A stretch of 64,000 nucleotides of DNA from Phototrophicus methaneseepsis (GTDB taxonomy: Bacteria > Chloroflexota > Anaerolineae > Aggregatilineales > Phototrophicaceae). Below, piece after piece: positions 1 to 64,000 of this stretch. Under the pieces are notes generated by a model that saw nothing but the letters and a program-made list of their open reading frames with translations, was not told the DNA's origin and did not search any database. The number at the start of each line of letters is the position of its first letter. Positions within the stretch are counted from its first letter, which is position 1. The DNA is taken from the NCBI RefSeq assembly GCF_015500095.1, contig NZ_CP062983.1, positions 496,001 through 560,000 on the forward strand, written 5' to 3'. A program made the translations under genes and the position numbers.

Positions 1-99
1 ACAGCGCGTACAAATCCCACACATGATGCATAACAGGCTTAACCATATCAGCGAACGGGCATTATGTTTAGAGGCAGCCGCCGGTCCCGTCTGTACATT

Positions 100-132
100 A
101 AAAACATCGAGCACGGCGAACCGTGCCCGATG
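100..132 (-). terminator. Rho-independent terminator of the protease gene
   Basis: On the minus strand a 12-bp stem (105-116 with 121-132, one mismatch) closes a four-base CGAA loop and is followed by five T (complement of 100-104). It lies just downstream of the stop of the secreted protease gene. Confidence 0.75.
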
Positions 133-167
133 CAAATATCGTGTGTTCAGCCGCAGGCGATTGCAGC

Positions 168-2174
168 TTATTCCGTGCCGATATGGAACACCATGATGTA
201 CTGACCGCTGCTTTCCTGATTGTAGCTGGTCATCACATAGGTGAAAGCCAGCGGATCAGTCGCATCCGGCGTATTCATGGGGATAGAGATCATCGGATCA
301 TATTCATCAGCGGTGTAGGTACGGTTACCTGCACGGCTGACGGTGCCGCCGCCAAAGGCATAGGATGTCCCCCAGCACGTATCGCCCCCGGCATCGTCAC
401 AGATCACCTGACCCGCACTGGTTTCGAAGGGTTCCATCGTATCTGTGTTGAGCAGGTACATCAGTGGGTCAAGCTGGCTTTCTGCGCCGATCATATACAG
501 CGTCGCCGGGATAGGCGATGCCAGCACATTGGGCGTAGCCGTCAGCAAGAAAGGATCGCCAATGCCATCTGCGGATGTCGCCGCCATGCCTTCCAGAACG
601 AGGACAAATTCACCCGGCAGGCGGTCATACTCACCCACGATGAAGGAGACGTTCAAAAAGTCGCTGTCGCTATGGCTAAAGCGAACGCGGGCGCTGCGGC
701 TGCTGGCGCTGACGTTACCCGTCGTCGGCAGGCTGACGCTGTAACCAGCGGCGACGGAATCATCATCAGAGCATAGTTCTGCCTGATAGGCCCCTTCACC
801 GTCGAGTGTTGGCGTCACAGCCAGAACGGGGTCATAGTCGCCAAGGCCGATCACAGTCGCCGTGTATTCAAAGCCGGGGCGCATCTGAATCACGGTGATC
901 TCAACACCATCTTGAATCGTTGTGCCATCCGGGCAGATGACGTCAACGCCTTCATAAGCCCCGCCTGATGAATCGGATTTGGTCGTTGTATCCGTACCAG
1001 CCGACACGCTATAAGGCCAGGACTCGCTAATGACATCAAAGCCCACATTATCCACACCAATGGCACCTACCATGACTGCGGTACGATCTGCAGATTCAAC
1101 CGGGAACGCAGTCAGCGGCACATAGAAAATCAGGTCGTCCCAGATGGTATTGTCATAGGTCGCTGTGATGACATCCTGCGCACTAAGACCCCCACTGGGC
1201 GTCATAAAGTCTTCAAGCTGCGCGGGGACATCTGTCAGTTCGTCCGTATCATCATAGTAGAAGAAGACACCCACCTGTAAATCGGTGCCCAGGTAACCAA
1301 TCGCCTGGACTTGCATGTGGATCGCAACGACGGCTTCGCCATTGAACTCAGCATCCCATTCCACATTGGTGATTTCAATCGACATGCCGGCATCAGAGCT
1401 GGTTGTCTCTGGGGCATCAGGATTATCAATCGTGGGGCCGGTATCGGGCTGGACGAGGCGATTTTCCACAGCCGCTTCGACAACGCTGTAAGGAATAATG
1501 CCGCTCAGGCGGGCCGCAGTCCGGTCTTCGGAACGGACGCTCGTCGGAATACCCAGCAATTCACCCTCGCCATTGGTCGCAAGGCCGCCGCTGTTCCCAG
1601 GGGCGATTTCTGCATTTGTCTGGTAGAACACGGGCATACGGGTGCTGCCGACTGTCGCATTCTGTATGGAGCTGATGAGGCCGTTCGTAAACACAAAATA
1701 GCCGTCACCAATCGTCGGGTAACCAAAAACGTAGACCTCATCCCCACGGCGGGCCTCAGCAAATTTAGTGGTATCCAGGAAAGGCAAGTCCAGGCGTGTG
1801 CGGAAGATCGCGTTACCATCAATATCGCGGTCAATTTGCAATGTAGCAAAGTCGAGCTGGAATTCACCGTAATCCAATGGGAACATCGTCTCAATGCTCG
1901 CATAATACGATGGAACAGGCAGTTCATTGGGGTCATCAAGCATCGAGATGATGAAATCATCCGCGCCCTCGACAACATGGCGGTTCGTGAAGATCAGGCC
2001 ATCTCTGGTGACAATCGTCCCCGAACCAACCCATACAGGTTCCCCACCCTGTAATGCAACGATCTGCACAACGCTCTTTGCAATTTCATCAATGGCATCG
2101 CCTTCCATTTGTGCAGATGCCACGCCCGAGATGCTCATAAGTAGCATCAAAATGAGTAAAATCCCACGCTTCAC
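168..2174 (-). CDS. Secreted trypsin-like serine protease with large C-terminal region
   Basis: 668 residues, start GTG at 2174 preceded by an AAGGGAG ribosome site. A Sec signal peptide (about residues 1-22, cut after ASA) leads into a chymotrypsin-fold domain of the HtrA/S1C type (about 28-235). The catalytic triad is visible: His66 in TNRHVV, Asp108 in LDFATL and Ser195 in PGNSGG. No PDZ domain follows. Instead there are two further extracellular modules (about 265-390 and 405-668) separated by Asp/Ser/Thr-rich linkers, which resemble no family I recognise and could bind substrate or the cell surface. It is monocistronic with its own terminator. Protease activity is well supported; its role (envelope quality control or nutrient degradation) is inference. 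Confidence 0.85.
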   Translation of the reverse strand: MKRGILLILMLLMSISGVASAQMEGDAIDEIAKSVVQIVALQGGEPVWVGSGTIVTRDGLIFTNRHVVEGADDFIISMLDDPNELPVPSYYASIETMFPLDYGEFQLDFATLQIDRDIDGNAIFRTRLDLPFLDTTKFAEARRGDEVYVFGYPTIGDGYFVFTNGLISSIQNATVGSTRMPVFYQTNAEIAPGNSGGLATNGEGELLGIPTSVRSEDRTAARLSGIIPYSVVEAAVENRLVQPDTGPTIDNPDAPETTSSDAGMSIEITNVEWDAEFNGEAVVAIHMQVQAIGYLGTDLQVGVFFYYDDTDELTDVPAQLEDFMTPSGGLSAQDVITATYDNTIWDDLIFYVPLTAFPVESADRTAVMVGAIGVDNVGFDVISESWPYSVSAGTDTTTKSDSSGGAYEGVDVICPDGTTIQDGVEITVIQMRPGFEYTATVIGLGDYDPVLAVTPTLDGEGAYQAELCSDDDSVAAGYSVSLPTTGNVSASSRSARVRFSHSDSDFLNVSFIVGEYDRLPGEFVLVLEGMAATSADGIGDPFLLTATPNVLASPIPATLYMIGAESQLDPLMYLLNTDTMEPFETSAGQVICDDAGGDTCWGTSYAFGGGTVSRAGNRTYTADEYDPMISIPMNTPDATDPLAFTYVMTSYNQESSGQYIMVFHIGTE

Positions 2175-2403
2175 GACAAACTCCCTTTTAAAGACCTGAA
2201 AAAATAACGAAAATTCGACCGGGCCACGTGACTTGCCGGGTAGTACTGGCGAACACGAATGTCCTCACAAACCAACCCTATTCATGTAGACGATCAGTCA
2301 ATTTTCACATGATTGATTATACTCTTGGAAGCAGCCTACAACTGTATAAATCCGTAAAAAGTTATTTAAAGTAATAAATATCAGCGCAGTCACACATGGC
2401 AAT

Positions 2404-2432
2404 TTGCAGACCCAGGACGATTTTACTATAGT
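2404..2432 (+). promoter_or_regulatory. Candidate sigma70-type promoter of the cyclic-nucleotide-binding gene
   Basis: TTGCAG (2404-2409), a 17-nt spacer and TATAGT (2427-2432) lie 40 nt before the start codon, with an AAGGGGG ribosome site in between. The rest of the divergent region 2175-2471 also holds a TATAAT on the minus strand (2316-2321) that may serve the protease, but I see no good -35 for it. Confidence 0.55.
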
Positions 2433-2471
2433 TAGACATCGTTCTGATTGAGTCTTCCCTAAGGGGGCAGT

Positions 2472-2909
2472 ATGGCCGCTACAATCGAAGACATTACGGA
2501 ATTCCTGGCGAAGGTGCCATTATTCAAAGAATTAAGTGATCGGCATCTTCGGCGCATCGCAAAACGCATCCGAGAACGGGATTATGAAGCCGATGAAGTC
2601 ATCGTCGAACAAGGGCAAGCCGGGATCGGGCTCTATATCATGGTCCGGGGCGAAGCCATCGTCAAACGCCAATTGCTAGATGGTACCGAACGAGAAGTAG
2701 ATCGCCTGCACCGAACCGATTTCTTTGGTGAGCTTTCCCTCCTCGATGAAGCACCCCGCACCGCTTCCGTCATCGCTGCAGAAAATGTTAAGTGTCTGGC
2801 TTTGCTCAAGCTGGACTTCCTGGAAGAGCTCGACAGAGAGCCAGAAATGGCGATTGAGATGCTCAAAGAGATGGCGCGTCGCTATCGCCGCATGATGGCC
2901 CGCATCTAG
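2472..2909 (+). CDS. Cyclic nucleotide-binding domain protein (stand-alone)
   Basis: 145 residues, essentially one CRP/PKA-type cyclic nucleotide-binding beta-barrel. The phosphate-binding cassette is clear at about residues 82-97: GELSLLDEAPRTASV carries the Gly-Glu and Arg-Thr-Ala positions that contact cyclic nucleotide. The short C-terminal helix ends in a basic stretch (MARRYRRMMARI), and no helix-turn-helix or catalytic domain follows, so this is not a complete CRP-type transcription factor. It probably acts as a cytoplasmic sensor or adaptor module. The ligand (cAMP, cGMP or none) cannot be read from sequence. Confidence 0.85.
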   Translation: MAATIEDITEFLAKVPLFKELSDRHLRRIAKRIRERDYEADEVIVEQGQAGIGLYIMVRGEAIVKRQLLDGTEREVDRLHRTDFFGELSLLDEAPRTASVIAAENVKCLALLKLDFLEELDREPEMAIEMLKEMARRYRRMMARI

Positions 2910-3117
2910 CCAGTGCTCAAACGCCTGCTGAACACGGGGTAGCTAATGCTGCCCCACCTAAACAGAAGAACCTCCGCAATATCTCTCATCTTTAGAGACC
3001 ATTTTTTTACTTTTCGAGTTCCATTTTTTGATTCACCTTCTTCTGAAATTCGTGTTCTTGAATCGTTTTTATAAACTTGAAGATACGACTTTCTCTATGG
3101 TACCGTCTTCGTTATCT

Positions 3118-3143
3118 GACAAATAACTTTGTCCGACAAATAA
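3118..3143. repeat. Direct repeat GACAAATAA x2 upstream of the CDF transporter
   Basis: GACAAATAA occurs at 3118-3126 and 3135-3143, exactly 17 bp apart, 29 bp before the transporter start. The placement suits a binding site for a regulator on one helix face, but no known operator consensus is matched. Confidence 0.3.
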
Positions 3144-3171
3144 ACGTCCACAGCCTGATGCTGTCGTATCC

Positions 3172-4191
3172 ATGAACAATACTGCATACACGAAAAAATT
3201 CGCCTATCTTTCAATTACAGCCGCTGTTGTGACCATCGCGCTGAAGATGTTCGCCTTCCTGGCGACGGGCTCGGTCGGCCTCTTATCGGATGCTATGGAA
3301 TCCCTGGTGAACCTGGCTGCGGCGATTTTCACCCTGTTCTTCCTCATCCTGGCAGCACGCCCAGCAGATGAAGAACATGCTTATGGGCATAGCAAAGCGG
3401 AGTATTTTTCAAGCAGTATTGAAGGCATGCTGATCGTCTTCGCAGCGGGCAGTATCGCCATAGCAGCGCTCAACCGCCTGGCAGAGCCGCAACCGATTGA
3501 GCAGATCGAATTCGGCGCTGTGCTGTCGATTATCTCCGCAGTGGTGAATTTCATCGTCGCCCGCACGTTGCTCAATGCCGCCGCCAAGTATGATTCCATC
3601 GCGCTAGAGGCCGATGCCCATCACCTCATGACGGATGTGTGGACATCAGCCGGCGTACTAGTGGGGGTGATCGTCGTCGTGGCGACAGGCTGGACGATTC
3701 TGGACCCCATTATCGCGCTGATTATGGCGGCCAACATCGTAAGAACAGGGGCCTTGCTGATTTATCGCTCTGCACAGGGGCTGATGGACCGAGGCCTGCC
3801 GGATGACCAGCGTAAAAGCATTGTGGATATTCTTGAAGGCTATGTGGCGACACAACAAATCCAATATCATGCACTGCGCACGCGCCAGGCAGGCATGCGG
3901 CGGTTCGTCTCCATGCACATCCTGGTACCGGGCCATTGGACTGTCCAGGCTGGGCATAACTTGTTGGAGCGGATTGAAGATGATGTGCGAGAACGCATCC
4001 CGGAGGTCACGGTATTCACGCATTTGGAGCCGCAGAATGACCCCAAATCCTGGCAGGATACGGACCTCGACCGCAGCGAAGCACCGGAAGTGCTGCCAGA
4101 AGTACCCGGCCTAAAAGGCGCACAAGACAATCCTTCAGAAGCACCACCACAAGCGTCATCACCCCCAAATGCCGGAGAGGTTCTTCTTTAG
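3172..4191 (+). CDS. Cation diffusion facilitator (CDF) family divalent metal transporter
   Basis: 339 residues with six predicted membrane helices in the first ~210 residues and a cytoplasmic ferredoxin-like ZT dimer domain (about 215-290), then a Pro/Glu-rich tail. CDF proteins export Zn, Fe, Mn or Cd in exchange for protons. Helix 5 carries the metal-site H-xxx-D pattern (HHLMTD). Helix 2 has DAMESLVN where Zn transporters such as YiiP have D-xxx-D, so metal preference may differ. No strong ribosome site precedes the ATG. It converges on the lipoprotein gene downstream. Family assignment is firm; substrate is open. Confidence 0.88.
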   Translation: MNNTAYTKKFAYLSITAAVVTIALKMFAFLATGSVGLLSDAMESLVNLAAAIFTLFFLILAARPADEEHAYGHSKAEYFSSSIEGMLIVFAAGSIAIAALNRLAEPQPIEQIEFGAVLSIISAVVNFIVARTLLNAAAKYDSIALEADAHHLMTDVWTSAGVLVGVIVVVATGWTILDPIIALIMAANIVRTGALLIYRSAQGLMDRGLPDDQRKSIVDILEGYVATQQIQYHALRTRQAGMRRFVSMHILVPGHWTVQAGHNLLERIEDDVRERIPEVTVFTHLEPQNDPKSWQDTDLDRSEAPEVLPEVPGLKGAQDNPSEAPPQASSPPNAGEVLL

Positions 4192-4214
4192 GGCGATTAC
4201 GCTTTTCACGGGCA

Positions 4215-5402
4215 TTATTGAGGGCGGGTCGTGAGCATTTTAAGATCATTGCGTTCATCAGCCCAGGCCAACGTCAGGTAGAGGGCCCTGTCAGTGGCAA
4301 TAGAGGGCGCACGCAAAGGATTACCTGCTGCCAGCGATTGGCTGCCGACCACATGGCCGCCCTGCAAATACACAATGCCAATACGACCATGCCCCGCTGT
4401 TGCCAACGGCACACTGCGATGCTGCCCTGGTAGGGGCCGTGCCAGAGAGACGAACGTCAGGCTGCGGGTGGGGTCGCTATCACTGGCGACAGCCACAACG
4501 CCGGAGTTGAACCCTGTCTGAAAAGTGCTTTCTGTATCCGTCGTATAAGCGAGCCGCTGCGGCTGGGACCATATCTGGCTGGCCTTATCGCCGCTGGCCC
4601 ACCAGGTTTCCCAGGTGCCATCCCCCCGGCTGATCTGCCAGATGACATAGGCGTGCGTTTCGTCCATTGCTGCATAGAAAGCATCGACATAATCGCCACG
4701 TGCCAGCGGCACATCCGCCGCAATCACCATGGGGTTTTCAATCACAGCGCCGACCAACCGCCCTTGCAGCAAGTCCCCCTGCCACAGCCAATACAACCAC
4801 ACATTGCCCCCGGCATCCGTCACCAGGGCCGGATGCGAGACATTCTCCGCGACTTTTTCCGAGAAAGCAGGCCGTCCCTGCCCGTCGATGATGTTGGTAT
4901 AGAGCACTGGCTCGCTGACGAAGCCTTCCGTCCATACAACTTGAATCGCGCTATTTGCCAACGTCGTAGCGGCATAGTCAAATGTGTCCTCGCGCGAGAG
5001 CGTAATAGGCCCCGTCACCGCGACGAGGTCCGGCGAGAAAGTCCCGGCGCGCAGGCGTGGCCCCTCATCAAGGAGGGTATCCATCCACAGGATATGTGCA
5101 TTTTCTTGTAAGGCAGGGTATGCGCTGTGGTGATAAGCCTGGGTGGTGGGCAGGGCTAAAATCGTTGCTGCTTTGCGGAAGGTAGCAGCGTACAACCTGG
5201 CCGCCTCTGCATCCGCGCCGGACCATGCAAAGAGCGTTTGCGCCCCATCAGCGACGACAGCGGGCGGCTCAAAATGAGCGCTGGTACCTACTGTGGTGAC
5301 AGGGGACCATATCGCTGGCGATTGTGCAGGCTGGCAAGCGACCAGCATCAGCCCAAGACAGAGGCCCACCACATAAAAACTACCCCGCGCAAGCCCTCGC
5401 AT
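4215..5402 (-). CDS. Secreted lipoprotein, probable beta-propeller-like repeat protein
   Basis: 395 residues. The N-terminus has a lipoprotein signal with lipobox LVAC (Cys about residue 23), so it is probably anchored to the outer face of the membrane. The mature part shows at least six Trp-centred strand motifs at roughly regular spacing (LFAWSGAD, HILWMDT, VVWTEGF, WLYWLWQGD, YVIWQISRGDG, LTLAWADERND), the look of BNR/sialidase-like propeller blades. No catalytic signature is visible. Its ATG overlaps the TAA of the upstream lipoprotein gene by one base, so the pair is translationally coupled. Function unknown. Confidence 0.7.
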   Translation of the reverse strand: MRGLARGSFYVVGLCLGLMLVACQPAQSPAIWSPVTTVGTSAHFEPPAVVADGAQTLFAWSGADAEAARLYAATFRKAATILALPTTQAYHHSAYPALQENAHILWMDTLLDEGPRLRAGTFSPDLVAVTGPITLSREDTFDYAATTLANSAIQVVWTEGFVSEPVLYTNIIDGQGRPAFSEKVAENVSHPALVTDAGGNVWLYWLWQGDLLQGRLVGAVIENPMVIAADVPLARGDYVDAFYAAMDETHAYVIWQISRGDGTWETWWASGDKASQIWSQPQRLAYTTDTESTFQTGFNSGVVAVASDSDPTRSLTFVSLARPLPGQHRSVPLATAGHGRIGIVYLQGGHVVGSQSLAAGNPLRAPSIATDRALYLTLAWADERNDLKMLTTRPQ

Positions 5403-5818
5403 TATTCAGGGGCCAGTACATCAACATTGAGCACTGCCGCGTCACTGGGCGTCTCATCCGGGCGATAGGCAATCGCTTCGATCACATGCCGCCCTGGCCC
5501 GCTGGCACGCCAGTTCATCGTCACACGGAAGACGTTCACCGGGCCTTCTTCCTGTGGCGTGGCGGAGTTGACTTCGACCTCATCAATCAAGAGCACAATG
5601 CGGGCAATGCCCTGCGATTCATCCCGCGCCACAATATCAATGTTAAACTCCGTGCCTTCGATAATCTGCACGTTATTGGGGGGCTCCAGGATTTCCGCAC
5701 GGGGTAAATCAGGCGTTGGGATAGGTGTCGGCAGTCTATCCGCCGTGGTCAGGTTGCAGCCTGCAAGGACGAAGGTGATCCCTATCAGGCGCAGCAACGA
5801 GTTGAAGAAAACGCGCAT
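5402..5818 (-). CDS. Small lipoprotein with Ig-like fold
   Basis: 138 residues with lipobox LAGC (Cys about 21), a Pro/Thr-rich spacer, then one beta-rich domain (about 40-138). The pattern (ILEPPNNVQIIEGTEFNI, then alternating hydrophobic strands and GPGRHVIEAIAY) is typical of bacterial Ig-like domains that follow a lipid anchor. First gene of a two-gene minus-strand operon with the propeller-like lipoprotein, with which it may form an extracytoplasmic complex. Function otherwise unknown. Confidence 0.7.
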   Translation of the reverse strand: MRVFFNSLLRLIGITFVLAGCNLTTADRLPTPIPTPDLPRAEILEPPNNVQIIEGTEFNIDIVARDESQGIARIVLLIDEVEVNSATPQEEGPVNVFRVTMNWRASGPGRHVIEAIAYRPDETPSDAAVLNVDVLAPE

Positions 5819-6052
5819 AGTTGCTCTGCTCAGGTGCTAACGTAAACACAATGCTCACATTATGCGGAAGGCCAACAAGCGACGCAAGCGCTAATTACCA
5901 TGCGCCATGCCCACGATCAAACCACCCGCAGCGCCGATTTAGGCCAAAACGCCCTGGGACAGCTCAGAGCCTGCTGTTACGATACAGGCACAATGCCCCC
6001 ACACAAAAATAGAGAAGGGGCGCGGATTTACCGACAGCAAGAGAGGCCACCT

Positions 6053-6823
6053 GTGCGCGTTGATATACTGACCCTGTTCCCTGGCATGTTCGCCCCCATG
6101 CACGAAAGCATGATGTGGAAAGCCCAGGACCGGGGGTTACTCGATTTTCATACGCATGACATCCGAGATTGGACCACAGACCGTCATCGTACGGTTGACG
6201 ACACGCCTTATGGCGGTGGTGGTGGCATGGTCCTGAAGGCGGACATCCTCGTACCAGCCATAGAAGCGACCCGCGGCGAGACGAACGCCCCCGTCATCCT
6301 GATGTCCCCACAAGGGCGTGTCTTTAAGCATGAGATTGCCCATGAACTGGCCCAACACGAGCATCTGGTCATCGTCTGCGGGCATTATGAAGGCTTTGAC
6401 GAGCGTATACGGGCACTCGTCGCCACGGATGAAATCAGCATTGGGGATTATGTGCTCACAAGCGGCGAACTGGCCGCGATGGTCGTCGTTGATGCGGTCG
6501 TGCGCTTGCTGCCTGGTGTGCTCGGTGCGGAAACAGGCGCAGAGACAGATAGCCATGCGGATGGTTTGCTGGAAGGGCCTCACTATACGCGCCCGGCGGA
6601 ATTTCGCGGATTAGGGGTGCCCGATGTGCTCAAGAGTGGCAATCATGGCGCTGTGGATGCGTGGCGACGCGAGCAAGCCCTGCGCCGCACATGGGAAAAG
6701 CGACCAGACCTTTTGGAGCGTGCACCCATCACAGATAAAGAACGTGCGCTGTTGGCACGCTGGGAGTTAGAACGCACTTTCGATACGCAAATCGCCCCTG
6801 ATGGCGATGATGATGCAACGTAA
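6053..6823 (+). CDS. trmD: tRNA (guanine37-N1)-methyltransferase TrmD
   Basis: 256 residues when started at GTG 6053. It uses S-adenosylmethionine to methylate G37 next to the anticodon, preventing +1 frameshifting. The N-terminus [13 protein letters not shown] matches the usual TrmD start, so the in-frame ATGs upstream (from 5900) are probably not used; AGAGAGG sits before the GTG. Diagnostic motifs: [12 protein letters not shown], the knotted SAM site ([25 protein letters not shown]) and [12 protein letters not shown]. The C-terminal helical domain ([16 protein letters not shown]) is complete. It stands alone here, without rpsP, rimM or rplS. Confidence 0.95.
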
Positions 6824-7038
6824 CCGCTAGGACCATAGTCCTGATTATTTAGCCTGAACGGACCCTTAAGGGACTTAGCTCCCCAAACAAAACAAACCAT
6901 GCTATGATCAATCAGAGAAGAAACTGTACAGCAGAGAAGCACTCACACTTATCGAAATCCGTCTGGCAGCACTCGATGACCCTGCCAGAGGTTAGTAGTA
7001 AGAGTTTGAACGCGTTGTAAGCGCGCAGAGAGAGAAAC

Positions 7039-7440
7039 ATGGCGCAACAATTCCGCAGCGAGGCGTTGGAAAGCGAGCTAAAAAAGCTGCACGACATCGT
7101 AGATGGCATTAAAGCCACGGTGATTGTGAACATCGATGGGTTGTTGGTTGCTGCTTACCCGGCCCAGGATGATGAAAATCCGCATCATAACCCGACGAGC
7201 AGCCCACAGGTTGCCGCGATGTCCGCGACATTGATAGGCCTTGCAGAAAAGACGCTGGGGCGGCTGGCCCAGGGGGACCTGGAGCGGCTGTTGATGCAGG
7301 GTGAAGAAGGCACGATGGTTGTGTATCCAGCAGGGCGCGCCGCTGTCGCGGTGCTGGTCGATAAGCAAGCCCATATGGCCCGCGTCCTCTATGCAACCCA
7401 ACAAGCCGCTGAAGAAATCACCCGCATTCTGGGCAACTAA
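7039..7440 (+). CDS. Roadblock/LC7 domain protein
   Basis: 133 residues covering a single Roadblock/LC7 alpha-beta domain (ATVIVNIDGLLVAAYP near the start; MSATLIGLAEKTLGRL; then two strands, GTMVVYPAG and AAVAVLVDK). Such proteins (MglB-like) typically dimerise and modulate small Ras-like GTPases. No GTPase gene is adjacent, so its partner must be elsewhere. A start-proximal ribosome site (AGAGAGAAAC) precedes the ATG and a terminator follows. A signalling role is inferred from family. Confidence 0.8.
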   Translation: MAQQFRSEALESELKKLHDIVDGIKATVIVNIDGLLVAAYPAQDDENPHHNPTSSPQVAAMSATLIGLAEKTLGRLAQGDLERLLMQGEEGTMVVYPAGRAAVAVLVDKQAHMARVLYATQQAAEEITRILGN

Positions 7441-7481
7441 ACGCCCCCACCACACGGACCTCATAACGCAAACCATATAAG

Positions 7482-7501
7482 AGCCGCCATCGGTGGCTTT
7501 T
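7482..7501 (+). terminator. Terminator after the Roadblock gene
   Basis: Seven-bp stem (7482-7488 with 7492-7498, one G-U) with an ATC loop and a run of four T, 42 bp after the stop. Confidence 0.55.
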
Positions 7502-7567
7502 GGCTACCTTATTTCATTTTTCAGCTTCAAGGGTTATCAGGGCCTATGAAAGGGACTATAAAAGGAG

Positions 7568-8206
7568 CTATGAACGCGACTCAAAAGCCACCCGGAAGGT
7601 GAGGTTGCCTAAACGGACGCGGTCGCCATCATGAAGGCGCTGTGGCTGCTCAGCCTCTAAGGCCTGGTCGTTGATATAAGTGCCGTTACGGCTGCCCAGA
7701 TCGACAAGCTCAAGCGTGTTTTGGCCACGACGCACAAGTGCATGGCGGCGGCTCAGCCCTAGACGATAGGCACCATATTGTGTCAGGTCAATATCCGGCG
7801 CGTAATCCGTCACTTTATCACTACGCCCGATGACCATCTCACCCGTAGGATCAACGACGTAAACTTCACTTTCTGCAAGGATGAGGTGCAGAATGTGCGC
7901 ATCACTGAATAAATCTGAGCGCTTTTGTGAGGGTTCCGTTGTGTCTTCGGATAATGTCGCTGGCTTTGGTTGCTGGATGATGGTGGTTTGCTGCTGCTTC
8001 ATACGCAATGCCTGGGCCGCAGCTTCTTTCAAATCATAGGTCGTTTGATTATCAATCAACCCGGATTCTCCCTCGCTGCCCTGCTTTGCTTCGTACTCCT
8101 GCAACATACGCAAAGCTTCTGCGGCGTGCTCACGCACATCACGTGTGATGTCATCCGCATTAGGCAGCGGATCAGGAATACTTGAATCGTCATTGCGAAA
8201 AAGCAT
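7568..8206 (-). CDS. FHA domain protein
   Basis: 212 residues. The first ~110 are hydrophilic and probably disordered or helical (Glu/Gln/Ala-rich). The C-terminal forkhead-associated domain (about 125-205) has all phosphothreonine-binding signatures: VIGRSDK, LSRRHALVR, DLGSRNGTYIN. FHA domains read Thr phosphorylation by Ser/Thr kinases, so a Hanks-type kinase elsewhere is expected. Start chosen at the ATG with GAAGAG upstream. It has no membrane segment and no linked kinase. Confidence 0.88.
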   Translation of the reverse strand: MLFRNDDSSIPDPLPNADDITRDVREHAAEALRMLQEYEAKQGSEGESGLIDNQTTYDLKEAAAQALRMKQQQTTIIQQPKPATLSEDTTEPSQKRSDLFSDAHILHLILAESEVYVVDPTGEMVIGRSDKVTDYAPDIDLTQYGAYRLGLSRRHALVRRGQNTLELVDLGSRNGTYINDQALEAEQPQRLHDGDRVRLGNLTFRVAFESRS

Positions 8207-8353
8207 ACTACTCTTCAGTTTGTACTCAATCGTTCGGCGTCAACAAATGCATTCTATCAGAGTTTTGCGCTGGCGCACAACAGGCCAATCGCATTTTGTC
8301 GGTTGAGAGTTTCTTAGATTTATTCAGATTTGGATGGAGTTATAGCCTCTCGT

Positions 8354-9601
8354 TTATGCACCCGCGGCATTTTGTGTTTTACGTTTGCGCTTCTGGCTTT
8401 TATCGAGCGTCTCTGGCACGAACAAACCAAAGATGAGCACTGCCCCCAGGCCAGAGGCAGCCATTGCCAGGGCCGCCGCGTTGAGCGTCAGGGCGTCTGC
8501 AACGCCCCCAACGATGATAGGCGCACCTGTAAAACCGCCATCCCCAATCAATCGCCAGATGCCCAGGAACTCGCTGCGCGTCGCAGGGGGTGCCAGGTCG
8601 GAGCCTAACGTCATCATGGTGCCACTGCCTAACCCATTGCCGAACCCCAACAGCGCCGCCACAAGCATCAGCCCGGCAAAGCTCGTCACCAACGGCAGCA
8701 GCAGCATCGCCACGGCCTGAATGCCAAAGCACGGGATGATTGCCCACTTACGCCCGAAGCGATCCATAATGATCCCCGCCGGGAAAAACAACAACACATC
8801 CAACGCAGAGGCAACACTCAGCACGAGGCCAATATCATCGACATTCAGGCCCAACAGGTCCCGCCCAATCAGCGGCAGCAGGACTTTACGCGACTGGCGA
8901 ATCATCTGTGCCAGCAGAGAAGCCATCCCCGCAACGGTCAGGATACGCCAGCTGTCGCGCAGCGTCGTCCATAGTGGGCTGCCGCTGACGTGCTGCGACT
9001 GCCCATGTTCGTCCATGTCGTTGACGTCGTGATGCTCTACAAAGAACAACACCACCAGGAAGACGAGTACGCCAATCAGCGCATAGATGGGGAAAGCCGC
9101 CCGCAAGCCGAACTGCGCCCCCAGGTAGCCACCCAATGCAGGGCCAATCAAGTTACCGATGCGCATCACCCCACCATAGACGGAAATCGCCCGTCCACGC
9201 CTCGTAACCGTGACGTTTTGTGCCAGGTAGGTATGCTGTGCCACCATGAACAGGCTGCGGCTGAAACCGCCAATCAACTGCATAGCGATCACCACCAGGA
9301 CCGATGTCGCCCAGATGAGCGGCAGAAGCGAGATAGCAATCCCGGCAGCGCCAATGAGCATGACATTTTTGCCACCATATTTGCGCAGCAATACGCCTGC
9401 TGGCACATCACCGATGAGCTGTCCAAGCCCTTCGGCTGCCAGAACCAGCCCCACAAGGCTATAAGATGCGCCGAACTCCGTTGCATATAAGGGCATGATC
9501 GGCTGCATCATACCAACGCCGATCGCAATGAGGAACCAGGGTAAGTACAACGAAATGATAATCGGTCTTTGACGAACTGCCGTGACAGTGCGGTTGAGCA
9601 T
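8354..9601 (-). CDS. Major facilitator superfamily transporter
   Basis: About 415 residues from ATG 9601; the frame stays open upstream to 9688, but that extension (Cys/Arg-rich) does not look like part of an MFS protein. Twelve hydrophobic helices are apparent. Between helices 2 and 3 the motif-A-like GQLIGDVPAGVLLRKYGGK is present, and a second copy (MDRFGRK) marks the start of the C-terminal half. The family moves sugars, drugs or metabolites by proton coupling; the sequence most resembles drug-efflux-type members. The ligand cannot be told. Confidence 0.85.
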   Translation of the reverse strand: MLNRTVTAVRQRPIIISLYLPWFLIAIGVGMMQPIMPLYATEFGASYSLVGLVLAAEGLGQLIGDVPAGVLLRKYGGKNVMLIGAAGIAISLLPLIWATSVLVVIAMQLIGGFSRSLFMVAQHTYLAQNVTVTRRGRAISVYGGVMRIGNLIGPALGGYLGAQFGLRAAFPIYALIGVLVFLVVLFFVEHHDVNDMDEHGQSQHVSGSPLWTTLRDSWRILTVAGMASLLAQMIRQSRKVLLPLIGRDLLGLNVDDIGLVLSVASALDVLLFFPAGIIMDRFGRKWAIIPCFGIQAVAMLLLPLVTSFAGLMLVAALLGFGNGLGSGTMMTLGSDLAPPATRSEFLGIWRLIGDGGFTGAPIIVGGVADALTLNAAALAMAASGLGAVLIFGLFVPETLDKSQKRKRKTQNAAGA

Positions 9602-9861
9602 AACAGCTTCATTCCTTAACTGGGTTTCCCCATTATGCCCGCATCTGCCTATATAGAAATAGCCAATCCGACTTGAGCATATAGACAATTTTTATCTGAA
9701 TCATGTATGTGGGATGCCTATTCAGACGTATAATTAGATGATGGATCATGAGAAGATTGAGCCAGAATCTTGGGACAGTCGTCACTTTCTCTTACAATGA
9801 GCCGTAAGATGACTATCGGCCTGGGCGTCAATAGCCTAGATGGACGAGGAGCAATGAGATT

Positions 9862-10167
9862 ATGAAACAGCACAGCCAACCCCAACAACGGCTGAAAAAC
9901 CTGGAGTTCTTGTTGGACTTCATCGAGAAAGCCCCGGAAAATCCCGAAATCATCGCGATGGACTGTAACGATCACTGCCAGGAGATGGCGACGCTTGCCG
10001 AGCGCGTTGCGGAAGGCGTATCGCTGGATGCGGTCTTGCCGGAGCTGGAAGAACATATGAAGTACTGGGGCGACTGTCGTGAGGAATTTTATGCCCTCGT
10101 AAGCCTCCTGAAAGCGGAACTGGCAGGGGACTTCCCACCTGTGCCAGAAATATCAGAAAAAGACTGA
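9862..10167 (+). CDS. Small Cys/His-containing helical protein, unknown function
   Basis: 101 residues, largely helical, no signal peptide or membrane segment. It carries CNDHC near residue 36 and HMKYWGDC near residue 69. This His-xxx-Cys-like arrangement resembles zinc-binding anti-sigma N-terminal domains, but the spacing is not canonical and no sigma-factor gene is adjacent. An ATG with GAGGAG upstream supports translation. I do not recognise a family; metal binding is a guess. Confidence 0.6.
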   Translation: MKQHSQPQQRLKNLEFLLDFIEKAPENPEIIAMDCNDHCQEMATLAERVAEGVSLDAVLPELEEHMKYWGDCREEFYALVSLLKAELAGDFPPVPEISEKD

Positions 10168-10360
10168 TTGAACGACTGATCCAACCAGCCAGATAAGCCA
10201 AACCGAACAACAAATACGTAAGATTAACTGCTCGCCCGTCATCGAGAGTTATATAAGATTGGTTGTATAAGATCGAGTGAACTGTGCCGTGGTTGGCTTG
10301 CATATTTGCGCCGCGCGGCCCGTGAAGCGCACCCAAGATCATGAACGAGGATAGCCTACT

Positions 10361-11335
10361 ATGAAAAAAGAACGCGTCGTCATCATTGGTTCTGGCCCAG
10401 CAGGGTTGGCAGCAGCCCTCTATACAGCCCGTGCCCAGTTGAACCCGGTCGTTATCGTCGGGAACCAGCTTGGTGGGCAGGCCGCCATTACCCATGAAAT
10501 TGAGAATTATCCCGGCTTCCCCGGTGGCCTGAGCGGCCCGGACTTGGTCGAGAAGATGAAAGAACACGCCGAGTCCTTCGGCGCGACCTTCACCTATGAC
10601 CTGGTGGAAAGCGTGGATTTCTCCAGTGGCTCGCCGTATACCGTCAAGACCCTCATGGACGAATACTCCGCCGATTCCGTCATCGTGACCATTGGCGCTG
10701 ATCCGCGTAAACTGGGCATCCCTGGCGAAAATGAAGGCGTCGGTAAGGGCGTTAGCTACTGTGGTACCTGTGACGGCTTCTTCTTCCGTGGTAAGGATAT
10801 TGTCGTCGTCGGTGGTGGCGACAGCGCCCTGGAAGAAGCCATCTTCCTGACCCGCTTCGCCAACAGCGTGACGATTATTCATCGCCGCGAAGAACTGCGC
10901 GCTGGCGTGCAATTGCAGAAGCGCGCTCTCAACAATGAGAAGATCAGCTTCATCTGGAACACCGTCATTGATAAGGTGAACTTTGGCGATGACGGCCAGG
11001 TCAACGGCGTGACGCTGAATAATGTGGAAACGGGCGAAGTCACCGAACACCCGACAGAAGGCGTGTTCATCTTCATCGGCCATGTGCCCAACAGCCCCAT
11101 CTTCGGCGACCAGCTCGCCATGAACGAGCGCGGCTACATCATCACCGATGAGCGCATGCGCACCAGCGTGCCGGGCGTCTTCGCCGCCGGCGAAATTCAG
11201 GATGAAATCTGGCGGCAGGTCGCGACAAGCGTCGGCCAGGGGACTTCCGCAGCGATGACAGCCATTCACTGGCTGGAAGCCAACGAAGAAACCTTGCAGC
11301 CGCTTGATGAAACCGCTGAACCCGCCGGGGATTAA
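10361..11335 (+). CDS. trxB: Thioredoxin-disulfide reductase
   Basis: 324 residues, the normal length. FAD-dependent enzyme that reduces thioredoxin with NADPH in the cytoplasm. The FAD Rossmann motif GSGPAGLAAA sits at the N-terminus, the redox-active pair is in YCGTCDG (about 133-139, Cys-x-x-Cys), the NADPH motif is VVGGGDSALEEA, and the FAD-closing GVFAAGEI is near the C-terminus. The nucleotide region HRREELR carries the basic residues that favour NADPH over NADH. It ends at a strong bidirectional terminator. Confidence 0.95.
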   Translation: MKKERVVIIGSGPAGLAAALYTARAQLNPVVIVGNQLGGQAAITHEIENYPGFPGGLSGPDLVEKMKEHAESFGATFTYDLVESVDFSSGSPYTVKTLMDEYSADSVIVTIGADPRKLGIPGENEGVGKGVSYCGTCDGFFFRGKDIVVVGGGDSALEEAIFLTRFANSVTIIHRREELRAGVQLQKRALNNEKISFIWNTVIDKVNFGDDGQVNGVTLNNVETGEVTEHPTEGVFIFIGHVPNSPIFGDQLAMNERGYIITDERMRTSVPGVFAAGEIQDEIWRQVATSVGQGTSAAMTAIHWLEANEETLQPLDETAEPAGD

Positions 11336-11360
11336 GCGACGTACCAAGTGAAATACATAA

Positions 11361-11390
11361 AAGGCCAGGGTATCAGCCCTGGCCTTTTTT
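11361..11390. terminator. Bidirectional terminator between trxB and the 140-residue membrane protein
   Basis: Perfect 10-bp stem (11361-11370 with 11377-11386), six-base loop, six T on the plus side and an A run on the other side. Confidence 0.85.
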
Positions 11391-11398
11391 ATTCCCCA

Positions 11399-11821
11399 TT
11401 AGCGCCATTCATGATCATTTTTGTGCTCTGGTGCATCCGATGCCGCTCCTGCTTCCTCATCTTCATCCAGCATCGCAAGCCGCTGCTGAGCCAGTTGGTT
11501 GCGCAAATAATTTTCATCTTCTGAAGAGAGTTGATTGTAGATCCGCTGTAGCTGGTCCACATCAGACACCTCAGGAGGCTGCTTCCTCTTACGCTGTAGC
11601 TGGCCAGTATAAAAAGCGTGTGCCCCCGCAATTGCGGCAATTGGGGCGACAACCGCACCCGCGATCATTGTGCCACGTGCAATGATCGTCACCACTTCGT
11701 AGATGGCGTACCCATACATACCCGTTACGGCAGCGATGAGCACACAGATTAAAAAAATACCTAGCAGCGCATAGATCATAATGCGTGCCAATTCATAAAT
11801 ACGGCGCGATGACCAGGCCAT
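11399..11821 (-). CDS. Small membrane protein, unknown function
   Basis: 140 residues with two hydrophobic segments (about 12-38 and 45-72) followed by a charged cytoplasmic tail rich in Lys/Gln and then Glu/Asp (DEDEEAGAASD). The tail contains a helical stretch (VDQLQRIYNQLSSEDENYLRNQLAQQRL) that could form a coiled coil; only its pattern supports this. GAGAGGGTGG precedes the ATG. I recognise no family. Confidence 0.6.
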   Translation of the reverse strand: MAWSSRRIYELARIMIYALLGIFLICVLIAAVTGMYGYAIYEVVTIIARGTMIAGAVVAPIAAIAGAHAFYTGQLQRKRKQPPEVSDVDQLQRIYNQLSSEDENYLRNQLAQQRLAMLDEDEEAGAASDAPEHKNDHEWR

Positions 11822-12041
11822 AAGCGACCACCCTCTCTAATAACTTGATATAGCCAACCTTTATCTGACGATGTGCCATATTCTTTTTAAAATGATGCTA
11901 TGAATCTATAACGAAAACCATCGCGCCAAGTTGCAGTATCCCCAACAGGCCGTAGAAACACACCTATACAACGACTATACTGGCTGACTGATTATGCCTG
12001 AACGACTCACGGGTCATACCGAATAAGGAGCACGCTCAAAG

Positions 12042-13079
12042 ATGCATGCATTGGTTACAGGGGGTACCGGGTTCGTCGGGTCCCACATCGTCCGCACCCT
12101 GAACGAAGCCGGGCACACGGTGCGCGTCTTGCACCGCACAACCTCAAAGCTGGATGCCCTGACCGGCCTGGACTATGAATCCGCTATTGGTGATGTTACG
12201 GACCTGAACGCATTACGTGCAGCCTGTGCAGGCGTCGATTGGGTATTCCATGTGGCAGCCGTTGCAGATTATTGGCGCGCCAATGTGCAGCATATGGCCG
12301 ATGTCAATATAGAAGGAACGCGTAAAGTGCTCCGGGCAGCGCGCGAATCCGGGGTTCAGCGTGTGATTTTCACCAGCAGCGCCGCAGCCGTGGGCCTCGG
12401 TTACGACCAGCCTTCTGATGAAGAACAGCCGTTTAACATGCGCCCGCAGCACTTCCCCTACGGCTATACCAAAGCCCGTGCAGAAGCTGTCGTTGCAGAA
12501 GCCGTCGCAGCAGGACAGGATGTGGTGACCGTCAACCCGGCGGTGATTATGGGCCCTGGCGACCTCAATATGATCAGCGGAACCTTTGTGGTGCAGTTGT
12601 GGCGCTATCGCTGGCTGGCCCCCGCGACGTATGGCGGCATTGCGGTCATTGATGTGCGCGATGTGGCGCGGCTGCATCTGGCCGCTGCTGAAAAAGGCCG
12701 TACAGGCCAGCGCTACATCCTGAGCACAGCCAACTATACCTATGAAACATGGTTTGGGATGATTGCGGATGCGCTCGGCATAGCCCCGCCGACGTTCTAT
12801 ATACCGACGTTCTTGCTGCCTATCGCAGCCGGGTTATTTGATCTGGCGCGTTGGTTGGGTATCAACACACCGATTGATGCCGATCAGGTGCGCCTGGGGG
12901 GACGTTACGTCTATTTCGATAATAGCAAATGCATTCAAGAGCTTGGCACGCCGCAAATCAATATGCAGCAGAGCTTAGAGGATACAGTCGCATGGTATCG
13001 CAAGGCAGGGTACCTGGAAAGCGGCCCAGTGCAGGACCTTCTCGCAACAATAGAGGGCCTATGGACGCTCTTACCCTAG
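12042..13079 (+). CDS. NAD(P)-dependent extended SDR / sugar-epimerase-like (HpnA/dihydroflavonol reductase type)
   Basis: 345 residues. The N-terminal Rossmann fold starts with GGTGFVGSHIV and the catalytic YxxxK appears as YGYTK (about 148-152), preceded by a Ser-rich TSSAAAVG strand that supplies the catalytic Ser. The overall look matches the extended SDRs annotated as hopanoid-associated sugar epimerase or dihydroflavonol-4-reductase-like; no hopanoid genes are nearby, so that name is only by similarity. An AAGGAG ribosome site lies 11 nt before the ATG. Reaction: NAD(P)-dependent epimerisation or carbonyl reduction; substrate unknown. Confidence 0.8.
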   Translation: MHALVTGGTGFVGSHIVRTLNEAGHTVRVLHRTTSKLDALTGLDYESAIGDVTDLNALRAACAGVDWVFHVAAVADYWRANVQHMADVNIEGTRKVLRAARESGVQRVIFTSSAAAVGLGYDQPSDEEQPFNMRPQHFPYGYTKARAEAVVAEAVAAGQDVVTVNPAVIMGPGDLNMISGTFVVQLWRYRWLAPATYGGIAVIDVRDVARLHLAAAEKGRTGQRYILSTANYTYETWFGMIADALGIAPPTFYIPTFLLPIAAGLFDLARWLGINTPIDADQVRLGGRYVYFDNSKCIQELGTPQINMQQSLEDTVAWYRKAGYLESGPVQDLLATIEGLWTLLP

Positions 13080-13129
13080 CGTACGCTGGCTTAAGATCAT
13101 CAAGAAGATTTTGAAACGCGCCTTGGCGG

Positions 13130-13504
13130 CTAAGCGTGTTCCGCTAGAGTCGTCGCCACAATCTCGACAAGCGCGTTCTTGCTAACAGGCTTTGAAATAT
13201 AGGCATCACAACCGGCTGCCAGGATGCGTTCTTCGTCACCATACATGGCATTGGCCGTCAGAGCCACGATGGGAATATGCCCAAGCTGGGGGTTATTTTT
13301 GATGCGCTGCGTGGCTTCCAGGCCATCAATATCAGGCAGGTTAATATCCATCAAGACGAGGTCTGGCACTTCTCGCTCGGCCATCGCCACCCCCGTAAGG
13401 CCGTCGACAGCTTCCAGCACATCATAACCATGGTGTTGGAGGATTTTTCGCACGAGGCGCATATTTTGGGGGTTATCTTCAATACATAGAATACGCTGTG
13501 GCAT
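13130..13504 (-). CDS. Single-domain response regulator (DivK/CheY-like)
   Basis: 124 residues, a complete receiver domain and nothing else. Acidic pocket residues IEDN (Glu9-Asp10), phosphoacceptor Asp53 in LMDINLP, Thr in ALTANA and Lys in YISKPV are all present. This helix 4/strand 5 pattern (ALTANAM, SKPVSK) is that of receivers fed by hybrid histidine kinases. AAAGGAG precedes the ATG. No kinase is adjacent. It acts through protein contacts as it lacks an output domain. Confidence 0.9.
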   Translation of the reverse strand: MPQRILCIEDNPQNMRLVRKILQHHGYDVLEAVDGLTGVAMAEREVPDLVLMDINLPDIDGLEATQRIKNNPQLGHIPIVALTANAMYGDEERILAAGCDAYISKPVSKNALVEIVATTLAEHA

Positions 13505-13650
13505 GATGCTCCTTTAATAGCCTCGCTTGGGCGGGCTAAGTCCCAACAAAGATTCTATGGATACGCCATAGTATAATGCCAATTCTCACTGGCGAGATAA
13601 GGATTGCGCAGGCTATCATTCAAGAAGCTCTGCGCAAGAAATCTATCAGA

Positions 13651-14031
13651 CTATTCGTCTTCGTCGCCGACGCCGACAGGTTCATTCGTCGTCGTAATGC
13701 TCGTCCATTCCGGACGATCCCCGCGCAGATGCCCATAGATGGGTTTTTCATTACGCAGCACATCTACAAAAACAGCCATATCGCTAATTGGGAAGAAAAT
13801 CGCGCCGCTGTTTTCATCCAGGTTCACAACCGGGTCCGGGACAGCGCTCTCTGTCGTCAGGAAGTACACATCCAGGCGAAATTCACTATTGGTATCTGGC
13901 TTCACACCTGTGCAGCGGACGATACCCCGTATTTGCGCCTCAACCCCATTGAACTCGCGCCGTTCCAACTGACGGAAGATCACCATGTACTGCTTAATTT
14001 CAAAGACTGCGACGGGCATAGGCTGGCTCAT
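13651..14031 (-). CDS. Hypothetical protein
   Basis: 126 residues, soluble, beta-rich, with an acidic C-terminus (GVGDEDE). A GAGGAG ribosome site lies in front of the ATG, which supports expression. It contains one Cys (VRCTG), no signal peptide and no recognisable motif. Its position between response-regulator genes on the same strand might hint at a signalling link, but each gene appears separately transcribed. Function unknown. Confidence 0.6.
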   Translation of the reverse strand: MSQPMPVAVFEIKQYMVIFRQLERREFNGVEAQIRGIVRCTGVKPDTNSEFRLDVYFLTTESAVPDPVVNLDENSGAIFFPISDMAVFVDVLRNEKPIYGHLRGDRPEWTSITTTNEPVGVGDEDE

Positions 14032-14242
14032 TAAGACTTCTCCTCATGTGTCAGAAAACATCTGCCAGAAAGCGCGCGCCATAGCATGTGGGGCAGCGCT
14101 TATGGGTTGGCGAGTGTATTAGATGAACGAACAAATTTGCTTCGTGCGCGTCTTATGGCTGCGCGTTTATATCCTGCTTACGATTGATCCTATAAAGCAA
14201 ACGATTACATCGATTTTACACGTCACACAGTACCCACGCCAA

Positions 14243-14602
14243 CTAACCGCTGGGCGCCAGGACGTGATCCACCAGGCTGGTAATATCTTCCGGCTTGAGT
14301 GGTTTGTATAAAAAAGCCCCATTTGGGGCGAGTGAGCGATATTCTTGCATTGAACTGGCGACGATAATGGGCGTACTTGCCAGCCGCAGCACTTTCTGGA
14401 AGTGCATCAATAATTCAAGCCCACTGACAATCGGAAGCCGCATATCGAGGATCACCAGCATCGGCGTACGCTTATCTAATACTTCCAGGGCCACCTGACC
14501 ATTACGGGCAAAGACAAGTTCACTCTTTAGATGGCGTAGTGCATACTTGTATACATACCACAGTGCCATATCGTCTTCGACGATAAGGATAATTTCAGAC
14601 AC
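14243..14602 (-). CDS. Single-domain response regulator
   Basis: 119 residues when started at GTG 14602, which has CAGGGG six bases upstream; the frame is open to 14686. This start gives the same length and the same N-terminal pattern (IILIVEDDMALW) as the neighbouring receiver at 14857-15216. Asp53 (LDMRLP), Ser-Ser (VASSMQ) in place of the usual Thr, and Lys (YKPLKP) form the active pocket. No output domain. The two are clear paralogues from a local duplication. Confidence 0.85.
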   Translation of the reverse strand: MSEIILIVEDDMALWYVYKYALRHLKSELVFARNGQVALEVLDKRTPMLVILDMRLPIVSGLELLMHFQKVLRLASTPIIVASSMQEYRSLAPNGAFLYKPLKPEDITSLVDHVLAPSG

Positions 14603-14758
14603 AATAGGCCCCTGACCCATAACAACATATGCGTGTGGCACGATATAAATTACGTTTCCTAACTCCCTATGCTCATTATAACCCAAAAGAAACCATACTC
14701 ATACGAAATAGCGCGTTACAGTTTGTAATTTATAAGTCTTTGGGATTGAGCAAGCAAC

Positions 14759-14783
14759 AAAAAAGCCGCTAGTGATAGCGACT
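14759..14783 (-). terminator. Terminator after the 14857-15216 receiver gene
   Basis: Eight-bp stem (14764-14771 with 14776-14783, one G-U) followed on the minus strand by six T. Confidence 0.65.
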
Positions 14784-14856
14784 TATCTTGAGTGACTTGT
14801 TTTGATCTATTCAGGCTTGCTCGGTTTACGAGGAGAAGCGTCAGGCGCTGCCAGTA

Positions 14857-15216
14857 TCAGGCGCTGATGTGCAGCAGGCGCTGGGCATAATCTCGGATTG
14901 TTTCTGGCTTAATGGGCTTACGAAGATAGTAAGCGCCAGGGATATGCAGTTCATCTTCCCGCATAGACGTGGTAATGATGACGGGCGTGGTGGCAAGGCG
15001 GGGCACTCCGTGAATATAAGACAGAATGTCTTCCCCATTCATCAGGGGCAAGCGCACGTCCAGGAAGATTAGAATGGGCTGTTCGGATTTCAACAGCTTA
15101 AATGCTTCTTCCCCTGTACGGGCGAACATCAATGGATAGGTAATATCTTTCAGTACATAACGATACATCGGCCACAGCCCTGCATCGTCTTCCACAATGA
15201 GAACGACGTTATCCAT
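14857..15216 (-). CDS. Single-domain response regulator
   Basis: 119 residues: VVLIVEDDAGLW at the N-terminus supplies the acidic pocket, Asp53 (LDVRLP) is the phosphoacceptor, ITTSM gives the Thr/Ser switch, and Lys lies in LRKPIKPE. AGAGGG precedes the ATG. Paralogous to the 14243-14602 receiver (shared IVEDD-x-x-LW-x-x-Y-x-Y, FAR-x-G, LD-x-RLP and KP-x-KPE) but with its own terminator. No kinase gene in the window. Confidence 0.88.
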   Translation of the reverse strand: MDNVVLIVEDDAGLWPMYRYVLKDITYPLMFARTGEEAFKLLKSEQPILIFLDVRLPLMNGEDILSYIHGVPRLATTPVIITTSMREDELHIPGAYYLRKPIKPETIRDYAQRLLHISA

Positions 15217-15540
15217 GGACTTTCCCTCTACAGTGACCTTCCAATTAGAGAGCCTGTTAAAAACAGTGACATAAATTTATATCTAAATATTGAATGCTGC
15301 GGGCCAGCACATACGCCTCACGACTTGGACATTCTTATTATGCCATAAAACATTTGTTCTAAACACCCAGAATTTAGGGGGATAAGCTCCATTAATTAAA
15401 CCCGCTTATAGCAATATAGTAACAAGTTCGTTTAAAACAGTGCCAAAAACAGACATATCGCCCGATACATCTACCCAATACGAAAACAGCCGAGCCATAA
15501 GCCCGACTGTTGAATGCGAGGATGAAAAAACGATCCGGGA
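15217..15540. other. 324-bp intergenic region
   Basis: AT-rich. It holds the leader of the minus-strand receiver gene (right of 15216) and the pepF terminator (15483-15509). No convincing gene or further motif seen. Confidence 0.5.
15483..15509 (-). terminator. Terminator of pepF
   Basis: Nine-bp stem (15487-15495 with 15501-15509, two G-U), five-base loop and four T on the minus strand, 31 bp beyond the stop codon. Confidence 0.6.
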
Positions 15541-17373
15541 TTAAAAACGATCCGGATAGAGCTGCTTCGCCAGGGCTTCTTCCTGGTCAACAAGGTCTTT
15601 GACAGCCTGCACGCCCTGCTTCCAGAAACCAGGGTCATTGAGGTCAACGCCGACAGCCGCCAGCAGTTGATCCGGGTCATTGCTATCCCCGGCAGAGAGC
15701 AGGCGCTCATACTTCGGCGTAAAGCTCTCGCCTTCTTTCTTGTAAAGGTTGTACAGCGCCAGCACCAGTAATTCGCCGAAGGCATAGGCATACACATAAC
15801 CTGGCGTATGCAGGAAGTGCGGCACATAGCTCCACCAGATGCTGTAGTCATCCGTCATGGTGACACTGCCCTGGAACATCTCTTTCTGCGTCTTCATCCA
15901 GATTTCAGAGAGGCGCTCTGAACTCAGCTCACCTTCTGTACGGCGCGATGTGTGCATGCCGTCTTCAAAGCGGTTCATGCTCACCTGGCGGTAGACCGTC
16001 GCAAAGGTATCTTCGATCTTCTCTGCCAGCATTGCCAGCTTCACTTCTTCATCTTCTTCACGGGCCATCAAATCCTGGAAGACGAGCATTTCCGCAAAGA
16101 CAGAAGCCATCTCAGCCGTAGTGAGCGGCGTATAGAGATTTTCCAAGACTTCGTTATCCTGCCCGCTGAGATACATATGTATCCCATGCCCCAGCTCATG
16201 CGCCAGCGTCATCACAGAACTGCTGTTGCCTGTGAAGTTCGTGAACACAAAAGGATGGGCCGAAAGAACGGAAGGATGGGCATAAGCCCCGCCGCGTTTA
16301 CCGCTCATCACGGGCGCATGAATCCAATTTTCTTCGAAGAACTTGCTGGCGACCATCGCCATCGTGGGGCTAAAGCGCTCAAATGCCTTCAGCACAATAT
16401 CACGCGCCTGGTCCCATGTGTAGAAAGCATCGCTCTCTTTCAGGTTCAGCGGTGCATAGCGGTCGTAATCGTATAATTCATCATAGCCGAGCAATGCCCG
16501 CTTGATGTTATAGTGACGCGCCACCAGTTCATAGCTGCTCGTCACCGCTTCGATCAACGCCTCAACGACATCATCGGGCGCTTTGTTCGCCAGGTTACGA
16601 GAAGAAATCCACGTCGGGAAGCCGCGCAGCTTGTCTTCTGTGGCTTTATCGGCAGCCAGCACATTGAAGACAAAGGTCAGCTCCATGGTCTTTTCGCGCA
16701 GGCCCTTCGTCAGGGCTGCCGCCGCTTTACGACGCTCTTCACGGTCGCCTTCCTTCAACTTAGAGAGGATTTGCGGCTGGGGCAGCATTTCACCATCGAA
16801 CTCATATTCCTGGGCTGCCATGATCTGATCAAACAAACGGGTGAAGGCGTTGCGCCCGGTCACATCTTTACCGATGATGACCTTTTCTTCTGCTTCGCTG
16901 AGCTGGTACGGCTTATAGCGGCGGTCAGAAGCCAGGTGATAACGATACGGGGCCAGAACAGGATCACTAAGTAATTTCTGGGCTGTTTCGTCATCGACTG
17001 CATTCCACTCCAGGCCGAAGAACACAAGCTCCTGACCAATCTCGGCATCGAGTTCCTGCGTCTTCTGGATGAAGGCTCCCCACTTGGGATCTGTTGAGAA
17101 GGTGGTGAAGTTCAAAGAAGCATATGTCTCGACACGCCCACCAAGATCATAAATCTTGTCGCGCATCTGGCAGGCTGCGAGCATTTCCGCCGCGCTCAGG
17201 CTGGCGATTTTGCCCCGGTACAACTTTGAAAAGTCCTGTGCTAACGTGCGAATTCTCTCGAAATCCGCCTCGATTTTAGGATCATCCAGGCCATCATAAA
17301 ACACCGACAAATCCCATACGATGTCTTCCGCACCCGTGGGTCGTTTCTCCACAGTTTCCGACATAGCCATCAT
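15541..17373 (-). CDS. pepF: Oligoendopeptidase F (M3 family zinc metallopeptidase)
   Basis: About 607-610 residues, standard length. Cytoplasmic zinc peptidase that cleaves short peptides (roughly 7-17 residues). The active site LAHELGHGIHMY (HExxH, about residue 387) and the downstream Glu helix TAEMASVFAEML (third ligand) are intact. The C-terminal YSIWWSYVPHFLHTPGYVYAYAFG is characteristic of PepF. Start is ambiguous among ATG 17373, 17370 and 17364; the AAAAGG ribosome site fits the last best. An imperfect 13-bp direct repeat spans the stop codon. Confidence 0.93.
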   Translation of the reverse strand: MMAMSETVEKRPTGAEDIVWDLSVFYDGLDDPKIEADFERIRTLAQDFSKLYRGKIASLSAAEMLAACQMRDKIYDLGGRVETYASLNFTTFSTDPKWGAFIQKTQELDAEIGQELVFFGLEWNAVDDETAQKLLSDPVLAPYRYHLASDRRYKPYQLSEAEEKVIIGKDVTGRNAFTRLFDQIMAAQEYEFDGEMLPQPQILSKLKEGDREERRKAAAALTKGLREKTMELTFVFNVLAADKATEDKLRGFPTWISSRNLANKAPDDVVEALIEAVTSSYELVARHYNIKRALLGYDELYDYDRYAPLNLKESDAFYTWDQARDIVLKAFERFSPTMAMVASKFFEENWIHAPVMSGKRGGAYAHPSVLSAHPFVFTNFTGNSSSVMTLAHELGHGIHMYLSGQDNEVLENLYTPLTTAEMASVFAEMLVFQDLMAREEDEEVKLAMLAEKIEDTFATVYRQVSMNRFEDGMHTSRRTEGELSSERLSEIWMKTQKEMFQGSVTMTDDYSIWWSYVPHFLHTPGYVYAYAFGELLVLALYNLYKKEGESFTPKYERLLSAGDSNDPDQLLAAVGVDLNDPGFWKQGVQAVKDLVDQEEALAKQLYPDRF

Positions 17374-17590
17374 CCTTTTAAATTATTTACAATGCTCGGC
17401 ATAGTAGCAGGTAAGATGAGCCGATGCAATGGTCCGGCTGTGAGCATAGGCCACGTGAGGCACATGGGGGGTGGCATACGGCCTAGAGTTACTTTACCTA
17501 CCCATATGGATGATGTCGTTCGCGTGGGTGCATGTTATGCTCATGACGTTAGCTCATACGCATTTAGCTCATACGCATAAGGAGCATGAC

Positions 17591-18466
17591 ATGCATATTT
17601 CTCTCCAATTACCGACTTTTGACTATGACGATATTGGCGGCAGTGTCGCCAGGATAGCCCGCACAGCAGACGATGCTGGCTTTTACAGTATGTGGGTGAT
17701 GGACCACTTCTTCCAGCTTGGGGGCGATTTACTAGGCCCGCCAGAAAATAATATGCTGGAAGCCTATACCACGCTGGGGTACATCGCCGCTGCCACGGAA
17801 CGTATGAAACTGGGCACGCTGGTCACAGGCGTCATCTACCGCAACCCGGCCATGCTGGCGAAGATCATCAGCACGCTGGACGTCCTCTCTGGCGGTAGGG
17901 CATACCTTGGGATCGGCGCAGCATGGTATGAACGCGAGGCCAACGCGCTCGGCTTCACCTATCCAAGCACCAAAGAACGTTTTGAATGGCTAGAAGAAGC
18001 CTTGCAGATCGTGCATCAGATGTGGGACGAAGGCAATAACGGCCCCTACGAAGGCAAGCACTTCCAGCTCAAAGAGACGATGAATCATCCGCAGCCCATT
18101 AGCCAGCCACACCCGCCCATTATGATTGGCGGGATGGGCGAGCAGAAGACGCTGCGCATGGTCGCTCAATATGCAGATGCCACCAACCTGTTCGCGCGTG
18201 CCGGCCTGGACGTATTGAAGCATAAGCTGGATGTGCTACGCCAGCACTGCGAAGACGTGGGCCGCAACTACGACGACATCGAAAAAACTTGCTTGGCGAC
18301 AGCCTTTGATGGCGACCTGCAAACACCAGAGAGCCTTGTCAAATTATGCCAGGATCTAAGGGGCATCGGCATTGAACACGTCATTTTCAATATGCCACAC
18401 CCTGAAACAATCAAGCCGCTGGAAACAATCAGCGAGCAGGTTATCCCGGCAGTAAGCGACTTGTAA
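17591..18466 (+). CDS. LLM-class (luciferase-like) F420-dependent oxidoreductase
   Basis: 291 residues from ATG 17591, which has ATAAGGAGC upstream; the frame is open to 17471 but that stretch is His/Leu repeats. TIM-barrel protein: DDAGFYSMWVMDHFF, then the long strand-helix LGTLVTGVIYRNPAMLAKIISTLDVLSGGRAYLGIGAAW diagnostic of F420-dependent LLM oxidoreductases, then HPQPISQPHPPIMIGGMGEQKTLR. These enzymes use coenzyme F420 (or FMN) for hydride transfer. Substrate unknown. Just upstream, AGCTCATACGCAT is repeated in tandem. Confidence 0.87.
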   Translation: MHISLQLPTFDYDDIGGSVARIARTADDAGFYSMWVMDHFFQLGGDLLGPPENNMLEAYTTLGYIAAATERMKLGTLVTGVIYRNPAMLAKIISTLDVLSGGRAYLGIGAAWYEREANALGFTYPSTKERFEWLEEALQIVHQMWDEGNNGPYEGKHFQLKETMNHPQPISQPHPPIMIGGMGEQKTLRMVAQYADATNLFARAGLDVLKHKLDVLRQHCEDVGRNYDDIEKTCLATAFDGDLQTPESLVKLCQDLRGIGIEHVIFNMPHPETIKPLETISEQVIPAVSDL

Positions 18467-18650
18467 ATAAGCTGTTTCTTAAGGAAACTAGGCTTTTCTT
18501 ACGGTTATTCAGGCAAACTGCTCGTAAAATAAAGACAAGATGTATATTATCAGAGCAAACTATCAACTCGGCGTAGGATATGTCGACCCGGCACAGAGTC
18601 ATTGAGTTGATTGTTCCTGTAAGCGGTGCCTGAGCCCGAGGAGTAAGGAA

Positions 18651-19037
18651 ATGCCCGTTTCAGTCGATTGGGCGAACCCCGAAAAGACAATCGTTATGCA
18701 ACGTATTGATGGACAGTGGTCCATGGCAGAGTTTTACGATGTTGTCCAGAAATCTGCCCAATTGCTTGCCACCGTTGATCACCCGGTTGACATCATTGTT
18801 GATCTGTCTACCACCAATTTTGTCCCGCAAGGTGTCATCAGCGGCGCGAATAAGACCGAATCCACTGTACCGCCCAACCAGCGGTTGGTGATATTTGTTG
18901 GTGCCAAGATGATGCACAAATTGCTGCTCAGCCTGGGTAAACGGCTGGCACCGCGTGCGGCCACTCACCAGCACTTCGTCGAGACGATGGAAGAAGCCAA
19001 CGGACTGATTGAGCACTTCCGCGCAGAACAGGCCTAA
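18651..19037 (+). CDS. SpoIIAA/STAS-like domain protein
   Basis: 128 residues with an alternating strand-helix pattern: a first strand ending VDWANPEKTIVMQRIDGQWS, helix EFYDVVQKSAQLL, a strand VDIIVDLS and a C-terminal helix (VETMEEANGLIEHFR). This fits the SpoIIAA-like/STAS-like fold rather than any enzyme. The same design (Trp in strand 1, Gly before the first helix, Asp at the end of the second strand) recurs in the two proteins encoded at 26.7-27.7 kb, so these are probably paralogues. GAGGAGTAAGG precedes the ATG; a terminator follows. Confidence 0.65.
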   Translation: MPVSVDWANPEKTIVMQRIDGQWSMAEFYDVVQKSAQLLATVDHPVDIIVDLSTTNFVPQGVISGANKTESTVPPNQRLVIFVGAKMMHKLLLSLGKRLAPRAATHQHFVETMEEANGLIEHFRAEQA

Positions 19038-19086
19038 CATACCTGTTGGTCGTCGTAAGCAACAAGTCCTAAGCAACAAGCAAGTT

Positions 19087-19111
19087 AAGCCGCCTGTATT
19101 GGCGGCTTTTT
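19087..19111 (+). terminator. Terminator after the SpoIIAA-like gene
   Basis: Eight-bp stem (19087-19094 with 19101-19108), six-base loop, T run to 19111. Confidence 0.8.
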
Positions 19112-19268
19112 GATTTGTGTTTTTAACCGCACAGAATGCCCTTAAGACAGAATACTCTTAAGAGTGTCTACCATGATGAGGCTGGGGCTTGCAGCGGTCA
19201 TTGCGGCGCATCCCCTTAAGGTGCTACCATCTACGCCATTATCTGGTCCATATCGTGAGTGAGTGCTC

Positions 19269-20375
19269 ATGCGTTCAATACAAGCGGCTATCCTGACGGA
19301 ACCCAACACGCCCTTTAAAGTTGTTCAGGCTGAACTCATGCCCCCGAAGACGGGCGAAGTACAGGTGAAGATCGCAGCCAGCGGCGTCTGCCACAGCGAT
19401 TGGCACGTTGTAACAGGTGATACGAAGCACCCGATGCCCTGCATCACGGGGCATGAAGGCGCAGGCGTGGTTGTCGCCGTTGGCGAAGGCGTCAATCGCA
19501 TCAAAATGGGCGATCATGTTACGCTGAGTTGGACGCCGGATTGCGGCGAATGCTTTTACTGCCAGCATGGGCAGCCCAATCTATGCGAGACGTATACTGA
19601 GCCGATCTGGCAAGGCGTCATGCTGGATGGTACACCCCGCCTCTACTGGAACGGGGAGCCTGTCTATCATTACTGCGGCCTGGGCACCTTCAGCGAATAT
19701 ATCACCATCCCGGAGCAAAGCTGCATCCCCATCGACAAAGACATCCCCCTGAAAGTGGCGGCACTCGTCGGCTGTGCTGTCGCGACAGGCGTTGGCGCGG
19801 CCCTGTATACAGCCCATGTGCAGCCAGGAGAAAGCGTCGCCGTATATGGTGCTGGCGGCGTTGGGTTGAATGTGATCCAGGGCGCGGTACTGGCAGGCGC
19901 TACGACGATCATTGCCATCGATACCAACCAGGAAAAGATGCTCATGGCGAAGGCTTTTGGCGCGACGCACACGCTCATCGCAGGCAACGATACCGTCAAG
20001 ACGATTCAATCGCTGACGCATGGACGCGGTGCAGATCACGTGTTTGAGTCGGTCGGGCTGGCGCGGCTGCAAGAAGAAGGCCTGGAAGCCACCCGCCCCG
20101 GCGGCAAACTGACGCTGGTAGGCCTCTCACCGATGGGCACCCCTACCAATCTGCCCGGGGCTGTGCTGACGCGCACAGAAAAGACGGTCAAAGGCAGCTA
20201 TTATGGCTCCGTCAGCCCCAAGCGCGACTTCCCCAACTTCCTGGAGATGTACCGAGCAGGCCGCCTGAAGCTGGATGAACTCATCAGCCGGGAATATCGC
20301 CTCGATCAAATCAATGAAGCCTATGCCGATATGCTCAGTGGGCAAGTTGCGCGGGGCATCATCGTTTTCGATTAA
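19269..20375 (+). CDS. Zinc-dependent alcohol dehydrogenase (class III-like MDR family)
   Basis: 368 residues from ATG 19269 (a GTG two codons earlier is also possible). Medium-chain dehydrogenase oxidising alcohols with NAD(P). The catalytic zinc site is visible (GVCHSDWH, GHEGAG with the His-Glu pair, and VGCAVATG), the structural zinc loop has four Cys (CGECFYCQHGQPNLC), and the nucleotide site is GAGGVGLNVIQ ending in IAIDTN, where Asp suggests NAD preference. Closest in style to class III/formaldehyde-dehydrogenase-like enzymes; the true substrate is not determinable. Monocistronic. Confidence 0.88.
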   Translation: MRSIQAAILTEPNTPFKVVQAELMPPKTGEVQVKIAASGVCHSDWHVVTGDTKHPMPCITGHEGAGVVVAVGEGVNRIKMGDHVTLSWTPDCGECFYCQHGQPNLCETYTEPIWQGVMLDGTPRLYWNGEPVYHYCGLGTFSEYITIPEQSCIPIDKDIPLKVAALVGCAVATGVGAALYTAHVQPGESVAVYGAGGVGLNVIQGAVLAGATTIIAIDTNQEKMLMAKAFGATHTLIAGNDTVKTIQSLTHGRGADHVFESVGLARLQEEGLEATRPGGKLTLVGLSPMGTPTNLPGAVLTRTEKTVKGSYYGSVSPKRDFPNFLEMYRAGRLKLDELISREYRLDQINEAYADMLSGQVARGIIVFD

Positions 20376-20403
20376 TCCCCATCCTAAATAATCTAACAAG
20401 CAA

Positions 20404-20429
20404 AAAGGGCACAGCGTGCTGTGCCCTTT
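20404..20429. terminator. Bidirectional terminator between the alcohol dehydrogenase and the TPR protein
   Basis: Perfect 11-bp stem (20404-20414 with 20419-20429), CGTG loop, T run on one side and A run on the other. Confidence 0.8.
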
Positions 20430-20467
20430 ACATATGCCTTTATAGGTTTCTTTTTCGCGCAATGCAC

Positions 20468-22825
20468 TTATGGCAGGTCGCCGCAATCCGTCAGGAAGTT
20501 GAGCGTATCTTCTCGTACCCATCCGACGTAGAAGGTGTCATCGACGCGTGTCCGCACCTGATACCATAAGAGCTGGTCGTTGGTGCCGGGCTGTATCTGG
20601 ATCACTTCCATCGTGGTATTCTGTGGCAGCATCCGCACGCGCACACTGACGGTCGTCGGCTCTTCGCGCAGGTTGATGCCACTCTCGCGGGAGACATAAG
20701 CCTGACACAGCGCTGGCGGGGTCGTCGTCTGGCTGGGCGTCAGCGTGGTGGTCGGCGTTGATGTCGGCGTATCCGTCGATGTCGGTGTGGCCGTATCTGT
20801 TGGCGTGAAGGTATGCGTCGGCGTCAGGGTCGCTGTGGGCGTATAAGACGGCGTCCAGGTTGGCGAAGGTGTCCAGGTCCAGGTCGCGGTAAAGGTCGGC
20901 GTCGGCGTCAGCGATGCCGTTGGTGTGGCGCTTGGCAGCGGCGTATCGCTGGCTGTTGGCGTCATGCTGGGCGTATACGTGATTGAAGCTGTCGCGGTCG
21001 CGGTATCCGTCGGCGTTGGCGAGGGGAAAAGCGCGCCCTCCCATTGTGGGCGGGTCGCGAAGGCCACTGCTGCCAGACCAATCAGAATGATACCGATGAT
21101 GCCACCGGCGATGATGCGGCCCCGGTTACGGCGTCCCCGCAGTTCGTTCTCCAGCCGGAAGATATCGCTGCGGCGGCCCAGAATGCGGAACGGGTCTTCG
21201 CGCATCTGGTCCAGCCAGGCCTGGGCTTCGCCCGCGTTGCCATCTGCCAATGCTGCCGTGACGCGCTCAATATAGCGATTGAACAGATCATTCACGACCA
21301 GCCGATACTGCTCATCCTGCGCGCCATCTGTTAAGCCAGCCAGCATGGTACGGGCCTGCGTCAGCTCAGCATCATAATTCTGTGCGACGAGCATCTGCGC
21401 CCGTTTAATCGTCTGCTGGGCCTTGGCGAAGTCCCCCGTCGCAGTGCGAGCCTGCATCAAGGCTTCTGAGGTCGATGTGTCGTTAGGGTCCAGCTCAACG
21501 GCAAATTCCATCAGGCGGATAGCCTCATTGTTGAGCATAACGCGATCTTCTAGCGAGGTCGCGTTACGGGCACGGCTCAGTGCCGCCTGGGCCTGCTCAT
21601 TAAGCTGGGCTTTCACCCCATTGAGCTTACTTTCAATCTGGCGCTGCAATTCCCCCAGCCGCTGGCTGTTCGGCAGCAGTTGGCGCGCTCGTGCCAGCGT
21701 GCTACGTGCATTCTGCAACTGCTCAACCTGCTCTTGCATACTGCCGCTGAGCATATTTAGGCGCATAGAGACCTGGTCAGCATCCTGCTGGATGCGGCGC
21801 GCATTATCGAGGCGCTCCTCTGCCTGGGGGTCATTGGGAACCACACGCAGCGCACCTTCATATTTGCGGATTGCTTCCTGCCAATTATCCGCAGTGATGA
21901 GCCGATCCCCTTCGTCAAGCAGTTCACGCGCCAAGGCCAGGTCCTGAATATCGAGCAAGGCCTGTTCGACATCTTTCCAGCTCAGGATGCCGCTCTGTTC
22001 AGCAATGTCGCGCGCTTCGCGGTACAGGCGGGCGGCTTCGTCATAATTGCCCGCACGTACAAGGGAATTCGCCCGGTTATAGGCGACACGGGCATCAAAC
22101 GGAATGCGGTGATCTGGCACGATGCCCCGAATGAGGTTGTCTTCTGCTTTCTGGCGATATTCCTGCGCAGAGAGGTTACCCGGTTCCGCATTGAGGATAC
22201 GATTGGCAATATCAATCGTCTGCTGATAGTCGCCGGCGTAATACGTCTCGCTCAACTGGCTGAGCAGTTCATCCGCGCCGGCATTGATGGGCACCGTATT
22301 CGATGGGGCCGGACGAGGAGGCTCTGTACCCGGCACGGCAGGTTGCGGTTGATTCGTCTCTGTGGTTGGGCGTGGACGGGAGACATCTGTAGCAGATGGC
22401 ATGGAACGCACCACGCCATAGCGCTTAAACATATCGCTCACACGGCGGCCTGCCTGGGCGCTGTTCTGGGCGGCTTGCTCCAACAATGCGATGACATCGC
22501 CATTATTAGGGGCCATTGCCAGCGCTTCCCCCAGGATATCGAGCGCTTCGTCAATATCTTCCTGGTCGCCCGCCATTTCGATACGGATGCGCGCCCGACG
22601 CAGCAAGCCACGCAGCGCAGGCGTATTGCCTTCGTCACCCCCGTTCTGGGGGCCATTTGCCTGGGCAAGGCGCGCAAATAACGCCTGCACCTCGGCTTCA
22701 TATTCCGTATTTTTCGCGTCAGCCAGCAATTCGCGGGCTTCGCGTTCGATTTCAGCCATTTGCCCCGACGAAGCGAAGTTTAAACGCTCGCGTAGGCTGT
22801 CGATTCGCTGCTTCAGATCAGCCAT
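20468..22825 (-). CDS. TPR-repeat membrane protein with Thr/Pro-rich linker and extracellular SH3-like domain
   Basis: 785 residues. N-terminal cytoplasmic half: helical TPR-like repeats (about 10-130 and 185-560; e.g. AGNYDEAARLYREARDIAEQ, DNWQEAIRKYEGALRVVPNDPQAEE). One transmembrane helix follows (about 578-598, IIAGGIIGIILIGLAAVAFA), then ~105 residues of Thr/Pro/Ser repeats that must lie outside the cell, and a C-terminal bacterial SH3-type domain (about 710-785, GINLREEP and YVGWVREDTLN). GGAAGAGGAA precedes the ATG. The topology suggests a link between an internal protein assembly and wall or surface ligands. Specific function unknown. Confidence 0.78.
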   Translation of the reverse strand: MADLKQRIDSLRERLNFASSGQMAEIEREARELLADAKNTEYEAEVQALFARLAQANGPQNGGDEGNTPALRGLLRRARIRIEMAGDQEDIDEALDILGEALAMAPNNGDVIALLEQAAQNSAQAGRRVSDMFKRYGVVRSMPSATDVSRPRPTTETNQPQPAVPGTEPPRPAPSNTVPINAGADELLSQLSETYYAGDYQQTIDIANRILNAEPGNLSAQEYRQKAEDNLIRGIVPDHRIPFDARVAYNRANSLVRAGNYDEAARLYREARDIAEQSGILSWKDVEQALLDIQDLALARELLDEGDRLITADNWQEAIRKYEGALRVVPNDPQAEERLDNARRIQQDADQVSMRLNMLSGSMQEQVEQLQNARSTLARARQLLPNSQRLGELQRQIESKLNGVKAQLNEQAQAALSRARNATSLEDRVMLNNEAIRLMEFAVELDPNDTSTSEALMQARTATGDFAKAQQTIKRAQMLVAQNYDAELTQARTMLAGLTDGAQDEQYRLVVNDLFNRYIERVTAALADGNAGEAQAWLDQMREDPFRILGRRSDIFRLENELRGRRNRGRIIAGGIIGIILIGLAAVAFATRPQWEGALFPSPTPTDTATATASITYTPSMTPTASDTPLPSATPTASLTPTPTFTATWTWTPSPTWTPSYTPTATLTPTHTFTPTDTATPTSTDTPTSTPTTTLTPSQTTTPPALCQAYVSRESGINLREEPTTVSVRVRMLPQNTTMEVIQIQPGTNDQLLWYQVRTRVDDTFYVGWVREDTLNFLTDCGDLP
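20715..21030. repeat. Low-complexity coding repeat (Thr/Pro-rich linker)
   Basis: Degenerate GTCGGCGT-like hexamers and octamers on the plus strand encode the Thr-Pro-Thr-Ala repeats of the linker on the minus strand. The copies are irregular and in frame, so this is a protein linker and not a CRISPR array or satellite. Confidence 0.8.
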
Positions 22826-23086
22826 AGTGGTTCCTCTTCCTTAGACGGTCAAACATTACCTTAGCTTGTGGATTGCAGCAAGACTGAGGCTGTACGACAT
22901 GGGGCAAACACCGAATTCACAGTCCTCTTAGCGTGGGGTATCACACCAGGGGATGAGGTGTAGCGTGATGAGCATCTGGCAGGTGAGTGCCAGGGGCGGC
23001 AGATTGCGTCAAATTGTGATACAGTTGAATATATCATCTAAACGTGTCATCCAATCCGTAACTGTCGTGCCTTCCGGACGAATCTC

Positions 23087-23407
23087 ATGCAGCCAATTAG
23101 CCAACCTCGTTACGCCCTTTTGATGATGTATGACATCCGTGCTGGGGTGAATGTGCCTTATTTTCGCTTTATACGCCAGGAGTTGGAGCCAGCCCTGCGG
23201 TCGGCGGGGCTTTATATGCAGGACGCGTGGCATATCGCTTATGGGCCTTACCCGGAGCGCCAGCTTGAGTTCATCACAGATGACCTGAGCCGCATCAGCA
23301 GTATCATGCACAGCCCACGTTGGGACCGACTGGAAGATAAGCTGCTCAGCTATGTCGAGAATTATACCGTGCGCGTCACACCTTATACCGGCCTGTTCAA
23401 AGTCTGA
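23087..23407 (+). CDS. Small conserved-looking protein, unknown function
   Basis: 106 residues with an alpha-beta pattern: strand LLMMYDIR, helix YFRFIRQELEPALRSAGLY, strand WHIAYGP, helix FITDDLSRISSIMHSPRWDRLEDKLLSYV, strand YTVRVTPY. This ferredoxin-like order recalls dimeric alpha-beta barrel or Cas2/VapD-like folds, but no catalytic residues support a name. A weak ribosome site makes the ATG at 23124 (MMYDIR) a possible alternative start. A strong terminator follows, which supports it being a real gene. Confidence 0.55.
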   Translation: MQPISQPRYALLMMYDIRAGVNVPYFRFIRQELEPALRSAGLYMQDAWHIAYGPYPERQLEFITDDLSRISSIMHSPRWDRLEDKLLSYVENYTVRVTPYTGLFKV

Positions 23408-23440
23408 CTCGATAGGCCGCCGCAATAGCAGTCTTTGCCA

Positions 23441-23465
23441 ATCCCCTCAATGAGAGGGGATTTTT
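23441..23465 (+). terminator. Terminator after the 106-residue protein gene
   Basis: Perfect eight-bp stem (23441-23448 with 23454-23461), five-base loop, five T. Confidence 0.8.
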
Positions 23466-23508
23466 CGTTATAAGCCCTCTTAATAGCCCGATAGGCGCCG
23501 CTTGGACA

Positions 23509-25077
23509 TTATTGCCCGGTCAGCAAGCTCTGGACATCCGGGCCGACCACAACCATCACAGCCGGGGCCTGGAGGATACTATCGCTGGCGGGTTGGATGC
23601 GCTCCCGCGAGAGGCCCATCACATTTGCGATGTAGTTGGCTGTTTCCTGGGAGGCCCCATAATAGCGAATGACCGTATTTGCGCCGTTATGTTCAGGCGA
23701 GTTACCCACCCCGGCAACGGATATGCCCCGCCCAATAAACCATTCCTGGGTACGTGTTGCCAGCCCGCCAATATCCGTGCCGTTATAAACGTAGACACTG
23801 GCATTTTCAGTTTCTGAGCCGGTGAGTAGATCAGCCTGATTGGTTTCTGCCTGTTGATAGAAAACACGGTTGATCAGGTCACTGATGCGGGCCAGATTCG
23901 GGTGTAGGATTTGGTCGCCAGCGGGTGTCTGGCCGAATGTGACATAATTCTCGTCGATCACAGCATAGGTGATGTTATCACGCGGGATGTCGGCCAGTTT
24001 AAGGCCAATGGCAATGGCTTGTTCAATATCCATATCGGTATCGAAGTTATCCGATAGATCGTTCCACAATCCCGGTATGCGTGTAATCAGGTTGCTGACG
24101 TTACCGAGGCTGAGGACTTCCTGCCGGGTGGCTTCTAGCACTTCTTGCTGGCGCTCAGCACGACCAAAATCATCACCGGTGCCTTTACGAGTACGCGCAT
24201 ATTGCAGCAGGTGCTCACCATCGAGGCGCTGGCATCCCGCCGGGAATTCCACCGTGATTGTACCAAAGCCCTCATCCGGGTATTGATCATCATACAAGCG
24301 GGTGGGCGGGCAAACTTCGACGCCATTTGGTGCAACAGCATCGATAACCGTCTCAAACACAGTGAAGTTGATGCGCACATAATAATCAATATCAACGCCG
24401 AAGTTGGCCGCAATCGTCTCTTTAGCGAGCTGTGGCCCACCGCCACCTGGATACGCATTGATGTCGCCCAGGTAATTGGCCTGATTGATACGCGCTGGCG
24501 AGAAGTTCGGGATGCTCACCCACAGGTCACGCGGGAATGAGACGAGGCCCGCTGTGTTCAGCACAGGGTTGATATTCAGCACCATGATCGTATCGGTGCG
24601 ATAAGCTCTTTCTTCCGTATAACCTGCGCGCTCATCGATGCCCATCATCAAAATCGTGATCTGGCGAGGGTCGTTGATCTGGTAGGCATCCGCCGGATTG
24701 GGCGTGGCTTCGCTGGTTGGGGTCGTCTCCGCCGTCTGGTTGCTAAGGCCCGTCTCGCTTGTCGGTTGTGGGGTGGCTTCGGTATCAGTCCCCATACCGG
24801 TCTCTATCGTCGCCACAGGCGTGACCGACGGCATAACCAGCACCGTATTGTCTGAATTATTCGCTGTGACGAGCGGCGTATTAGTCGGTTGCAAGATGGA
24901 ATCAGGGTTCGTCAATGCAGCGATAATATCGCTCGGCTGGTCTACTTCTAGCCCATTCTCCCAGCTGTCAATCACAATCGTCCGCACGCCGTTATAAGAG
25001 ACAATCGCGCACAACCCGGTGCCGATCACGAGCATGGTTAACGCTAGAATCCCTACAACCCAGCCAGATACACGCAT
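23509..25077 (-). CDS. LytR-CpsA-Psr (LCP) family protein with LytR_C domain
   Basis: 522 residues. One N-terminal membrane helix (about 7-28), an extracellular Thr/Pro-rich linker (to ~135), the LCP catalytic domain (about 140-370) and a C-terminal LytR_C domain (about 430-520, VYVYNGTDIGGLATRTQEWFI). LCP enzymes transfer polyprenyl-phosphate-linked polymers to peptidoglycan outside the membrane. The conserved Arg/Asp set appears in MMGIDERAGY, YRTDTIMVLNI and FPRDLWVSIP, and YARTRKGTGDDFGRAERQQ matches the lipid-pocket Arg motif. GAGGACG precedes the ATG. It is divergent from coaBC. Confidence 0.92.
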   Translation of the reverse strand: MRVSGWVVGILALTMLVIGTGLCAIVSYNGVRTIVIDSWENGLEVDQPSDIIAALTNPDSILQPTNTPLVTANNSDNTVLVMPSVTPVATIETGMGTDTEATPQPTSETGLSNQTAETTPTSEATPNPADAYQINDPRQITILMMGIDERAGYTEERAYRTDTIMVLNINPVLNTAGLVSFPRDLWVSIPNFSPARINQANYLGDINAYPGGGGPQLAKETIAANFGVDIDYYVRINFTVFETVIDAVAPNGVEVCPPTRLYDDQYPDEGFGTITVEFPAGCQRLDGEHLLQYARTRKGTGDDFGRAERQQEVLEATRQEVLSLGNVSNLITRIPGLWNDLSDNFDTDMDIEQAIAIGLKLADIPRDNITYAVIDENYVTFGQTPAGDQILHPNLARISDLINRVFYQQAETNQADLLTGSETENASVYVYNGTDIGGLATRTQEWFIGRGISVAGVGNSPEHNGANTVIRYYGASQETANYIANVMGLSRERIQPASDSILQAPAVMVVVGPDVQSLLTGQ

Positions 25078-25258
25078 GTTTCGTCCTCAAATTTGCCTTC
25101 TCAACCCAGGTCGGGGCAACGAAGAAGGCCTTCCTAAATGACTTCTTGAATCGGGCGGCAGTATAGCACAGCTTCCGGGGCGTGTGATGGCTGGATCAAC
25201 CAACGGTTTCCCCACGCCCCAGAGCAGGCAACTGGTACAAGGCAGGCCGTGCTTGCGA

Positions 25259-25264
25259 TATAAT
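25259..25264 (+). promoter_or_regulatory. Perfect -10 box immediately before coaBC (possible leaderless transcript)
   Basis: TATAAT ends 6 nt before the ATG at 25271, so transcription would begin at or next to the A of the start codon. No Shine-Dalgarno is present. The -35 is weak. Confidence 0.45.
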
Positions 25265-25270
25265 ATCCTT

Positions 25271-26491
25271 ATGAACACAATCACACTGCTCCAGAACAAG
25301 CGTATTCTACTCGGGGTGAGCGGCAGCATCGCCGCTTACAAAGCCATTGATCTCGCCAGCAAGCTCACGCAGGCCGGGGCCCTTGTCGATGTCATCATGA
25401 CGCAGGCCGCGCAGCAGTTCGTCACGCCGCTGGCCTTCCAGGCTGTTACGGGGCGCGACGTCTACACGGATATGTGGCAAACTGGCTCTGGCAGCGCACT
25501 GCCAACGCACATCGCCCATGTGGGATTGGGTGAAGGCGCTGATTTGCTGGTCATTGCCCCGGCAACCGCCAATACGCTCGCAAAACTCGCCCATGGCCTC
25601 GCTGATGATCTGCTCAGTGTGACGGCCCTGGCCGCACGCTGCCCGCTCGTTATCGCCCCGGCAATGGACGGCGGCATGTATACGCATCCGGCCACCCAGG
25701 CGAACTTAACTTTGCTGGTGCAGCGGGGCGCTGTCCTGATTGAGCCGGATGAAGGCCGCTTCGCCAGTGGGCTAACGGGTAAGGGCCGCCTACCAGAGAC
25801 AGCAGCCCTCATCGGGCATATCCGGCAGGCCCTTGGGCAAGACGGCATCCTCGCTGGGCAAAAGGTCGTGGTCACTGCCGGGGGCACCCGCGAACCGCTC
25901 GACCCGGTTCGCTACCTGACGAACCACAGCAGCGGCAAACAAGGGACAGCCATTGCGCAGGCCGCTTTGGACGCCGGGGCCAGCGTGACGCTCATCACAA
26001 GCGCTTCGCTGCCTGCCACTATTGGCGCGCAAATCGTTCAGGTCGAGGCCGCCCAGGATATGCTGGAGGCTGTTTTAGAGCACAGCGCCGGGGCCAGCGC
26101 GCTCATCATGGCCGCAGCGGTCGCTGATTACCGCCCGGCAACACGTGCGAAGCAAAAAATCAAAAAAGGCGACGATGATCTCAGCCTCTCGTTAACGCGC
26201 AACCCGGATATCCTGCTGAATGTAAAGGATATGGCCCAACGCCCCAAAGTGGTGGTTGGCTTCGCCGCAGAAAGTGAAAATCTGCTTGCGAATGCCCAAA
26301 GCAAACTCATGCGTAAAGGGCTGGATATGCTCGTCGCCAATGATATTTCCGCGACGGATGCGGGCTTCGGCAGTGATAATAACCGGGTCGTCATCCTCAG
26401 CAAAGATGGCACACAACGACCCATCGAGCTGACGTCAAAAGAGCAAATTGCCCAAACCCTGATTGAGCTTGTAGCCTCACAACTGGGATAG
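25271..26491 (+). CDS. coaBC: Bifunctional phosphopantothenoylcysteine decarboxylase / phosphopantothenate-cysteine ligase
   Basis: 406 residues, usual length, start ATG 25271 (MNTITLLQNKRIL). It makes 4'-phosphopantetheine for coenzyme A: the C-terminal CoaB half couples phosphopantothenate with cysteine, and the N-terminal CoaC half decarboxylates the product with FMN. CoaC: GVSGSIAAYKAIDL, His in HIAHVGL, and APAMDGGMY, where Asp stands in place of the Asn usual in the PxMNxxMW motif. CoaB: VTAGGTREPLDPVRYLTNHSSGKQG, AAAVADYRP, the Lys of KIKK and FAAES. No dfp partner or other CoA gene is adjacent. Confidence 0.95.
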   Translation: MNTITLLQNKRILLGVSGSIAAYKAIDLASKLTQAGALVDVIMTQAAQQFVTPLAFQAVTGRDVYTDMWQTGSGSALPTHIAHVGLGEGADLLVIAPATANTLAKLAHGLADDLLSVTALAARCPLVIAPAMDGGMYTHPATQANLTLLVQRGAVLIEPDEGRFASGLTGKGRLPETAALIGHIRQALGQDGILAGQKVVVTAGGTREPLDPVRYLTNHSSGKQGTAIAQAALDAGASVTLITSASLPATIGAQIVQVEAAQDMLEAVLEHSAGASALIMAAAVADYRPATRAKQKIKKGDDDLSLSLTRNPDILLNVKDMAQRPKVVVGFAAESENLLANAQSKLMRKGLDMLVANDISATDAGFGSDNNRVVILSKDGTQRPIELTSKEQIAQTLIELVASQLG

Positions 26492-26585
26492 TGTAGCGCC
26501 CCTATACTAGATAGACATATGTGTAATAAGTCCCTGGTGGATAGGTCAAACGTCATAATTTGCAACGATTCGCAAAATCCATAAC

Positions 26586-26611
26586 TTGACATGAGAAAAA
26601 TTAACTATAAT
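26586..26611 (+). promoter_or_regulatory. Possible promoter of the SpoIIAA-like gene
   Basis: Perfect TTGACA (26586-26591) and TATAAT (26606-26611) boxes, but the spacer is only 14 nt, short for sigma70, so function is uncertain. Confidence 0.35.
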
Positions 26612-26675
26612 TGTGAAATCAGGGTCACATTATTCGAATAAATCTGGCAGTAACTTATTAGCGAGGTCATAAGCC

Positions 26676-27092
26676 ATAGCATATCACCTCAGATGGTTGA
26701 TAAAAGAATATGTGATATACACCACCTTCAGGGGAGAGTGCACGCTTGAGGATTTGGAAGCTGCGTCCAAAGAGCGGCAGGCACTGACCATGAATATCAG
26801 CCAACGGGTATATCACATTGGTGATTTTCGCTGGATTGACGTCTTCCCGGTCAATCTACGCGACATCAAGTTACATACCCCCCATTTGGATGACCCCAAG
26901 TTACGCTATGCCTTGATGCTCTATAACAATGTCAAAATCCCTTATCTGGGTAATATCGTCACGCGTCTTGCAGGGAACCCGTTTAAAGCATTCCGCGAAC
27001 CAGAAGCACTGCTGGCATTTTTGAGCGAGCAAGAACCGGAATTGGTCATCCCTGAGTGGGTCCGTGAATTTTTGCAAGATGGGCCTGATTAA
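26676..27092 (+). CDS. SpoIIAA/STAS-like protein, probable AUA start
   Basis: 138 residues if translation starts at ATA 26676; 131 if at TTG 26697. The ATA is favoured: GAGGT (26663-26667) lies 8 nt before it, and its product begins IAYHLRWLIKEYVIYTTFRG, aligning without gaps to MPYQISWLIEEKILYTEYTG of the next gene. TTG has no ribosome site and would cut off the first strand. Body: strand-helix-strand pattern, DFRWIDVFPVNL, RYALMLYN and helix EALLAFLSEQEPEL, as in the downstream paralogue. Cytoplasmic, no membrane segment. Possibly a regulatory binding module; function not known. Confidence 0.65.
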   Translation: MAYHLRWLIKEYVIYTTFRGECTLEDLEAASKERQALTMNISQRVYHIGDFRWIDVFPVNLRDIKLHTPHLDDPKLRYALMLYNNVKIPYLGNIVTRLAGNPFKAFREPEALLAFLSEQEPELVIPEWVREFLQDGPD

Positions 27093-27196
27093 CGCGCAGA
27101 TACTGTACGCCAGAACGGTAAATGCAGCTTTCTTTCTTCGTCCGGTTTAGAAATGATGCACTTTTTTGTTCATTACGACGCGGAGAACATCCGAAT

Positions 27197-27658
27197 ATGC
27201 CGTACCAGATAAGCTGGCTTATAGAAGAGAAAATTCTCTACACAGAATACACAGGCGTGATGTCAATCGAAATCCTGAGAGCCGCAAACGAGGAAAAATT
27301 AGCCCTCCTGGATACGCTGGCAAAGGCCGTTTACGATATTACGGACGTTCGTCTTGTAACGCGCTTCCCCATTTCGCTGATCGCATTGAAGGAAGTTTCT
27401 ACAGCGATTGCCCATCATCAGATACAACTGGCGTACCTGCTCGTACAGTGCCCCGTCCTGCGCATGACTTCTGCTTCAGTGGCTTGTGCACTCGGCCTCA
27501 CGCCCCATCAATATGCAGATGAAAGCCAGATGTTAGATCATCTGAGGGCCAGAGCACCAGAACAGATACCAGCTACGCTATCTGCTTTCCCCAGGGCTGA
27601 TGCATACGAAACCTATGAAGCTGCTCATGCCGGAATCGCAATAACTACATCGCATTAA
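27197..27658 (+). CDS. SpoIIAA/STAS-like protein, paralogue of the preceding gene
   Basis: 153 residues from ATG 27197 (CGGAG upstream); the frame is open from 27122 but that extension lacks the domain pattern. It aligns along its length with the previous gene's product: WLIEEKILYTEYTG, DITDVRLVTRFPISL, IQLAYLLVQCP, and a C-terminal MLDHLRARAPEQ. The last ~25 residues are an extra tail. It sits about 100 bp after the first copy, pointing to tandem duplication. Its 3' end overlaps by 14 bp the end of the convergent 46-codon gene. No enzyme motif seen. Confidence 0.65.
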   Translation: MPYQISWLIEEKILYTEYTGVMSIEILRAANEEKLALLDTLAKAVYDITDVRLVTRFPISLIALKEVSTAIAHHQIQLAYLLVQCPVLRMTSASVACALGLTPHQYADESQMLDHLRARAPEQIPATLSAFPRADAYETYEAAHAGIAITTSH

Positions 27659-27785
27659 TCACTGAGGATACCAGAGCAACGACGACGAGCGTCAGCGCGA
27701 CAGCCCCAAAAATAGCCAGTGCATAGCGGACGAGTAATTTGATGCTGCTGCGTTCTTCGCTTGTCAAACCTTGTGGTCTCTTCAT
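27645..27785 (-). CDS. 46-residue single-span membrane protein
   Basis: Short gene on the minus strand: ATG at 27783-27785 with GAGGAG 8 nt upstream, stop TAG at 27645. The product starts with a charged cytoplasmic segment (MKRPQGLTSEERSSIKLLVR) and ends with one ~22-residue hydrophobic helix (YALAIFGAVALTLVVVALVS) and a short tail. Positive-inside charge, an excellent ribosome site and one clean transmembrane helix argue that it is translated. Its 3' end overlaps the convergent SpoIIAA-like gene by 14 bp. It could be a small regulatory or accessory membrane peptide; no homologue recognised. Confidence 0.6.
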   Translation of the reverse strand: MKRPQGLTSEERSSIKLLVRYALAIFGAVALTLVVVALVSSVINAM

Positions 27786-27937
27786 CGCGGTTACTCCTCA
27801 TGTCACGGCAACCCATGCCTTATTCTCACCGCTTTATTGTACAAAATATTCACCCTGATAGGCAGATACACGAAAAAATTTGCACAATGCAGCACGCCGT
27901 TACAGCGCCTCGGCGCGGTCAATAGAGGCTGAAGACG

Positions 27938-28438
27938 CTATCTTCTGTTACTGGGCACAAGCTGCCCCATGTTGAGGATATATTTAATCCAATCGAGGAT
28001 ATTAGGCCGCGCCAGCAGGGCATCCATATCTTGTGGCTCGCGCAGCACAAACGTCTCGACATCGTAAATACCATGCATATCTTCCGGCACACGGTCCGGC
28101 GATGGTAATTGTTCCGCACCGTTGACAAGGATGATGGTGACAGGCCGCCCACTGCCGAGCGCCTGCATCACTTCGTCATGGATAGGCACATCCGCCGTAG
28201 AGAGGCGATACCGCCCAAATTCATCAATGCCCGCCCACTGTGGCCCGACGACAAGCCAGATTTGCCCCACGTGCAGCATCATCGTCTCGATGTGCTGTGC
28301 GAGGGAAAGTTCATCTGGCTTGTTTTTAAGAGGCTGCGTCACCACGCTGTAAGGGCCATTTTTGATGCGCCAGCGATGGGCAATTTCTCTAGCAATCTCG
28401 ACATCACTCTGGCGAAAAGAGAGGTATAGGCGGCTCAT
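27938..28438 (-). CDS. TIR-like domain protein
   Basis: 166 residues forming one alpha-beta domain. LYLSFRQSDVEIAREIAHRW matches the first strand and helix of bacterial TIR domains. The middle, IWLVVGPQWAGIDEFGRYRL then IHDEVMQALGSGRPVTIILVNGAE, follows the TIR pattern in which a Glu of the helix after the conserved strand is catalytic in NAD-consuming members. No membrane segment and no linked effector domain. Could be an NADase, a cyclic-nucleotide-making TIR or an adaptor; no defence partner genes lie immediately beside it. Confidence 0.65.
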   Translation of the reverse strand: MSRLYLSFRQSDVEIAREIAHRWRIKNGPYSVVTQPLKNKPDELSLAQHIETMMLHVGQIWLVVGPQWAGIDEFGRYRLSTADVPIHDEVMQALGSGRPVTIILVNGAEQLPSPDRVPEDMHGIYDVETFVLREPQDMDALLARPNILDWIKYILNMGQLVPSNRR

Positions 28439-28574
28439 GAGAATGGATTATCCAGGTTGATTCAGTCTTTCCTAAATCATAGCATGCTGCCGCCATTTAC
28501 GCTGGCTGTATATCGCCCATCACGACGAAGCTACTTGCAGGCCAAGCACTTACAGAGCGAAACGCTTACCCCAC

Positions 28575-30032
28575 TTAAGAAGGGTGCTGTATCACGCCGC
28601 TGGCGCGTACCTGACGCTGCTGCCATAAGTCGCGCATGTGCCAGACGACCACCACACTGAACGAAAAAGCGTGAAGCAGCAAATAGGGCACCAGATACGG
28701 TTGATGCTGGGCCGCCAGCCATGCCGCCCACAGCGAATATCCGACCAGCAGCAGTTCTATAAAGGGCCACTTACTACGACCGCGTGCATAAGCGCGCGTG
28801 GGCCATGCCCCGGCAAACTTGGGTGTACGCTCAAAACTGAGCGATGCGCCGGCAAGGGCCTGTATCATCGCTATAGAGTTACGCCAGATCAGGCCCGTCC
28901 CCAGGGCAACCAGCAACGGCAGCGCCATCAAACGCGCCGGCCAGGAAGTCGTCAGACGAGACTGAGTGAGCGCATACATCAAAGGAGGCACCAGGCTAAG
29001 CACACCCAGGGGCGCCAGCCGCAAGCTATGGAGCGCATCCGCCATGAGCAGCGGCGGGGCCATCAACAGCATCAGCATCATGAGCGTCTGGGGTACATAC
29101 TGGCACAGATGATGCAGCGCCATCACACGGCACATAAAGGGCATTGGTGCGCGCAGGACAGCCCAACCGTGCCGTACAAGGTTCTGCGTACTGCCCACAG
29201 CCCAGCGCGCTTGCTGCTGCTCATAAGCCGCAAGCTGCGGCGGTAGCTCGCCGGGCACGACGACATCCGGCAGCAACTTCACACGCCAGCCAGCCAGTTG
29301 TGCGCGATAACTGAGGTCGAGGTCCTCCGTCAGTGTATCGCCATACCAGCCGCCAGCATCTTGAATGGCTGCGGCCCGCCATACGCCACCTGTGCCATTA
29401 AACGGCATGAACCAATTGCTGGCACTGCGTGCGCTCTGTTCAATGATGAAATGGGTATCTACAGCGAGCCGCTGCGCCTGCGTCAGGGCATTTTCATCCG
29501 CATTGAGGTGCGCCCAACGCGTCTGCACCATACCGAGCCGCTCATCAGCCAGCAGATAGGGCAGCGTCCGCCGCAGGAAATCCGGCTCCGGCACAAAATC
29601 AGCATCGAAGATGGCAATATACTCGCTATCGAGCCGGGCCATACCAGCCGCCAGCGCCCCAGCTTTAAAGCCCTCGCGCGTGGGGCGCGTCAGATGCGTG
29701 ATATTGACGCCTTTGCCCTGTAGGCGCGCCACTTCCTGCGCGACGATCCGGCGCGTTTCATCGGTGGAATCATCCAGAACCTGGATTTCCAGCTCAGGAT
29801 AGTCGAGCGCGGCCAGCGCGTTCAGTGCACGTTGAGCGACATATTGTTCATTGTAAATAGGGAGCTGCACCGTCACATGGGGCCATGTGGCAGGGGCTGA
29901 GGGTGTTTGTTCCGGCTGACGATGCCGGAGATATTGTAACAAGAGTACGGCTTGCCCTAATGTATACAGAGCCAGGAATCCCGCACAAATTAGATAGCCA
30001 ATCGAAATCAATGTGATCAAGAGTGTCTCCAT
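28575..30032 (-). CDS. Processive family 2 glycosyltransferase (cellulose-synthase-like)
   Basis: 485 residues: an N-terminal membrane helix (about 5-30), a cytoplasmic GT2 catalytic domain (about 48-280) and four or more C-terminal helices. All hallmarks of membrane GT2 synthases are present: VQLPIYNE, DDSTDET, DADFVPEPDFL, TEDLDLSYR and QQARWAVG (QxxRW). The family polymerises or adds sugars from UDP- or GDP-sugars to a growing chain or lipid. It may make a surface glycan or glycolipid; the product is unknown. It lies alone, without PilZ or secretion partners. Confidence 0.9.
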   Translation of the reverse strand: METLLITLISIGYLICAGFLALYTLGQAVLLLQYLRHRQPEQTPSAPATWPHVTVQLPIYNEQYVAQRALNALAALDYPELEIQVLDDSTDETRRIVAQEVARLQGKGVNITHLTRPTREGFKAGALAAGMARLDSEYIAIFDADFVPEPDFLRRTLPYLLADERLGMVQTRWAHLNADENALTQAQRLAVDTHFIIEQSARSASNWFMPFNGTGGVWRAAAIQDAGGWYGDTLTEDLDLSYRAQLAGWRVKLLPDVVVPGELPPQLAAYEQQQARWAVGSTQNLVRHGWAVLRAPMPFMCRVMALHHLCQYVPQTLMMLMLLMAPPLLMADALHSLRLAPLGVLSLVPPLMYALTQSRLTTSWPARLMALPLLVALGTGLIWRNSIAMIQALAGASLSFERTPKFAGAWPTRAYARGRSKWPFIELLLVGYSLWAAWLAAQHQPYLVPYLLLHAFSFSVVVVWHMRDLWQQRQVRASGVIQHPS

Positions 30033-30231
30033 AGCGGGCGATTGTAAGAAAGCACAGCCTATCTGAACAGGGTATGCCCGTTAAAAACCTGTAACGTTTT
30101 CTTTAACAATACGTTGTCAGAAACAATATTGTTGCAGATGGACAACCCGGTCCCTGAGCAAAATCGCTCACCATGTCATAAAACTATTTTAAAAAGGGCT
30201 CCCATCTATTCGACAGCGACATCAAGTTATA

Positions 30232-31470
30232 TTACGCGTCACAGGTCACTTCCGGCGTCGTTGCCAACGAACGGACGCGATCATACTCAGCAGTATAAAG
30301 TGTTGCTAGGTCTTTGTCCTGAATAATAAGCAGGTTCTCATCATTGCTCTCTGCCGCGCTATCACTGAAGTTGAAAGATCCGGTGATCACGGTAGTGCCA
30401 TCAAGGATGATGACTTTATGGTGCATAACCCCATTGTTGCCATCGCGCATCACAGAAAGCCCGGCGCAGGCCAGCATCGTCATCTCGCTGTATTGTGTGC
30501 CGCTGCCTGTCGTCTCAAAGACGCCTTCCACATGCACACCGTTGGCAGCACGGGCCAGCATCGCCTGTCCCAGGTCATCCCGTGTGAAGGAGAACGCCAT
30601 AAAGACAATGCTGCTCTGGGCCTGGTTCACGGCGTTCACCACAAAGGGCATCACGTCATCTTCACTGGCGAAATACACTTGCATCGGCACGCCCTCAACA
30701 GTGAAGCTGCCACCATTACCCGTTGGTGAAGTCGGGCCAAAAGCATGCTGGACGAACATCTCGTTAAATTCCTGCTGATAAGCTTCTACAAGCCGCCGGG
30801 AACGGATTTGCAGCAGGTTGTTGTTATTGCGATACACGCCGTTCATGGTGTAGTTGAGCGATCCCATCCATACGCTGATGCCATCCACAATGATGAACTT
30901 ATTGTGCATGAGGGCAGTACGCTCGTCATTGACGATAGGGATATCTTCAATTTCCAGCTCTAATAACGTGCTGTCGTCGTCTTCGATGCCGTTTTCGTCA
31001 TCCGTCACAATGCGGACCTGTACGCCGCGCTCATGTGCCCTCAGGATGGCCGCCGTAATAACCTCGTTATTCAGTTCAAAGGCGGCAATATCCAATGTGG
31101 CCTGGGCGCTATCAATAGCCTGGGCAACGGGCACATCAATGCCATCAGTCCACAGCGCACGATTACGCTCACCTGTCGGGGCAGTAAAGTAGACCTGCCA
31201 AAAGCCTTTGCCATAGCCAAAGCCCTGCCCCACCGGGATCATAGAGACTGTTTGCGGCCCAGGGGTCACCACAGGGGGTTGGGTCACGACGACTGTCGGA
31301 ATCGTCGGGACGACTTCAATGTCACCATCAATGACGCCAAACAAATCAACGCCCGTAAGTGCGAAGATCAAGACGCCAACGCCAAAGACGAGAGCTGCGG
31401 CGACGCTCGCCAGGCAGCCCTGGATTGGGTTAGGACTCTTCTGAGAAGGGGTGTTGCGGCGGTTCGTCAT
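30232..31470 (-). CDS. Membrane-anchored phospholipase D-like protein
   Basis: About 412 residues from ATG 31470; the frame is open to 31533. An N-terminal transmembrane helix (about residues 20-45) is followed by two PLD half-domains. Both HKD motifs are intact: HNKFIIVDGISVWMGSLNYT and HHKVIILDGTTVITGSFNFS. PLD enzymes hydrolyse phosphodiesters through a phosphohistidine, in lipids or nucleic acids. The arrangement, with each half followed by an Asn/Ser strand, resembles Nuc/PLD nucleases as well as lipases. It overlaps the end of the upstream gene by 41 bp, so both are probably co-transcribed. Confidence 0.88.
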   Translation of the reverse strand: MTNRRNTPSQKSPNPIQGCLASVAAALVFGVGVLIFALTGVDLFGVIDGDIEVVPTIPTVVVTQPPVVTPGPQTVSMIPVGQGFGYGKGFWQVYFTAPTGERNRALWTDGIDVPVAQAIDSAQATLDIAAFELNNEVITAAILRAHERGVQVRIVTDDENGIEDDDSTLLELEIEDIPIVNDERTALMHNKFIIVDGISVWMGSLNYTMNGVYRNNNNLLQIRSRRLVEAYQQEFNEMFVQHAFGPTSPTGNGGSFTVEGVPMQVYFASEDDVMPFVVNAVNQAQSSIVFMAFSFTRDDLGQAMLARAANGVHVEGVFETTGSGTQYSEMTMLACAGLSVMRDGNNGVMHHKVIILDGTTVITGSFNFSDSAAESNDENLLIIQDKDLATLYTAEYDRVRSLATTPEVTCDA

Positions 31471-32335
31471 CCGATGATTGCTCGCTTGGGTAGGTGGTAT
31501 CTGCTGAAACTTGCTTACCGAAGAGGCGCTCAAAGAAGTTACGGCGATCAGTTGGCTCCGCCTCTTCCTGGCCGCTATCTTCCTGTTGGTTATCTTCGCT
31601 TTGGCTTTCGCTGTTCGTTTCTATCTTTTCCTGCGGCGGCCCTTCTAAGAGCGGTGCCTCTGCTTCTGGCTGCTGCGGATCAAGCTCAGATAGCTGCGCC
31701 ATCGCTGAGGCCGCTTCTTCCGGCGCATCTTCGCTCTGGGTTGGTGCTGCCTGCTGCGCATCTATGGATTGCGCCGTATCGACCTTTTCTTGCTGTAACT
31801 TCTGCGGCGCCTTTGGCGCTTTTTGTTGTGTGGCTTCATTGTGCCAACTCAGCTTAGGCGCATTGTCCGAAGGCACCTCGTCTGAAGGCGCTTCTTGAAC
31901 TGGTGCGGCGCTCTGGGCAGCAGCCTGTGAAGTCGCCGGAGTTTTACCCGGCGTGATCATCTCCAGAATGGCATCCAGGTTAGCGCGCATATCGCCCTTA
32001 TCTTCCGGCAGATTGACAGCCGCCTGGGCCTGATTCACTTCCCCAAGGCCTGTATGAGGCAACCACTTCATCACCTTACCAAGCTGCTCAAACTCACGCA
32101 TGCTATCCATGAACTCGCGCTGGCCTACAAAGCGATTGATGTCTTTCATCAACTGGCGCATGTACTTCGACCGTTCTTCGAACGCTTCATCAGATGTATC
32201 CGCCGCAGACTGCCGCAGATAATCCGCGCCCCATTGCAACAAAACCTGGGCTTCGCTGTCGTTCAGGTCGTCGCGTACGGCGGTACTCTCATACAGCCGC
32301 TCAATCTCTTGTTGGAGTTTCTCTTCGCTAGCCAT
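31430..32335 (-). CDS. Hypothetical protein with disordered Gln/Glu/Ala/Pro-rich tail
   Basis: 301 residues. The first ~130 are helical (RLYESTAVRDDLNDSEAQVLLQWG, KYMRQLMKDINRFVG), and the remaining ~170 are low-complexity, acidic and Pro/Gln-rich, as expected for an unstructured tail. AGGGAGC precedes the ATG. No signal peptide or membrane segment. It precedes and overlaps the PLD-like gene, implying a functional link at the membrane, but I recognise no family. Confidence 0.65.
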   Translation of the reverse strand: MASEEKLQQEIERLYESTAVRDDLNDSEAQVLLQWGADYLRQSAADTSDEAFEERSKYMRQLMKDINRFVGQREFMDSMREFEQLGKVMKWLPHTGLGEVNQAQAAVNLPEDKGDMRANLDAILEMITPGKTPATSQAAAQSAAPVQEAPSDEVPSDNAPKLSWHNEATQQKAPKAPQKLQQEKVDTAQSIDAQQAAPTQSEDAPEEAASAMAQLSELDPQQPEAEAPLLEGPPQEKIETNSESQSEDNQQEDSGQEEAEPTDRRNFFERLFGKQVSADTTYPSEQSSDDEPPQHPFSEES

Positions 32336-32710
32336 GATGCTCCCTGACGGTTGCTCTCACTGGCTAGCAGTATACAGGTGCGCCTATCTTCTATGCAACA
32401 GATGGTCTATAAAAGAAAGAAAATATTTATAAGGACTATCTATAAAATAACTTCATGCACAAACTTATACGGGTCATTTATGGGTCATCAACATGCTAAA
32501 TCGGTAATACGGTGGGTCCTGGATCAGCGCCTATGTATGCGATCTATCAGAAGATGCCCTAAGAGAGTATGAATATCTGTCATCCCCTTGCCCCGCTTGG
32601 CGCATTCTCATAGAATGATGTTATCGGGCGTCATGACATGGCGGATTCCTCATTCGCAACCCACGCAGTAATGCATGCACAACCAACCCAGATAGCGGAA
32701 TGACAACCTT
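32336..32710. other. 375-bp divergent intergenic region
   Basis: Leader region for the hypothetical gene on the left (minus) and the methyltransferase fusion on the right (plus). I looked for SAM, cobalamin and T-box leader motifs because the right gene makes methionine, and see none. No RNA hairpin stands out. Confidence 0.5.
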
Positions 32711-34594
32711 ATGAGCCAACAAATCGCAACCAAACTGGCCTTTATCGACCGTCTCCAACAACCGAAGCCCCTCCTCGTTGATGGTGCGATGGGCACCATG
32801 CTGCAACAGCGTGGCAACCTCAAAATATCCGCCTGTTTCGATGAACTAAACCTGACCCAGCCGGAGCTGGTGCAGGGCGTGCATATGGATTATCTTGCGG
32901 CTGGGGCCGATATTATCGAGACGAATACATTTAGCGCCAATCGCGTTAAGCTGGCTGAACACAGCCTGGCGGACCGTGTGGGCGATATTAACCAGGCAGC
33001 CGTCGCCATTGCCAGACGCGCGTTACAAGCCGCAGGCCGCGAAAATGACGCCTATATTGCCGGATCAATCGGCCCATTGGGTGCCGGGATCGCGCCGTAT
33101 GGCTCGCTGACAGAACCAGAAGCCCGTAAAGCATTCAATGAGCAGCTTCAAGCGCTTGTGGATGCCGGGGTCGATTTACTGCTCTTCGAGACATTCGCCA
33201 ACGATGACGAACTGTTATTGGCCGTCGAAGAAGCCCAGACAATCGCACCAGAAATGCCCATCGTGGCCCATGCGACCTTCACACCGGACAGCCGCACCTA
33301 TCTAGGGCGGACGCCAGCCCGCGTTGCCAACGCGCTCTATAAAGCCGGGGCTACCGTGATCGGCGTCAACTGCGGCGGTGGGCCAGCCCACATCAGCGAG
33401 ATGTTACAGGCCATGCATAACGCCGTACCCAAAGCCCGCCTGAGCGCTATGCCCAATGCAGGCTACCCACAGGCGATGGGTGGGCGCGTGATGTACCCGG
33501 CGCAAGCAGAATACTTTGGCGATGCGGCCCTGACGCTGCGTGCTCAGGGCGCTGTCATCGTCGGGGGCTGCTGCGGCACCACCCCGGCCCATATCTCAGC
33601 CATGCGCACAGCCCTGGATGATGCCAGCCGCGTCGCGCTGGTCGGCCATGTGGATGTACACGATGATGAAGAAAGCAGCACAGAACAACTCCGCCCGACA
33701 GAATTTGCGGAGCGTCTGCAGGATGGCCGCTTCACAGTCACCGTCGAAATTGCACCGCCGCGCAGTTATACCGCGGAGAAGTTGCTCACAAATGCCCGTC
33801 TCTTGCGCGATGCTGGGGCGGATATGCTCAATGTGGCGGATACGCCAGCGGCCCGTATGCGCATGAGCGCCTGGGCTGTCGCTCATCTGTTGCAGCAAAA
33901 GCTCGGTATAGAGACGGTGCTGCACTTCCCAACCCGTGGGCGCAACGCCTTACGCGTACAGGGGGACCTGTTAGCGGCGCATGCGCTGGGCTTACGCAAT
34001 TTGTTCATTACAATGGGCGATCCGGCCCGTATCGGTGATTACCCGGACGCCACCGACAGCTATGACATCGCCCCATCGCGCTTGATTGGGGTCGTCAAGC
34101 AGGAGATGAATGAAGGCCGTGATATGGGCGGCAGCAGCATCGGCAGGCCGACCCAGTTCACAGTGGGCTGCGCGCTCAATATGGCCGCCGATGACCTCGA
34201 CCGGGAAATGCGCGTCCTTGAGAAGAAGCTATCTTCTGGCGCAGATTATGCCCTGGGGCAAGCCGTCTTCGACCCGCCGCGTATTGATCGCTTTTTAGAA
34301 GCGTATGAAAAGACATTCAAGGAAGCGTTTAAGCTGCCCGTGTTGATGGGCGTCATGCCGCTCTACAGCCTCAAACATGCGCACTTCCTGAACAACGAAG
34401 TACCCGGTATTGAAATCCCAGAGGCCATCTTCAAACGTCTGGAAGATGCGGGGGATGGCGCGGCAGAAGAAGGGGTCGCCATTGCCGTCGAACTAATGGA
34501 GCAAATGCGCGATCGCGTTCAGGGTGCTTATATTATCCCGGCTTATGGGCGCTATAAATTGGCTGCGGAAGTCGTCGCAGCGGTATCGGGCTAA
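32711..34594 (+). CDS. Bifunctional homocysteine S-methyltransferase / methylenetetrahydrofolate reductase
   Basis: 627 residues. N-terminal zinc-dependent homocysteine methyltransferase domain (about 15-305) with DGAMGTMLQQRG, the first Cys ligand in GVNCGGGP and the Cys pair in GGCCGTTPAH. C-terminal MetF-like TIM barrel (about 335-625) with VEIAPPRS, the FAD/substrate strands VADTPAARMR, FITMGDPAR and the C-terminal QAVFDP. The fusion would pair production of methyl-THF with methionine synthesis, though the donor for the first domain may also be another methyl compound. No B12-binding domain is present. A terminator follows. Confidence 0.9.
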   Translation: MSQQIATKLAFIDRLQQPKPLLVDGAMGTMLQQRGNLKISACFDELNLTQPELVQGVHMDYLAAGADIIETNTFSANRVKLAEHSLADRVGDINQAAVAIARRALQAAGRENDAYIAGSIGPLGAGIAPYGSLTEPEARKAFNEQLQALVDAGVDLLLFETFANDDELLLAVEEAQTIAPEMPIVAHATFTPDSRTYLGRTPARVANALYKAGATVIGVNCGGGPAHISEMLQAMHNAVPKARLSAMPNAGYPQAMGGRVMYPAQAEYFGDAALTLRAQGAVIVGGCCGTTPAHISAMRTALDDASRVALVGHVDVHDDEESSTEQLRPTEFAERLQDGRFTVTVEIAPPRSYTAEKLLTNARLLRDAGADMLNVADTPAARMRMSAWAVAHLLQQKLGIETVLHFPTRGRNALRVQGDLLAAHALGLRNLFITMGDPARIGDYPDATDSYDIAPSRLIGVVKQEMNEGRDMGGSSIGRPTQFTVGCALNMAADDLDREMRVLEKKLSSGADYALGQAVFDPPRIDRFLEAYEKTFKEAFKLPVLMGVMPLYSLKHAHFLNNEVPGIEIPEAIFKRLEDAGDGAAEEGVAIAVELMEQMRDRVQGAYIIPAYGRYKLAAEVVAAVSG

Positions 34595-34626
34595 CATACT
34601 TGAGCTTTATACCTGAAAGACGCGAC

Positions 34627-34658
34627 AAAAGGCAGGTCCGCTATGGCACCTGCCTTTT
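34627..34658 (+). terminator. Terminator after the homocysteine methyltransferase/MTHFR gene
   Basis: Eleven-bp stem (34627-34637 with 34648-34658) closing a 10-base loop and ending in TTTT. Confidence 0.8.
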
Positions 34659-34666
34659 GATATAAT
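34658..34666 (+). promoter_or_regulatory. Extended -10 promoter of the zinc-ribbon membrane protein gene
   Basis: TGATATAAT (extended -10) overlaps the end of the upstream terminator and lies 32 nt before the ATG, with TGGAGA as ribosome site. No clear -35, which extended -10 promoters do not need. Confidence 0.5.
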
Positions 34667-34698
34667 TGTGAGGATGCTAAGCAAGCTGGAGATATACA

Positions 34699-35472
34699 AT
34701 GCAAGTGGTCTGTCCTGAATGCGGCGAACAAGTCCCGGCAGAAAATATCAATATTCAGCAGATGGTCGCCGTCTGCCCTACATGTAATGCCGTTTTCAAG
34801 TTCGACCTATCACAAATCAAAGCCGATCACCGTAAGGTAAAACGCCCACATCAGTTGACGATCCATAATGAAGGGGATTATCTGCATATGGCGTTCTTTA
34901 CTAACTTTCGGCTGGATAAGAGCGAATCTTTCATCCGGTCGATTGCGCTGAGCATCGCCTTTGCCTTTAGCACATTCGCCACAGGTATGACGGCCATGGA
35001 AGACAATTTATCCATGGCGATACCTGCTCTTTTTGCCGTGTTGACGTTGAGCATGGTTTATGCGGTTGCGCTGATCGTTTACAACAAAACGCATATTGAG
35101 ATGGACGACGATGTCATCCGCGTCTCGCGCCGCCCCCTACCAGATCTCAGCCAGGCCCACGAGGTCAGCCTCTTTGGTGTGGTCGCCATCCGCTGTGCAG
35201 AGACGAAAATCTCTAAGAAGAACGACTATGACACGCCGCGTTACCGTGTCTGGGCAGAGATGGCTGATGGCAGCAAAAAGACCATCATCACGGATCTGAC
35301 CGAGGATTATGCGTATTACGTCGCCCGCCTCCTGGACGAACAACTCAACGATGGCCTCACGTCGGTCGATTTATCCCGCCTGGCGGATGAGCAGAATGCC
35401 AATCAATATGTTGAGCACGTTGAACAAAAAAGCGCAAACAGGCAAGATATGAGTGTTCTGCTGCACACCTGA
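34699..35472 (+). CDS. Zinc-ribbon membrane protein with PH-like domain
   Basis: 257 residues. A four-Cys zinc ribbon occupies residues 4-33 (CPECGEQVP, then CPTCNAVF). Two membrane helices follow (about 82-102 and 108-130), and the rest is a soluble domain with strands (THIEMDDDVIRVSRRPLP, EVSLFGVVAIRCAE, YRVWAEMADGSKKTIIT) reminiscent of bacterial PH-like domains. The next (minus-strand) gene encodes another two-helix protein with a PH-like domain, and the two converge on one terminator. Function unknown. Confidence 0.65.
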   Translation: MQVVCPECGEQVPAENINIQQMVAVCPTCNAVFKFDLSQIKADHRKVKRPHQLTIHNEGDYLHMAFFTNFRLDKSESFIRSIALSIAFAFSTFATGMTAMEDNLSMAIPALFAVLTLSMVYAVALIVYNKTHIEMDDDVIRVSRRPLPDLSQAHEVSLFGVVAIRCAETKISKKNDYDTPRYRVWAEMADGSKKTIITDLTEDYAYYVARLLDEQLNDGLTSVDLSRLADEQNANQYVEHVEQKSANRQDMSVLLHT

Positions 35473-35528
35473 TCTTGACGATATTGAGCGCGTTATTGTG
35501 TATTAAAACAGCAATAAGCTGATAAAAA

Positions 35529-35564
35529 GCAAAAACAGCATCCAGACAGTGATGCTGTTTTTGC
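35529..35564. terminator. Strong bidirectional terminator
   Basis: Perfect 14-bp stem (35529-35542 with 35551-35564), eight-base loop, T5 on the plus side and A5 mirrored. It separates the convergent zinc-ribbon and PH-like membrane genes. Confidence 0.9.
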
Positions 35565-35578
35565 ATCTCGCTACATGC

Positions 35579-36295
35579 TCAAGAAGCCAATTCTTCATCG
35601 AGCGTGTCAGCTTTGTCAGATTCATAATCGTTAAACATCATTGCTTCATCGCCACGATGCACACGCTGAATCAGTTCATTCAAAATCAGGGTCGTTTCGC
35701 GCGCCTTTTCCAGGTTCTGCCCTGTGCCAAGGATATAGTTGTACCCCCAGAACAGCCCATCACCTGTTGAGAAGCTAATTTCAACAGTACGCTGCCGCCA
35801 ATAACCAAACCAGAAGATCAGGCCACCAATCACGAAGAAGATAATCGACGTCAATAAAGAACCTGTACTGACCAGTTCACCCAGGTTATTCCGATAAACA
35901 GGCGCAATACCAGGTAACACCATCAAACCAAAGAAGCCAAAGGCCAGCGCAAAAAACAGCGCAAAGCGAGGCCGTTTATATCCCCATGTTGTGGTGATAA
36001 TCTGGCTCATAGGCAAAAACGTCTGTCCCTCATTAAAGATACCAGACGAAGCAATTTTAATATCTCGTACAGAAATCGTGATGTCATAAGTCATCGCTGC
36101 ATTGAGGAACTTCAGCACCCAACCAATAAAGCCAGATTTACGCCCTGTCAGGTGCACAATCTGTGTTGGGTTCTTGCGGTCAATGTCATATTTCGTCAGA
36201 TAGAGGCTGTCGACAATATGATTGCGCTTATCCCTCAAAAAAAACATGTAGAAAATGTAGAGGCCGGGTGCCGCAATAAAAGGTAGGAGAAACAT
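35579..36295 (-). CDS. Membrane protein with PH-like domain, downstream of a TIR gene
   Basis: 238 residues. An N-terminal hydrophobic helix (about 1-20), a beta-rich soluble segment (ITISVRDIKIASSGIFNEGQTFLPMSQIITTTW), then two helices (about 108-128 and 143-165) and a final soluble segment (TVEISFSTGDGLFWGYNYILG) that again looks like PH-domain strands; acidic tail. It lies 42 bp after the membrane-tethered TIR gene on the same strand, so the two probably share a transcript. AAGGATG precedes the ATG. Composition is AT-richer than flanking metabolic genes. Confidence 0.6.
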   Translation of the reverse strand: MFLLPFIAAPGLYIFYMFFLRDKRNHIVDSLYLTKYDIDRKNPTQIVHLTGRKSGFIGWVLKFLNAAMTYDITISVRDIKIASSGIFNEGQTFLPMSQIITTTWGYKRPRFALFFALAFGFFGLMVLPGIAPVYRNNLGELVSTGSLLTSIIFFVIGGLIFWFGYWRQRTVEISFSTGDGLFWGYNYILGTGQNLEKARETTLILNELIQRVHRGDEAMMFNDYESDKADTLDEELAS

Positions 36296-36337
36296 AGTAT
36301 CATCCTTGAGCTATAGTGGATAAATAGGGAAATGGAA

Positions 36338-37111
36338 TTATGAAAAACGATTGACAACGCCACTCAATAAAATTGAAGCAGCGGCAATACCGATCCCGGA
36401 TGAGGTGCTGCCCGTAACAAGCAAAATAAGGCCAAATAAAACGCCGATAGCGCCGATGCCATAGATCAATGGCTTGATAGACTTGAAAACAGGCTGGTTC
36501 ACCTGGCGGAACATGTCGTCCTGTTGTTGGCGAAGCTCATTTTTCTTCTGCTCATCAACGTAAAAGGCCCTTTGTGCCTTGGATGTGTTGTGCGTATGAC
36601 GGTTGATCGTCGTTGTATTGCCATCACCAAAGACATATGTGCCATCGGGGCTGTTCTCGTTATGAATCTGAATCGTTGGCTTTTCGGCTGGGGTAGGCCC
36701 TGGGGCGGGAAGATGACTTTTCTCTAGGTCATTGAGTGTTGCATATAGATAGGTCATGCCCTGCTGATTTTGCACGCCCCCTATGAGGTTGATGCAATGC
36801 AGATGAGATAGCCGAGATAGAATCTCTGTTTCGACAAGGATGAGGGGCACAATATGCTTGTCAAAATCAAGCGCATAAGTCAGTTCACGCTGGCAAAATT
36901 CAGATTGATTAGCCGTGGGGGACATCATATAGAGAACGACGTCAGCCGCCATGATCTGCTGAACAATGCCTTTCCACCAATCCGCACCACCATTACGGTT
37001 GAGTTCTTCATCCCACCAAATATCAACACTGGGGAAAACTTGCCGGAGTCGCGAAATGACATCATCAACCAGCGCTTTATCCGCGCGGCTGTAGCTAATA
37101 AATATCTTCAT
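36338..37111 (-). CDS. TIR domain protein with C-terminal membrane anchor
   Basis: 257 residues. N-terminal TIR domain (about 1-140): KIFISYSRADKALVDDV is the first strand and box, VDIWWDEELN the second, and SEFCQRELTYAL places the catalytic Glu of NAD-hydrolysing TIRs after the Cys. A linker (about 140-190, with DGTYVFGDGNTTTIN strands) leads to two C-terminal helices (about 215-255, GIGAIGVLFGLILLV and GIGIAAASILLS). The design is a membrane-bound NADase or signalling TIR with its catalytic head in the cytoplasm. AAGGGTG precedes the ATG. Confidence 0.8.
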   Translation of the reverse strand: MKIFISYSRADKALVDDVISRLRQVFPSVDIWWDEELNRNGGADWWKGIVQQIMAADVVLYMMSPTANQSEFCQRELTYALDFDKHIVPLILVETEILSRLSHLHCINLIGGVQNQQGMTYLYATLNDLEKSHLPAPGPTPAEKPTIQIHNENSPDGTYVFGDGNTTTINRHTHNTSKAQRAFYVDEQKKNELRQQQDDMFRQVNQPVFKSIKPLIYGIGAIGVLFGLILLVTGSTSSGIGIAAASILLSGVVNRFS

Positions 37112-37279
37112 TTGTGCACCCTTATTTGAGAACTCAAATAAGTATATGCAACTTAGGCTTGTTGTGCTACTTATTTAACTTAAATTTATATATTCATATA
37201 CTGTTTAATTTTTATCGTAATGTTCACATTCTCAACTGAATGCGGTGTGAGACTGATTAAGCAGCGAGCGACAGCGATC

Positions 37280-38068
37280 TTACGCCTGGTTTTGAGTGAC
37301 AAAGGCATCGCGCTTATGAATAGCGAGCTGAATCATCGCCTGCACCTGGGGAATACCGATTTCTGGCGTGCCATTGCGGTTCTCGTTCGCGAGCTGGGCC
37401 CATTGGCTGTACGGCTCGTCCAACGTATGCATCGCCCATTGGGCCGCCACGCCTTTAGGGACGACAGCGCCCGTTTCGAACGTATAAAGTACCCGGCACA
37501 TCGTCAAAACGCCGTACGTCTGATAACCAGGGCCACCCTGAACCAGCGGCGTCGGATCTGCCAGCATCAGCGTCCACCACATATCCATCATAGGAACCAT
37601 TGCTTGCCGCAGATCGTCCGCGCTGATCGGGTCGATCAAATCACGAATAGGCGGCCCGGCCAGCCAGATGCCATGCTCCCGCAAGATATAGCGCTGCACG
37701 ACCCAATCCGTATGAAACGTGACGATTTTCAAGGTTGTCTCGTCGCGGTCGATGTGTGGATGGGTCCGCTCGCTGTAACGGCGCAATTCCGCAACTGACA
37801 TATAAGCGCCTTCAAGCTGGTTCGCCCATTTTGATGCCCCTTGCCCGATTGCATGATGCATCTCTCGCAGGGCGGCGAACTGCGTATCGGTGACTTCCTG
37901 GCGCGTTGCCACCAGGAAGTCGATATCGCTGCTATTCGGGTCAAAGGTGCCCGTCGCCAGGGAGCCATACAAGTACATGCCGACGAAATCCGCACCCAGG
38001 ATGGCCTGCACACGCGCCAGCAAATCACCCAGGATAGCGTTCACCTCTGTATAGGGGGTTGGCTGCAT
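37280..38068 (-). CDS. AadA-like nucleotidyltransferase (DUF4111-type)
   Basis: 262 residues from ATG 38068, which overlaps the GAGGTGGTG ribosome region; two GTG codons just upstream are alternatives. N-terminal nucleotidyltransferase head (about 30-60) with the signature GSLATGTFDPNSSDIDFLV, the G-S-x(n)-S-D-I-D motif. The C-terminal helical domain has HTDWVVQRYILREHGIWLAGPP, as in ANT(3'')-type aminoglycoside adenylyltransferases. It lies 11 nt after the methyltransferase gene, forming an operon. It might modify aminoglycosides or an unknown alcohol; no drug-resistance claim can be made without testing. Confidence 0.78.
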   Translation of the reverse strand: MQPTPYTEVNAILGDLLARVQAILGADFVGMYLYGSLATGTFDPNSSDIDFLVATRQEVTDTQFAALREMHHAIGQGASKWANQLEGAYMSVAELRRYSERTHPHIDRDETTLKIVTFHTDWVVQRYILREHGIWLAGPPIRDLIDPISADDLRQAMVPMMDMWWTLMLADPTPLVQGGPGYQTYGVLTMCRVLYTFETGAVVPKGVAAQWAMHTLDEPYSQWAQLANENRNGTPEIGIPQVQAMIQLAIHKRDAFVTQNQA

Positions 38069-38079
38069 CACCACCTCGT

Positions 38080-38889
38080 TTATTCCGGCTTGGTAGCAAT
38101 AATGCTGAACATCAGCGCCATTTTGACCATCTCCTCAGGCAGGTAGAATTTACGCCCTTCGGAACGCATCTGTGGGAAGCGCTGCCACCCATTGATATAG
38201 TCGTACTCTTTGAACTGCGTCAATTGCAAGCCAGCATCCAACAGCGCCGAGATAATATCCGCCATACCCCAGCAAAATTCATAAGCCACATGCGTATTTT
38301 TGAAGGCACCTTCGTAGTCATCGCCGACATAATCGCCAACGCCGCCCGTTTCGATGATTTTGCCGCCCATATAATCGTATTGCAGCGACCAGTCAATTTC
38401 ATACATGCCCATCAACGGATGAAATTCAATGATGACGAAACGGCCACCGGGCTTGAGCACTCTGGCGATGCCTGCTGCCCAGGCCTTAATATCCGCAATC
38501 CACACGAGCGTTCCATAAGACGTGTAAACCACATCGAAGGCGGCTTCATTTTGTTGGAACCAGTCGAAAATATCGCTGCGGACGAATGTGGCCGGGGTGT
38601 TGGTGGCCGCCGCCAGCTTACGCGCGGATTCAATCGCATAGTCGCTAATGTCGATACCCGTCACATCGCCACCCAGGTATTTAGCAATGCTGACCGTATC
38701 CTGGCCGTCGTTGCATTGTAAATGCGCGACTTTCTTCCCGGTCAGGTCGCCCAACAGCGCCATATCATCCTCATGAAGATTGTTATAGCCCGCTTGATAG
38801 CGCTCAATCAGGTCTGGCTTATGGGAATGGTGCTGCTGAGTCGCCGTATTCCAGGATAGACGGTTACTCTCATGATAATCATTTGGCAT
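38080..38889 (-). CDS. Class I SAM-dependent methyltransferase
   Basis: 269 residues. Motif I is the variant VAHLQCNDGQDTVSIA, followed by GIDISDYAIESARKLA (acidic loop), RSDIFDWFQ and VVYTSYGTLVWI; the end of the core includes ARVLKPGGRFVIIEFHP. This is the common small-molecule methyltransferase look, not an rRNA adenine methylase (no NPPY). First gene of an operon with the AadA-like nucleotidyltransferase. AAGGAAAG precedes the ATG. Substrate unknown. Confidence 0.85.
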   Translation of the reverse strand: MPNDYHESNRLSWNTATQQHHSHKPDLIERYQAGYNNLHEDDMALLGDLTGKKVAHLQCNDGQDTVSIAKYLGGDVTGIDISDYAIESARKLAAATNTPATFVRSDIFDWFQQNEAAFDVVYTSYGTLVWIADIKAWAAGIARVLKPGGRFVIIEFHPLMGMYEIDWSLQYDYMGGKIIETGGVGDYVGDDYEGAFKNTHVAYEFCWGMADIISALLDAGLQLTQFKEYDYINGWQRFPQMRSEGRKFYLPEEMVKMALMFSIIATKPE

Positions 38890-39121
38890 TTTTAGCTTTC
38901 CTTACAGCAAAGAACGTAGCAAAAGACCCTTTTAAAACCATTATAGACATTCATGACCTCTTTTTGCTACTGTGATTTAGTGACAAAAGCACGAGGCGAA
39001 CAAAATATATGCTGAGGAGCCTTTTACCCTATTTGCTGATGCGCATCTCGTCAGGTTATGCTTGACTTGGATAACCAACATCCACAATAAAAAATCCTAA
39101 GATATTGAGCCTGAGGCGCAT

Positions 39122-39511
39122 ATGTCCGTCACGGAAACCCTGGAAGCAGCCATCAGTCAGTGGGACGATGTCGTCGTCGCAGAACATCGCTTCGGCGGGG
39201 TAGAGTTCCAACTGAACAACGTTGAAATCGGCCACGTCCACAACAGCGGCCTGGTCGATATTCCCTTCACCCGCCCTATCCGCGAAGCACTGGTGCAATC
39301 GGGCCTGGCAGAATTGCATCACATCTTGCCAGAAACAGGCTGGATCAGCTATTACGTCGGGCGTACGGGGACTGTCGAAGGTGCGATTGACCTGATGCGG
39401 CTGTCGTATCTCCAAAAACGCAGCCGCCGCGATAAAGACGCCGCGGCCGAAGCCATCGAAACACTGCCATTTGAAGAAGCTGTGCTGAATGCGGCTTTCC
39501 CCAAGCGCTAG
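39122..39511 (+). CDS. DUF5519 (luciferase-like domain) protein
   Basis: 129 residues. The sequence reads as the DUF5519/luciferase-like family: FGGVEFQLNNVEIGHVHNSGLVDIPFTRPIREALV, then ELHHILPETGWISYYVG. Members are small soluble proteins of unknown biochemical role, despite the name. CTGAGGCG precedes the ATG. No linked partner; the flanking genes are separately transcribed. Confidence 0.72.
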   Translation: MSVTETLEAAISQWDDVVVAEHRFGGVEFQLNNVEIGHVHNSGLVDIPFTRPIREALVQSGLAELHHILPETGWISYYVGRTGTVEGAIDLMRLSYLQKRSRRDKDAAAEAIETLPFEEAVLNAAFPKR

Positions 39512-39747
39512 CAAATAGAAGCTATCTGCTAGCATCGGCATGGTCTGCTTATGGAGACTTTAAAGCACTATAAAGCCTGTAAACAGACGATACTCGGCAT
39601 TTTCCCGGCAGCGATACGCTTCAATGAGTGCGATTAGCAAGGCATCACCACCAAAAGCCTCTATATGCTCACCAACCCCCTAATATGAATGTGATCGCGC
39701 GATGATATTCAAACAGATAGACAACAGATATGTCAAAGGGGAACCGT

Positions 39748-40605
39748 GTGAACGCACAAAAGAATGTACAGCAACCAGATCAGAAGCCTACCAGCACCAC
39801 CCAAGCCCGCCTGCATGATGGCAGCATCATCCCGATTGAAATCTACGGCGATGGACCACAAGCCCTGCTCTTACCCGTCAACCCAACGCCAATCGAAGGC
39901 GTAGCCGCCGAAACCATGCGGCAATATGGCGCTGACCCGGCCCTGGGGCAAACGCTCATCCATGGCGTGCGCGACCTGGTACGCGTTATCGCCTTTGATT
40001 ATGAGGGCTTTATCCGGCAGCATCCCAAACCGGAGACTCTGACGCCGGAGAACGTCGCGGCTGATTTCCTGAGTGTGGCGGATGCCGCCAAGGCCAATCA
40101 CTTTGCCTACTATGGCTATTCCTGGCTGGGGATGGTGGGCATCCAATTCGCTTTACGTACAAATAGACTGTCTACCCTGGTGATTGGCGGTTACCCGCCT
40201 ATAGACGGACCCTATCAGGAGATGCTCGCCGTCACGACAATCGCCTACGAAATGGCGGAAAGCACGCCCTCACCTGATGACGAATGGTCAACAGCGGGCC
40301 TCTCAAAAGCAGAGACAAAGCAATATGTGACGCTGTACAAGGCCTTGCAGGGCTTCGACGACGAAGCCGCGCAGACCGAACTCACATGCAACCGTATTTG
40401 CTTTGTAGGGTCTGCGGATGAAATTGATTACACCGAACACTGGGGCAATATACACGTCGGCCTTGCAAATCCCATGATAGAACGGCGGCAAGCCTTAGAA
40501 GAATGGGGTTGGCAGGTTCACATTCTGGATGGGCTGGATCATATGCAGGCGATGCAGGCAAAGCACGTTGTGCCTATCTTGCGCTCAGCATTGGCTGACC
40601 TGTAA
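39748..40605 (+). CDS. Alpha/beta-hydrolase fold protein
   Basis: 285 residues from GTG 39748 (AAAGGGG seven bases upstream); ATG 39730 is in frame but lacks that spacing. The nucleophile elbow is YYGYSWLGMVG, a G-x-S-x-x-G variant of the GxSxG motif, and a C-terminal HILDGLDHMQAM supplies the His. The early LLLPVNP strand and the Asp of VIAFDYEG also fit. Ester or amide hydrolysis likely; substrate unknown. Followed within 30 bp by the agmatine-deiminase-like gene. Confidence 0.78.
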   Translation: MNAQKNVQQPDQKPTSTTQARLHDGSIIPIEIYGDGPQALLLPVNPTPIEGVAAETMRQYGADPALGQTLIHGVRDLVRVIAFDYEGFIRQHPKPETLTPENVAADFLSVADAAKANHFAYYGYSWLGMVGIQFALRTNRLSTLVIGGYPPIDGPYQEMLAVTTIAYEMAESTPSPDDEWSTAGLSKAETKQYVTLYKALQGFDDEAAQTELTCNRICFVGSADEIDYTEHWGNIHVGLANPMIERRQALEEWGWQVHILDGLDHMQAMQAKHVVPILRSALADL

Positions 40606-40627
40606 GCGAATCACAGCACAGGGCGGC

Positions 40628-41974
40628 ATGGACGTGTCGCCCTTATACGATGAGGCTTGCCCGGTGCCCCAAAAGCCAGTAGGCTTTGAGCGTATTATCC
40701 ATTGCGAAACGATGGGCCGCATGAAGCTAAGCGATTTTTTGCGCTTTGAATATGTCATTTATCCGCTATGGCGGCGAGACGTACCGCCCTGGGCGCGTTC
40801 TCTGGCGGAATGGGCATTGGGGCGGACCTTGCCGGCTTATATTGACCGCCATCCACCGCAGTATCCCGCAGAGATAGCGCGCTATCTGGCCGATGAGGGG
40901 ATCATCCCAGGCGGGGACCCCAATGACATTATGACCTTGCTCAACAATGCGCCGTCCCCCGCCACAGCCGATCTCAGCGCACGCGCACCAGCCCACGATG
41001 GCAGCCCGGTACGCATTCCCGCCCAATGGGAGCATACCGAGCGCGTTCTCATGAGCTGGGGCACAATCTACCCGCCGCTCTGGCCCATGCATGCCCAGAT
41101 GGCAGAAGCCATCAGCCAGGTTGCGGAAGTCGAAATTTTGGTGACGAGCGAATTGTGGGCACGTGCCATCTGGGCCTATCTCCAACAGCGCGGGCAGGCC
41201 AATATGGCCCATATCACGCCGCTCATCCTCCCTACCAACGACATCTGGATACGCGATTATGGCCCCATCATGGGCGAAGCTGCCGACGGGCACAAAGTCG
41301 CTCTCAATCCGGTCTATGCCGTATTGCCACAATATCCGCAGTCTTTAGATGATGGCATGGTCACAGCCTGGACGGCCTACCACGGCATCCCTGTGCAGCC
41401 GCTGGCGCTGCATACCGAAGGCGGCAATCTATGGTCTGACGGGCAGGGCACGCTCATCATGTCTGAGCAGATTTTTTACAGCAACCGCAGCTACAATCGC
41501 CGCACGCTGGAAGCCTACCTGCATACCGTCATCGACTATGACAAGCTCATCATCACACCGCGCCTGACGCTGGAAGAAACGGGCCATGTCGATCTACTCG
41601 TGAAGCTGGCAAAGGCCGCTACCGTCTTCGTCAGCGCCAACACATCCGCGACCACCTATCAGGCTCTCAATAAGGTGAAGCGCCTCTTCGAACGAGAAAC
41701 CAACGCCCAGGGCATGCCGTATCAGGTCATCGAACTACCGACACCGCCGCTTTATCTCAACTGGGTGACGTACACCATCCGCCGCGCTTATACCAACGCG
41801 CTCACTGTGAATGGCCGTGTCCTGGTGCCCGTCTATGGCATCCCTGAAGATGACATCGCCCTGCGCACCTATGAAGCCGCCATGCCCGGCTTTGAGATCA
41901 TCCCGATTGAAAGCGCAGTCGGCATTAACGGGGGCGGCGCGGTCCACTGCATGACCAAAGAAGTACCCGGATAA
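40628..41974 (+). CDS. Agmatine deiminase / peptidyl-arginine deiminase family protein
   Basis: 448 residues from ATG 40628 (the frame is open from 40529). The catalytic domain (about 115-448) has the family signatures: NDIWIRDYGPI, LHTEGGNLWSDGQG, EETGHVDLLVKL and the C-terminal GGGAVHCMT with the nucleophile Cys. The family hydrolyses agmatine to N-carbamoylputrescine and ammonia, or citrullinates peptides. The ~110-residue N-terminal extension (Trp/Arg/Pro-rich, ending in the NAPSP linker) is longer than in typical agmatine deiminases, so the substrate is uncertain. Probably co-transcribed with the hydrolase gene ahead. Confidence 0.85.
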   Translation: MDVSPLYDEACPVPQKPVGFERIIHCETMGRMKLSDFLRFEYVIYPLWRRDVPPWARSLAEWALGRTLPAYIDRHPPQYPAEIARYLADEGIIPGGDPNDIMTLLNNAPSPATADLSARAPAHDGSPVRIPAQWEHTERVLMSWGTIYPPLWPMHAQMAEAISQVAEVEILVTSELWARAIWAYLQQRGQANMAHITPLILPTNDIWIRDYGPIMGEAADGHKVALNPVYAVLPQYPQSLDDGMVTAWTAYHGIPVQPLALHTEGGNLWSDGQGTLIMSEQIFYSNRSYNRRTLEAYLHTVIDYDKLIITPRLTLEETGHVDLLVKLAKAATVFVSANTSATTYQALNKVKRLFERETNAQGMPYQVIELPTPPLYLNWVTYTIRRAYTNALTVNGRVLVPVYGIPEDDIALRTYEAAMPGFEIIPIESAVGINGGGAVHCMTKEVPG

Positions 41975-42064
41975 ACCTGCGCAAGCTATACAGGTTGCAT
42001 ACTTGTCATGAACTTATGACCTGTGGCATGTTCCCCTTTCGCGCAAATCGCATACAATAGGGAC

Positions 42065-42613
42065 ATGCGAATCGTCAGATTATTTTCAACGTGGATGGCG
42101 CTGCTGACCTGTACGGTGCTGGCGGCCTGTAATATGCTCACGACATCGGAGCAGCAGGCGACGTCTGCCCCTACCAGCTCGCCAACGCTTGAGGTCTCCC
42201 CTGTGATGCCTGCCGATACCCTGTTACCGGATACAACATCGGATAATGGCACGCCATCTGCACCCGATGGCGATACCACGGCCCAGGCTATGGCCCCGAC
42301 AGAAACGCCGGAGTTCATGCCAACGACGCCAACGCCCATGTGTAGCGGGGCACCTGTGCAGAAGTTGATTGTGCAGGAACGTGGGATGGTCACGGAAAAC
42401 GGCCAGGAACTCAACATCCGCCCGGACGCAGGTATTTCTGATGATAATGAGCCCTTGGGTAAGCTGATGCCTGGGGATATTTTCCTGGTGTTGGAAGGGC
42501 CTGTCTGTGCAAACCGGTATGCATGGTTCCGGGTGCGCAGCAGCCGCTTCGAAGGATGGATCGCAGAAGGTGACACACAGGAATACTATGTCGCCCCCTA
42601 TCTACCGGGTTAA
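42065..42613 (+). CDS. Lipoprotein with SH3-like domain
   Basis: 182 residues from ATG 42065 (frame open from 42023). Lipobox LAAC (Cys about residue 21), then a Thr/Pro/Ser-rich linker to ~95, and a C-terminal SH3-like domain (ELNIRPDAGISDDN, then WFRVRSSRFEGWIAEGDTQEYYV). SH3b domains bind cell-wall or other short peptides. It is anchored outside the cell and stands alone. Similar SH3 modules end the TPR membrane protein and lie mid-way in the secreted protein at 43.9-45.4 kb. Confidence 0.75.
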   Translation: MRIVRLFSTWMALLTCTVLAACNMLTTSEQQATSAPTSSPTLEVSPVMPADTLLPDTTSDNGTPSAPDGDTTAQAMAPTETPEFMPTTPTPMCSGAPVQKLIVQERGMVTENGQELNIRPDAGISDDNEPLGKLMPGDIFLVLEGPVCANRYAWFRVRSSRFEGWIAEGDTQEYYVAPYLPG

Positions 42614-42636
42614 ATCAGATGTCTGATAACAGATCG

Positions 42637-42664
42637 TTGACACAAGACGGACTCAATGTAGAAT
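42637..42664 (+). promoter_or_regulatory. Promoter of tRNA-Leu
   Basis: TTGACA (42637-42642), 16-nt spacer, TAGAAT (42659-42664); the tRNA starts 13 nt further, leaving a short 5' leader. Confidence 0.75.
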
Positions 42665-42676
42665 AAAAGGAACCAC

Positions 42677-42757
42677 GGGGCAGTGGTGGAATGGCAGACA
42701 CGAAAGTCTTAAAAACTTTTGCCTTCGGGCGTGTGGGTTCGAATCCCACCTGCCTCA
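42677..42757 (+). tRNA. tRNA-Leu (anticodon UAA)
   Basis: 81 nt, class II tRNA. The 7-bp acceptor stem pairs GGGGCAG with CTGCCTC (one G-U). The anticodon stem AAAGT/ACTTT closes a loop CTTAAAA with anticodon TAA. A long variable arm (GCC-TTCG-GGC) marks Leu rather than other tRNAs, and the T stem GTGGG/CCCAC holds TTCGAAT. Discriminator A, and CCA is not encoded. Has its own promoter and terminator. Confidence 0.93.
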
Positions 42758-42780
42758 CAACAACCAAACGTCAGTAACAA

Positions 42781-42806
42781 AAAGTGGCTTTAGCAGCCAT
42801 TTTTTG
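42781..42806 (+). terminator. Terminator of tRNA-Leu
   Basis: Stem GTGGCT/AGCCAT (one G-U) extended by A-T pairs, five-base loop, six T ending at 42806. Confidence 0.7.
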
Positions 42807-42885
42807 TTTTCGCGCTCTGCCAATGGAGCGGACGATTTAAAGCCAGTGATTTAAAGTGAGTGATTTAAAGCAGCGATACAGAAAC

Positions 42886-42924
42886 AAAAAATCCCTCCCC
42901 CACATCTGTGGGAAAGGGATTTTT
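42886..42924 (-). terminator. Terminator of the minus-strand membrane gene
   Basis: Outer 9-bp stem (42887-42895 with 42916-42924) and inner CCCAC/GTGGG stem; five or six T follow on the minus strand. It lies 20 bp beyond the stop at 42944. Confidence 0.7.
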
Positions 42925-42943
42925 AAGCGATGTAATGAAGCGA

Positions 42944-43504
42944 TTAGCCAGAAACTGGACGAAGTCCAAAGCGTTCGGCAACCTCAGGTGTGATCAAGCC
43001 CAGGAGCGCATAGCCAAGGCCTGCAATAACAAGACCGAGTACGATAAAGCCGATGCCGAGCGCGACAGCGCCGTAAGAAACGCCGATAGCCATAGCCGAC
43101 AGGCTCAGTGAAGTAACCAGGCCAGCAGCCGTCAACAAGGTTTCACGAGAAGAATTGGGGACTGGATTACCAGCCTCATCCAGCAGGGCTTCTTCCGCAT
43201 TGCTGGTACCAGCAGGATCACCACTCGGCACTGCAAAGCGGCCCATCTCAGCATAGGTTAAGCCGCCACCGATACCTGCAGCATGATGTTCGATGATGTC
43301 CGCCATGCTCAGTGCAGTGGGGATATCATTCACAGGTGCGTTAGGAATCGAAGCATCTGAAGGGGTGGTAATATTTTGGTCAGCAAGCTGTTGCACCACA
43401 AACGAGTGAATATAGAATCCTGCACCTGCGGCGACCAAGCCACCAATTGCAAATGCAATGCCAATAACAATTACTGCCTGCGGGAAAAGCCGCAATCTAT
43501 TCAT
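42944..43504 (-). CDS. Membrane protein, unknown function
   Basis: 186 residues from ATG 43504 (AAGGAG upstream; the frame is open to 43561). One helix near the N-terminus (about 8-32), a middle extracytoplasmic region (about 35-110) rich in Asn/Ser/Gly/Glu, and two C-terminal helices (about 118-138 and 140-170, GVSYGAVALGIGFIVLGLVIAGLGYALLG). No cysteine lipobox and no recognisable motif. It has its own promoter (43580-43608) and terminator. Confidence 0.6.
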   Translation of the reverse strand: MNRLRLFPQAVIVIGIAFAIGGLVAAGAGFYIHSFVVQQLADQNITTPSDASIPNAPVNDIPTALSMADIIEHHAAGIGGGLTYAEMGRFAVPSGDPAGTSNAEEALLDEAGNPVPNSSRETLLTAAGLVTSLSLSAMAIGVSYGAVALGIGFIVLGLVIAGLGYALLGLITPEVAERFGLRPVSG

Positions 43505-43579
43505 CTCATACTCCTTAGGTATAGATATGATCACTATGAAAATTAGTGGAAGCCAACGCATTTGTAAACTACAGTATAG

Positions 43580-43608
43580 ATATTACGTTGCTACTTGAAA
43601 CCTGGCAA
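43580..43608 (-). promoter_or_regulatory. Candidate promoter of the 42944-43504 membrane gene
   Basis: On the minus strand TTGCCA (complement of 43603-43608), a 17-nt spacer and TAATAT (complement of 43580-43585), about 75 nt before the ATG. The remainder of 43562-43849 is AT-rich with no other clear feature. Confidence 0.5.
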
Positions 43609-43787
43609 CCAACAATTCGTCACCTTTTAATAGTGATTTTTGACTCACGAAGTATATTAAACATCCTATTGATTTGAAAAAAGAGTCAATAACTATATTA
43701 TAATTTGCTGCTAATCGACTGTCTTATATCTTTTAGTAGTTTATACGAAAAATGTCAAGAATATCCTCATATAAACGCGATAAATCC

Positions 43788-43814
43788 AAAAAGGCGCACA
43801 TATGTGCGCCTTTT
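43788..43814. terminator. Terminator of the 523-residue secreted protein gene
   Basis: Perfect 13-bp palindromic stem (43789-43801 with 43802-43814, forming a small loop by fraying), A run on one side and T run on the other. Confidence 0.8.
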
Positions 43815-43849
43815 GCAAGTCAGCAATGAGAAATATAGCGTTATAAACG

Positions 43850-45421
43850 TTAGCTTGTGGTTGCGACGAGCGTCCACGTCACATAGCCAGGGCCGCTGAT
43901 ATTGATGTTCACATAGGTCTGATTGCTGTCATAACCATGGAAAACCGTCGTGGATTGGCCGCAGCTATTGGGCGTTGGGCTGCTTGGCCCACCCGTCCCC
44001 CAGCTCACATTTTCCGTCCCCGTGCCCGTACAGACCAAGGTTAGCGTGATGTTACGGGTGTTATTGGGCGTGAAGTTCGTCAGATTGTCAATCGTCACAC
44101 GGACGCGCTCGGAAGTGTCGCCATCTGGGTAAGATACAGCATCGCTAATCTGGCCGCCATCATCACGATCAATCGTCAAATTATGCTGGTTATCCGGCGG
44201 GGCTATTTGGGCCGCAGTCGTCGCGGTGGCCGTTGCGGTGGCTGTCGGTGCTACCGTTGTGGGTGGTGGCGTTGTCGGAGGCGGTGTCGTTGGCGAAATT
44301 GTCGTGGCTGAGGCTGTGGCAGTCGGCCCGGTCGTTGTCGCAGTCGGTGGTGTTGATGTTTCAGTAACAGTCGTACTATTCACAGAAGGCGTTTCTGTGG
44401 CGACAGGTGACGGGTTGCCATTGGAGACATCTACAAATGGCAGATTATCGCACGGCCCCGCCAGGGTGATGACGCTGCCTGCAACCCAGGCCGTCTGTCC
44501 CGATAATTCGCCGCTGTACCAGCCGTAATTCTGGCCTGTGACGATCAGGTAATCATTGGGGGCCATCGTCGTGATGATGCCATAGCTTGTACCCGGGCCA
44601 CTGCGCACATTGACGCCATTGACGCCCGCCACAGCCGCACACTGATCCGCCGGGGGTGTACCCGCAGATGAAGAGCTATCCTGCGTTGCTGTCTGCACAG
44701 GGGCGCTGCTGCCGCCGCTAAGCTGAATGCTCACATCGCCAGTCTGGGTTGGGTCTGCTGCATAAATGATGAGCAGATACGGGTCGGTGCCTGGATTCGG
44801 TGGCAGAGCCACCTCAACCGATGGCAGCATACCATCAAAGGCCACGAAGATATGCCCGTCAGGCGCGCTGATATAACCCGCCACACCGAATCCAGCCGTC
44901 AGCGTGTCGATCTGGAGGAGGGACTCTGCATCAGGTGAACCAGCGATTGTAAAAGCCTGTGCATCCGCATTCGGCGGAATCGTCAGGGTAACGGGCGCAT
45001 CTGTCAGCGCAGTGCTGACGCCCGCTGTTGTCAATCTCAGGGCAAGGGTATAGCTATCCAATACGCCATTGGCGCTGCCAACCAGAATGCTGTAATTCCC
45101 TGTGGCAGGGACCTTCACCGTGACGCGTGCATCATTGCCCATAGGGGTCAGGGCATCATGATTGCTGAAAGCGAGCTGCCCGCTGGGGCCGAGGATAGTC
45201 AACGTGGGTTGGAATAAATCTGACCAACCAAGCACGTAAACTGTCGCAACTTCGCCAGCATTCCCATTGAATGTATAGAGCGCTTGAGGTGTTTCCGCAT
45301 CAAGTTGCTGAGTGACGGTATCGCCGTAATTCAGCACGCCGCCCTGGGCGCTTGTGGTACCGACGACAAGGCTTAACAAGAGCGCTAATAACAACAAAAG
45401 AGTCAAATGCGTCCGCTTCAT
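43850..45421 (-). CDS. Secreted multi-domain protein: PPC-like, SH3 and C-terminal beta domain
   Basis: 523 residues. Sec signal peptide (about 1-25, TTSAQ) with no lipobox. The first region (about 28-245) carries two PPC-like beta-sandwich repeats (YTFNGNAGEVATVYVLG, ATGNYSILVGS; a second, more diverged copy at LTIPPNADAQAFTIAG). An SH3-like domain follows (about 258-325, GVNVRSGPGTSYGIITTMAPNDYLIV). A ~80-residue Thr/Pro linker leads to a C-terminal beta domain (about 410-523). AAGGGGAAA precedes the ATG. Probably wall-associated; no catalytic motif. Confidence 0.75.
   Translation of the reverse strand: MKRTHLTLLLLLALLLSLVVGTTSAQGGVLNYGDTVTQQLDAETPQALYTFNGNAGEVATVYVLGWSDLFQPTLTILGPSGQLAFSNHDALTPMGNDARVTVKVPATGNYSILVGSANGVLDSYTLALRLTTAGVSTALTDAPVTLTIPPNADAQAFTIAGSPDAESLLQIDTLTAGFGVAGYISAPDGHIFVAFDGMLPSVEVALPPNPGTDPYLLIIYAADPTQTGDVSIQLSGGSSAPVQTATQDSSSSAGTPPADQCAAVAGVNGVNVRSGPGTSYGIITTMAPNDYLIVTGQNYGWYSGELSGQTAWVAGSVITLAGPCDNLPFVDVSNGNPSPVATETPSVNSTTVTETSTPPTATTTGPTATASATTISPTTPPPTTPPPTTVAPTATATATATTAAQIAPPDNQHNLTIDRDDGGQISDAVSYPDGDTSERVRVTIDNLTNFTPNNTRNITLTLVCTGTGTENVSWGTGGPSSPTPNSCGQSTTVFHGYDSNQTYVNINISGPGYVTWTLVATTS
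44215..44405. repeat. Low-complexity coding repeat (Thr/Pro linker)
   Basis: Irregular GTGGCGGT/GTCGG-type repeats encode the Thr-Pro-Thr-rich linker of the secreted protein; in frame and of variable unit, so not a mobile or CRISPR repeat. Confidence 0.75.
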
Positions 45422-45806
45422 AAGTTTCCCCTTATGGAAATTGATAGACTCCCTAATCGTCGGTTACACAGGGATACCTCGCAAACGGAATACGCGTTTA
45501 AGTCATAAAAACTTGTAGAAATAAAGGGCTTAGTAAGCGTAATGGCACGCTTTGAGAAGATGCTAAGGCAATCATGAGGGGCGCTAGAATCACATCGGGC
45601 GATACGGCTCGTCCAATTTATGAGAGCAGCGAAAGCCCATAAATGGACTGAGTCACCGTATCGTCACAGGTGTGGCTATGTCTTTAAACGACTTTTTATG
45701 CACAAATTTTGAAGAGATTGTTGCGCGCTAGCGTGCTCTAAAAAATAAAGTCACGATGGCAATTTCCTGGGAACCTATCCGGTACCCTGGACAGGGAAAA
45801 GTCGCT
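45422..45806. other. 385-bp intergenic region
   Basis: Between the start of the secreted protein gene (left, minus) and the stop of the GntR gene (right, minus). It contains the secreted protein's leader and weak inverted repeats around 45725-45740. I see no gene, no clear terminator for the GntR gene and no strong promoter. Confidence 0.5.
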
Positions 45807-46523
45807 CTAATCTTTGGCCTCTTTCTTGGAAGTGTATTGTTTTTCCCATACGTCCACCACAAAATCGCTGGCTGTGGCGATGTGTTCATCCATCAATTTG
45901 CCTGCCAGTTCCGTCTCGCCAGCGGCGATGGCATCAACAATCGGCTGATGGCTGCGCGCCATCTGGCTGACGTCTTTACGGCGCATATCGCGCAGGGCCA
46001 ATATCTGGCGAACGCGCTGCGAGATGTTGCTCCATGTGGCGATTAAGACGTTGTGGTCGCTTTCCTGGATGATCGTATCATGGAAGCGGTGATCTAGTTC
46101 ACTCACTTCTTCTGTACGGCCTGCGTCCGCCGCTTCAACCATATCTGAGCAAATCTGGTTGAGGATGTGGATAGACTGCGGGTCGCCACGTTCAATAATC
46201 TGGCTGATGGCGAACGACTCCAGCACGCTGCGCAGGCTGTAGACTTCTTCAATATCGCGCGCGAATAACTTGCGCACCGTCGTCTTGTGGTAAGGGATAA
46301 TTTCAATCAGGCCCTCTGTGTTGAGGATTTGCAGTGCCTCGCGCAGGGGGGCACGGCTGACGCCGAGTTGAGTCGCCAGGGTGGATTCTACAATCGGGTC
46401 ACCGGGCTTCAATTCAGCCTTGAGGATAGATGTTCTTAAAATATCAGCAATGCGTTCTCGTAAGGGTTTATTCTCTATTTGGTTGAGGATTGCCTCTTTG
46501 TTGGTCATGCTTGACAACTTCAT
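45807..46523 (-). CDS. GntR-family transcriptional regulator (FCD subfamily)
   Basis: 238 residues. N-terminal winged helix-turn-helix (about 18-82: LRERIADILRTSIL, LATQLGVSRAPLREALQIL, GLIEIIPYHKTTV) and C-terminal FCD ligand domain (about 90-225). The FCD metal-site residues are present: Asp/His in ELDHRFHDTI and His in RSHQPIVDAI and DEHI. Such regulators are repressors released by small organic acids or metals. A 15-bp palindrome lies just after its own -10 box (46550-46564) and an identical half-site set controls the transporter operon. Start ATG 46523; 46508 is also possible. Confidence 0.9.
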   Translation of the reverse strand: MKLSSMTNKEAILNQIENKPLRERIADILRTSILKAELKPGDPIVESTLATQLGVSRAPLREALQILNTEGLIEIIPYHKTTVRKLFARDIEEVYSLRSVLESFAISQIIERGDPQSIHILNQICSDMVEAADAGRTEEVSELDHRFHDTIIQESDHNVLIATWSNISQRVRQILALRDMRRKDVSQMARSHQPIVDAIAAGETELAGKLMDEHIATASDFVVDVWEKQYTSKKEAKD

Positions 46524-46549
46524 GCCACCATTCTATAATCCGGACAAAT

Positions 46550-46564
46550 TGTCGACAATCGACA
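46550..46564. promoter_or_regulatory. Candidate GntR operator in the regulator's own promoter
   Basis: Palindrome TGTCGA-CAA-TCGACA. It lies 13 nt after the -10 box of the GntR gene (minus strand) and also faces the divergent DHDPS-like operon 234 nt away. The same motif (centre TAA) occurs at 55749-55763 in the same position relative to another promoter. Confidence 0.75.
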
Positions 46565-46577
46565 GAAATATGACTTC

Positions 46578-46607
46578 ATTATATGTTTAATTCAGTCACA
46601 CTGTCAA
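46578..46607 (-). promoter_or_regulatory. Consensus promoter of the GntR gene
   Basis: TTGACA (complement of 46602-46607), 18-nt spacer, TATAAT (complement of 46578-46583). Expected transcription start near 46571, just before the operator. Confidence 0.75.
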
Positions 46608-46797
46608 GTTAATCGCGCGCTTGTTACAGATGATGCCCCATCAACGTGATTTTTATACCTGTGTGCAGGCGGCCAGTAAGCCAACCGCCCTGTTGTAAGG
46701 GCTGCGTGACCTGCACGGGAAGCGCTTTTTGGGCGCTGTGGGGCGTGTTCATAAGCACATTTAAACATTGTATCCTAAGAAACGGTCAGGCGATCAG

Positions 46798-47724
46798 ATG
46801 ACAACGATCTTTCAGGGCATTTTTAACATTTTAGCAACGCCATTTAATCATGAATTTCACCTTGATCTGGCGAGCTTACAGCGACTTGTGCGCTTCCAAC
46901 TGGATAAAGGCGCAGATGGTTTAACAATTTTGGGTGTGCTGGGCGAAGCCGCCAAACTCAGCGTTGAAGAACGCCAGCAAGTGATGACCACAGTCATGGA
47001 AACTGTCGATGGCGCGGTGCCCGTCGTCGTTGGCACCAGCCACGCAGAAACAGAAACGTGTATCGCGCTCAGCAAGGCCGCCTTTGACGCCGGGGCCGCC
47101 GGGGTTATGATCGCCCCGCCGCGTATGGAAAACCCCACGGACGAAGCCGTTCTGGCCCTTTATCAGCGCATTGGCACAGCAGTTCAGAACCCGATCGTCG
47201 TGCAGGACTTCCCACCTGTAAATGGCATCATCATGTCGCCGGAATTGTTGGGACGTATCGCGGATGAAGTCCCCCAGGCAAAGTGCCTCAAGCTGGAAGA
47301 TCCGCCCCTTATGCAAAAAATTGAGCTCATCTGCACCCAAACGGATAAATTCCAGATCTTCGGCGGGTTAGGGGGTATGTTCTTGTTGGAAGAATTGCGA
47401 CGGGGTGCCCATGGCACAATGACGGGCTTCGCCTTTACGGAAATCCTCGTCGCGGTATATGACGCCTTCCAGGCCGGGGATATGGCCCGTGCGGAACGTA
47501 TCTTCGACCATTATTTGCCGCTCATCCGCTACGAAAATCAGCCAGCTATTAACCTGACGATTCGTAAAGAGCTGCTGCGGCGGCGGGGTGCGATGGCGTA
47601 TGGGACGCCGCGCCAGCCATTTAACCCCATTGATGACGGTACCCTGGCAGAAATCGACTGGATTTTTGAGCGCGTCGGCATCACGGACCCGACCGAGAAG
47701 TTGACATTTGATGATCTTAGCTGA
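46798..47724 (+). CDS. Dihydrodipicolinate synthase/N-acetylneuraminate lyase family aldolase
   Basis: 308 residues from ATG 46798 (frame open from 46768). TIM-barrel class I aldolase: N-terminal FNILATPFNHEFHLDLASLQ, then GVLGEAAKLSVEER (in place of the usual GTTGE), and the Schiff-base Lys in AKCLKLEDPP. The Tyr of the usual YNxP motif is replaced: the strand reads VVQDFPPVNG. This suggests lysine-pyruvate chemistry with another proton-transfer residue, as in KDG or keto-acid aldolases rather than lysine biosynthesis. First gene of an operon with an SDR and an aminotransferase, divergent from the GntR gene. Confidence 0.85.
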   Translation: MTTIFQGIFNILATPFNHEFHLDLASLQRLVRFQLDKGADGLTILGVLGEAAKLSVEERQQVMTTVMETVDGAVPVVVGTSHAETETCIALSKAAFDAGAAGVMIAPPRMENPTDEAVLALYQRIGTAVQNPIVVQDFPPVNGIIMSPELLGRIADEVPQAKCLKLEDPPLMQKIELICTQTDKFQIFGGLGGMFLLEELRRGAHGTMTGFAFTEILVAVYDAFQAGDMARAERIFDHYLPLIRYENQPAINLTIRKELLRRRGAMAYGTPRQPFNPIDDGTLAEIDWIFERVGITDPTEKLTFDDLS

Positions 47725-47774
47725 TCATATGTTGAGCATCTCATACAGATTACACATTAGCAAAGGAACATCCC

Positions 47775-48557
47775 ATGGAACTGACTCTCCAGGATAAAGT
47801 CATGATGGTGGCCGCATCCAGCAAAGGGCTAGGCTATGGCATTGCCCAGGCGCTGGCGCAGGATAACGCGCGCGTCTCGATGTGCAGCCGCTCAGCGGAT
47901 GAAGTTGAAGCCGCCGCCAATACGCTCAGCAGCGCGACAGGTGCACAAACGCTAGCGACAGCATGTGATGTGACCCAACCAGACCAGATCAACGCCTGGG
48001 TGCAGGCTACAGTCGAAAAATGGGGCCATGTTGATGGTTTGCTGGTGAATGCAGGCGGCCCCCCAGCAGGGTACTTCAAAGAATTGAGCGATGACCAGTG
48101 GCAAGCCGCCTTTGAACTCACGCTCATGAGCAGCATCCGCCTGATCCGGGCTGTGCTGCCTCACATGCCATCTGGCTCCGCAATCCTGACGATCACCTCA
48201 TCATCGGTTAAAGAGCCAATTGAACGATTGGCGCTCTCTACTGTCATGCGCTCCGGCGTGGTCGGCCTCGTCAAGACGCTAGCAGATGAACTCTCAGAGG
48301 ATGGCATCCGCATTAATAACCTGATACCGGGCCGCATCGATACGGACCGTGTCGCCAAGCTGGACCAGGGCACCGCCAAACGGCTGGGCATCACCCCGGA
48401 AGAAGCACGCGCCCGGTCAGAAGAGAGTATTCCGCTCAAACGCATTGGCACCATAGAAGAGTTCGGCAAGGCAGGCGCTTTCCTGCTCTCGCCAGCAGCT
48501 TCTTATATTACTGGCACATCCCTTGTGGTTGATGGCGGCAAAATGCGCTCGATTTAG
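47775..48557 (+). CDS. Short-chain dehydrogenase/reductase
   Basis: 260 residues. Classical SDR elements with changes: nucleotide motif AASSKGLGYGIAQ (TGxxxGIG variant), NAGGPPAG in place of NNAG, Ser of ITSSSVKEP, and a C-terminal GAFLLSPAASYITGTSLVVDGG. The catalytic Tyr-xxx-Lys is not evident at its usual place: the helix reads LALSTVMRSGVVG, as in the atypical 3-oxoacyl-ACP-reductase-like SDRs annotated as FabG-like. AAAGGAAC precedes the ATG. It follows the aldolase by 50 bp. Confidence 0.82.
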   Translation: MELTLQDKVMMVAASSKGLGYGIAQALAQDNARVSMCSRSADEVEAAANTLSSATGAQTLATACDVTQPDQINAWVQATVEKWGHVDGLLVNAGGPPAGYFKELSDDQWQAAFELTLMSSIRLIRAVLPHMPSGSAILTITSSSVKEPIERLALSTVMRSGVVGLVKTLADELSEDGIRINNLIPGRIDTDRVAKLDQGTAKRLGITPEEARARSEESIPLKRIGTIEEFGKAGAFLLSPAASYITGTSLVVDGGKMRSI

Positions 48558-48591
48558 TCGTGTTTTGCGCGCCTCCCCATACAAGCGATAT

Positions 48592-48618
48592 CGGCCATAG
48601 GCGTTTTACCTATGGCCG
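48592..48618 (+). other. Intergenic hairpin between the SDR and aminotransferase genes
   Basis: Perfect 10-bp stem (48592-48601 with 48609-48618) and a seven-base loop, but no T run, so it is probably not a terminator; it may act in mRNA processing or stability. Confidence 0.45.
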
Positions 48619-48639
48619 CATCACCTCTCAGGAGAAAAC

Positions 48640-49821
48640 ATGGACGTTAATCAAACGCTGCTCAGCTTGACTGAGTCTTTTACAATTGCGTTTGCGGATC
48701 AGGTCCGTCGGTTACAGGCAGGGGGCATTCCCGTCATTGGCCTGCAAACTGGCGACCCCGACTTCGACACTCCAGCCCCTATTGTAAAGGCCATGATGGA
48801 AGCCGTACAACACGGCGAAACGCACTATAGCAACAGCCGTGGTCTGCCAGAACTCAGGCAAGCTGTCGCGGCTTATTTACAGCGACGCTACCAAATTGAG
48901 GCCGACCCCGTTAGCGAGATACTCATGACACACGGGGCTGTACACGCCTATCACACTGGCTTGCAAGCCGTGACCAACCCAGGCGATCACGTCCTCGTAC
49001 CGGACCCTTCCTGGCAGACACATGCCAATATGGTCCGTGCCCTGGGCTGCGAGCCTATCGGCGTTCCCGCCCGGCCAGAGAACAACTTTTTGCCCACCTT
49101 AGCAGATTGGGAGGCGGCGATTACGCCTCAAACGCGCGTGATGGTCATCAACTTCCCGGCGAACCCGACGGGTATCATCGCCCCGCGTGATTATCTGATG
49201 CAGCTTAATGACTTCGCCGCTGCACATCATCTGTACGTCATCAGCGATGAAGTCTATGAACGGCTGGTCTATGAAGGCGCACAGCACACGAGCTTCGCCT
49301 CATTACCGGGCGCGCGCGAGCGCACCTTATTGGTTAACAGTTTTTCCAAGACCTATGCTATGACGGGCTGGCGTATCGGTTATCTGGTCGCCCCTGCCGC
49401 CATCATCAATGAAGCGCTCAAAGCCAGCCAGTATTCCATTACCAACGTGGCCGCCTTTATCCAGCGGGGCGCAATCGCCGCCCTGACGGACCCCGCCGTA
49501 GAAGAGACTGTTCAGGCGATGGTGGCACGTTATGCCAGCCGCCGACAAATTGTGCTGGATATTCATGATCAGCATAACGACACGCCCATCAAGCTGGTAC
49601 GCCCCCAGGGGGCCTTCTATTTCTTCATTGATGTGCGTGAATTGGGCCTGGCAGATACCGTTATTTCTTCGCGGTTACTGGACGAAGCCCACACAGCCCT
49701 GGTACCGGGTTCCGTCTATGGTGAGAATGGCAGCGGCTTCCTGCGTATGACTATTGCCGCCTCCGATGAGGATGTCGCGGAAGGGTACACGCGCCTGTTG
49801 AATTGGGTCGCGGAGTTGTAA
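48640..49821 (+). CDS. Pyridoxal-phosphate aminotransferase, class I/II
   Basis: 393 residues. Fold-type I aminotransferase: LQTGDPDFDTPAPI, the Asn-Pro-Thr-Gly of INFPANPTGI, Asp-Tyr of VISDEVYERLVYEG and the PLP Lys in NSFSKTYAMTGWRIGYL. The final Arg in GFLRMTIA binds the substrate carboxylate. AGGAG precedes the ATG. In this operon it would interconvert an amino acid and its keto acid, feeding or accepting from the aldolase. Closest in style to aspartate/aromatic aminotransferases; substrate unknown. Confidence 0.9.
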   Translation: MDVNQTLLSLTESFTIAFADQVRRLQAGGIPVIGLQTGDPDFDTPAPIVKAMMEAVQHGETHYSNSRGLPELRQAVAAYLQRRYQIEADPVSEILMTHGAVHAYHTGLQAVTNPGDHVLVPDPSWQTHANMVRALGCEPIGVPARPENNFLPTLADWEAAITPQTRVMVINFPANPTGIIAPRDYLMQLNDFAAAHHLYVISDEVYERLVYEGAQHTSFASLPGARERTLLVNSFSKTYAMTGWRIGYLVAPAAIINEALKASQYSITNVAAFIQRGAIAALTDPAVEETVQAMVARYASRRQIVLDIHDQHNDTPIKLVRPQGAFYFFIDVRELGLADTVISSRLLDEAHTALVPGSVYGENGSGFLRMTIAASDEDVAEGYTRLLNWVAEL

Positions 49822-49848
49822 CAACACCTGGCAAGCAATAAGACAAGC

Positions 49849-49875
49849 AAAAAGCCCCTCATGGTGAGGGGCTTT
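49849..49875. terminator. Shared terminator of two convergent operons
   Basis: Perfect 10-bp stem (49851-49860 with 49866-49875), five-base loop; five A on the left serve the minus-strand operon as T5. Confidence 0.8.
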
Positions 49876-49903
49876 AAAAGAATCGGCATAAGATGCTGTG
49901 CGC

Positions 49904-50935
49904 CTAATACAGCTTCTCTGTATCCAGCACGTTGAGCATCGGCTCACCAGCCAGGTAACGTTGAAGATTATCGCAGAATAGGGCCACGATCTTCTGATTT
50001 TCCGTATCGGCTGTGCTGGCAGAATGCGGGCTGATAATCACGTTGGGCATATCCCATAATGGACTTTCAGCGGGCAGTGGCTCCTCAGCGAAGACATCCA
50101 GCCCCGCGCCACGCAGCTTGCCGGATTGCAACACCTCAATCAGGGCAGGCTCATCGACAACAGCACCACGTGCGATATTCACAAGCACAGCGCCCTCTGG
50201 CAGCAACGCCAGTTCCTCAGCGCCGATCATACCTTCTGTCTCTGGCGTGTGCGGTGTCGCCAATACCAGGTAATCGGCCTGTTTGATAACGTCATGTAAG
50301 CCATCATGACCATAAAGCTCATCCACATAGGGCACCTTCTGCGATGGGTCGCGCCGATTGCCGATCACGCGCATCTCAAAAGCGCTCGCCAACCGGGCGA
50401 CTTCTTCGCCAATGCTGCCCAAGCCGATGACACCTAGCGTCTTACCCGCCAGTTCTGTTGCACTATAGCGCGCCCAATGATGAGCAGCCTTTTCACTCTG
50501 GAGGTAGGTATACTCTTTGGCAAACATGAGCATCGTCATTAAGGCGAACTCTGCCAGGGGCCGCGCATGAACGCCGCTGGCCGTGGTGAAAATCCAGTCT
50601 GTGCGCGTATCATAGTGCCGCCGCTTGACGAACTGACCAATCCCCGCGCTGGTCGCCTGTACCCACTTGAGGTTGGTGGCTAGCTCTGGCAAGTCTTCCA
50701 GGTTGCCATAATCAAAATCAAAGAGGATGTCCGCCTGTGCCAGGAGGCCGCGCCATTCTGCCTCTTGCGCTTCGTCGCGTTCCGGGCGAGATGTGTGGTC
50801 ATTTTTGTAGCGCGGCTGGCCCAACAGGTCTGGACGATAGATCACGTTCGCCTGGGGCACCTGCTGCTGGATCTGCGCAATGTATTCTGGCTCTAGGTAG
50901 CTTGCAATGAGTATGGTCGGGGCTGCCTGGGTCAT
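49904..50935 (-). CDS. D-2-hydroxyacid dehydrogenase
   Basis: 343 residues. The NAD site is LGVIGLGSIGEEVARLA with the following acidic/basic loop (GNRRDP, suggesting NADP is possible), and the catalytic triad is placed as Arg in NIARGAVVDEPAL, Glu in VFAEEPLPAESPL and His in ISPHSASTA. These enzymes reduce 2-keto acids to D-2-hydroxy acids. Its ATG directly abuts the TAA of the M42 peptidase gene (no gap), the last gene of the transporter operon. The keto acid might come from the aminotransferase. Confidence 0.9.
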   Translation of the reverse strand: MTQAAPTILIASYLEPEYIAQIQQQVPQANVIYRPDLLGQPRYKNDHTSRPERDEAQEAEWRGLLAQADILFDFDYGNLEDLPELATNLKWVQATSAGIGQFVKRRHYDTRTDWIFTTASGVHARPLAEFALMTMLMFAKEYTYLQSEKAAHHWARYSATELAGKTLGVIGLGSIGEEVARLASAFEMRVIGNRRDPSQKVPYVDELYGHDGLHDVIKQADYLVLATPHTPETEGMIGAEELALLPEGAVLVNIARGAVVDEPALIEVLQSGKLRGAGLDVFAEEPLPAESPLWDMPNVIISPHSASTADTENQKIVALFCDNLQRYLAGEPMLNVLDTEKLY

Positions 50936-51991
50936 TTATTCCGCTTCCATAGGACGATAAAGGACTTCTAACAAGAGATCGACAGTGGCGTCGAGGTCAT
51001 CCGCGTGAACAGTCTCGAATGGGCTGTGCGTGTAGCGCGATGCCACTGTGATCGCGGCAGCGGCCACACCCTCGCGCAGCAGTGCGCCGGAATCCGTCCC
51101 ATAGACGGTATAAGACGCGTACTGCAAGGGGATATTCGCTGCCGCTGCGGCATCTTCTATGTGATGGCCGAGCAGCACATCATAGCTGTACAGGTCTTTC
51201 TGGATCAAGATTGGCCCTTTGCCCAACACGGTCGAAACATCACGGGGGTCAACGCCGGGGATGTCGCCGGAAAGGCCCGTATCCAGCGCAATCGCGTAGG
51301 TACACTGCACTTCACGGTTGATAGACTGCGCACCGTACAGGCCGCTCTCCTCCTGGATGGTCGAACCCAGATACAGGTCGAAGGCCAGTTTCTCAGGTTC
51401 CAGGCGCTGTAACAGGGCTTCCATCAAAGCCAGAGAAACGCGGTTATCCATGGCCTTGCCGCTGTAATACTTGCCATGCTGGCGCGTCGGCACATCCCAG
51501 ACAATGCGATCACCCACCTTGATGCCCGCTTCTTCCACCGCTTCACGAGAGGGCAGGAACACATCAATGAACATGTCGTTCCAGTCGAGTTCGGTCTTCT
51601 GGCGCTGTTGGGGCGTCAGAATGTGCCCCGTCTGGGTGGCAAAGACACCAGAAAGCACATTATCGCGCCCAATGATAAGTGCCTGCTGGCCGAGCGGTGT
51701 AAAGTATGAGCCGCGTAGATCGGGCTTGCCATTGGGGTTGCGCTGGCCGGAGTTGAAGAAAATGAATCCTTCCGGCGAGATGTACTTCACCGCAAAGCCA
51801 ATTTCATCGCCATGGCCGACGAGCATCAGCTTGGGGCCTTGCCCACCCACATGGGCGACATAATTCCCCACAGGCGTGATCTTGCCTTCCTGGACGTAGG
51901 GCCGCCAATTTTCTTCAATGAGTTTGTGTACCCGGCGTTCCTGGCCACCAGGGGCCGCGACTTCACAGTACTGTTTGAGTATCTCGAACAT
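50936..51991 (-). CDS. M42-family metal-dependent aminopeptidase
   Basis: 351 residues. Cocatalytic metal site residues: His and Asp in VGHGDEIGF, Glu pair in QEESGLYGAQ, Asp in ALDTGLSGD, and His of SRYTHSPFETV near the C-terminus. The GKAMDNRVSLALM segment is the usual M42 Asp ligand. The family removes N-terminal residues from peptides as large oligomers, or acts as a glutamyl aminopeptidase or cellulase-like enzyme. In this operon, behind peptide-type permeases, it would process imported peptides. GAAGAAGCGAAGA precedes the ATG. Confidence 0.9.
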   Translation of the reverse strand: MFEILKQYCEVAAPGGQERRVHKLIEENWRPYVQEGKITPVGNYVAHVGGQGPKLMLVGHGDEIGFAVKYISPEGFIFFNSGQRNPNGKPDLRGSYFTPLGQQALIIGRDNVLSGVFATQTGHILTPQQRQKTELDWNDMFIDVFLPSREAVEEAGIKVGDRIVWDVPTRQHGKYYSGKAMDNRVSLALMEALLQRLEPEKLAFDLYLGSTIQEESGLYGAQSINREVQCTYAIALDTGLSGDIPGVDPRDVSTVLGKGPILIQKDLYSYDVLLGHHIEDAAAAANIPLQYASYTVYGTDSGALLREGVAAAAITVASRYTHSPFETVHADDLDATVDLLLEVLYRPMEAE

Positions 51992-52052
51992 TTTCTTCGC
52001 TTCTTCAATTCGCTTCTATAGTCGGTTTGGTGATCGATTCAGTGATTCGTCG

Positions 52053-52937
52053 TTACTTCTTCAAACGGGGATCGAGCGCATCACGCAGGCCATCACCCAG
52101 GAGGTTGATCGACAGCACAGTGACCATAATCGCCAGCCCTGGGAACGTCGTAATCCAGGCAGCAGCCCGCAAATAAACGCGCCCTTCACTGAGCATAATG
52201 CCCCATTCTGGCGTCGGCGGTTGGGCACCTAACCCCAGGAAGCTGAGCGCAGCCCCGGAGATAATCGCCCCGGCAACGCCGTTCGTCGCCACAACGATGA
52301 TGGGCGTGATGACGTTGGGCAGCACATGGCGGAACATGATGCGTCCGTTATTCGCCCCAAGCGCCCGCGCAGCCACGATAAAATCCGATTGTTTGACGCT
52401 GAGGGTGGTCCCGCGCACAATGCGCGTAAAGACAGGTATCGTCGATATACCAACGGCAATCATCACATTCGGCAGGCTCTTGCCCAGCACAGCCACAATC
52501 GCCAGCGCCAGCAAAATCCCTGGGAACGCCAGCATGACATCCATCAGGCGCATAATGATAAGATCAACAATGCCACCATAATAGCCTGCCAGGATGCCGA
52601 GCGTTGTGCCGATCGTACAGGCAATCGCCACGGAAATCAGGCCGACCTGCAAAGAAAGGCGGCCCCCATACAGCACACGTGTAAAGACATCGCGGCCAAA
52701 ATCATCTGTACCAAAGAGATGCTCGGCAGAAGGTGGCTGTAAGCGCGCACGTGGATTCAGTTCAATGGGATCATAGGTCGAAATGACAGGCGCCAGCGTT
52801 GTCAGCAAGATCATCAGCAGCAAAATAACGCCACCAATGACCACATTGCGGCTGTTAAGTAGACGGCGCACAAAAGACTCAAAGCGGCCACGCCGCGTTG
52901 ACTGGCGATCAATTTCTATGGCAGATACGTTAGTCAT
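52053..52937 (-). CDS. Peptide-type ABC transporter permease (DppC/OppC family)
   Basis: 294 residues from ATG 52937, whose first eight bases overlap the end of the upstream permease gene. An N-terminal OppC_N segment (VIGGVILLLMILLTTLAPVI), then the HEHLFGTDDFGRDVFTRVLYGGR block of DppC proteins, five helices, and the EAA loop AARALGANNGRIMFRHVLPNVI that contacts the ATPase. Inner-membrane subunit of the importer with its partner permease and the solute-binding protein. Confidence 0.92.
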   Translation of the reverse strand: MTNVSAIEIDRQSTRRGRFESFVRRLLNSRNVVIGGVILLLMILLTTLAPVISTYDPIELNPRARLQPPSAEHLFGTDDFGRDVFTRVLYGGRLSLQVGLISVAIACTIGTTLGILAGYYGGIVDLIIMRLMDVMLAFPGILLALAIVAVLGKSLPNVMIAVGISTIPVFTRIVRGTTLSVKQSDFIVAARALGANNGRIMFRHVLPNVITPIIVVATNGVAGAIISGAALSFLGLGAQPPTPEWGIMLSEGRVYLRAAAWITTFPGLAIMVTVLSINLLGDGLRDALDPRLKK

Positions 52938-53853
52938 AGCGGATTCGTGGGTCGACGTAGACATAGATCACGTCAATCATTATGTTGATCAGGATATAAG
53001 CGCAGGCGATGAACAGGGTCGTACCCTGGACCATTGTGAAGTCTTTGTTGAGGACCGCCGTTACATACATACGGCCAATGCCTAACCGGGCGAAGATCGT
53101 CTCCGTTAAGACGGCACCGCCCAGCAATTCGCCAAATGTCAGGCCGAGGATCGTCACCACAGGGATGAGTGCATTCCGCAGCGCATGGCCGAAGATCACC
53201 TTATAGCGCTGCAGTCCCTTCGCACGAGCAGTGAGCATATAATCCTGGCTGAGCACTTCTAACATGCTGGAACGCACAAGACGAGCCAGTGACCCGGACG
53301 ATAAAAAGCCCAGCGCCATCGCAGGCATCACGAGGCGATCCAGGCTGCCCTGCCCAATAGGCGGGAACCATTGTAATTCGACGCTGAAAAGCACGATCAG
53401 CAGCAGAGAAGACCAGTATACCGGCATCGAAATGCCGACAAGTGCCAAGGCCATCGCGGCGGTATCAATGAAGGAGTTGTGGTTCAGCGCTGCGATGATG
53501 CCAAGCCCAATACCTAGCACTGTACTGATGAGCATGGCAGCCAGCGTTAATTCCAGCGTACTGGGTAAGCGCAGCAAGATTTCATCCAGGACAGGCCGCC
53601 CATTATTGAGCGAATTCCCCAGGTCCCCCTGCACTGCATGCCACATATAATCCAGGTACTGTACATATAATGGGCGGTTCAACCCCATCTGCTCACGAAT
53701 GACTTCGAGCTGTTCCGGCGTCGATTGACGGTCGCCGATGAAAATCTCGGCGGGGTCCCCCGGCGTCAGATGGAGCATCAGGAAAACCACAATACTGACC
53801 AGCAGGATTGTGGGGATCGCTTGTAAGAGACGATTAACGAGGAAGCGTATCAT
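52930..53853 (-). CDS. Peptide-type ABC transporter permease (DppB/OppB family)
   Basis: 307 residues: MIRFLVNRLLQAIPTILLV signature N-terminus, LTPGDPAEIFIG, six helices and the EAA loop ARAKGLQRYKVIFGHALRNALIPVVT. It forms the permease pair with the following gene, and both translate in an eight-base overlap. The operon order is solute-binding protein, DppB, DppC, M42 peptidase, D-hydroxyacid dehydrogenase. No ATPase gene (DppD/DppF) is near. Confidence 0.92.
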   Translation of the reverse strand: MIRFLVNRLLQAIPTILLVSIVVFLMLHLTPGDPAEIFIGDRQSTPEQLEVIREQMGLNRPLYVQYLDYMWHAVQGDLGNSLNNGRPVLDEILLRLPSTLELTLAAMLISTVLGIGLGIIAALNHNSFIDTAAMALALVGISMPVYWSSLLLIVLFSVELQWFPPIGQGSLDRLVMPAMALGFLSSGSLARLVRSSMLEVLSQDYMLTARAKGLQRYKVIFGHALRNALIPVVTILGLTFGELLGGAVLTETIFARLGIGRMYVTAVLNKDFTMVQGTTLFIACAYILINIMIDVIYVYVDPRIRYD

Positions 53854-54012
53854 AGGAGCCTACGGTGCCTAACAGTTGCGCACAGTGTAACATCATTGTC
53901 TCCGTTTGGCGGGTTTGGGGCGATAACCAACAGGGTACCTTGCGGACTGTGATGGTTGGAAATCGCCCCAGGTTGCAATGTTTACTGCTAACGGGCCTTG
54001 CCTGAGCGTCTG

Positions 54013-55620
54013 TTACTCAGCAGCGAAGGACGCCGCATAGAATGCTGGCAAGTTACCACCAGCCAGGAAGGTGATGCCTTCCAGGTTCGACGCGTAACCA
54101 TAGAGCAGGTACGGGTCATTCAGGTAGACCATAACAGCGTCGTCAGCAGCAAGCTTCTGAATTTCTGCGTAGACTTCTGCACGTGCCGCCGGATCGGAGA
54201 TACCAGCCGCTTCGTCGAGCAGGGCGTCCATCTCTTCGCTGCGGTAGCGGTTACGGTTGGTGCCGCCATCCGCATTTGAGGAGTGGAACAGGACGCGCAG
54301 GCCATCCGGGTCGGTCCAGGTATCCCACCAGCCCTGGGTGTTATGTTCACCAGCGCGAACCGCATCAAAGTAACCGGACTGTGACGCGCCGTTCAACTGC
54401 ATGTCGATGCCCACTGCGGCCAGATCAGCCTGCAGGAAGGTCGCCAGGGAGTTGTTCAGCGGGGAATCCGCACGGTACCAGTGCTGGATCGCCAACGGTT
54501 CACCATCACGTTCGCGGATGCCATCACCATCGGTATCGACCCAACCCGCTTCTTCCAGGATCGCCATGGACTGATCCGGATCATAGGGGAGGTAATCGCA
54601 GGTCGCCGCATCATAGCCAAACATGACCTTGGTCAGAGCACTACAACCCGGTGTACCGAAGCCATTGAACACCACATCAATCAGGCTCTGCTTGTCAATC
54701 GCCATAGCAATAGCCTGACGGACAGCCAGTTCATCGGTCGGGGCCTGTTCGAAGTTCATCATCAAAGAATAGCCATGACCAGGCTGCTCAATCTGCTCAA
54801 TGGTGATGTTGGGGTCTTCCGTCAGGCGGGCCACATCCAGCTCAGGCACATCATCGATGAAATCCACTTCGCCACTTTCCAGCGCAGCCAGGCGGGTTGC
54901 CGGCTCCTGGATGATGACGAAACGAACTGTGCTGAAGTTAGCGGGGCCAGTCATGCCATAAACATCTTCCGCGCCCCAGGTGTAATCTTCATTACGGGTC
55001 AGGACAACTTCTGAATCCGGCGTGTAGGATTCCAACTTGAAGGGGCCTGTGCCCACAACCATGGAGAGACCATATTCATCGCCCAGTTCTTCAACAGCGG
55101 TCGGTGAAGTCGGTGCCAGGTAGGGTGTTGAAAGGGAATTCAGGAATGGGGCATACGGGCTGGAGAAATTCACCTGAAGTGTGTATTCATCCACAACGGT
55201 GCTGCTCTCGTACGGGCCAAGCAGGCTGATCGCAAGCTGGGAAGCCGTGTCGGGGTCAGCAATGCGGTCGAAGGTGAACTTCACAGCTTCTGCATTGAAA
55301 GGCGTGCCATCGTGGAATGTGACGCCTTCTTTAAGGGTGAAGACGTATTCGGTGGAGTCGTCGTTGATTTCCCAGGATGTCGCCAAGCCAGGATAGAAGG
55401 TCCCCAGCGGGTTTTGCAACACCAGCGGATCAAACACCTGCGTCATGATCACGCCAACGCTGGAATATGTCGTGACGTTCGGGTCAAGGGTATCAACATT
55501 ATTGCTGATGCCGAAGGAGAATTCTGTATCCTCCTGGGCCAGGGTGGAAAATGTGCCAAACGCACTCATCAAGAAAGTGAGCACGAGAAGGACACACACG
55601 GTGGCTTTCGTTCGTTTCAT
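54013..55620 (-). CDS. Extracytoplasmic solute-binding protein, family 5 (peptide type)
   Basis: 535 residues. Sec signal peptide (about 1-28, ending STLAQ) and no lipobox Cys. The SBP_bac_5 fold shows LDPNVTTYSSVG, the family motif FTLKEGVTFHDGTPFNAEAVKFTFDRI, and LRVLFHSSNADGG near the C-terminus. It would capture a peptide or similar amide for the DppB/DppC permeases. AAAGGAG precedes the ATG. The promoter is consensus (55777-55804) with a GntR-type operator at the start point, so expression is probably repressed until ligand is available. Confidence 0.92.
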   Translation of the reverse strand: MKRTKATVCVLLVLTFLMSAFGTFSTLAQEDTEFSFGISNNVDTLDPNVTTYSSVGVIMTQVFDPLVLQNPLGTFYPGLATSWEINDDSTEYVFTLKEGVTFHDGTPFNAEAVKFTFDRIADPDTASQLAISLLGPYESSTVVDEYTLQVNFSSPYAPFLNSLSTPYLAPTSPTAVEELGDEYGLSMVVGTGPFKLESYTPDSEVVLTRNEDYTWGAEDVYGMTGPANFSTVRFVIIQEPATRLAALESGEVDFIDDVPELDVARLTEDPNITIEQIEQPGHGYSLMMNFEQAPTDELAVRQAIAMAIDKQSLIDVVFNGFGTPGCSALTKVMFGYDAATCDYLPYDPDQSMAILEEAGWVDTDGDGIRERDGEPLAIQHWYRADSPLNNSLATFLQADLAAVGIDMQLNGASQSGYFDAVRAGEHNTQGWWDTWTDPDGLRVLFHSSNADGGTNRNRYRSEEMDALLDEAAGISDPAARAEVYAEIQKLAADDAVMVYLNDPYLLYGYASNLEGITFLAGGNLPAFYAASFAAE

Positions 55621-55748
55621 TATGCATTACTCCTTTGTAAACACATACAGCACACAGGTCAGGCATGTCATAGGACGATGAATCGCGTGTTGTGAGTGTT
55701 GCCATCAACTTGACAGAGGTGCACGCATTGTTATAATACCGTCCATGC

Positions 55749-55770
55749 TGTCGATAATCGACAATCGACA
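55749..55770. promoter_or_regulatory. Candidate GntR operator at the transporter operon start
   Basis: Palindrome TGTCGA-TAA-TCGACA (55749-55763), plus a further TCGACA half-site (55765-55770). It begins 6 nt after the -10 box, covering the expected start point, and shares TCGACAATCGACAGAA with the site in front of the GntR gene. Confidence 0.8.
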
Positions 55771-55776
55771 GAAGGG

Positions 55777-55804
55777 ATTATAACAACAGTTTAAGGCTTG
55801 TCAA
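55777..55804 (-). promoter_or_regulatory. Consensus promoter of the solute-binding protein operon
   Basis: TTGACA (complement of 55799-55804), 16-nt spacer, TATAAT (complement of 55777-55782). Expected start near 55770, inside the operator. Confidence 0.8.
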
Positions 55805-55912
55805 CAAATTTAATCTGCTAAGTTTTTTCGCCATCTCAATATTTTTCCGCTTTTCCTTATGAATCAAGGCATGAATCAGGTTGACGTCAGCTCATATAAG
55901 AGCGATTAAAAA

Positions 55913-55938
55913 AGCAAACAGAAAAAGCGAACAGAAAA
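55913..55938 (+). repeat. 13-bp tandem repeat in the deacylase leader
   Basis: Two copies of AGCRAACAGAAAA (55913-55925, 55926-55938), followed by a partial third that forms the ribosome site region AGCGATAGG. The ATG follows at 55953. Confidence 0.55.
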
Positions 55939-55952
55939 AGCGATAGGATACG

Positions 55953-56888
55953 ATGACATCATTACTCGATAGCATGTTATGGACAGAGCACGCGCTCCCG
56001 GCTTCTAGCGCACATGGCAGCGTCCCCGTGAAGATTGGCGAAGTCGGCAGCGGCGGTCCTGTCGCCCTTATTACAGCAGGCATTCACGGTGACGAAGGGC
56101 CATGGGGTGCCTGGGCCATCCGTCAACTGCTGCAATCAGTAGAGACAAGCGCCCTACAGGGCACGTTACGCGTTATCCCAGCGGCCAACCCACTGGCGAT
56201 GACCGCCGATCTACGTAATGCGCCGCTGGACCAACTGGACCTCAACCGCACCTTCCCTGGCAACGAAAAAGGGTCTTATACGGAACGTGTCGCCCATCTG
56301 CTGGCACAAACCGCGCTGGAAGGCGTCGATACGGTCATTGATCTCCATGGTGGCGGTAGTTGGTGCGTCAATTCTTTCGTGTTCAGGATGCAAGGCGGAG
56401 AGATGCTTTCAGATTGCTTCGACGCGCCCTTCTCGATGAAGGCCCCGGACCGGGCCGTATCGTTAACGGGTTATACTCGCACGCTGGGTAAGGCCGTCGT
56501 CGGCGTGGAGATGGGCGGCAAGAGCGGCTACGAACGGCACTGGGCGGAGCGCATCACCAAGGGGCTACACCGGGCACTGGCGAAGGTCGGCGTCCTCAGC
56601 GAAGCGGGCACCCCTGCACGCGAATACGAGACGATCCCCGTTGGCGGCAGCACAGTCCTGCGCCCAACGAATGGCGGCGTCTTCGTACCAGCCGTTGGCC
56701 CAGATCAGATTGGCACCATCGTCCCTGGCGGGACGATATTAGGGCACGTCTATGACCCTGGCTGCGTTGAATTATTAGAAACGCTGACAGCGCCATTCGA
56801 CCAGACAGCGATTTTATTGTTACGTCCCTTCATCACGCAGATCGAAGGCGGCGCAATGACTTACGTTGTGGCAGAGCCACAAGCTTGA
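55953..56888 (+). CDS. AstE/AspA-family zinc deacylase (aspartoacylase/succinylglutamate desuccinylase-like)
   Basis: 311 residues. Zinc site: His and Glu of GIHGDEGPWGAW, the substrate Arg/Asn motif RNAPLDQLDLNRTFPG, and the second His in DLHGGGSW. The family removes acyl groups from N-acyl amino acids or diamines (aspartoacylase, DoeB-like). Deacylation would fit processing of an imported acylated amino compound, but no single substrate is indicated. It starts a two-gene plus-strand operon with a Gfo/Idh/MocA oxidoreductase, divergent from the solute-binding protein gene. Confidence 0.87.
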   Translation: MTSLLDSMLWTEHALPASSAHGSVPVKIGEVGSGGPVALITAGIHGDEGPWGAWAIRQLLQSVETSALQGTLRVIPAANPLAMTADLRNAPLDQLDLNRTFPGNEKGSYTERVAHLLAQTALEGVDTVIDLHGGGSWCVNSFVFRMQGGEMLSDCFDAPFSMKAPDRAVSLTGYTRTLGKAVVGVEMGGKSGYERHWAERITKGLHRALAKVGVLSEAGTPAREYETIPVGGSTVLRPTNGGVFVPAVGPDQIGTIVPGGTILGHVYDPGCVELLETLTAPFDQTAILLLRPFITQIEGGAMTYVVAEPQA

Positions 56889-56943
56889 TTGAGTGTGCCA
56901 GCGACGTACAAACCGCTGCACATAAACCCATTAGGAGAGAATC

Positions 56944-58098
56944 ATGGCAGAAAAACTAAGAATTGGCGTGATCGGCGCGGGCCGCTGGTCTGCCAGTGCC
57001 CACTTACCCGGTTATGCCCGGTCCCCCCTGTCGGAAGTCGTCGCAATCTGTGACCGCAACGAGGACCTGGCGAAGCAGCGTGCACAAGAATTCAACATCC
57101 CGCATGTATATACTGATTATCAAGAGATGCTCATGCGCGATGACATCGACGTCATCGACATCTGCACCCGTGGCGACTCCGACGACCGCGATAACCACGA
57201 AGTGCTGACCTTCGCCGCGTTAGAAGCAGGCAAGCACATTCTATGCGAAAAGCCCGTCGCGCATAACTACCAGCGCACATGGGAAGCACACGAGATCGCC
57301 CTGGAAAAGGGCCTCAAGACCAAGGTTGGCCTGACGTTCCGCTATGCACCTGCCATGATGTACATGAACGACCTCATCGAAGAGGGCTTCGTCGGCACAC
57401 CTTTCATCTTCAATGGCTATGAACAAAATTCCCAGTTCATCAGCCCGACGATCCCCGTCACCAAACCAGACCTCATCCCACCGAATGACCTGAAGGAAAT
57501 GCGCGTTTCTTCCCTGGAAGGCTACGGCGCGCCGATCATCGACATCAGCATGTGGTTCATGCGCAGCTACCTGACGAGCGTCGTCGGCACGATGCGCAAC
57601 TTCGTCCCCTATCGCACGACGATGGCAGGCGAACAGGTCCGTACCAATATTGATGATGGCGATATCTATCTGGGCGAATATGCCAGCGGGGCGATCTGCT
57701 CGCTTCAGTCCAGTTATGTCACTGTGGGCAATTATCCCGGCCTGGAAGCGCGTGTCTATGGCTCAGAAGGTGCGCTCATCTGCCGCCTAGTCGATGAATT
57801 TGGCGTCCGCCAGACGTTGCGCTCCGCCAAGCCAGATGCCGTTGAATTCGTCCCCGTGACGATCCCGGATAAATACTTCCCGCCAGGCTACCAGGAAGGC
57901 GAGCCCTGGCCGTCCCTGTTCTATGCCAACCTCGTCCATAACTTCATGGAAGAGATCGTCTCCGGCGGGCCGGAAAACCAGGGTAACTTTGCCCAGAGTG
58001 CTCGTGTGCAAGAGATCATCAACGCCGTTGAAAAATCCTTCCGCGAACGCCGATGGGTGGACCTGCCGCTGGAAAACACACTCAACCTCAATAACTAG
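56944..58098 (+). CDS. Gfo/Idh/MocA family NAD(P)-dependent oxidoreductase
   Basis: 384 residues. N-terminal Rossmann fold with GVIGAGRWSASAHLPGYARSP, acidic end CDRNE, and the family block CEKPVAHNYQRTWEA. The C-terminal domain has FRYAPAMMYMNDLIEEGFVG and a substrate helix with GAPIIDISMWFMR, where the usual catalytic-Lys/His dyad is represented by Lys (EKP) and Asp-Ile-Ser in place of DxxxH. Acts on a sugar, cyclitol or similar keto compound. TAGGAGAG precedes the ATG. A strong terminator follows. Confidence 0.87.
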   Translation: MAEKLRIGVIGAGRWSASAHLPGYARSPLSEVVAICDRNEDLAKQRAQEFNIPHVYTDYQEMLMRDDIDVIDICTRGDSDDRDNHEVLTFAALEAGKHILCEKPVAHNYQRTWEAHEIALEKGLKTKVGLTFRYAPAMMYMNDLIEEGFVGTPFIFNGYEQNSQFISPTIPVTKPDLIPPNDLKEMRVSSLEGYGAPIIDISMWFMRSYLTSVVGTMRNFVPYRTTMAGEQVRTNIDDGDIYLGEYASGAICSLQSSYVTVGNYPGLEARVYGSEGALICRLVDEFGVRQTLRSAKPDAVEFVPVTIPDKYFPPGYQEGEPWPSLFYANLVHNFMEEIVSGGPENQGNFAQSARVQEIINAVEKSFRERRWVDLPLENTLNLNN

Positions 58099-58453
58099 TC
58101 GTTACTGTCTCCTTCCTTGCGAGGGTCATCTCCATATATGGGGGGATGGCCCGTTTTTATTTCAGCAGCCGTCACCAGCACCACGCCCCAGCACATCGCC
58201 ACCTACACCCTCTCACCACTTTTTATGGCCTGCAAACACAGTTTTCCCTCGATGAAATTTTAGGTTTTTGCGATACGCCCTTTTGAATGAACGACGATTT
58301 ACTGAGAAGTTGCAGCCCTCATGACCTGGTTTTGCGTGCCTGCAACCTGGCATTGCTGCCCTCAGAATTCTGGGATTAGTCACCTGTGTAGAAATTAAAA
58401 GTCAGGCTCACTAGGATATGCTCTGATTATTTTCACTTCCAACGGAGTCCTAC
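58099..58453. other. 355-bp intergenic region
   Basis: Contains the terminator at 58121-58158 and the leader of the iron island. I looked for Fur, DtxR and IdeR boxes before the first siderophore-binding gene and found no convincing match. Confidence 0.5.
58121..58158 (+). terminator. Terminator after the Gfo/Idh/MocA gene
   Basis: Stem of eight bp (58123-58130 with 58145-58152, one G-U) plus inner pairs, followed by five T. Confidence 0.75.
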
Positions 58454-59506
58454 ATGATCAAAAAAGAGTCCTGGTTTGGGCGTATGGGCCTTTTCTTCAG
58501 CATCGCTTATTGCCTGCTGCTCATGCTGCCCACCGCCGCACAAGAAACGCCAATATGCGCAGACGGCATGCGCTTATTCACACACGACTTACTCTGGGAT
58601 GAAACGCCCGATGGCGTCTGCATCCCACAAAACCCGCAACGCATCGCCTATTCCTGGATTTTCCATGTTCCCGCGCTGATTCGTGGCGATTTCCCTTTTG
58701 TTGGGATTGGCCGCCAAGAATACGTCATTAATGAATTCCCGGAATGGGAGCCTGTTATTGAGACGATCCCGTCGATTGAACTACCGCCCAACCTGGAGCT
58801 GACCCTCGAACTGGAACCTGACTTGATTATCGAGCCATCCTGGGCAGCGGAAGAAAATTACGATGAACTCTCCGCTATCGCCCCAACAGTCGTCTTCCAA
58901 TTCGACCGTACTGACGATTGGAAGCGGCTGGCAGAAATGTACTTCGACGCAGCAGGGCTTGCAGAGTCATATGATGCGCTGATTGATGAATACGAAGATC
59001 GTGCCCAGGAGTTGGGCGAATTGATCGGCAATCCTGAAGAGATTGAAGTCTCCCTCATCTGGGTGAACGAACTCCTCAACCTGGATACAGATTATTCTGT
59101 CGGCGGTATGGTGCTGGCAGACGTCGGATTTGCCCGCCCGGAAACACAAATTTTGCAGCAAACGCCAGAAGAAATTATTGAAGCGGGTGGCTACCCCTTC
59201 TATACAGAAATTTCCTGGGAAGAAACGCCACGCGCCGATGGCGACTTCATCATTGCATATGGTGATTTCGTCACAGAAGATGGCCTGAGCCGCCTCGATG
59301 ATCTCAAGGCGAACCCGCTGTGGCAATCGCTGAGCGCTGTGCAGGCTGGCGACGTCTACTATACCAGCGTGAACTGGGCCGGCGGCGACATCGCTGGCGC
59401 GCATAACCTGCTGGACGACATCGCAGAAGCGTTTGGCGTCGCAGATGAATTCAGCCCCAATCCGTATAAAACCGTTCCAGAAGACTTGCTCGAAACAGCC
59501 GACTAA
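58454..59506 (+). CDS. Secreted iron-siderophore-type solute-binding protein
   Basis: 350 residues. Sec signal peptide (about 1-31, PTAAQ) without lipobox. The mature part is a cluster-A-III (FecB/TroA-like) binding protein: an opening ICADGMRLFTH and CIPQNPQRIAYS, a first lobe with NLELTLELEPDLIIEPS, a long linking helix and a second lobe (EVSLIWVNELL, LADVGFARPET, NPLWQSLSAVQAGDVYY). It shares this architecture with both halves of the following gene. CGGAG precedes the ATG. Ligand inferred as ferric siderophore from the family and from the esterase gene opposite. Confidence 0.85.
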   Translation: MIKKESWFGRMGLFFSIAYCLLLMLPTAAQETPICADGMRLFTHDLLWDETPDGVCIPQNPQRIAYSWIFHVPALIRGDFPFVGIGRQEYVINEFPEWEPVIETIPSIELPPNLELTLELEPDLIIEPSWAAEENYDELSAIAPTVVFQFDRTDDWKRLAEMYFDAAGLAESYDALIDEYEDRAQELGELIGNPEEIEVSLIWVNELLNLDTDYSVGGMVLADVGFARPETQILQQTPEEIIEAGGYPFYTEISWEETPRADGDFIIAYGDFVTEDGLSRLDDLKANPLWQSLSAVQAGDVYYTSVNWAGGDIAGAHNLLDDIAEAFGVADEFSPNPYKTVPEDLLETAD

Positions 59507-59551
59507 CCCGCCTTTCCAACGTGGACGCCACAACAAGGACCTATATACATC

Positions 59552-61543
59552 ATGAAGAAGCCTGTTTTCATCCTGTTTACCGTCGTCATGTGCCTCATCC
59601 TGGGCATAGTGCCAGCCCTGGCCCAGGGAGAAACCGAATGCGAAGAAGGCTATCGCCTCTTCGACCATGAATACCTGGCAACCGATCCGGTCTGCATCCC
59701 GGAAGACCCGCAGCGCTTTATCGCTCTGGATATGCCTTCTTTAGAACTGCTGCTCTACCTGGATAAAGATATTGTCGGCTCTACAACGTGGGTGCTCGAC
59801 CAATACAAAGCCACCCTGCCAGAACTGGCTGACCGTCTGGAAGGCGTCGTCGATGTGGGCTTCCCAGTGGACCTGGAATTGGCGCTGGAGCTGCAACCCG
59901 ACATGATTCTCTCTTATGATGCGCTGGAAGGCATCATTGATTACGACCTGGGGTCAGAAATCGCGCCAATTGTATCGACCTCCCTGATAATTGATGATTG
60001 GGAGCGCGCAACAGAATTCTGGGCAGAGGTGCTTAATGCAGGGCCGCTGTTCGAAGAGATGAAAGCGACCTATGATGCTCGCATCACGGAGCTACAAAGT
60101 GCGCTGGAAGTCGACCCCGCAGAGACAGAAGTCTCGCTGGTAACGGCGAACCAGTACGGCGCGTCCATCTGGCTGCTGGATACACCCCAGGCTAAAATCC
60201 TGGCAGATGTGGGCTTCGCTCGCCCGGAATCGCAGCAGTATGATGGCGAAGAGGCTGTGGCGGCCTTCGGCACACGGCAGACAGCCAGCATTTCCGATGA
60301 AACGCTGAACCTGGCCGATGGCGACATCATCTATATCTATTCCTATTCCACCCTGGACCCGGAACTGCTCGCAACAGAAGATCAGGCCATCGTTAACTTC
60401 CGAGAAAGCCCCATCTGGCAGAGCCTGAACGGCGTTGCCGCCGGGCAAGATTACGTCGTTGGCGCCCATTGGTTCCGCGCTGGTACTTATCTGATGGCGA
60501 ATGCAGTCATTGATGATTTATTCGCCACGCTCACAGATACCGAGCCGACGATAGCCAATCCGCTCACAGTCTTCCCACAGGTCGCCGCACACTTAGAGGC
60601 AGCAGACACAGCGACAACAGAAATCACGTGTGAAGAAGGTTTTCGCTATTTCGACAATGAAGTGCTAGTCAGTGACCCCACCTGCATACCGGAAAACCCA
60701 CAGCGCATCGCTTATCTGCTCTATGCATCCTACCTATACCCGTTTGGTATTGAGCCAGCCGGCACATGGGGCTTTGAGCGTGATGCAGCTAACTTCCCCG
60801 TCATCGCAGATTGGATCCTGGGACTGGAAGATGTGCAGGATATTGGCCTGCCCCCAAATCTGGAATCCCTGACAGCGGTCCATCCTGATCTCATGATCCT
60901 GGCCGATACACGCGTGACGGAAATCATCGACGAACTACCGATGATTGCGCCAACGCTCGTCTACGAAGAAGGCGCAGACTGGCGAGCTCGTCATCGCTTC
61001 CTGGGTGAGGTATTCAATCAGTCTGATGTGGCCGAAGCTCAACTTGCCACAGTTGATGAACGGATTGAAGAACTGAGAGAAGCCATCAACGAAAAATATG
61101 GAGACATCGGCGAAATTACTGTGTCACTTGTCCGTATTTTTGGCACAGGGGATTATTTCCTGGCGAATGAGCGTTATGTCAGCGTGCAGCTTTTGACGGA
61201 GATCGGGTTCAAAATCCCGGAGGCCGTGCACACGATGGATGGCTGGGGCGTTAACTTCACGGATGAATCCATCCAGATAGCGAACGCAGATGTGACGCTC
61301 TTAATTGGTTCCGCTGGGGGTGCCACCAACCAGAATATCGAAGGTCAGGCATTGGTCACAGAATTGATGCAGGACCCACTGTGGAACACACTGGATTCAT
61401 TCCAGGCCGAGCAGGTATATGTTGTCGGCGATGATTTCCAGCAGTCCAGCTTGATGGCTGCCCATCAGATTCTTGATGCGCTCGTCAATATCTTTGACGT
61501 CGAAATCGAAACAGCCAATCCATTCTTGCCAGACCAAACATAA
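59552..61543 (+). CDS. Fused tandem siderophore-type solute-binding protein
   Basis: 663 residues: a Sec signal peptide (about 1-25, ALAQ), then two complete TroA/FecB-like modules, about 28-350 and 352-663. Each opens the same way (CEEGYRLFDHEYL and CIPEDPQRFIAL; then CEEGFRYFDNEVL and CIPENPQRIAYL) and ends with a PLWNTLDSFQAEQVY-type strand. No lipobox, transmembrane helix or permease-like segment. It lies 45 bp after the single-module gene, so both are probably one operon. Duplication within the operon is the simplest origin. Function: probably capture of two siderophores or one large one. Confidence 0.82.
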   Translation: MKKPVFILFTVVMCLILGIVPALAQGETECEEGYRLFDHEYLATDPVCIPEDPQRFIALDMPSLELLLYLDKDIVGSTTWVLDQYKATLPELADRLEGVVDVGFPVDLELALELQPDMILSYDALEGIIDYDLGSEIAPIVSTSLIIDDWERATEFWAEVLNAGPLFEEMKATYDARITELQSALEVDPAETEVSLVTANQYGASIWLLDTPQAKILADVGFARPESQQYDGEEAVAAFGTRQTASISDETLNLADGDIIYIYSYSTLDPELLATEDQAIVNFRESPIWQSLNGVAAGQDYVVGAHWFRAGTYLMANAVIDDLFATLTDTEPTIANPLTVFPQVAAHLEAADTATTEITCEEGFRYFDNEVLVSDPTCIPENPQRIAYLLYASYLYPFGIEPAGTWGFERDAANFPVIADWILGLEDVQDIGLPPNLESLTAVHPDLMILADTRVTEIIDELPMIAPTLVYEEGADWRARHRFLGEVFNQSDVAEAQLATVDERIEELREAINEKYGDIGEITVSLVRIFGTGDYFLANERYVSVQLLTEIGFKIPEAVHTMDGWGVNFTDESIQIANADVTLLIGSAGGATNQNIEGQALVTELMQDPLWNTLDSFQAEQVYVVGDDFQQSSLMAAHQILDALVNIFDVEIETANPFLPDQT

Positions 61544-61597
61544 GCGGATACGACGAAAATAATCCTAGAAGCACTCGCTAAAGCATAATCGCCATGC

Positions 61598-61640
61598 AGC
61601 CAATCTGTAGCAGAGCGTATCCACTACAGATTGGCTTTTT
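61598..61640 (+). terminator. Terminator of the siderophore-binding operon
   Basis: Perfect 13-bp stem (61598-61610 with 61624-61636) with a 13-base loop and five T. Confidence 0.85.
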
Positions 61641-61653
61641 CTTCATTTATTCG

Positions 61654-62949
61654 TTATTCGCTATCTGCCCAATGACGGGTCAGTTCGACCAGGCCATCCG
61701 GCGTAGCCTGGCTCCAACACAAATAATCATGCCCACCGTTATATTCTTTGTAGGTAAGCTCGTAGCCCTTCGCCAGCAGGACATCGCGCAGATGACGGTT
61801 CGTCTGGAGCAAGTGCCATTCTTGCAGTCCCGCGGCCACATAAAAACGCACATCTCGTTTCGGCGTGATCGCAAATTGATGGCTGAGCCACTCTGCTTCA
61901 AGGTCATAAGCGCTGTCGCTGCGCCACCAGAAAGAGCCTGAGAGCGACAACACGTTCCCGAAGACCTCCGGTGCCATAAAAGCAGCATAAGCAGAGGTCA
62001 AACCGCCCAGGCTCTGCCCGCTGATGATCGTGCGGGCCGGATCATCTGTCATGGACCAGTTTTCTCGTGCCCAGGGCAGCAGCTCATCCCGCAGGAAATC
62101 GACAAAGGGCGCGGAACAGGTCATCTCCTGCCAGCGGATTTCTAAATCAATCGAGCTAGGCATGACTGCAACGAGCGGTGGAATCAGCCCTTCAGCAATG
62201 AGCGCGTCTAATGTCTGGGAAACAGTCAGCATAGGCTGCCATACATTCCCGTCCAGCAACACCAATACACCATAAGTCTGCTCTGGCGTATACCCAGGCG
62301 GTGTATACACCCATACGGGCCGCTCATTGCTCAGCACCTCGCTGGCGACGACATGTTCAACCACCTCACCGCTGACCTTTGCGGGGCCATATTGCCACAG
62401 CGAAGCAGGCGCATTGGGCAACTCTAAGATAGAAGTGACGGGTTGCAGCCGTGTAGCCGGGAAGGTGCGCGGGTTGAGCGGGTCCGCGATGGCATCTTGC
62501 AGCACGCTTATCCAGCCAGGACGGGTCTTGCCAGCCTCTATCTTAAAAGGTGGGCGGGTGCCATCATCGACATAAAACTGATACCGTGCCCGGTGATCAT
62601 GGCGCAGGCGATACGTTTTATACCAGACGTCTGTCTCCGCAATGGGCTGCATGAGATGACGTTCCAGATGGTCTTCACGATCTTTGTCCGTGAGCGTGTC
62701 GACCATCACAAGCACATGTTCGACCTGTGTACCCGGTTTTGCACGCCACAAAAACGTCACAAAACAATAGTCAGCATCGCCGTCGATCGGCTCTACTAGG
62801 GGCGCCCCTTGGGCAGTGACTTCCGCCCAGAAATCATCGATTAGCGTCGTGGGGTTATCGCTCGTATTGAACGCTTCCTTAAGCTGCTGGATACATGGGC
62901 TTATGAGTGCATCGTCATGGGTATCTGAATAGGTTGATTGGGTTCGCAT
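61654..62949 (-). CDS. Fes-like enterochelin/siderophore esterase
   Basis: 431 residues from ATG 62949 (a start at 63009 adds 20 hydrophobic residues). The N-terminal Fes-type beta domain (about 20-190) is followed by an esterase-D/putative esterase domain: GVLVLLDGNVWQ, nucleophile Ser in ISGQSLGGLTSAYAAF and His in YNGGHDYLCW. Fes and IroD hydrolyse the lactone of ferric enterobactin-type siderophores in the cytoplasm to free iron. Convergent with the two binding-protein genes, so the three form an iron-scavenging island. Confidence 0.85.
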   Translation of the reverse strand: MRTQSTYSDTHDDALISPCIQQLKEAFNTSDNPTTLIDDFWAEVTAQGAPLVEPIDGDADYCFVTFLWRAKPGTQVEHVLVMVDTLTDKDREDHLERHLMQPIAETDVWYKTYRLRHDHRARYQFYVDDGTRPPFKIEAGKTRPGWISVLQDAIADPLNPRTFPATRLQPVTSILELPNAPASLWQYGPAKVSGEVVEHVVASEVLSNERPVWVYTPPGYTPEQTYGVLVLLDGNVWQPMLTVSQTLDALIAEGLIPPLVAVMPSSIDLEIRWQEMTCSAPFVDFLRDELLPWARENWSMTDDPARTIISGQSLGGLTSAYAAFMAPEVFGNVLSLSGSFWWRSDSAYDLEAEWLSHQFAITPKRDVRFYVAAGLQEWHLLQTNRHLRDVLLAKGYELTYKEYNGGHDYLCWSQATPDGLVELTRHWADSE

Positions 62950-63245
62950 AAGCTTCTGACAGTGTGATTTTATAAAATGATAGTAACTGAACAGTGATAA
63001 GACAGTCATTATCTCGCAGCAACGCTGGCAGCGTCCACAACGCCCATCAAAGCCATGTTTAATACATCATTAGACTGATTCTTACAGGGATAAAATTTAA
63101 TTTTTCATGGCTGATCTTTTGTACGAACGACACGCATCATACTCGTGATATGAGAAGCTAAATGAATGCGTCAAGCAGAATATGGCATACTAAGTCATCG
63201 CTTTATAAAGACTTTGCCATACCCTTCCAGTGGAAAATTTAGCGT

Positions 63246-63869
63246 ATGTACGCACACGGCATCAAACGAGGGCTTGATCTAATCATCAGTGGTATAGCGC
63301 TGGTGGTCTTATCGCCTGTACTGCTCATCATAATGATGTTGATCTATATCAGGCTGGGAAGCCCCATTCTCTTTAAACAACAGCGCCCAGGCTTACATGG
63401 CAGGCCGTTCATGATCTATAAATTCCGCACGATGACCGATGGCCGTGATGCAGCAGGCCAGCCCTTACCAGATGCCGAACGTATGACGCCGCTGGGGCGC
63501 TTCCTGCGCAGTACCAGCCTGGACGAACTGCCTGAGTTGTTGAACGTCCTGAAAGGCGACATGAGCTTGATCGGCCCACGCCCTTTGCTGATGCGCTATC
63601 TGGACCGCTATACCACTCAGCAAGCGCGCCGTCATGAAGTGAGACCCGGCATTACGGGATGGGCACAGATAAACGGACGTAATGCCATCACCTGGGAAGA
63701 GAAGTTTGAACTGGATGTATGGTATGTTGAGCATTGTTCGCTGGCGCTAGACCTGAAAATCATCTTCCTCACTATCTGGAAGGTCGTCCGGCGCGAAGGG
63801 ATTTCTCAGCAGGGCGAAGCCACAATGAGCGAATTCATGGGTACAGAAGAAATATTCTATGACAGCTAA
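63246..63869 (+). CDS. Sugar-phosphate transferase, PglC/WcaJ-type (initiating glycosyltransferase)
   Basis: 207 residues. N-terminal hydrophobic hairpin (LIISGIALVVLSPVLLIIMMLIYI), then KQQRPGLHGRPFMIYKFRTM and the catalytic LDELPELLNVLKGDMSLIGPRPLL, typical of polyprenyl-phosphate hexose-1-phosphate transferases. It transfers a phosphosugar to undecaprenyl phosphate at the membrane and starts a surface glycan or glycoprotein glycan. Its stop overlaps the next gene by 11 bp. Short length matches PglC, not the long WcaJ type. Confidence 0.92.
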   Translation: MYAHGIKRGLDLIISGIALVVLSPVLLIIMMLIYIRLGSPILFKQQRPGLHGRPFMIYKFRTMTDGRDAAGQPLPDAERMTPLGRFLRSTSLDELPELLNVLKGDMSLIGPRPLLMRYLDRYTTQQARRHEVRPGITGWAQINGRNAITWEEKFELDVWYVEHCSLALDLKIIFLTIWKVVRREGISQQGEATMSEFMGTEEIFYDS

Positions 63870-64000
63870 CTCTCTGACAGACAGGTATCTCATCATCGGC
63901 GCAGGTGGACATGGCAAAGTCATTGCAGATATTTTACTGGCCCAGGGTAAGCGACCTCTCGGTTTCCTAGATGACAATTTGGCCATGGTTGGACAGACTA
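63859..64000 (+). CDS. Partial PglD-like sugar O/N-acetyltransferase (truncated by window end)
   Basis: Starts at ATG 63859 inside the end of the sugar-phosphate transferase gene; at least 47 codons are visible. The first residues (YLIIGAGGHGKVIADILLAQG then GFLDDN) match the N-terminal Rossmann-like domain of PglD/NeuD sialic-acid and bacillosamine O/N-acetyltransferases. The hexapeptide-repeat domain would lie beyond the window. With PglC it suggests a bacillosamine-type glycan pathway. Confidence 0.85.
   Translation, partial: MTANSLTDRYLIIGAGGHGKVIADILLAQGKRPLGFLDDNLAMVGQT

Follow-up and report, generated by a model that had tools for sequence, protein, structure and literature searches.

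Gene organisation at the locus

The window analysed here is a stretch of 64,000 nucleotides from the genome of Phototrophicus methaneseepsis (G000 among the genomes compared; 5.63 Mb, one contig). It carries a gene for a TIR protein and, on the same (reverse) strand after a gap of 42 bp, a gene for a membrane protein with a predicted PH-like domain, which is referred to below as the PH-TM protein or the partner. A third gene, coding for a zinc-ribbon protein, is on the forward strand and converges from the opposite side on a terminator-like hairpin. The original prediction had placed all three open reading frames correctly. The features are listed by window position:

36338..37111, reverse strand: candidate effector gene, coding for a 257-residue protein with a TIR domain and a putative membrane anchor (open reading frame; TIR_2 match, E 2.3e-18)
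36776..37111, reverse strand: TIR domain, residues 1-112 (Pfam TIR_2 match at residues 3-112)
36884..36886, reverse strand: codon for the conserved glutamate of the TIR domain, Glu76 (40 of 40 aligned TIR proteins; invariant in the 27-row alignment A5)
36566..36676, reverse strand: Asn/Gly-rich, beta-prone segment, residues 146-182, between the linker and the coiled coil (read from the sequence)
36416..36466, reverse strand: hydrophobic helix 1 of the putative C-terminal anchor, residues 216-232 (hydropathy 2.55 over 17 residues)
36353..36403, reverse strand: weaker hydrophobic helix 2 of this anchor, residues 237-253 (hydropathy 1.79 over 17 residues, 1.53 over 19 residues)
35579..36295, reverse strand: candidate constant component, a 238-residue membrane protein with a predicted split-PH fold (open reading frame, family profile, model and fold comparison)
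36236..36292, reverse strand: N-terminal hydrophobic helix of the partner, residues 2-20 (hydropathy; helix 3-19 in the model, with low pLDDT)
35795..35968, reverse strand: predicted transmembrane (TM) hairpin within the PH-like domain, helices at residues 110-137 and 144-167 (model and hydropathy)
35529..35564, reverse strand: terminator-like hairpin of 14 pairs, 14 bp past the stop codon of the PH-TM gene (terminator scan)
34699..35472, forward strand: converging gene for a zinc-ribbon protein with TM and PH-like parts, judged not to belong to the unit (beyond the hairpin; 12 other loci)

Four terminator-like sites were found across 2 kb, compared to a shuffle mean of 1.5; the other three have stems of 5 or 6 pairs. 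What had been described as a three-gene neighbourhood seems to consist of two units that face each other across the terminator-like hairpin, and the TIR and partner genes are probably co-transcribed as one unit. The GC content of the three-gene region is 0.472 (mean 0.538), and 1.2% of equal-sized stretches are as low. The AT-richness that had been attributed to all three genes is real for the TIR gene (0.475) and the partner gene (0.452), with about 1% of equal-sized stretches as low as the pair, but it does not extend to the zinc-ribbon gene, which is ordinary (0.506; 25% of stretches are as low). PADLOC recognised no complete system at the locus, and no defence island was seen; in PADLOC, the scanned flanking genes match broad models for PLD, methyltransferase and nucleotidyltransferase proteins.

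It was considered whether the pair is a recent insertion. Relatives of the flanking nucleotidyltransferase occur in 7 of the 10 genomes searched. Six of their 11 loci were read; none has an adjoining TIR or PH-TM gene, and their neighbours vary. An exception is G458, where the relative follows, on the same strand, a gene that by eye codes for a homocysteine S-methyltransferase. A gene that looks similar by eye is found on the far side of the unit in the window. Strands at the nucleotidyltransferase relatives differ from those in the window, so that no empty site could be defined.

The TIR protein

The match to Pfam TIR_2 (PF13676) scores 67.2 bits (gathering cut-off 28), and no other Pfam domain exceeds its cut-off in this protein. 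The TIR domain is followed by a Pro-rich linker, the Asn/Gly-rich segment, an apparent coiled coil and two hydrophobic helices. The two-helix C-terminal anchor, as originally predicted, is plausible: helix 1 is strong and passes when hydropathy is averaged over 19 residues with a threshold of 1.6, while helix 2 is weak and fails. Membrane anchoring of TIR proteins is not rare, as many of those in the genomes compared carry one TM helix. For the C-terminal 128 residues, no match was found in the 97 other genomes of the taxonomic family, and the Asn/Gly-rich segment has no second match in its own genome at E <= 10. For this segment, a role similar to that of amyloid or RHIM motifs is no more than an idea.

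Glu76 and D34 are present in all 40 aligned TIR proteins, F4 and Y7 in 39, W32 in 38 and S6 in 37. This alignment combines the window TIR and 19 further ones of the host genome with 19 of relatives and the TIR of G022; as the sample was taken from the best-scoring matches and includes near-copies, it is non-random. The prediction of a TIR domain with the conserved Glu is thus borne out, and a loss of this residue in most homologues, named as a point that would speak against the proposed module, is not seen. When a profile of 27 TIR proteins was compared with solved structures, Cat1 was the best match (E 2e-16), and the conserved Glu is aligned in it. The column of Glu76 holds a Glu in all five printed profile alignments, including that of TLR6. 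We know of no NADase activity of TLR6, so the Glu alone is not proof of activity. A conserved Glu is described as catalytic in characterised bacterial TIR proteins (excerpts of PMC10022894). The window TIR may be an NADase. TIR domains are abundant in these bacteria: 20 TIR loci were found in the host genome at E <= 1e-3, and 57 of the 61 genomes searched, the host included, have TIR matches.

The partner, a predicted split-PH membrane protein

By hydropathy, the partner has three hydrophobic helices, in agreement with the original prediction. Judged by its N-terminal helix, it is of the PHa type, one of two types of PH-TM protein (PHa and PHb). It has no match above the curated cut-offs in Pfam or NCBIfam and no PADLOC match, and its sequence matches nothing in the PDB in a meaningful way. 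The AlphaFold2 model, built from a six-row alignment (pLDDT 71, pTM 0.60), has six strands, the TM hairpin (residues 110-167), more strands and a C-terminal helix. In a second look with VIA-align, PH-superfamily (PH/PTB) domains account for most of the 50 rows, but a Foldseek search with the model returned nothing at E <= 0.001 (best E 0.11). The VIA-align rows were assigned to the superfamily by their titles or by what is known of the chain; not all PH families are represented among them, and absence from these rows excludes nothing. The best row is a DUF1696 PH domain (3dcx_C; Z 9.2, 98 residues, 3.6 A), and the model aligns to 8kei_D with Z 8.3 over 120 residues. Models without clear matches commonly reach a best Z of 7-8. 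For this reason, a PH-like fold that is split by a TM hairpin is considered likely for the partner, but not proven.

The converging zinc-ribbon gene

The third gene had been proposed as a related-looking member of the module. It does converge on the pair, and its zinc ribbon scores above the cut-off of NCBIfam MJ0042_CXXC (27.5 versus 20.9 bits), though below that of Pfam. Membership in the module was rejected, however, since the protein belongs to a separate family, the hairpin lies between, and 12 other loci of this family (11 in relatives and one own-genome paralogue; one locus is cut by a contig end) have neither a TIR gene nor a PH-TM gene in the roughly 1.5 kb read on each side. The neighbours at these loci vary. 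Relatives of the zinc-ribbon family occur in 10 of 61 genomes, the host included. One of them speaks against the rejection: in G004, it adjoins a gene for a bPH_2 membrane protein (E 1e-10) and has a TIR gene at a distance of about 2.7 kb, with other genes between; this proximity is counted as coincidence in TIR-rich genomes, although it may be more than that.

The zinc-ribbon protein resembles the partner in predicted fold and, at most marginally, in sequence. Its model (pLDDT 80) is closest to 8kei_D (Z 10.1, 150/164 residues, 5.0 A), nearly two Z units above the next row. From the entry title and the fold, we take 8kei_D to be EROS. One zinc-ribbon relative matches the PH-TM profile at E 5e-4; two further matches have E 0.47 and 0.9. 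Sequence kinship of the two families was rejected as an established fact (hhalign probability 1%).

The PH-TM family and the exchange of the upstream gene

Against a profile built from the other 9 members of the family, itself left out, the window partner has E 2.5e-21. The background for this comparison comprised 1,814 sequences, namely other open reading frames and reversed ones; three that score high are additional copies of members already known, and among sequences from outside the family the zinc-ribbon protein of a relative scores best (E 5e-4). On this profile evidence, the window partner is a true but divergent member of the PH-TM family.

The family is rare and patchy. With the window protein alone as query, matches were found in 3 of 61 genomes, the host included. 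Profile searches found the family in 5 of the 98 genomes of the taxonomic family and in 7 of the 154 of the order. A class draw, searched with a 4-row profile, had matches in 3 of 396 genomes, one of them a transporter, and a phylum draw in only the host among 400 genomes; in some genomes of these two draws only part of the first-look candidates was scored, so that absence there is not proof. These genome sets overlap. The transporter, in G241, was recognised by its 8 TM helices and rejected. Searches of plasmids, phages and viral contigs gave no result. In the tree, three PHb proteins form a supported group with the solo protein of G006 (96/98), while the window PHa protein is on a very long end branch (2.55) and its placement is unsure.

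In 4 of the 7 genomes with a PH-TM gene (the window, G022, G833 and G853), an effector-type gene lies directly upstream on the same strand; in the other three (G006, G439 and G458), the PH-TM gene is solo, with no adjoining effector. If the window is dropped from the count because it was chosen for this very feature, the result is 3 of 6. The upstream gene is exchanged between the cassettes.

(a) In G022, which is from another genus, a TIR gene is located 4 bp upstream of two PH-TM genes. Its product has a C-terminal hydrophobic hairpin and is unlike the window TIR (22% identical). The pairing thus recurs, and conservation of the pair had been named as one point on which the proposed module depends.

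(b) In G833, a DUF4062-type gene is located 16 bp upstream of two PH-TM genes. The protein matches Pfam DUF4062 with E 8.7e-5, slightly below the gathering score, and the PADLOC candidate PDC-S60 with E 1.2e-15.

(c) In G853, a gene for a trypsin-like protease is located 14 bp upstream of two PH-TM genes. The protein matches Pfam Trypsin_2 (E 3.3e-11), with TCAHV, DIAL and GFSGAP motifs recognised by eye, and lacks a clear TM helix.

The G022 TIR and the G833 DUF4062 protein have homologous C-terminal parts (BLASTP E 7e-7, a score reached by 0 of 300 block shuffles). Since their N-terminal domains are unlike, the N-terminal domain was swapped on a retained anchor. The C-terminal part of the window TIR is not detectably homologous to those of the other effectors: its score was reached in 79 of 300 shuffles against the G022 TIR, in 123 of 300 against the DUF4062 protein and in 56 of 300 against the G853 protease. 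Their shared layout may therefore be convergent.

Comparison with known systems

(a) Among solved structures, Cat1, a CRISPR-associated TIR protein, is the closest relative of the TIR profile (see above). It has a sensor part. The window protein differs from Cat1 and the bacterial TIR NADases by the linker, coiled coil and TM anchor that are added after the TIR domain.

(b) In the fold comparisons, the predicted sandwich of the partner resembles the PH-like sandwich of EROS/CYBC1 (8kei_D, taken to be EROS) and of bacterial PH domains such as DUF1696 (3dcx_C). EROS/CYBC1 is called an orthologue of Ycf4. The position of the hairpin differs between the two models made here: it follows the sixth strand in the partner, but the first two sandwich strands in the EROS-like model of the zinc-ribbon protein.

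(c) As far as described in excerpts of the two sources, EACC1 (PMC7159879) and EACC2/TRADD-N (PMC8195603) each combine a constant component, which is a membrane protein in EACC1, with an adjacent gene for exchangeable effector domains; TIR and caspase (PMC8195603) as well as TIR and trypsin (PMC8195603, PMC7159879) are among the effectors of such conflict systems. The genes described here have the same type of organisation, with two TIR types, a DUF4062 protein and a trypsin-like protease beside PH-TM genes, and resemble EACC1 in having a constant membrane component next to a gene with a variable effector. They differ from EACC1, which has one TM helix and a partner gene with a caspase, by the predicted split-PH fold with a TM hairpin and three hydrophobic helices. 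Pfam found no caspase in the window TIR or its partner, and the pair is not assigned to EACC1.

(d) A TIR gene that adjoins a membrane-protein gene is also reminiscent of Thoeris with a TM-macro ThsA (PMC11204291, from an excerpt). Here, however, the TIR protein itself carries the putative anchor, and the partner family is also paired with non-TIR effectors. Neither the partner and its relatives nor the scanned flanking proteins have a Pfam match to macro, SIR2 or SLOG domains, as a ThsA (SIR2-SLOG or TM-macro) would, and the pair is not assigned to Thoeris. By curated score, the window TIR is also not of the ThsB type, as it stays below the cut-offs of Pfam ThsB_TIR (16.6 versus 21.2) and NCBIfam ThcB4 (16.5 versus 220); its best match to the PADLOC ThsB models, which have no cut-off, has E 1.4e-5.

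A literature search, which left most subscription journals outside its reach, found no paper on the pairing of a TIR protein with a PH-TM protein.

Proposed function and alternative explanations

The TIR/PH-TM pair looks like a small, undescribed system with exchangeable effectors rather than a chance pairing. We regard it as an evenly balanced proposition that the window TIR and its partner are a reduced member of a small membrane cassette in which the effector is swapped and the PH-TM protein is the constant part. With slightly more reserve, we suggest that such cassettes represent a hitherto undescribed class of membrane conflict systems in prokaryotes, having one or two split-PH TM proteins as constant sensor or scaffold and an exchangeable upstream effector (TIR, DUF4062 or trypsin-like protease), which in at least two cases is attached to a homologous stretch of beta-segment, coiled coil and two-helix anchor. 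This reading is drawn from few genomes, a divergent window member and one modest model.

In the proposed mechanism, the downstream split-PH TM protein would be the constant part of an Anaerolineae cassette. The three other cassettes carry both PHa and PHb, of which the window has only PHa, and the upstream gene would supply an exchangeable effector: a TIR protein in the window and, in the other cassettes, a second type of TIR protein, a protein with DUF4062 or a trypsin-like protease. The predicted location of the PH-TM protein is the inner membrane, from which its PH-like domain would project into the cytosol. Following the logic of published constant-component conflict systems such as EACC1, it would sense or scaffold while the TIR protein acts. 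It may hold the effector inactive at the membrane, in a complex formed via the coiled coil and anchor of the effector. The trigger would be membrane-borne; infection by a phage and damage to the envelope are its most plausible forms. Once triggered, TIR domains would cluster and cleave NAD+, leading to dormancy or death of the cell.

The occurrence of PH-TM genes behind genes for a DUF4062 protein and for a protease of the trypsin type points towards a system of the conflict type. It also speaks against the idea that the TIR protein makes a signal and the PH-TM protein kills. Such a division of labour, with an ADP-ribose-type nucleotide binding to the cytosolic domain and opening or clustering the TM hairpins, would be modelled on Thoeris with a TM-macro ThsA, and the adjoining genes resemble that layout (PMC11204291, as excerpted). 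The protease and the DUF4062 protein would, however, require a different signal, and the window TIR appears to be membrane-anchored, unlike the maker of a diffusible signal. To our knowledge, PH folds do not serve as nucleotide receptors, and we consider this mechanism improbable. Alternatively, the unit might have no role in defence and serve developmental signalling or quality control at the membrane, with the PH-TM protein as a chaperone or scaffold for membrane-bound enzymes and the TIR protein or the protease acting in a stress response or in programmed differentiation. EROS, a membrane chaperone (role according to an excerpt of PMC13296129), has a PH-like domain with TM helices, and the presumed EROS chain is structurally close to the models of both the partner (Z 8.3) and the zinc-ribbon protein (Z 10.1); moreover, solo PH-TM genes exist and no defence island was recognised. 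We nevertheless think a non-defence role unlikely, though worth keeping in mind, as TIR and trypsin are exchangeable effectors in published conflict systems (PMC8195603, PMC7159879, both excerpted) and a family with so patchy a distribution (7 of 154 genomes) is not what would be expected for housekeeping.

The other cassettes might also be real while the pair in the window is a remnant or an accident. With 20 TIR loci in the host genome, one of the TIR genes may happen to precede a diverged membrane protein; the window has no PHb, its PH-TM protein is on a long branch, and the C-terminal 128 residues of its TIR protein are unmatched in the 97 other genomes of the taxonomic family. Yet gene order, strand and close spacing are the same as in the three other cassettes, and the partner is tied to the PH-TM family at E 2.5e-21. 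Effector-type genes at 3 of 6 independent loci would be very unlikely by chance if about 1% of genes were of this type (a guess, guided by the TIR count), an estimate that is not a test because the effector class was drawn up only once the loci had been seen. A chance neighbourhood thus seems a poor explanation to us, and we retain the reading as an effector-swapping cassette.

Implications

We know of hardly any experiments on TIR genes from Chloroflexota. If the proposed cassette is real, it would extend the known logic of swap-in effectors by a new type of constant component, in which a membrane hairpin interrupts a PH-like domain, and would be a case in bacteria of TIR enzymes controlled by membrane proteins of the PH-like kind. 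It would also define a concrete small set of candidate genes for membrane-triggered NAD+ depletion and would mean that TIR enzymes in the TIR-rich Chloroflexota may be restrained close to the membrane.

Genes flanking the TIR/PH-TM unit

Three genes in the window have matches to PADLOC defence-system models, one of them adjoining the unit of the TIR gene and its split-PH membrane (PH-TM) partner:

30232-31533, minus strand: PLD-like protein (DrmC models, E = 6.9e-25)
37280-38074, minus strand: nucleotidyltransferase, AadA-type, adjoining the unit (PDC-S09, E = 7.2e-7)
38080-38889, minus strand: methyltransferase (mad2, E = 1.4e-14)

These matches are probably to broad families, and the genes are probably not defence genes. 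Relatives of the nucleotidyltransferase were found in seven of the ten genomes searched. In the window, the opposite flank of the unit is occupied by a homocysteine S-methyltransferase gene; in the related genome G458, such a gene is followed by a relative of the nucleotidyltransferase.

Additional TIR and PH-TM proteins

The genome itself (5.63 Mb) contains 20 TIR loci at E <= 1e-3 (L001-L020). Their architectures are diverse and, by eye, include fusions to FGE-sulfatase-, FHA-, WD-repeat-, AP-ATPase- and HEAT-like parts. One further window gene resembles the TIR of G022, a related genome in which an unlike TIR is encoded with two PH-TM genes:

27938-28438, minus strand: 166-aa protein

This protein has no Pfam match at E 0.01. 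Compared pairwise with the G022 TIR, it matches along most of its own length at 26% identity and E = 6e-4, and it retains a Glu at the corresponding position. It is possibly a divergent stand-alone TIR.

Another TIR (L092:1501-2043 and downstream) has a Gly/Asn/Val-rich segment ahead of its TM helix. It is similar to a segment present in the window TIR, and both are perhaps assembly motifs. At L101 and L105, from two genomes, a second gene that looks TIR-like by eye follows the TIR gene on the same strand.

A PH-TM protein encoded without an adjacent effector gene (L059:8335-10026) has a long acidic region, and its C-terminal part is TPR-like at E = 0.004, below the cut-off. A similar tail is also seen on PHb, one of the G022 PH-TM types.

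The zinc-ribbon protein

The gene converging on the unit belongs to a family with relatives at loci L025-L036, present in 10 of 61 genomes (own genome counted):

34699-35472, plus strand: zinc-ribbon protein

In G004, the region L131:1494-7640 holds a TIR gene and, about 2.7 kb from it, a relative adjoining a bPH_2 membrane protein, the start of which looks like a cyclic-nucleotide-binding region. This arrangement echoes the window's TIR/PH/zinc-ribbon neighbourhood but is built of different parts.

The predicted fold of the window protein is strikingly EROS-like: structure comparison of the model with 8kei_D, a PDB chain taken as EROS from its entry title and fold, gave a Z-score of 10.1 (150 of 164 residues). 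In the model, a TM hairpin is inserted after the second strand of the PH-like sandwich. This protein may be a bacterial EROS/Ycf4-type protein bearing a zinc ribbon.
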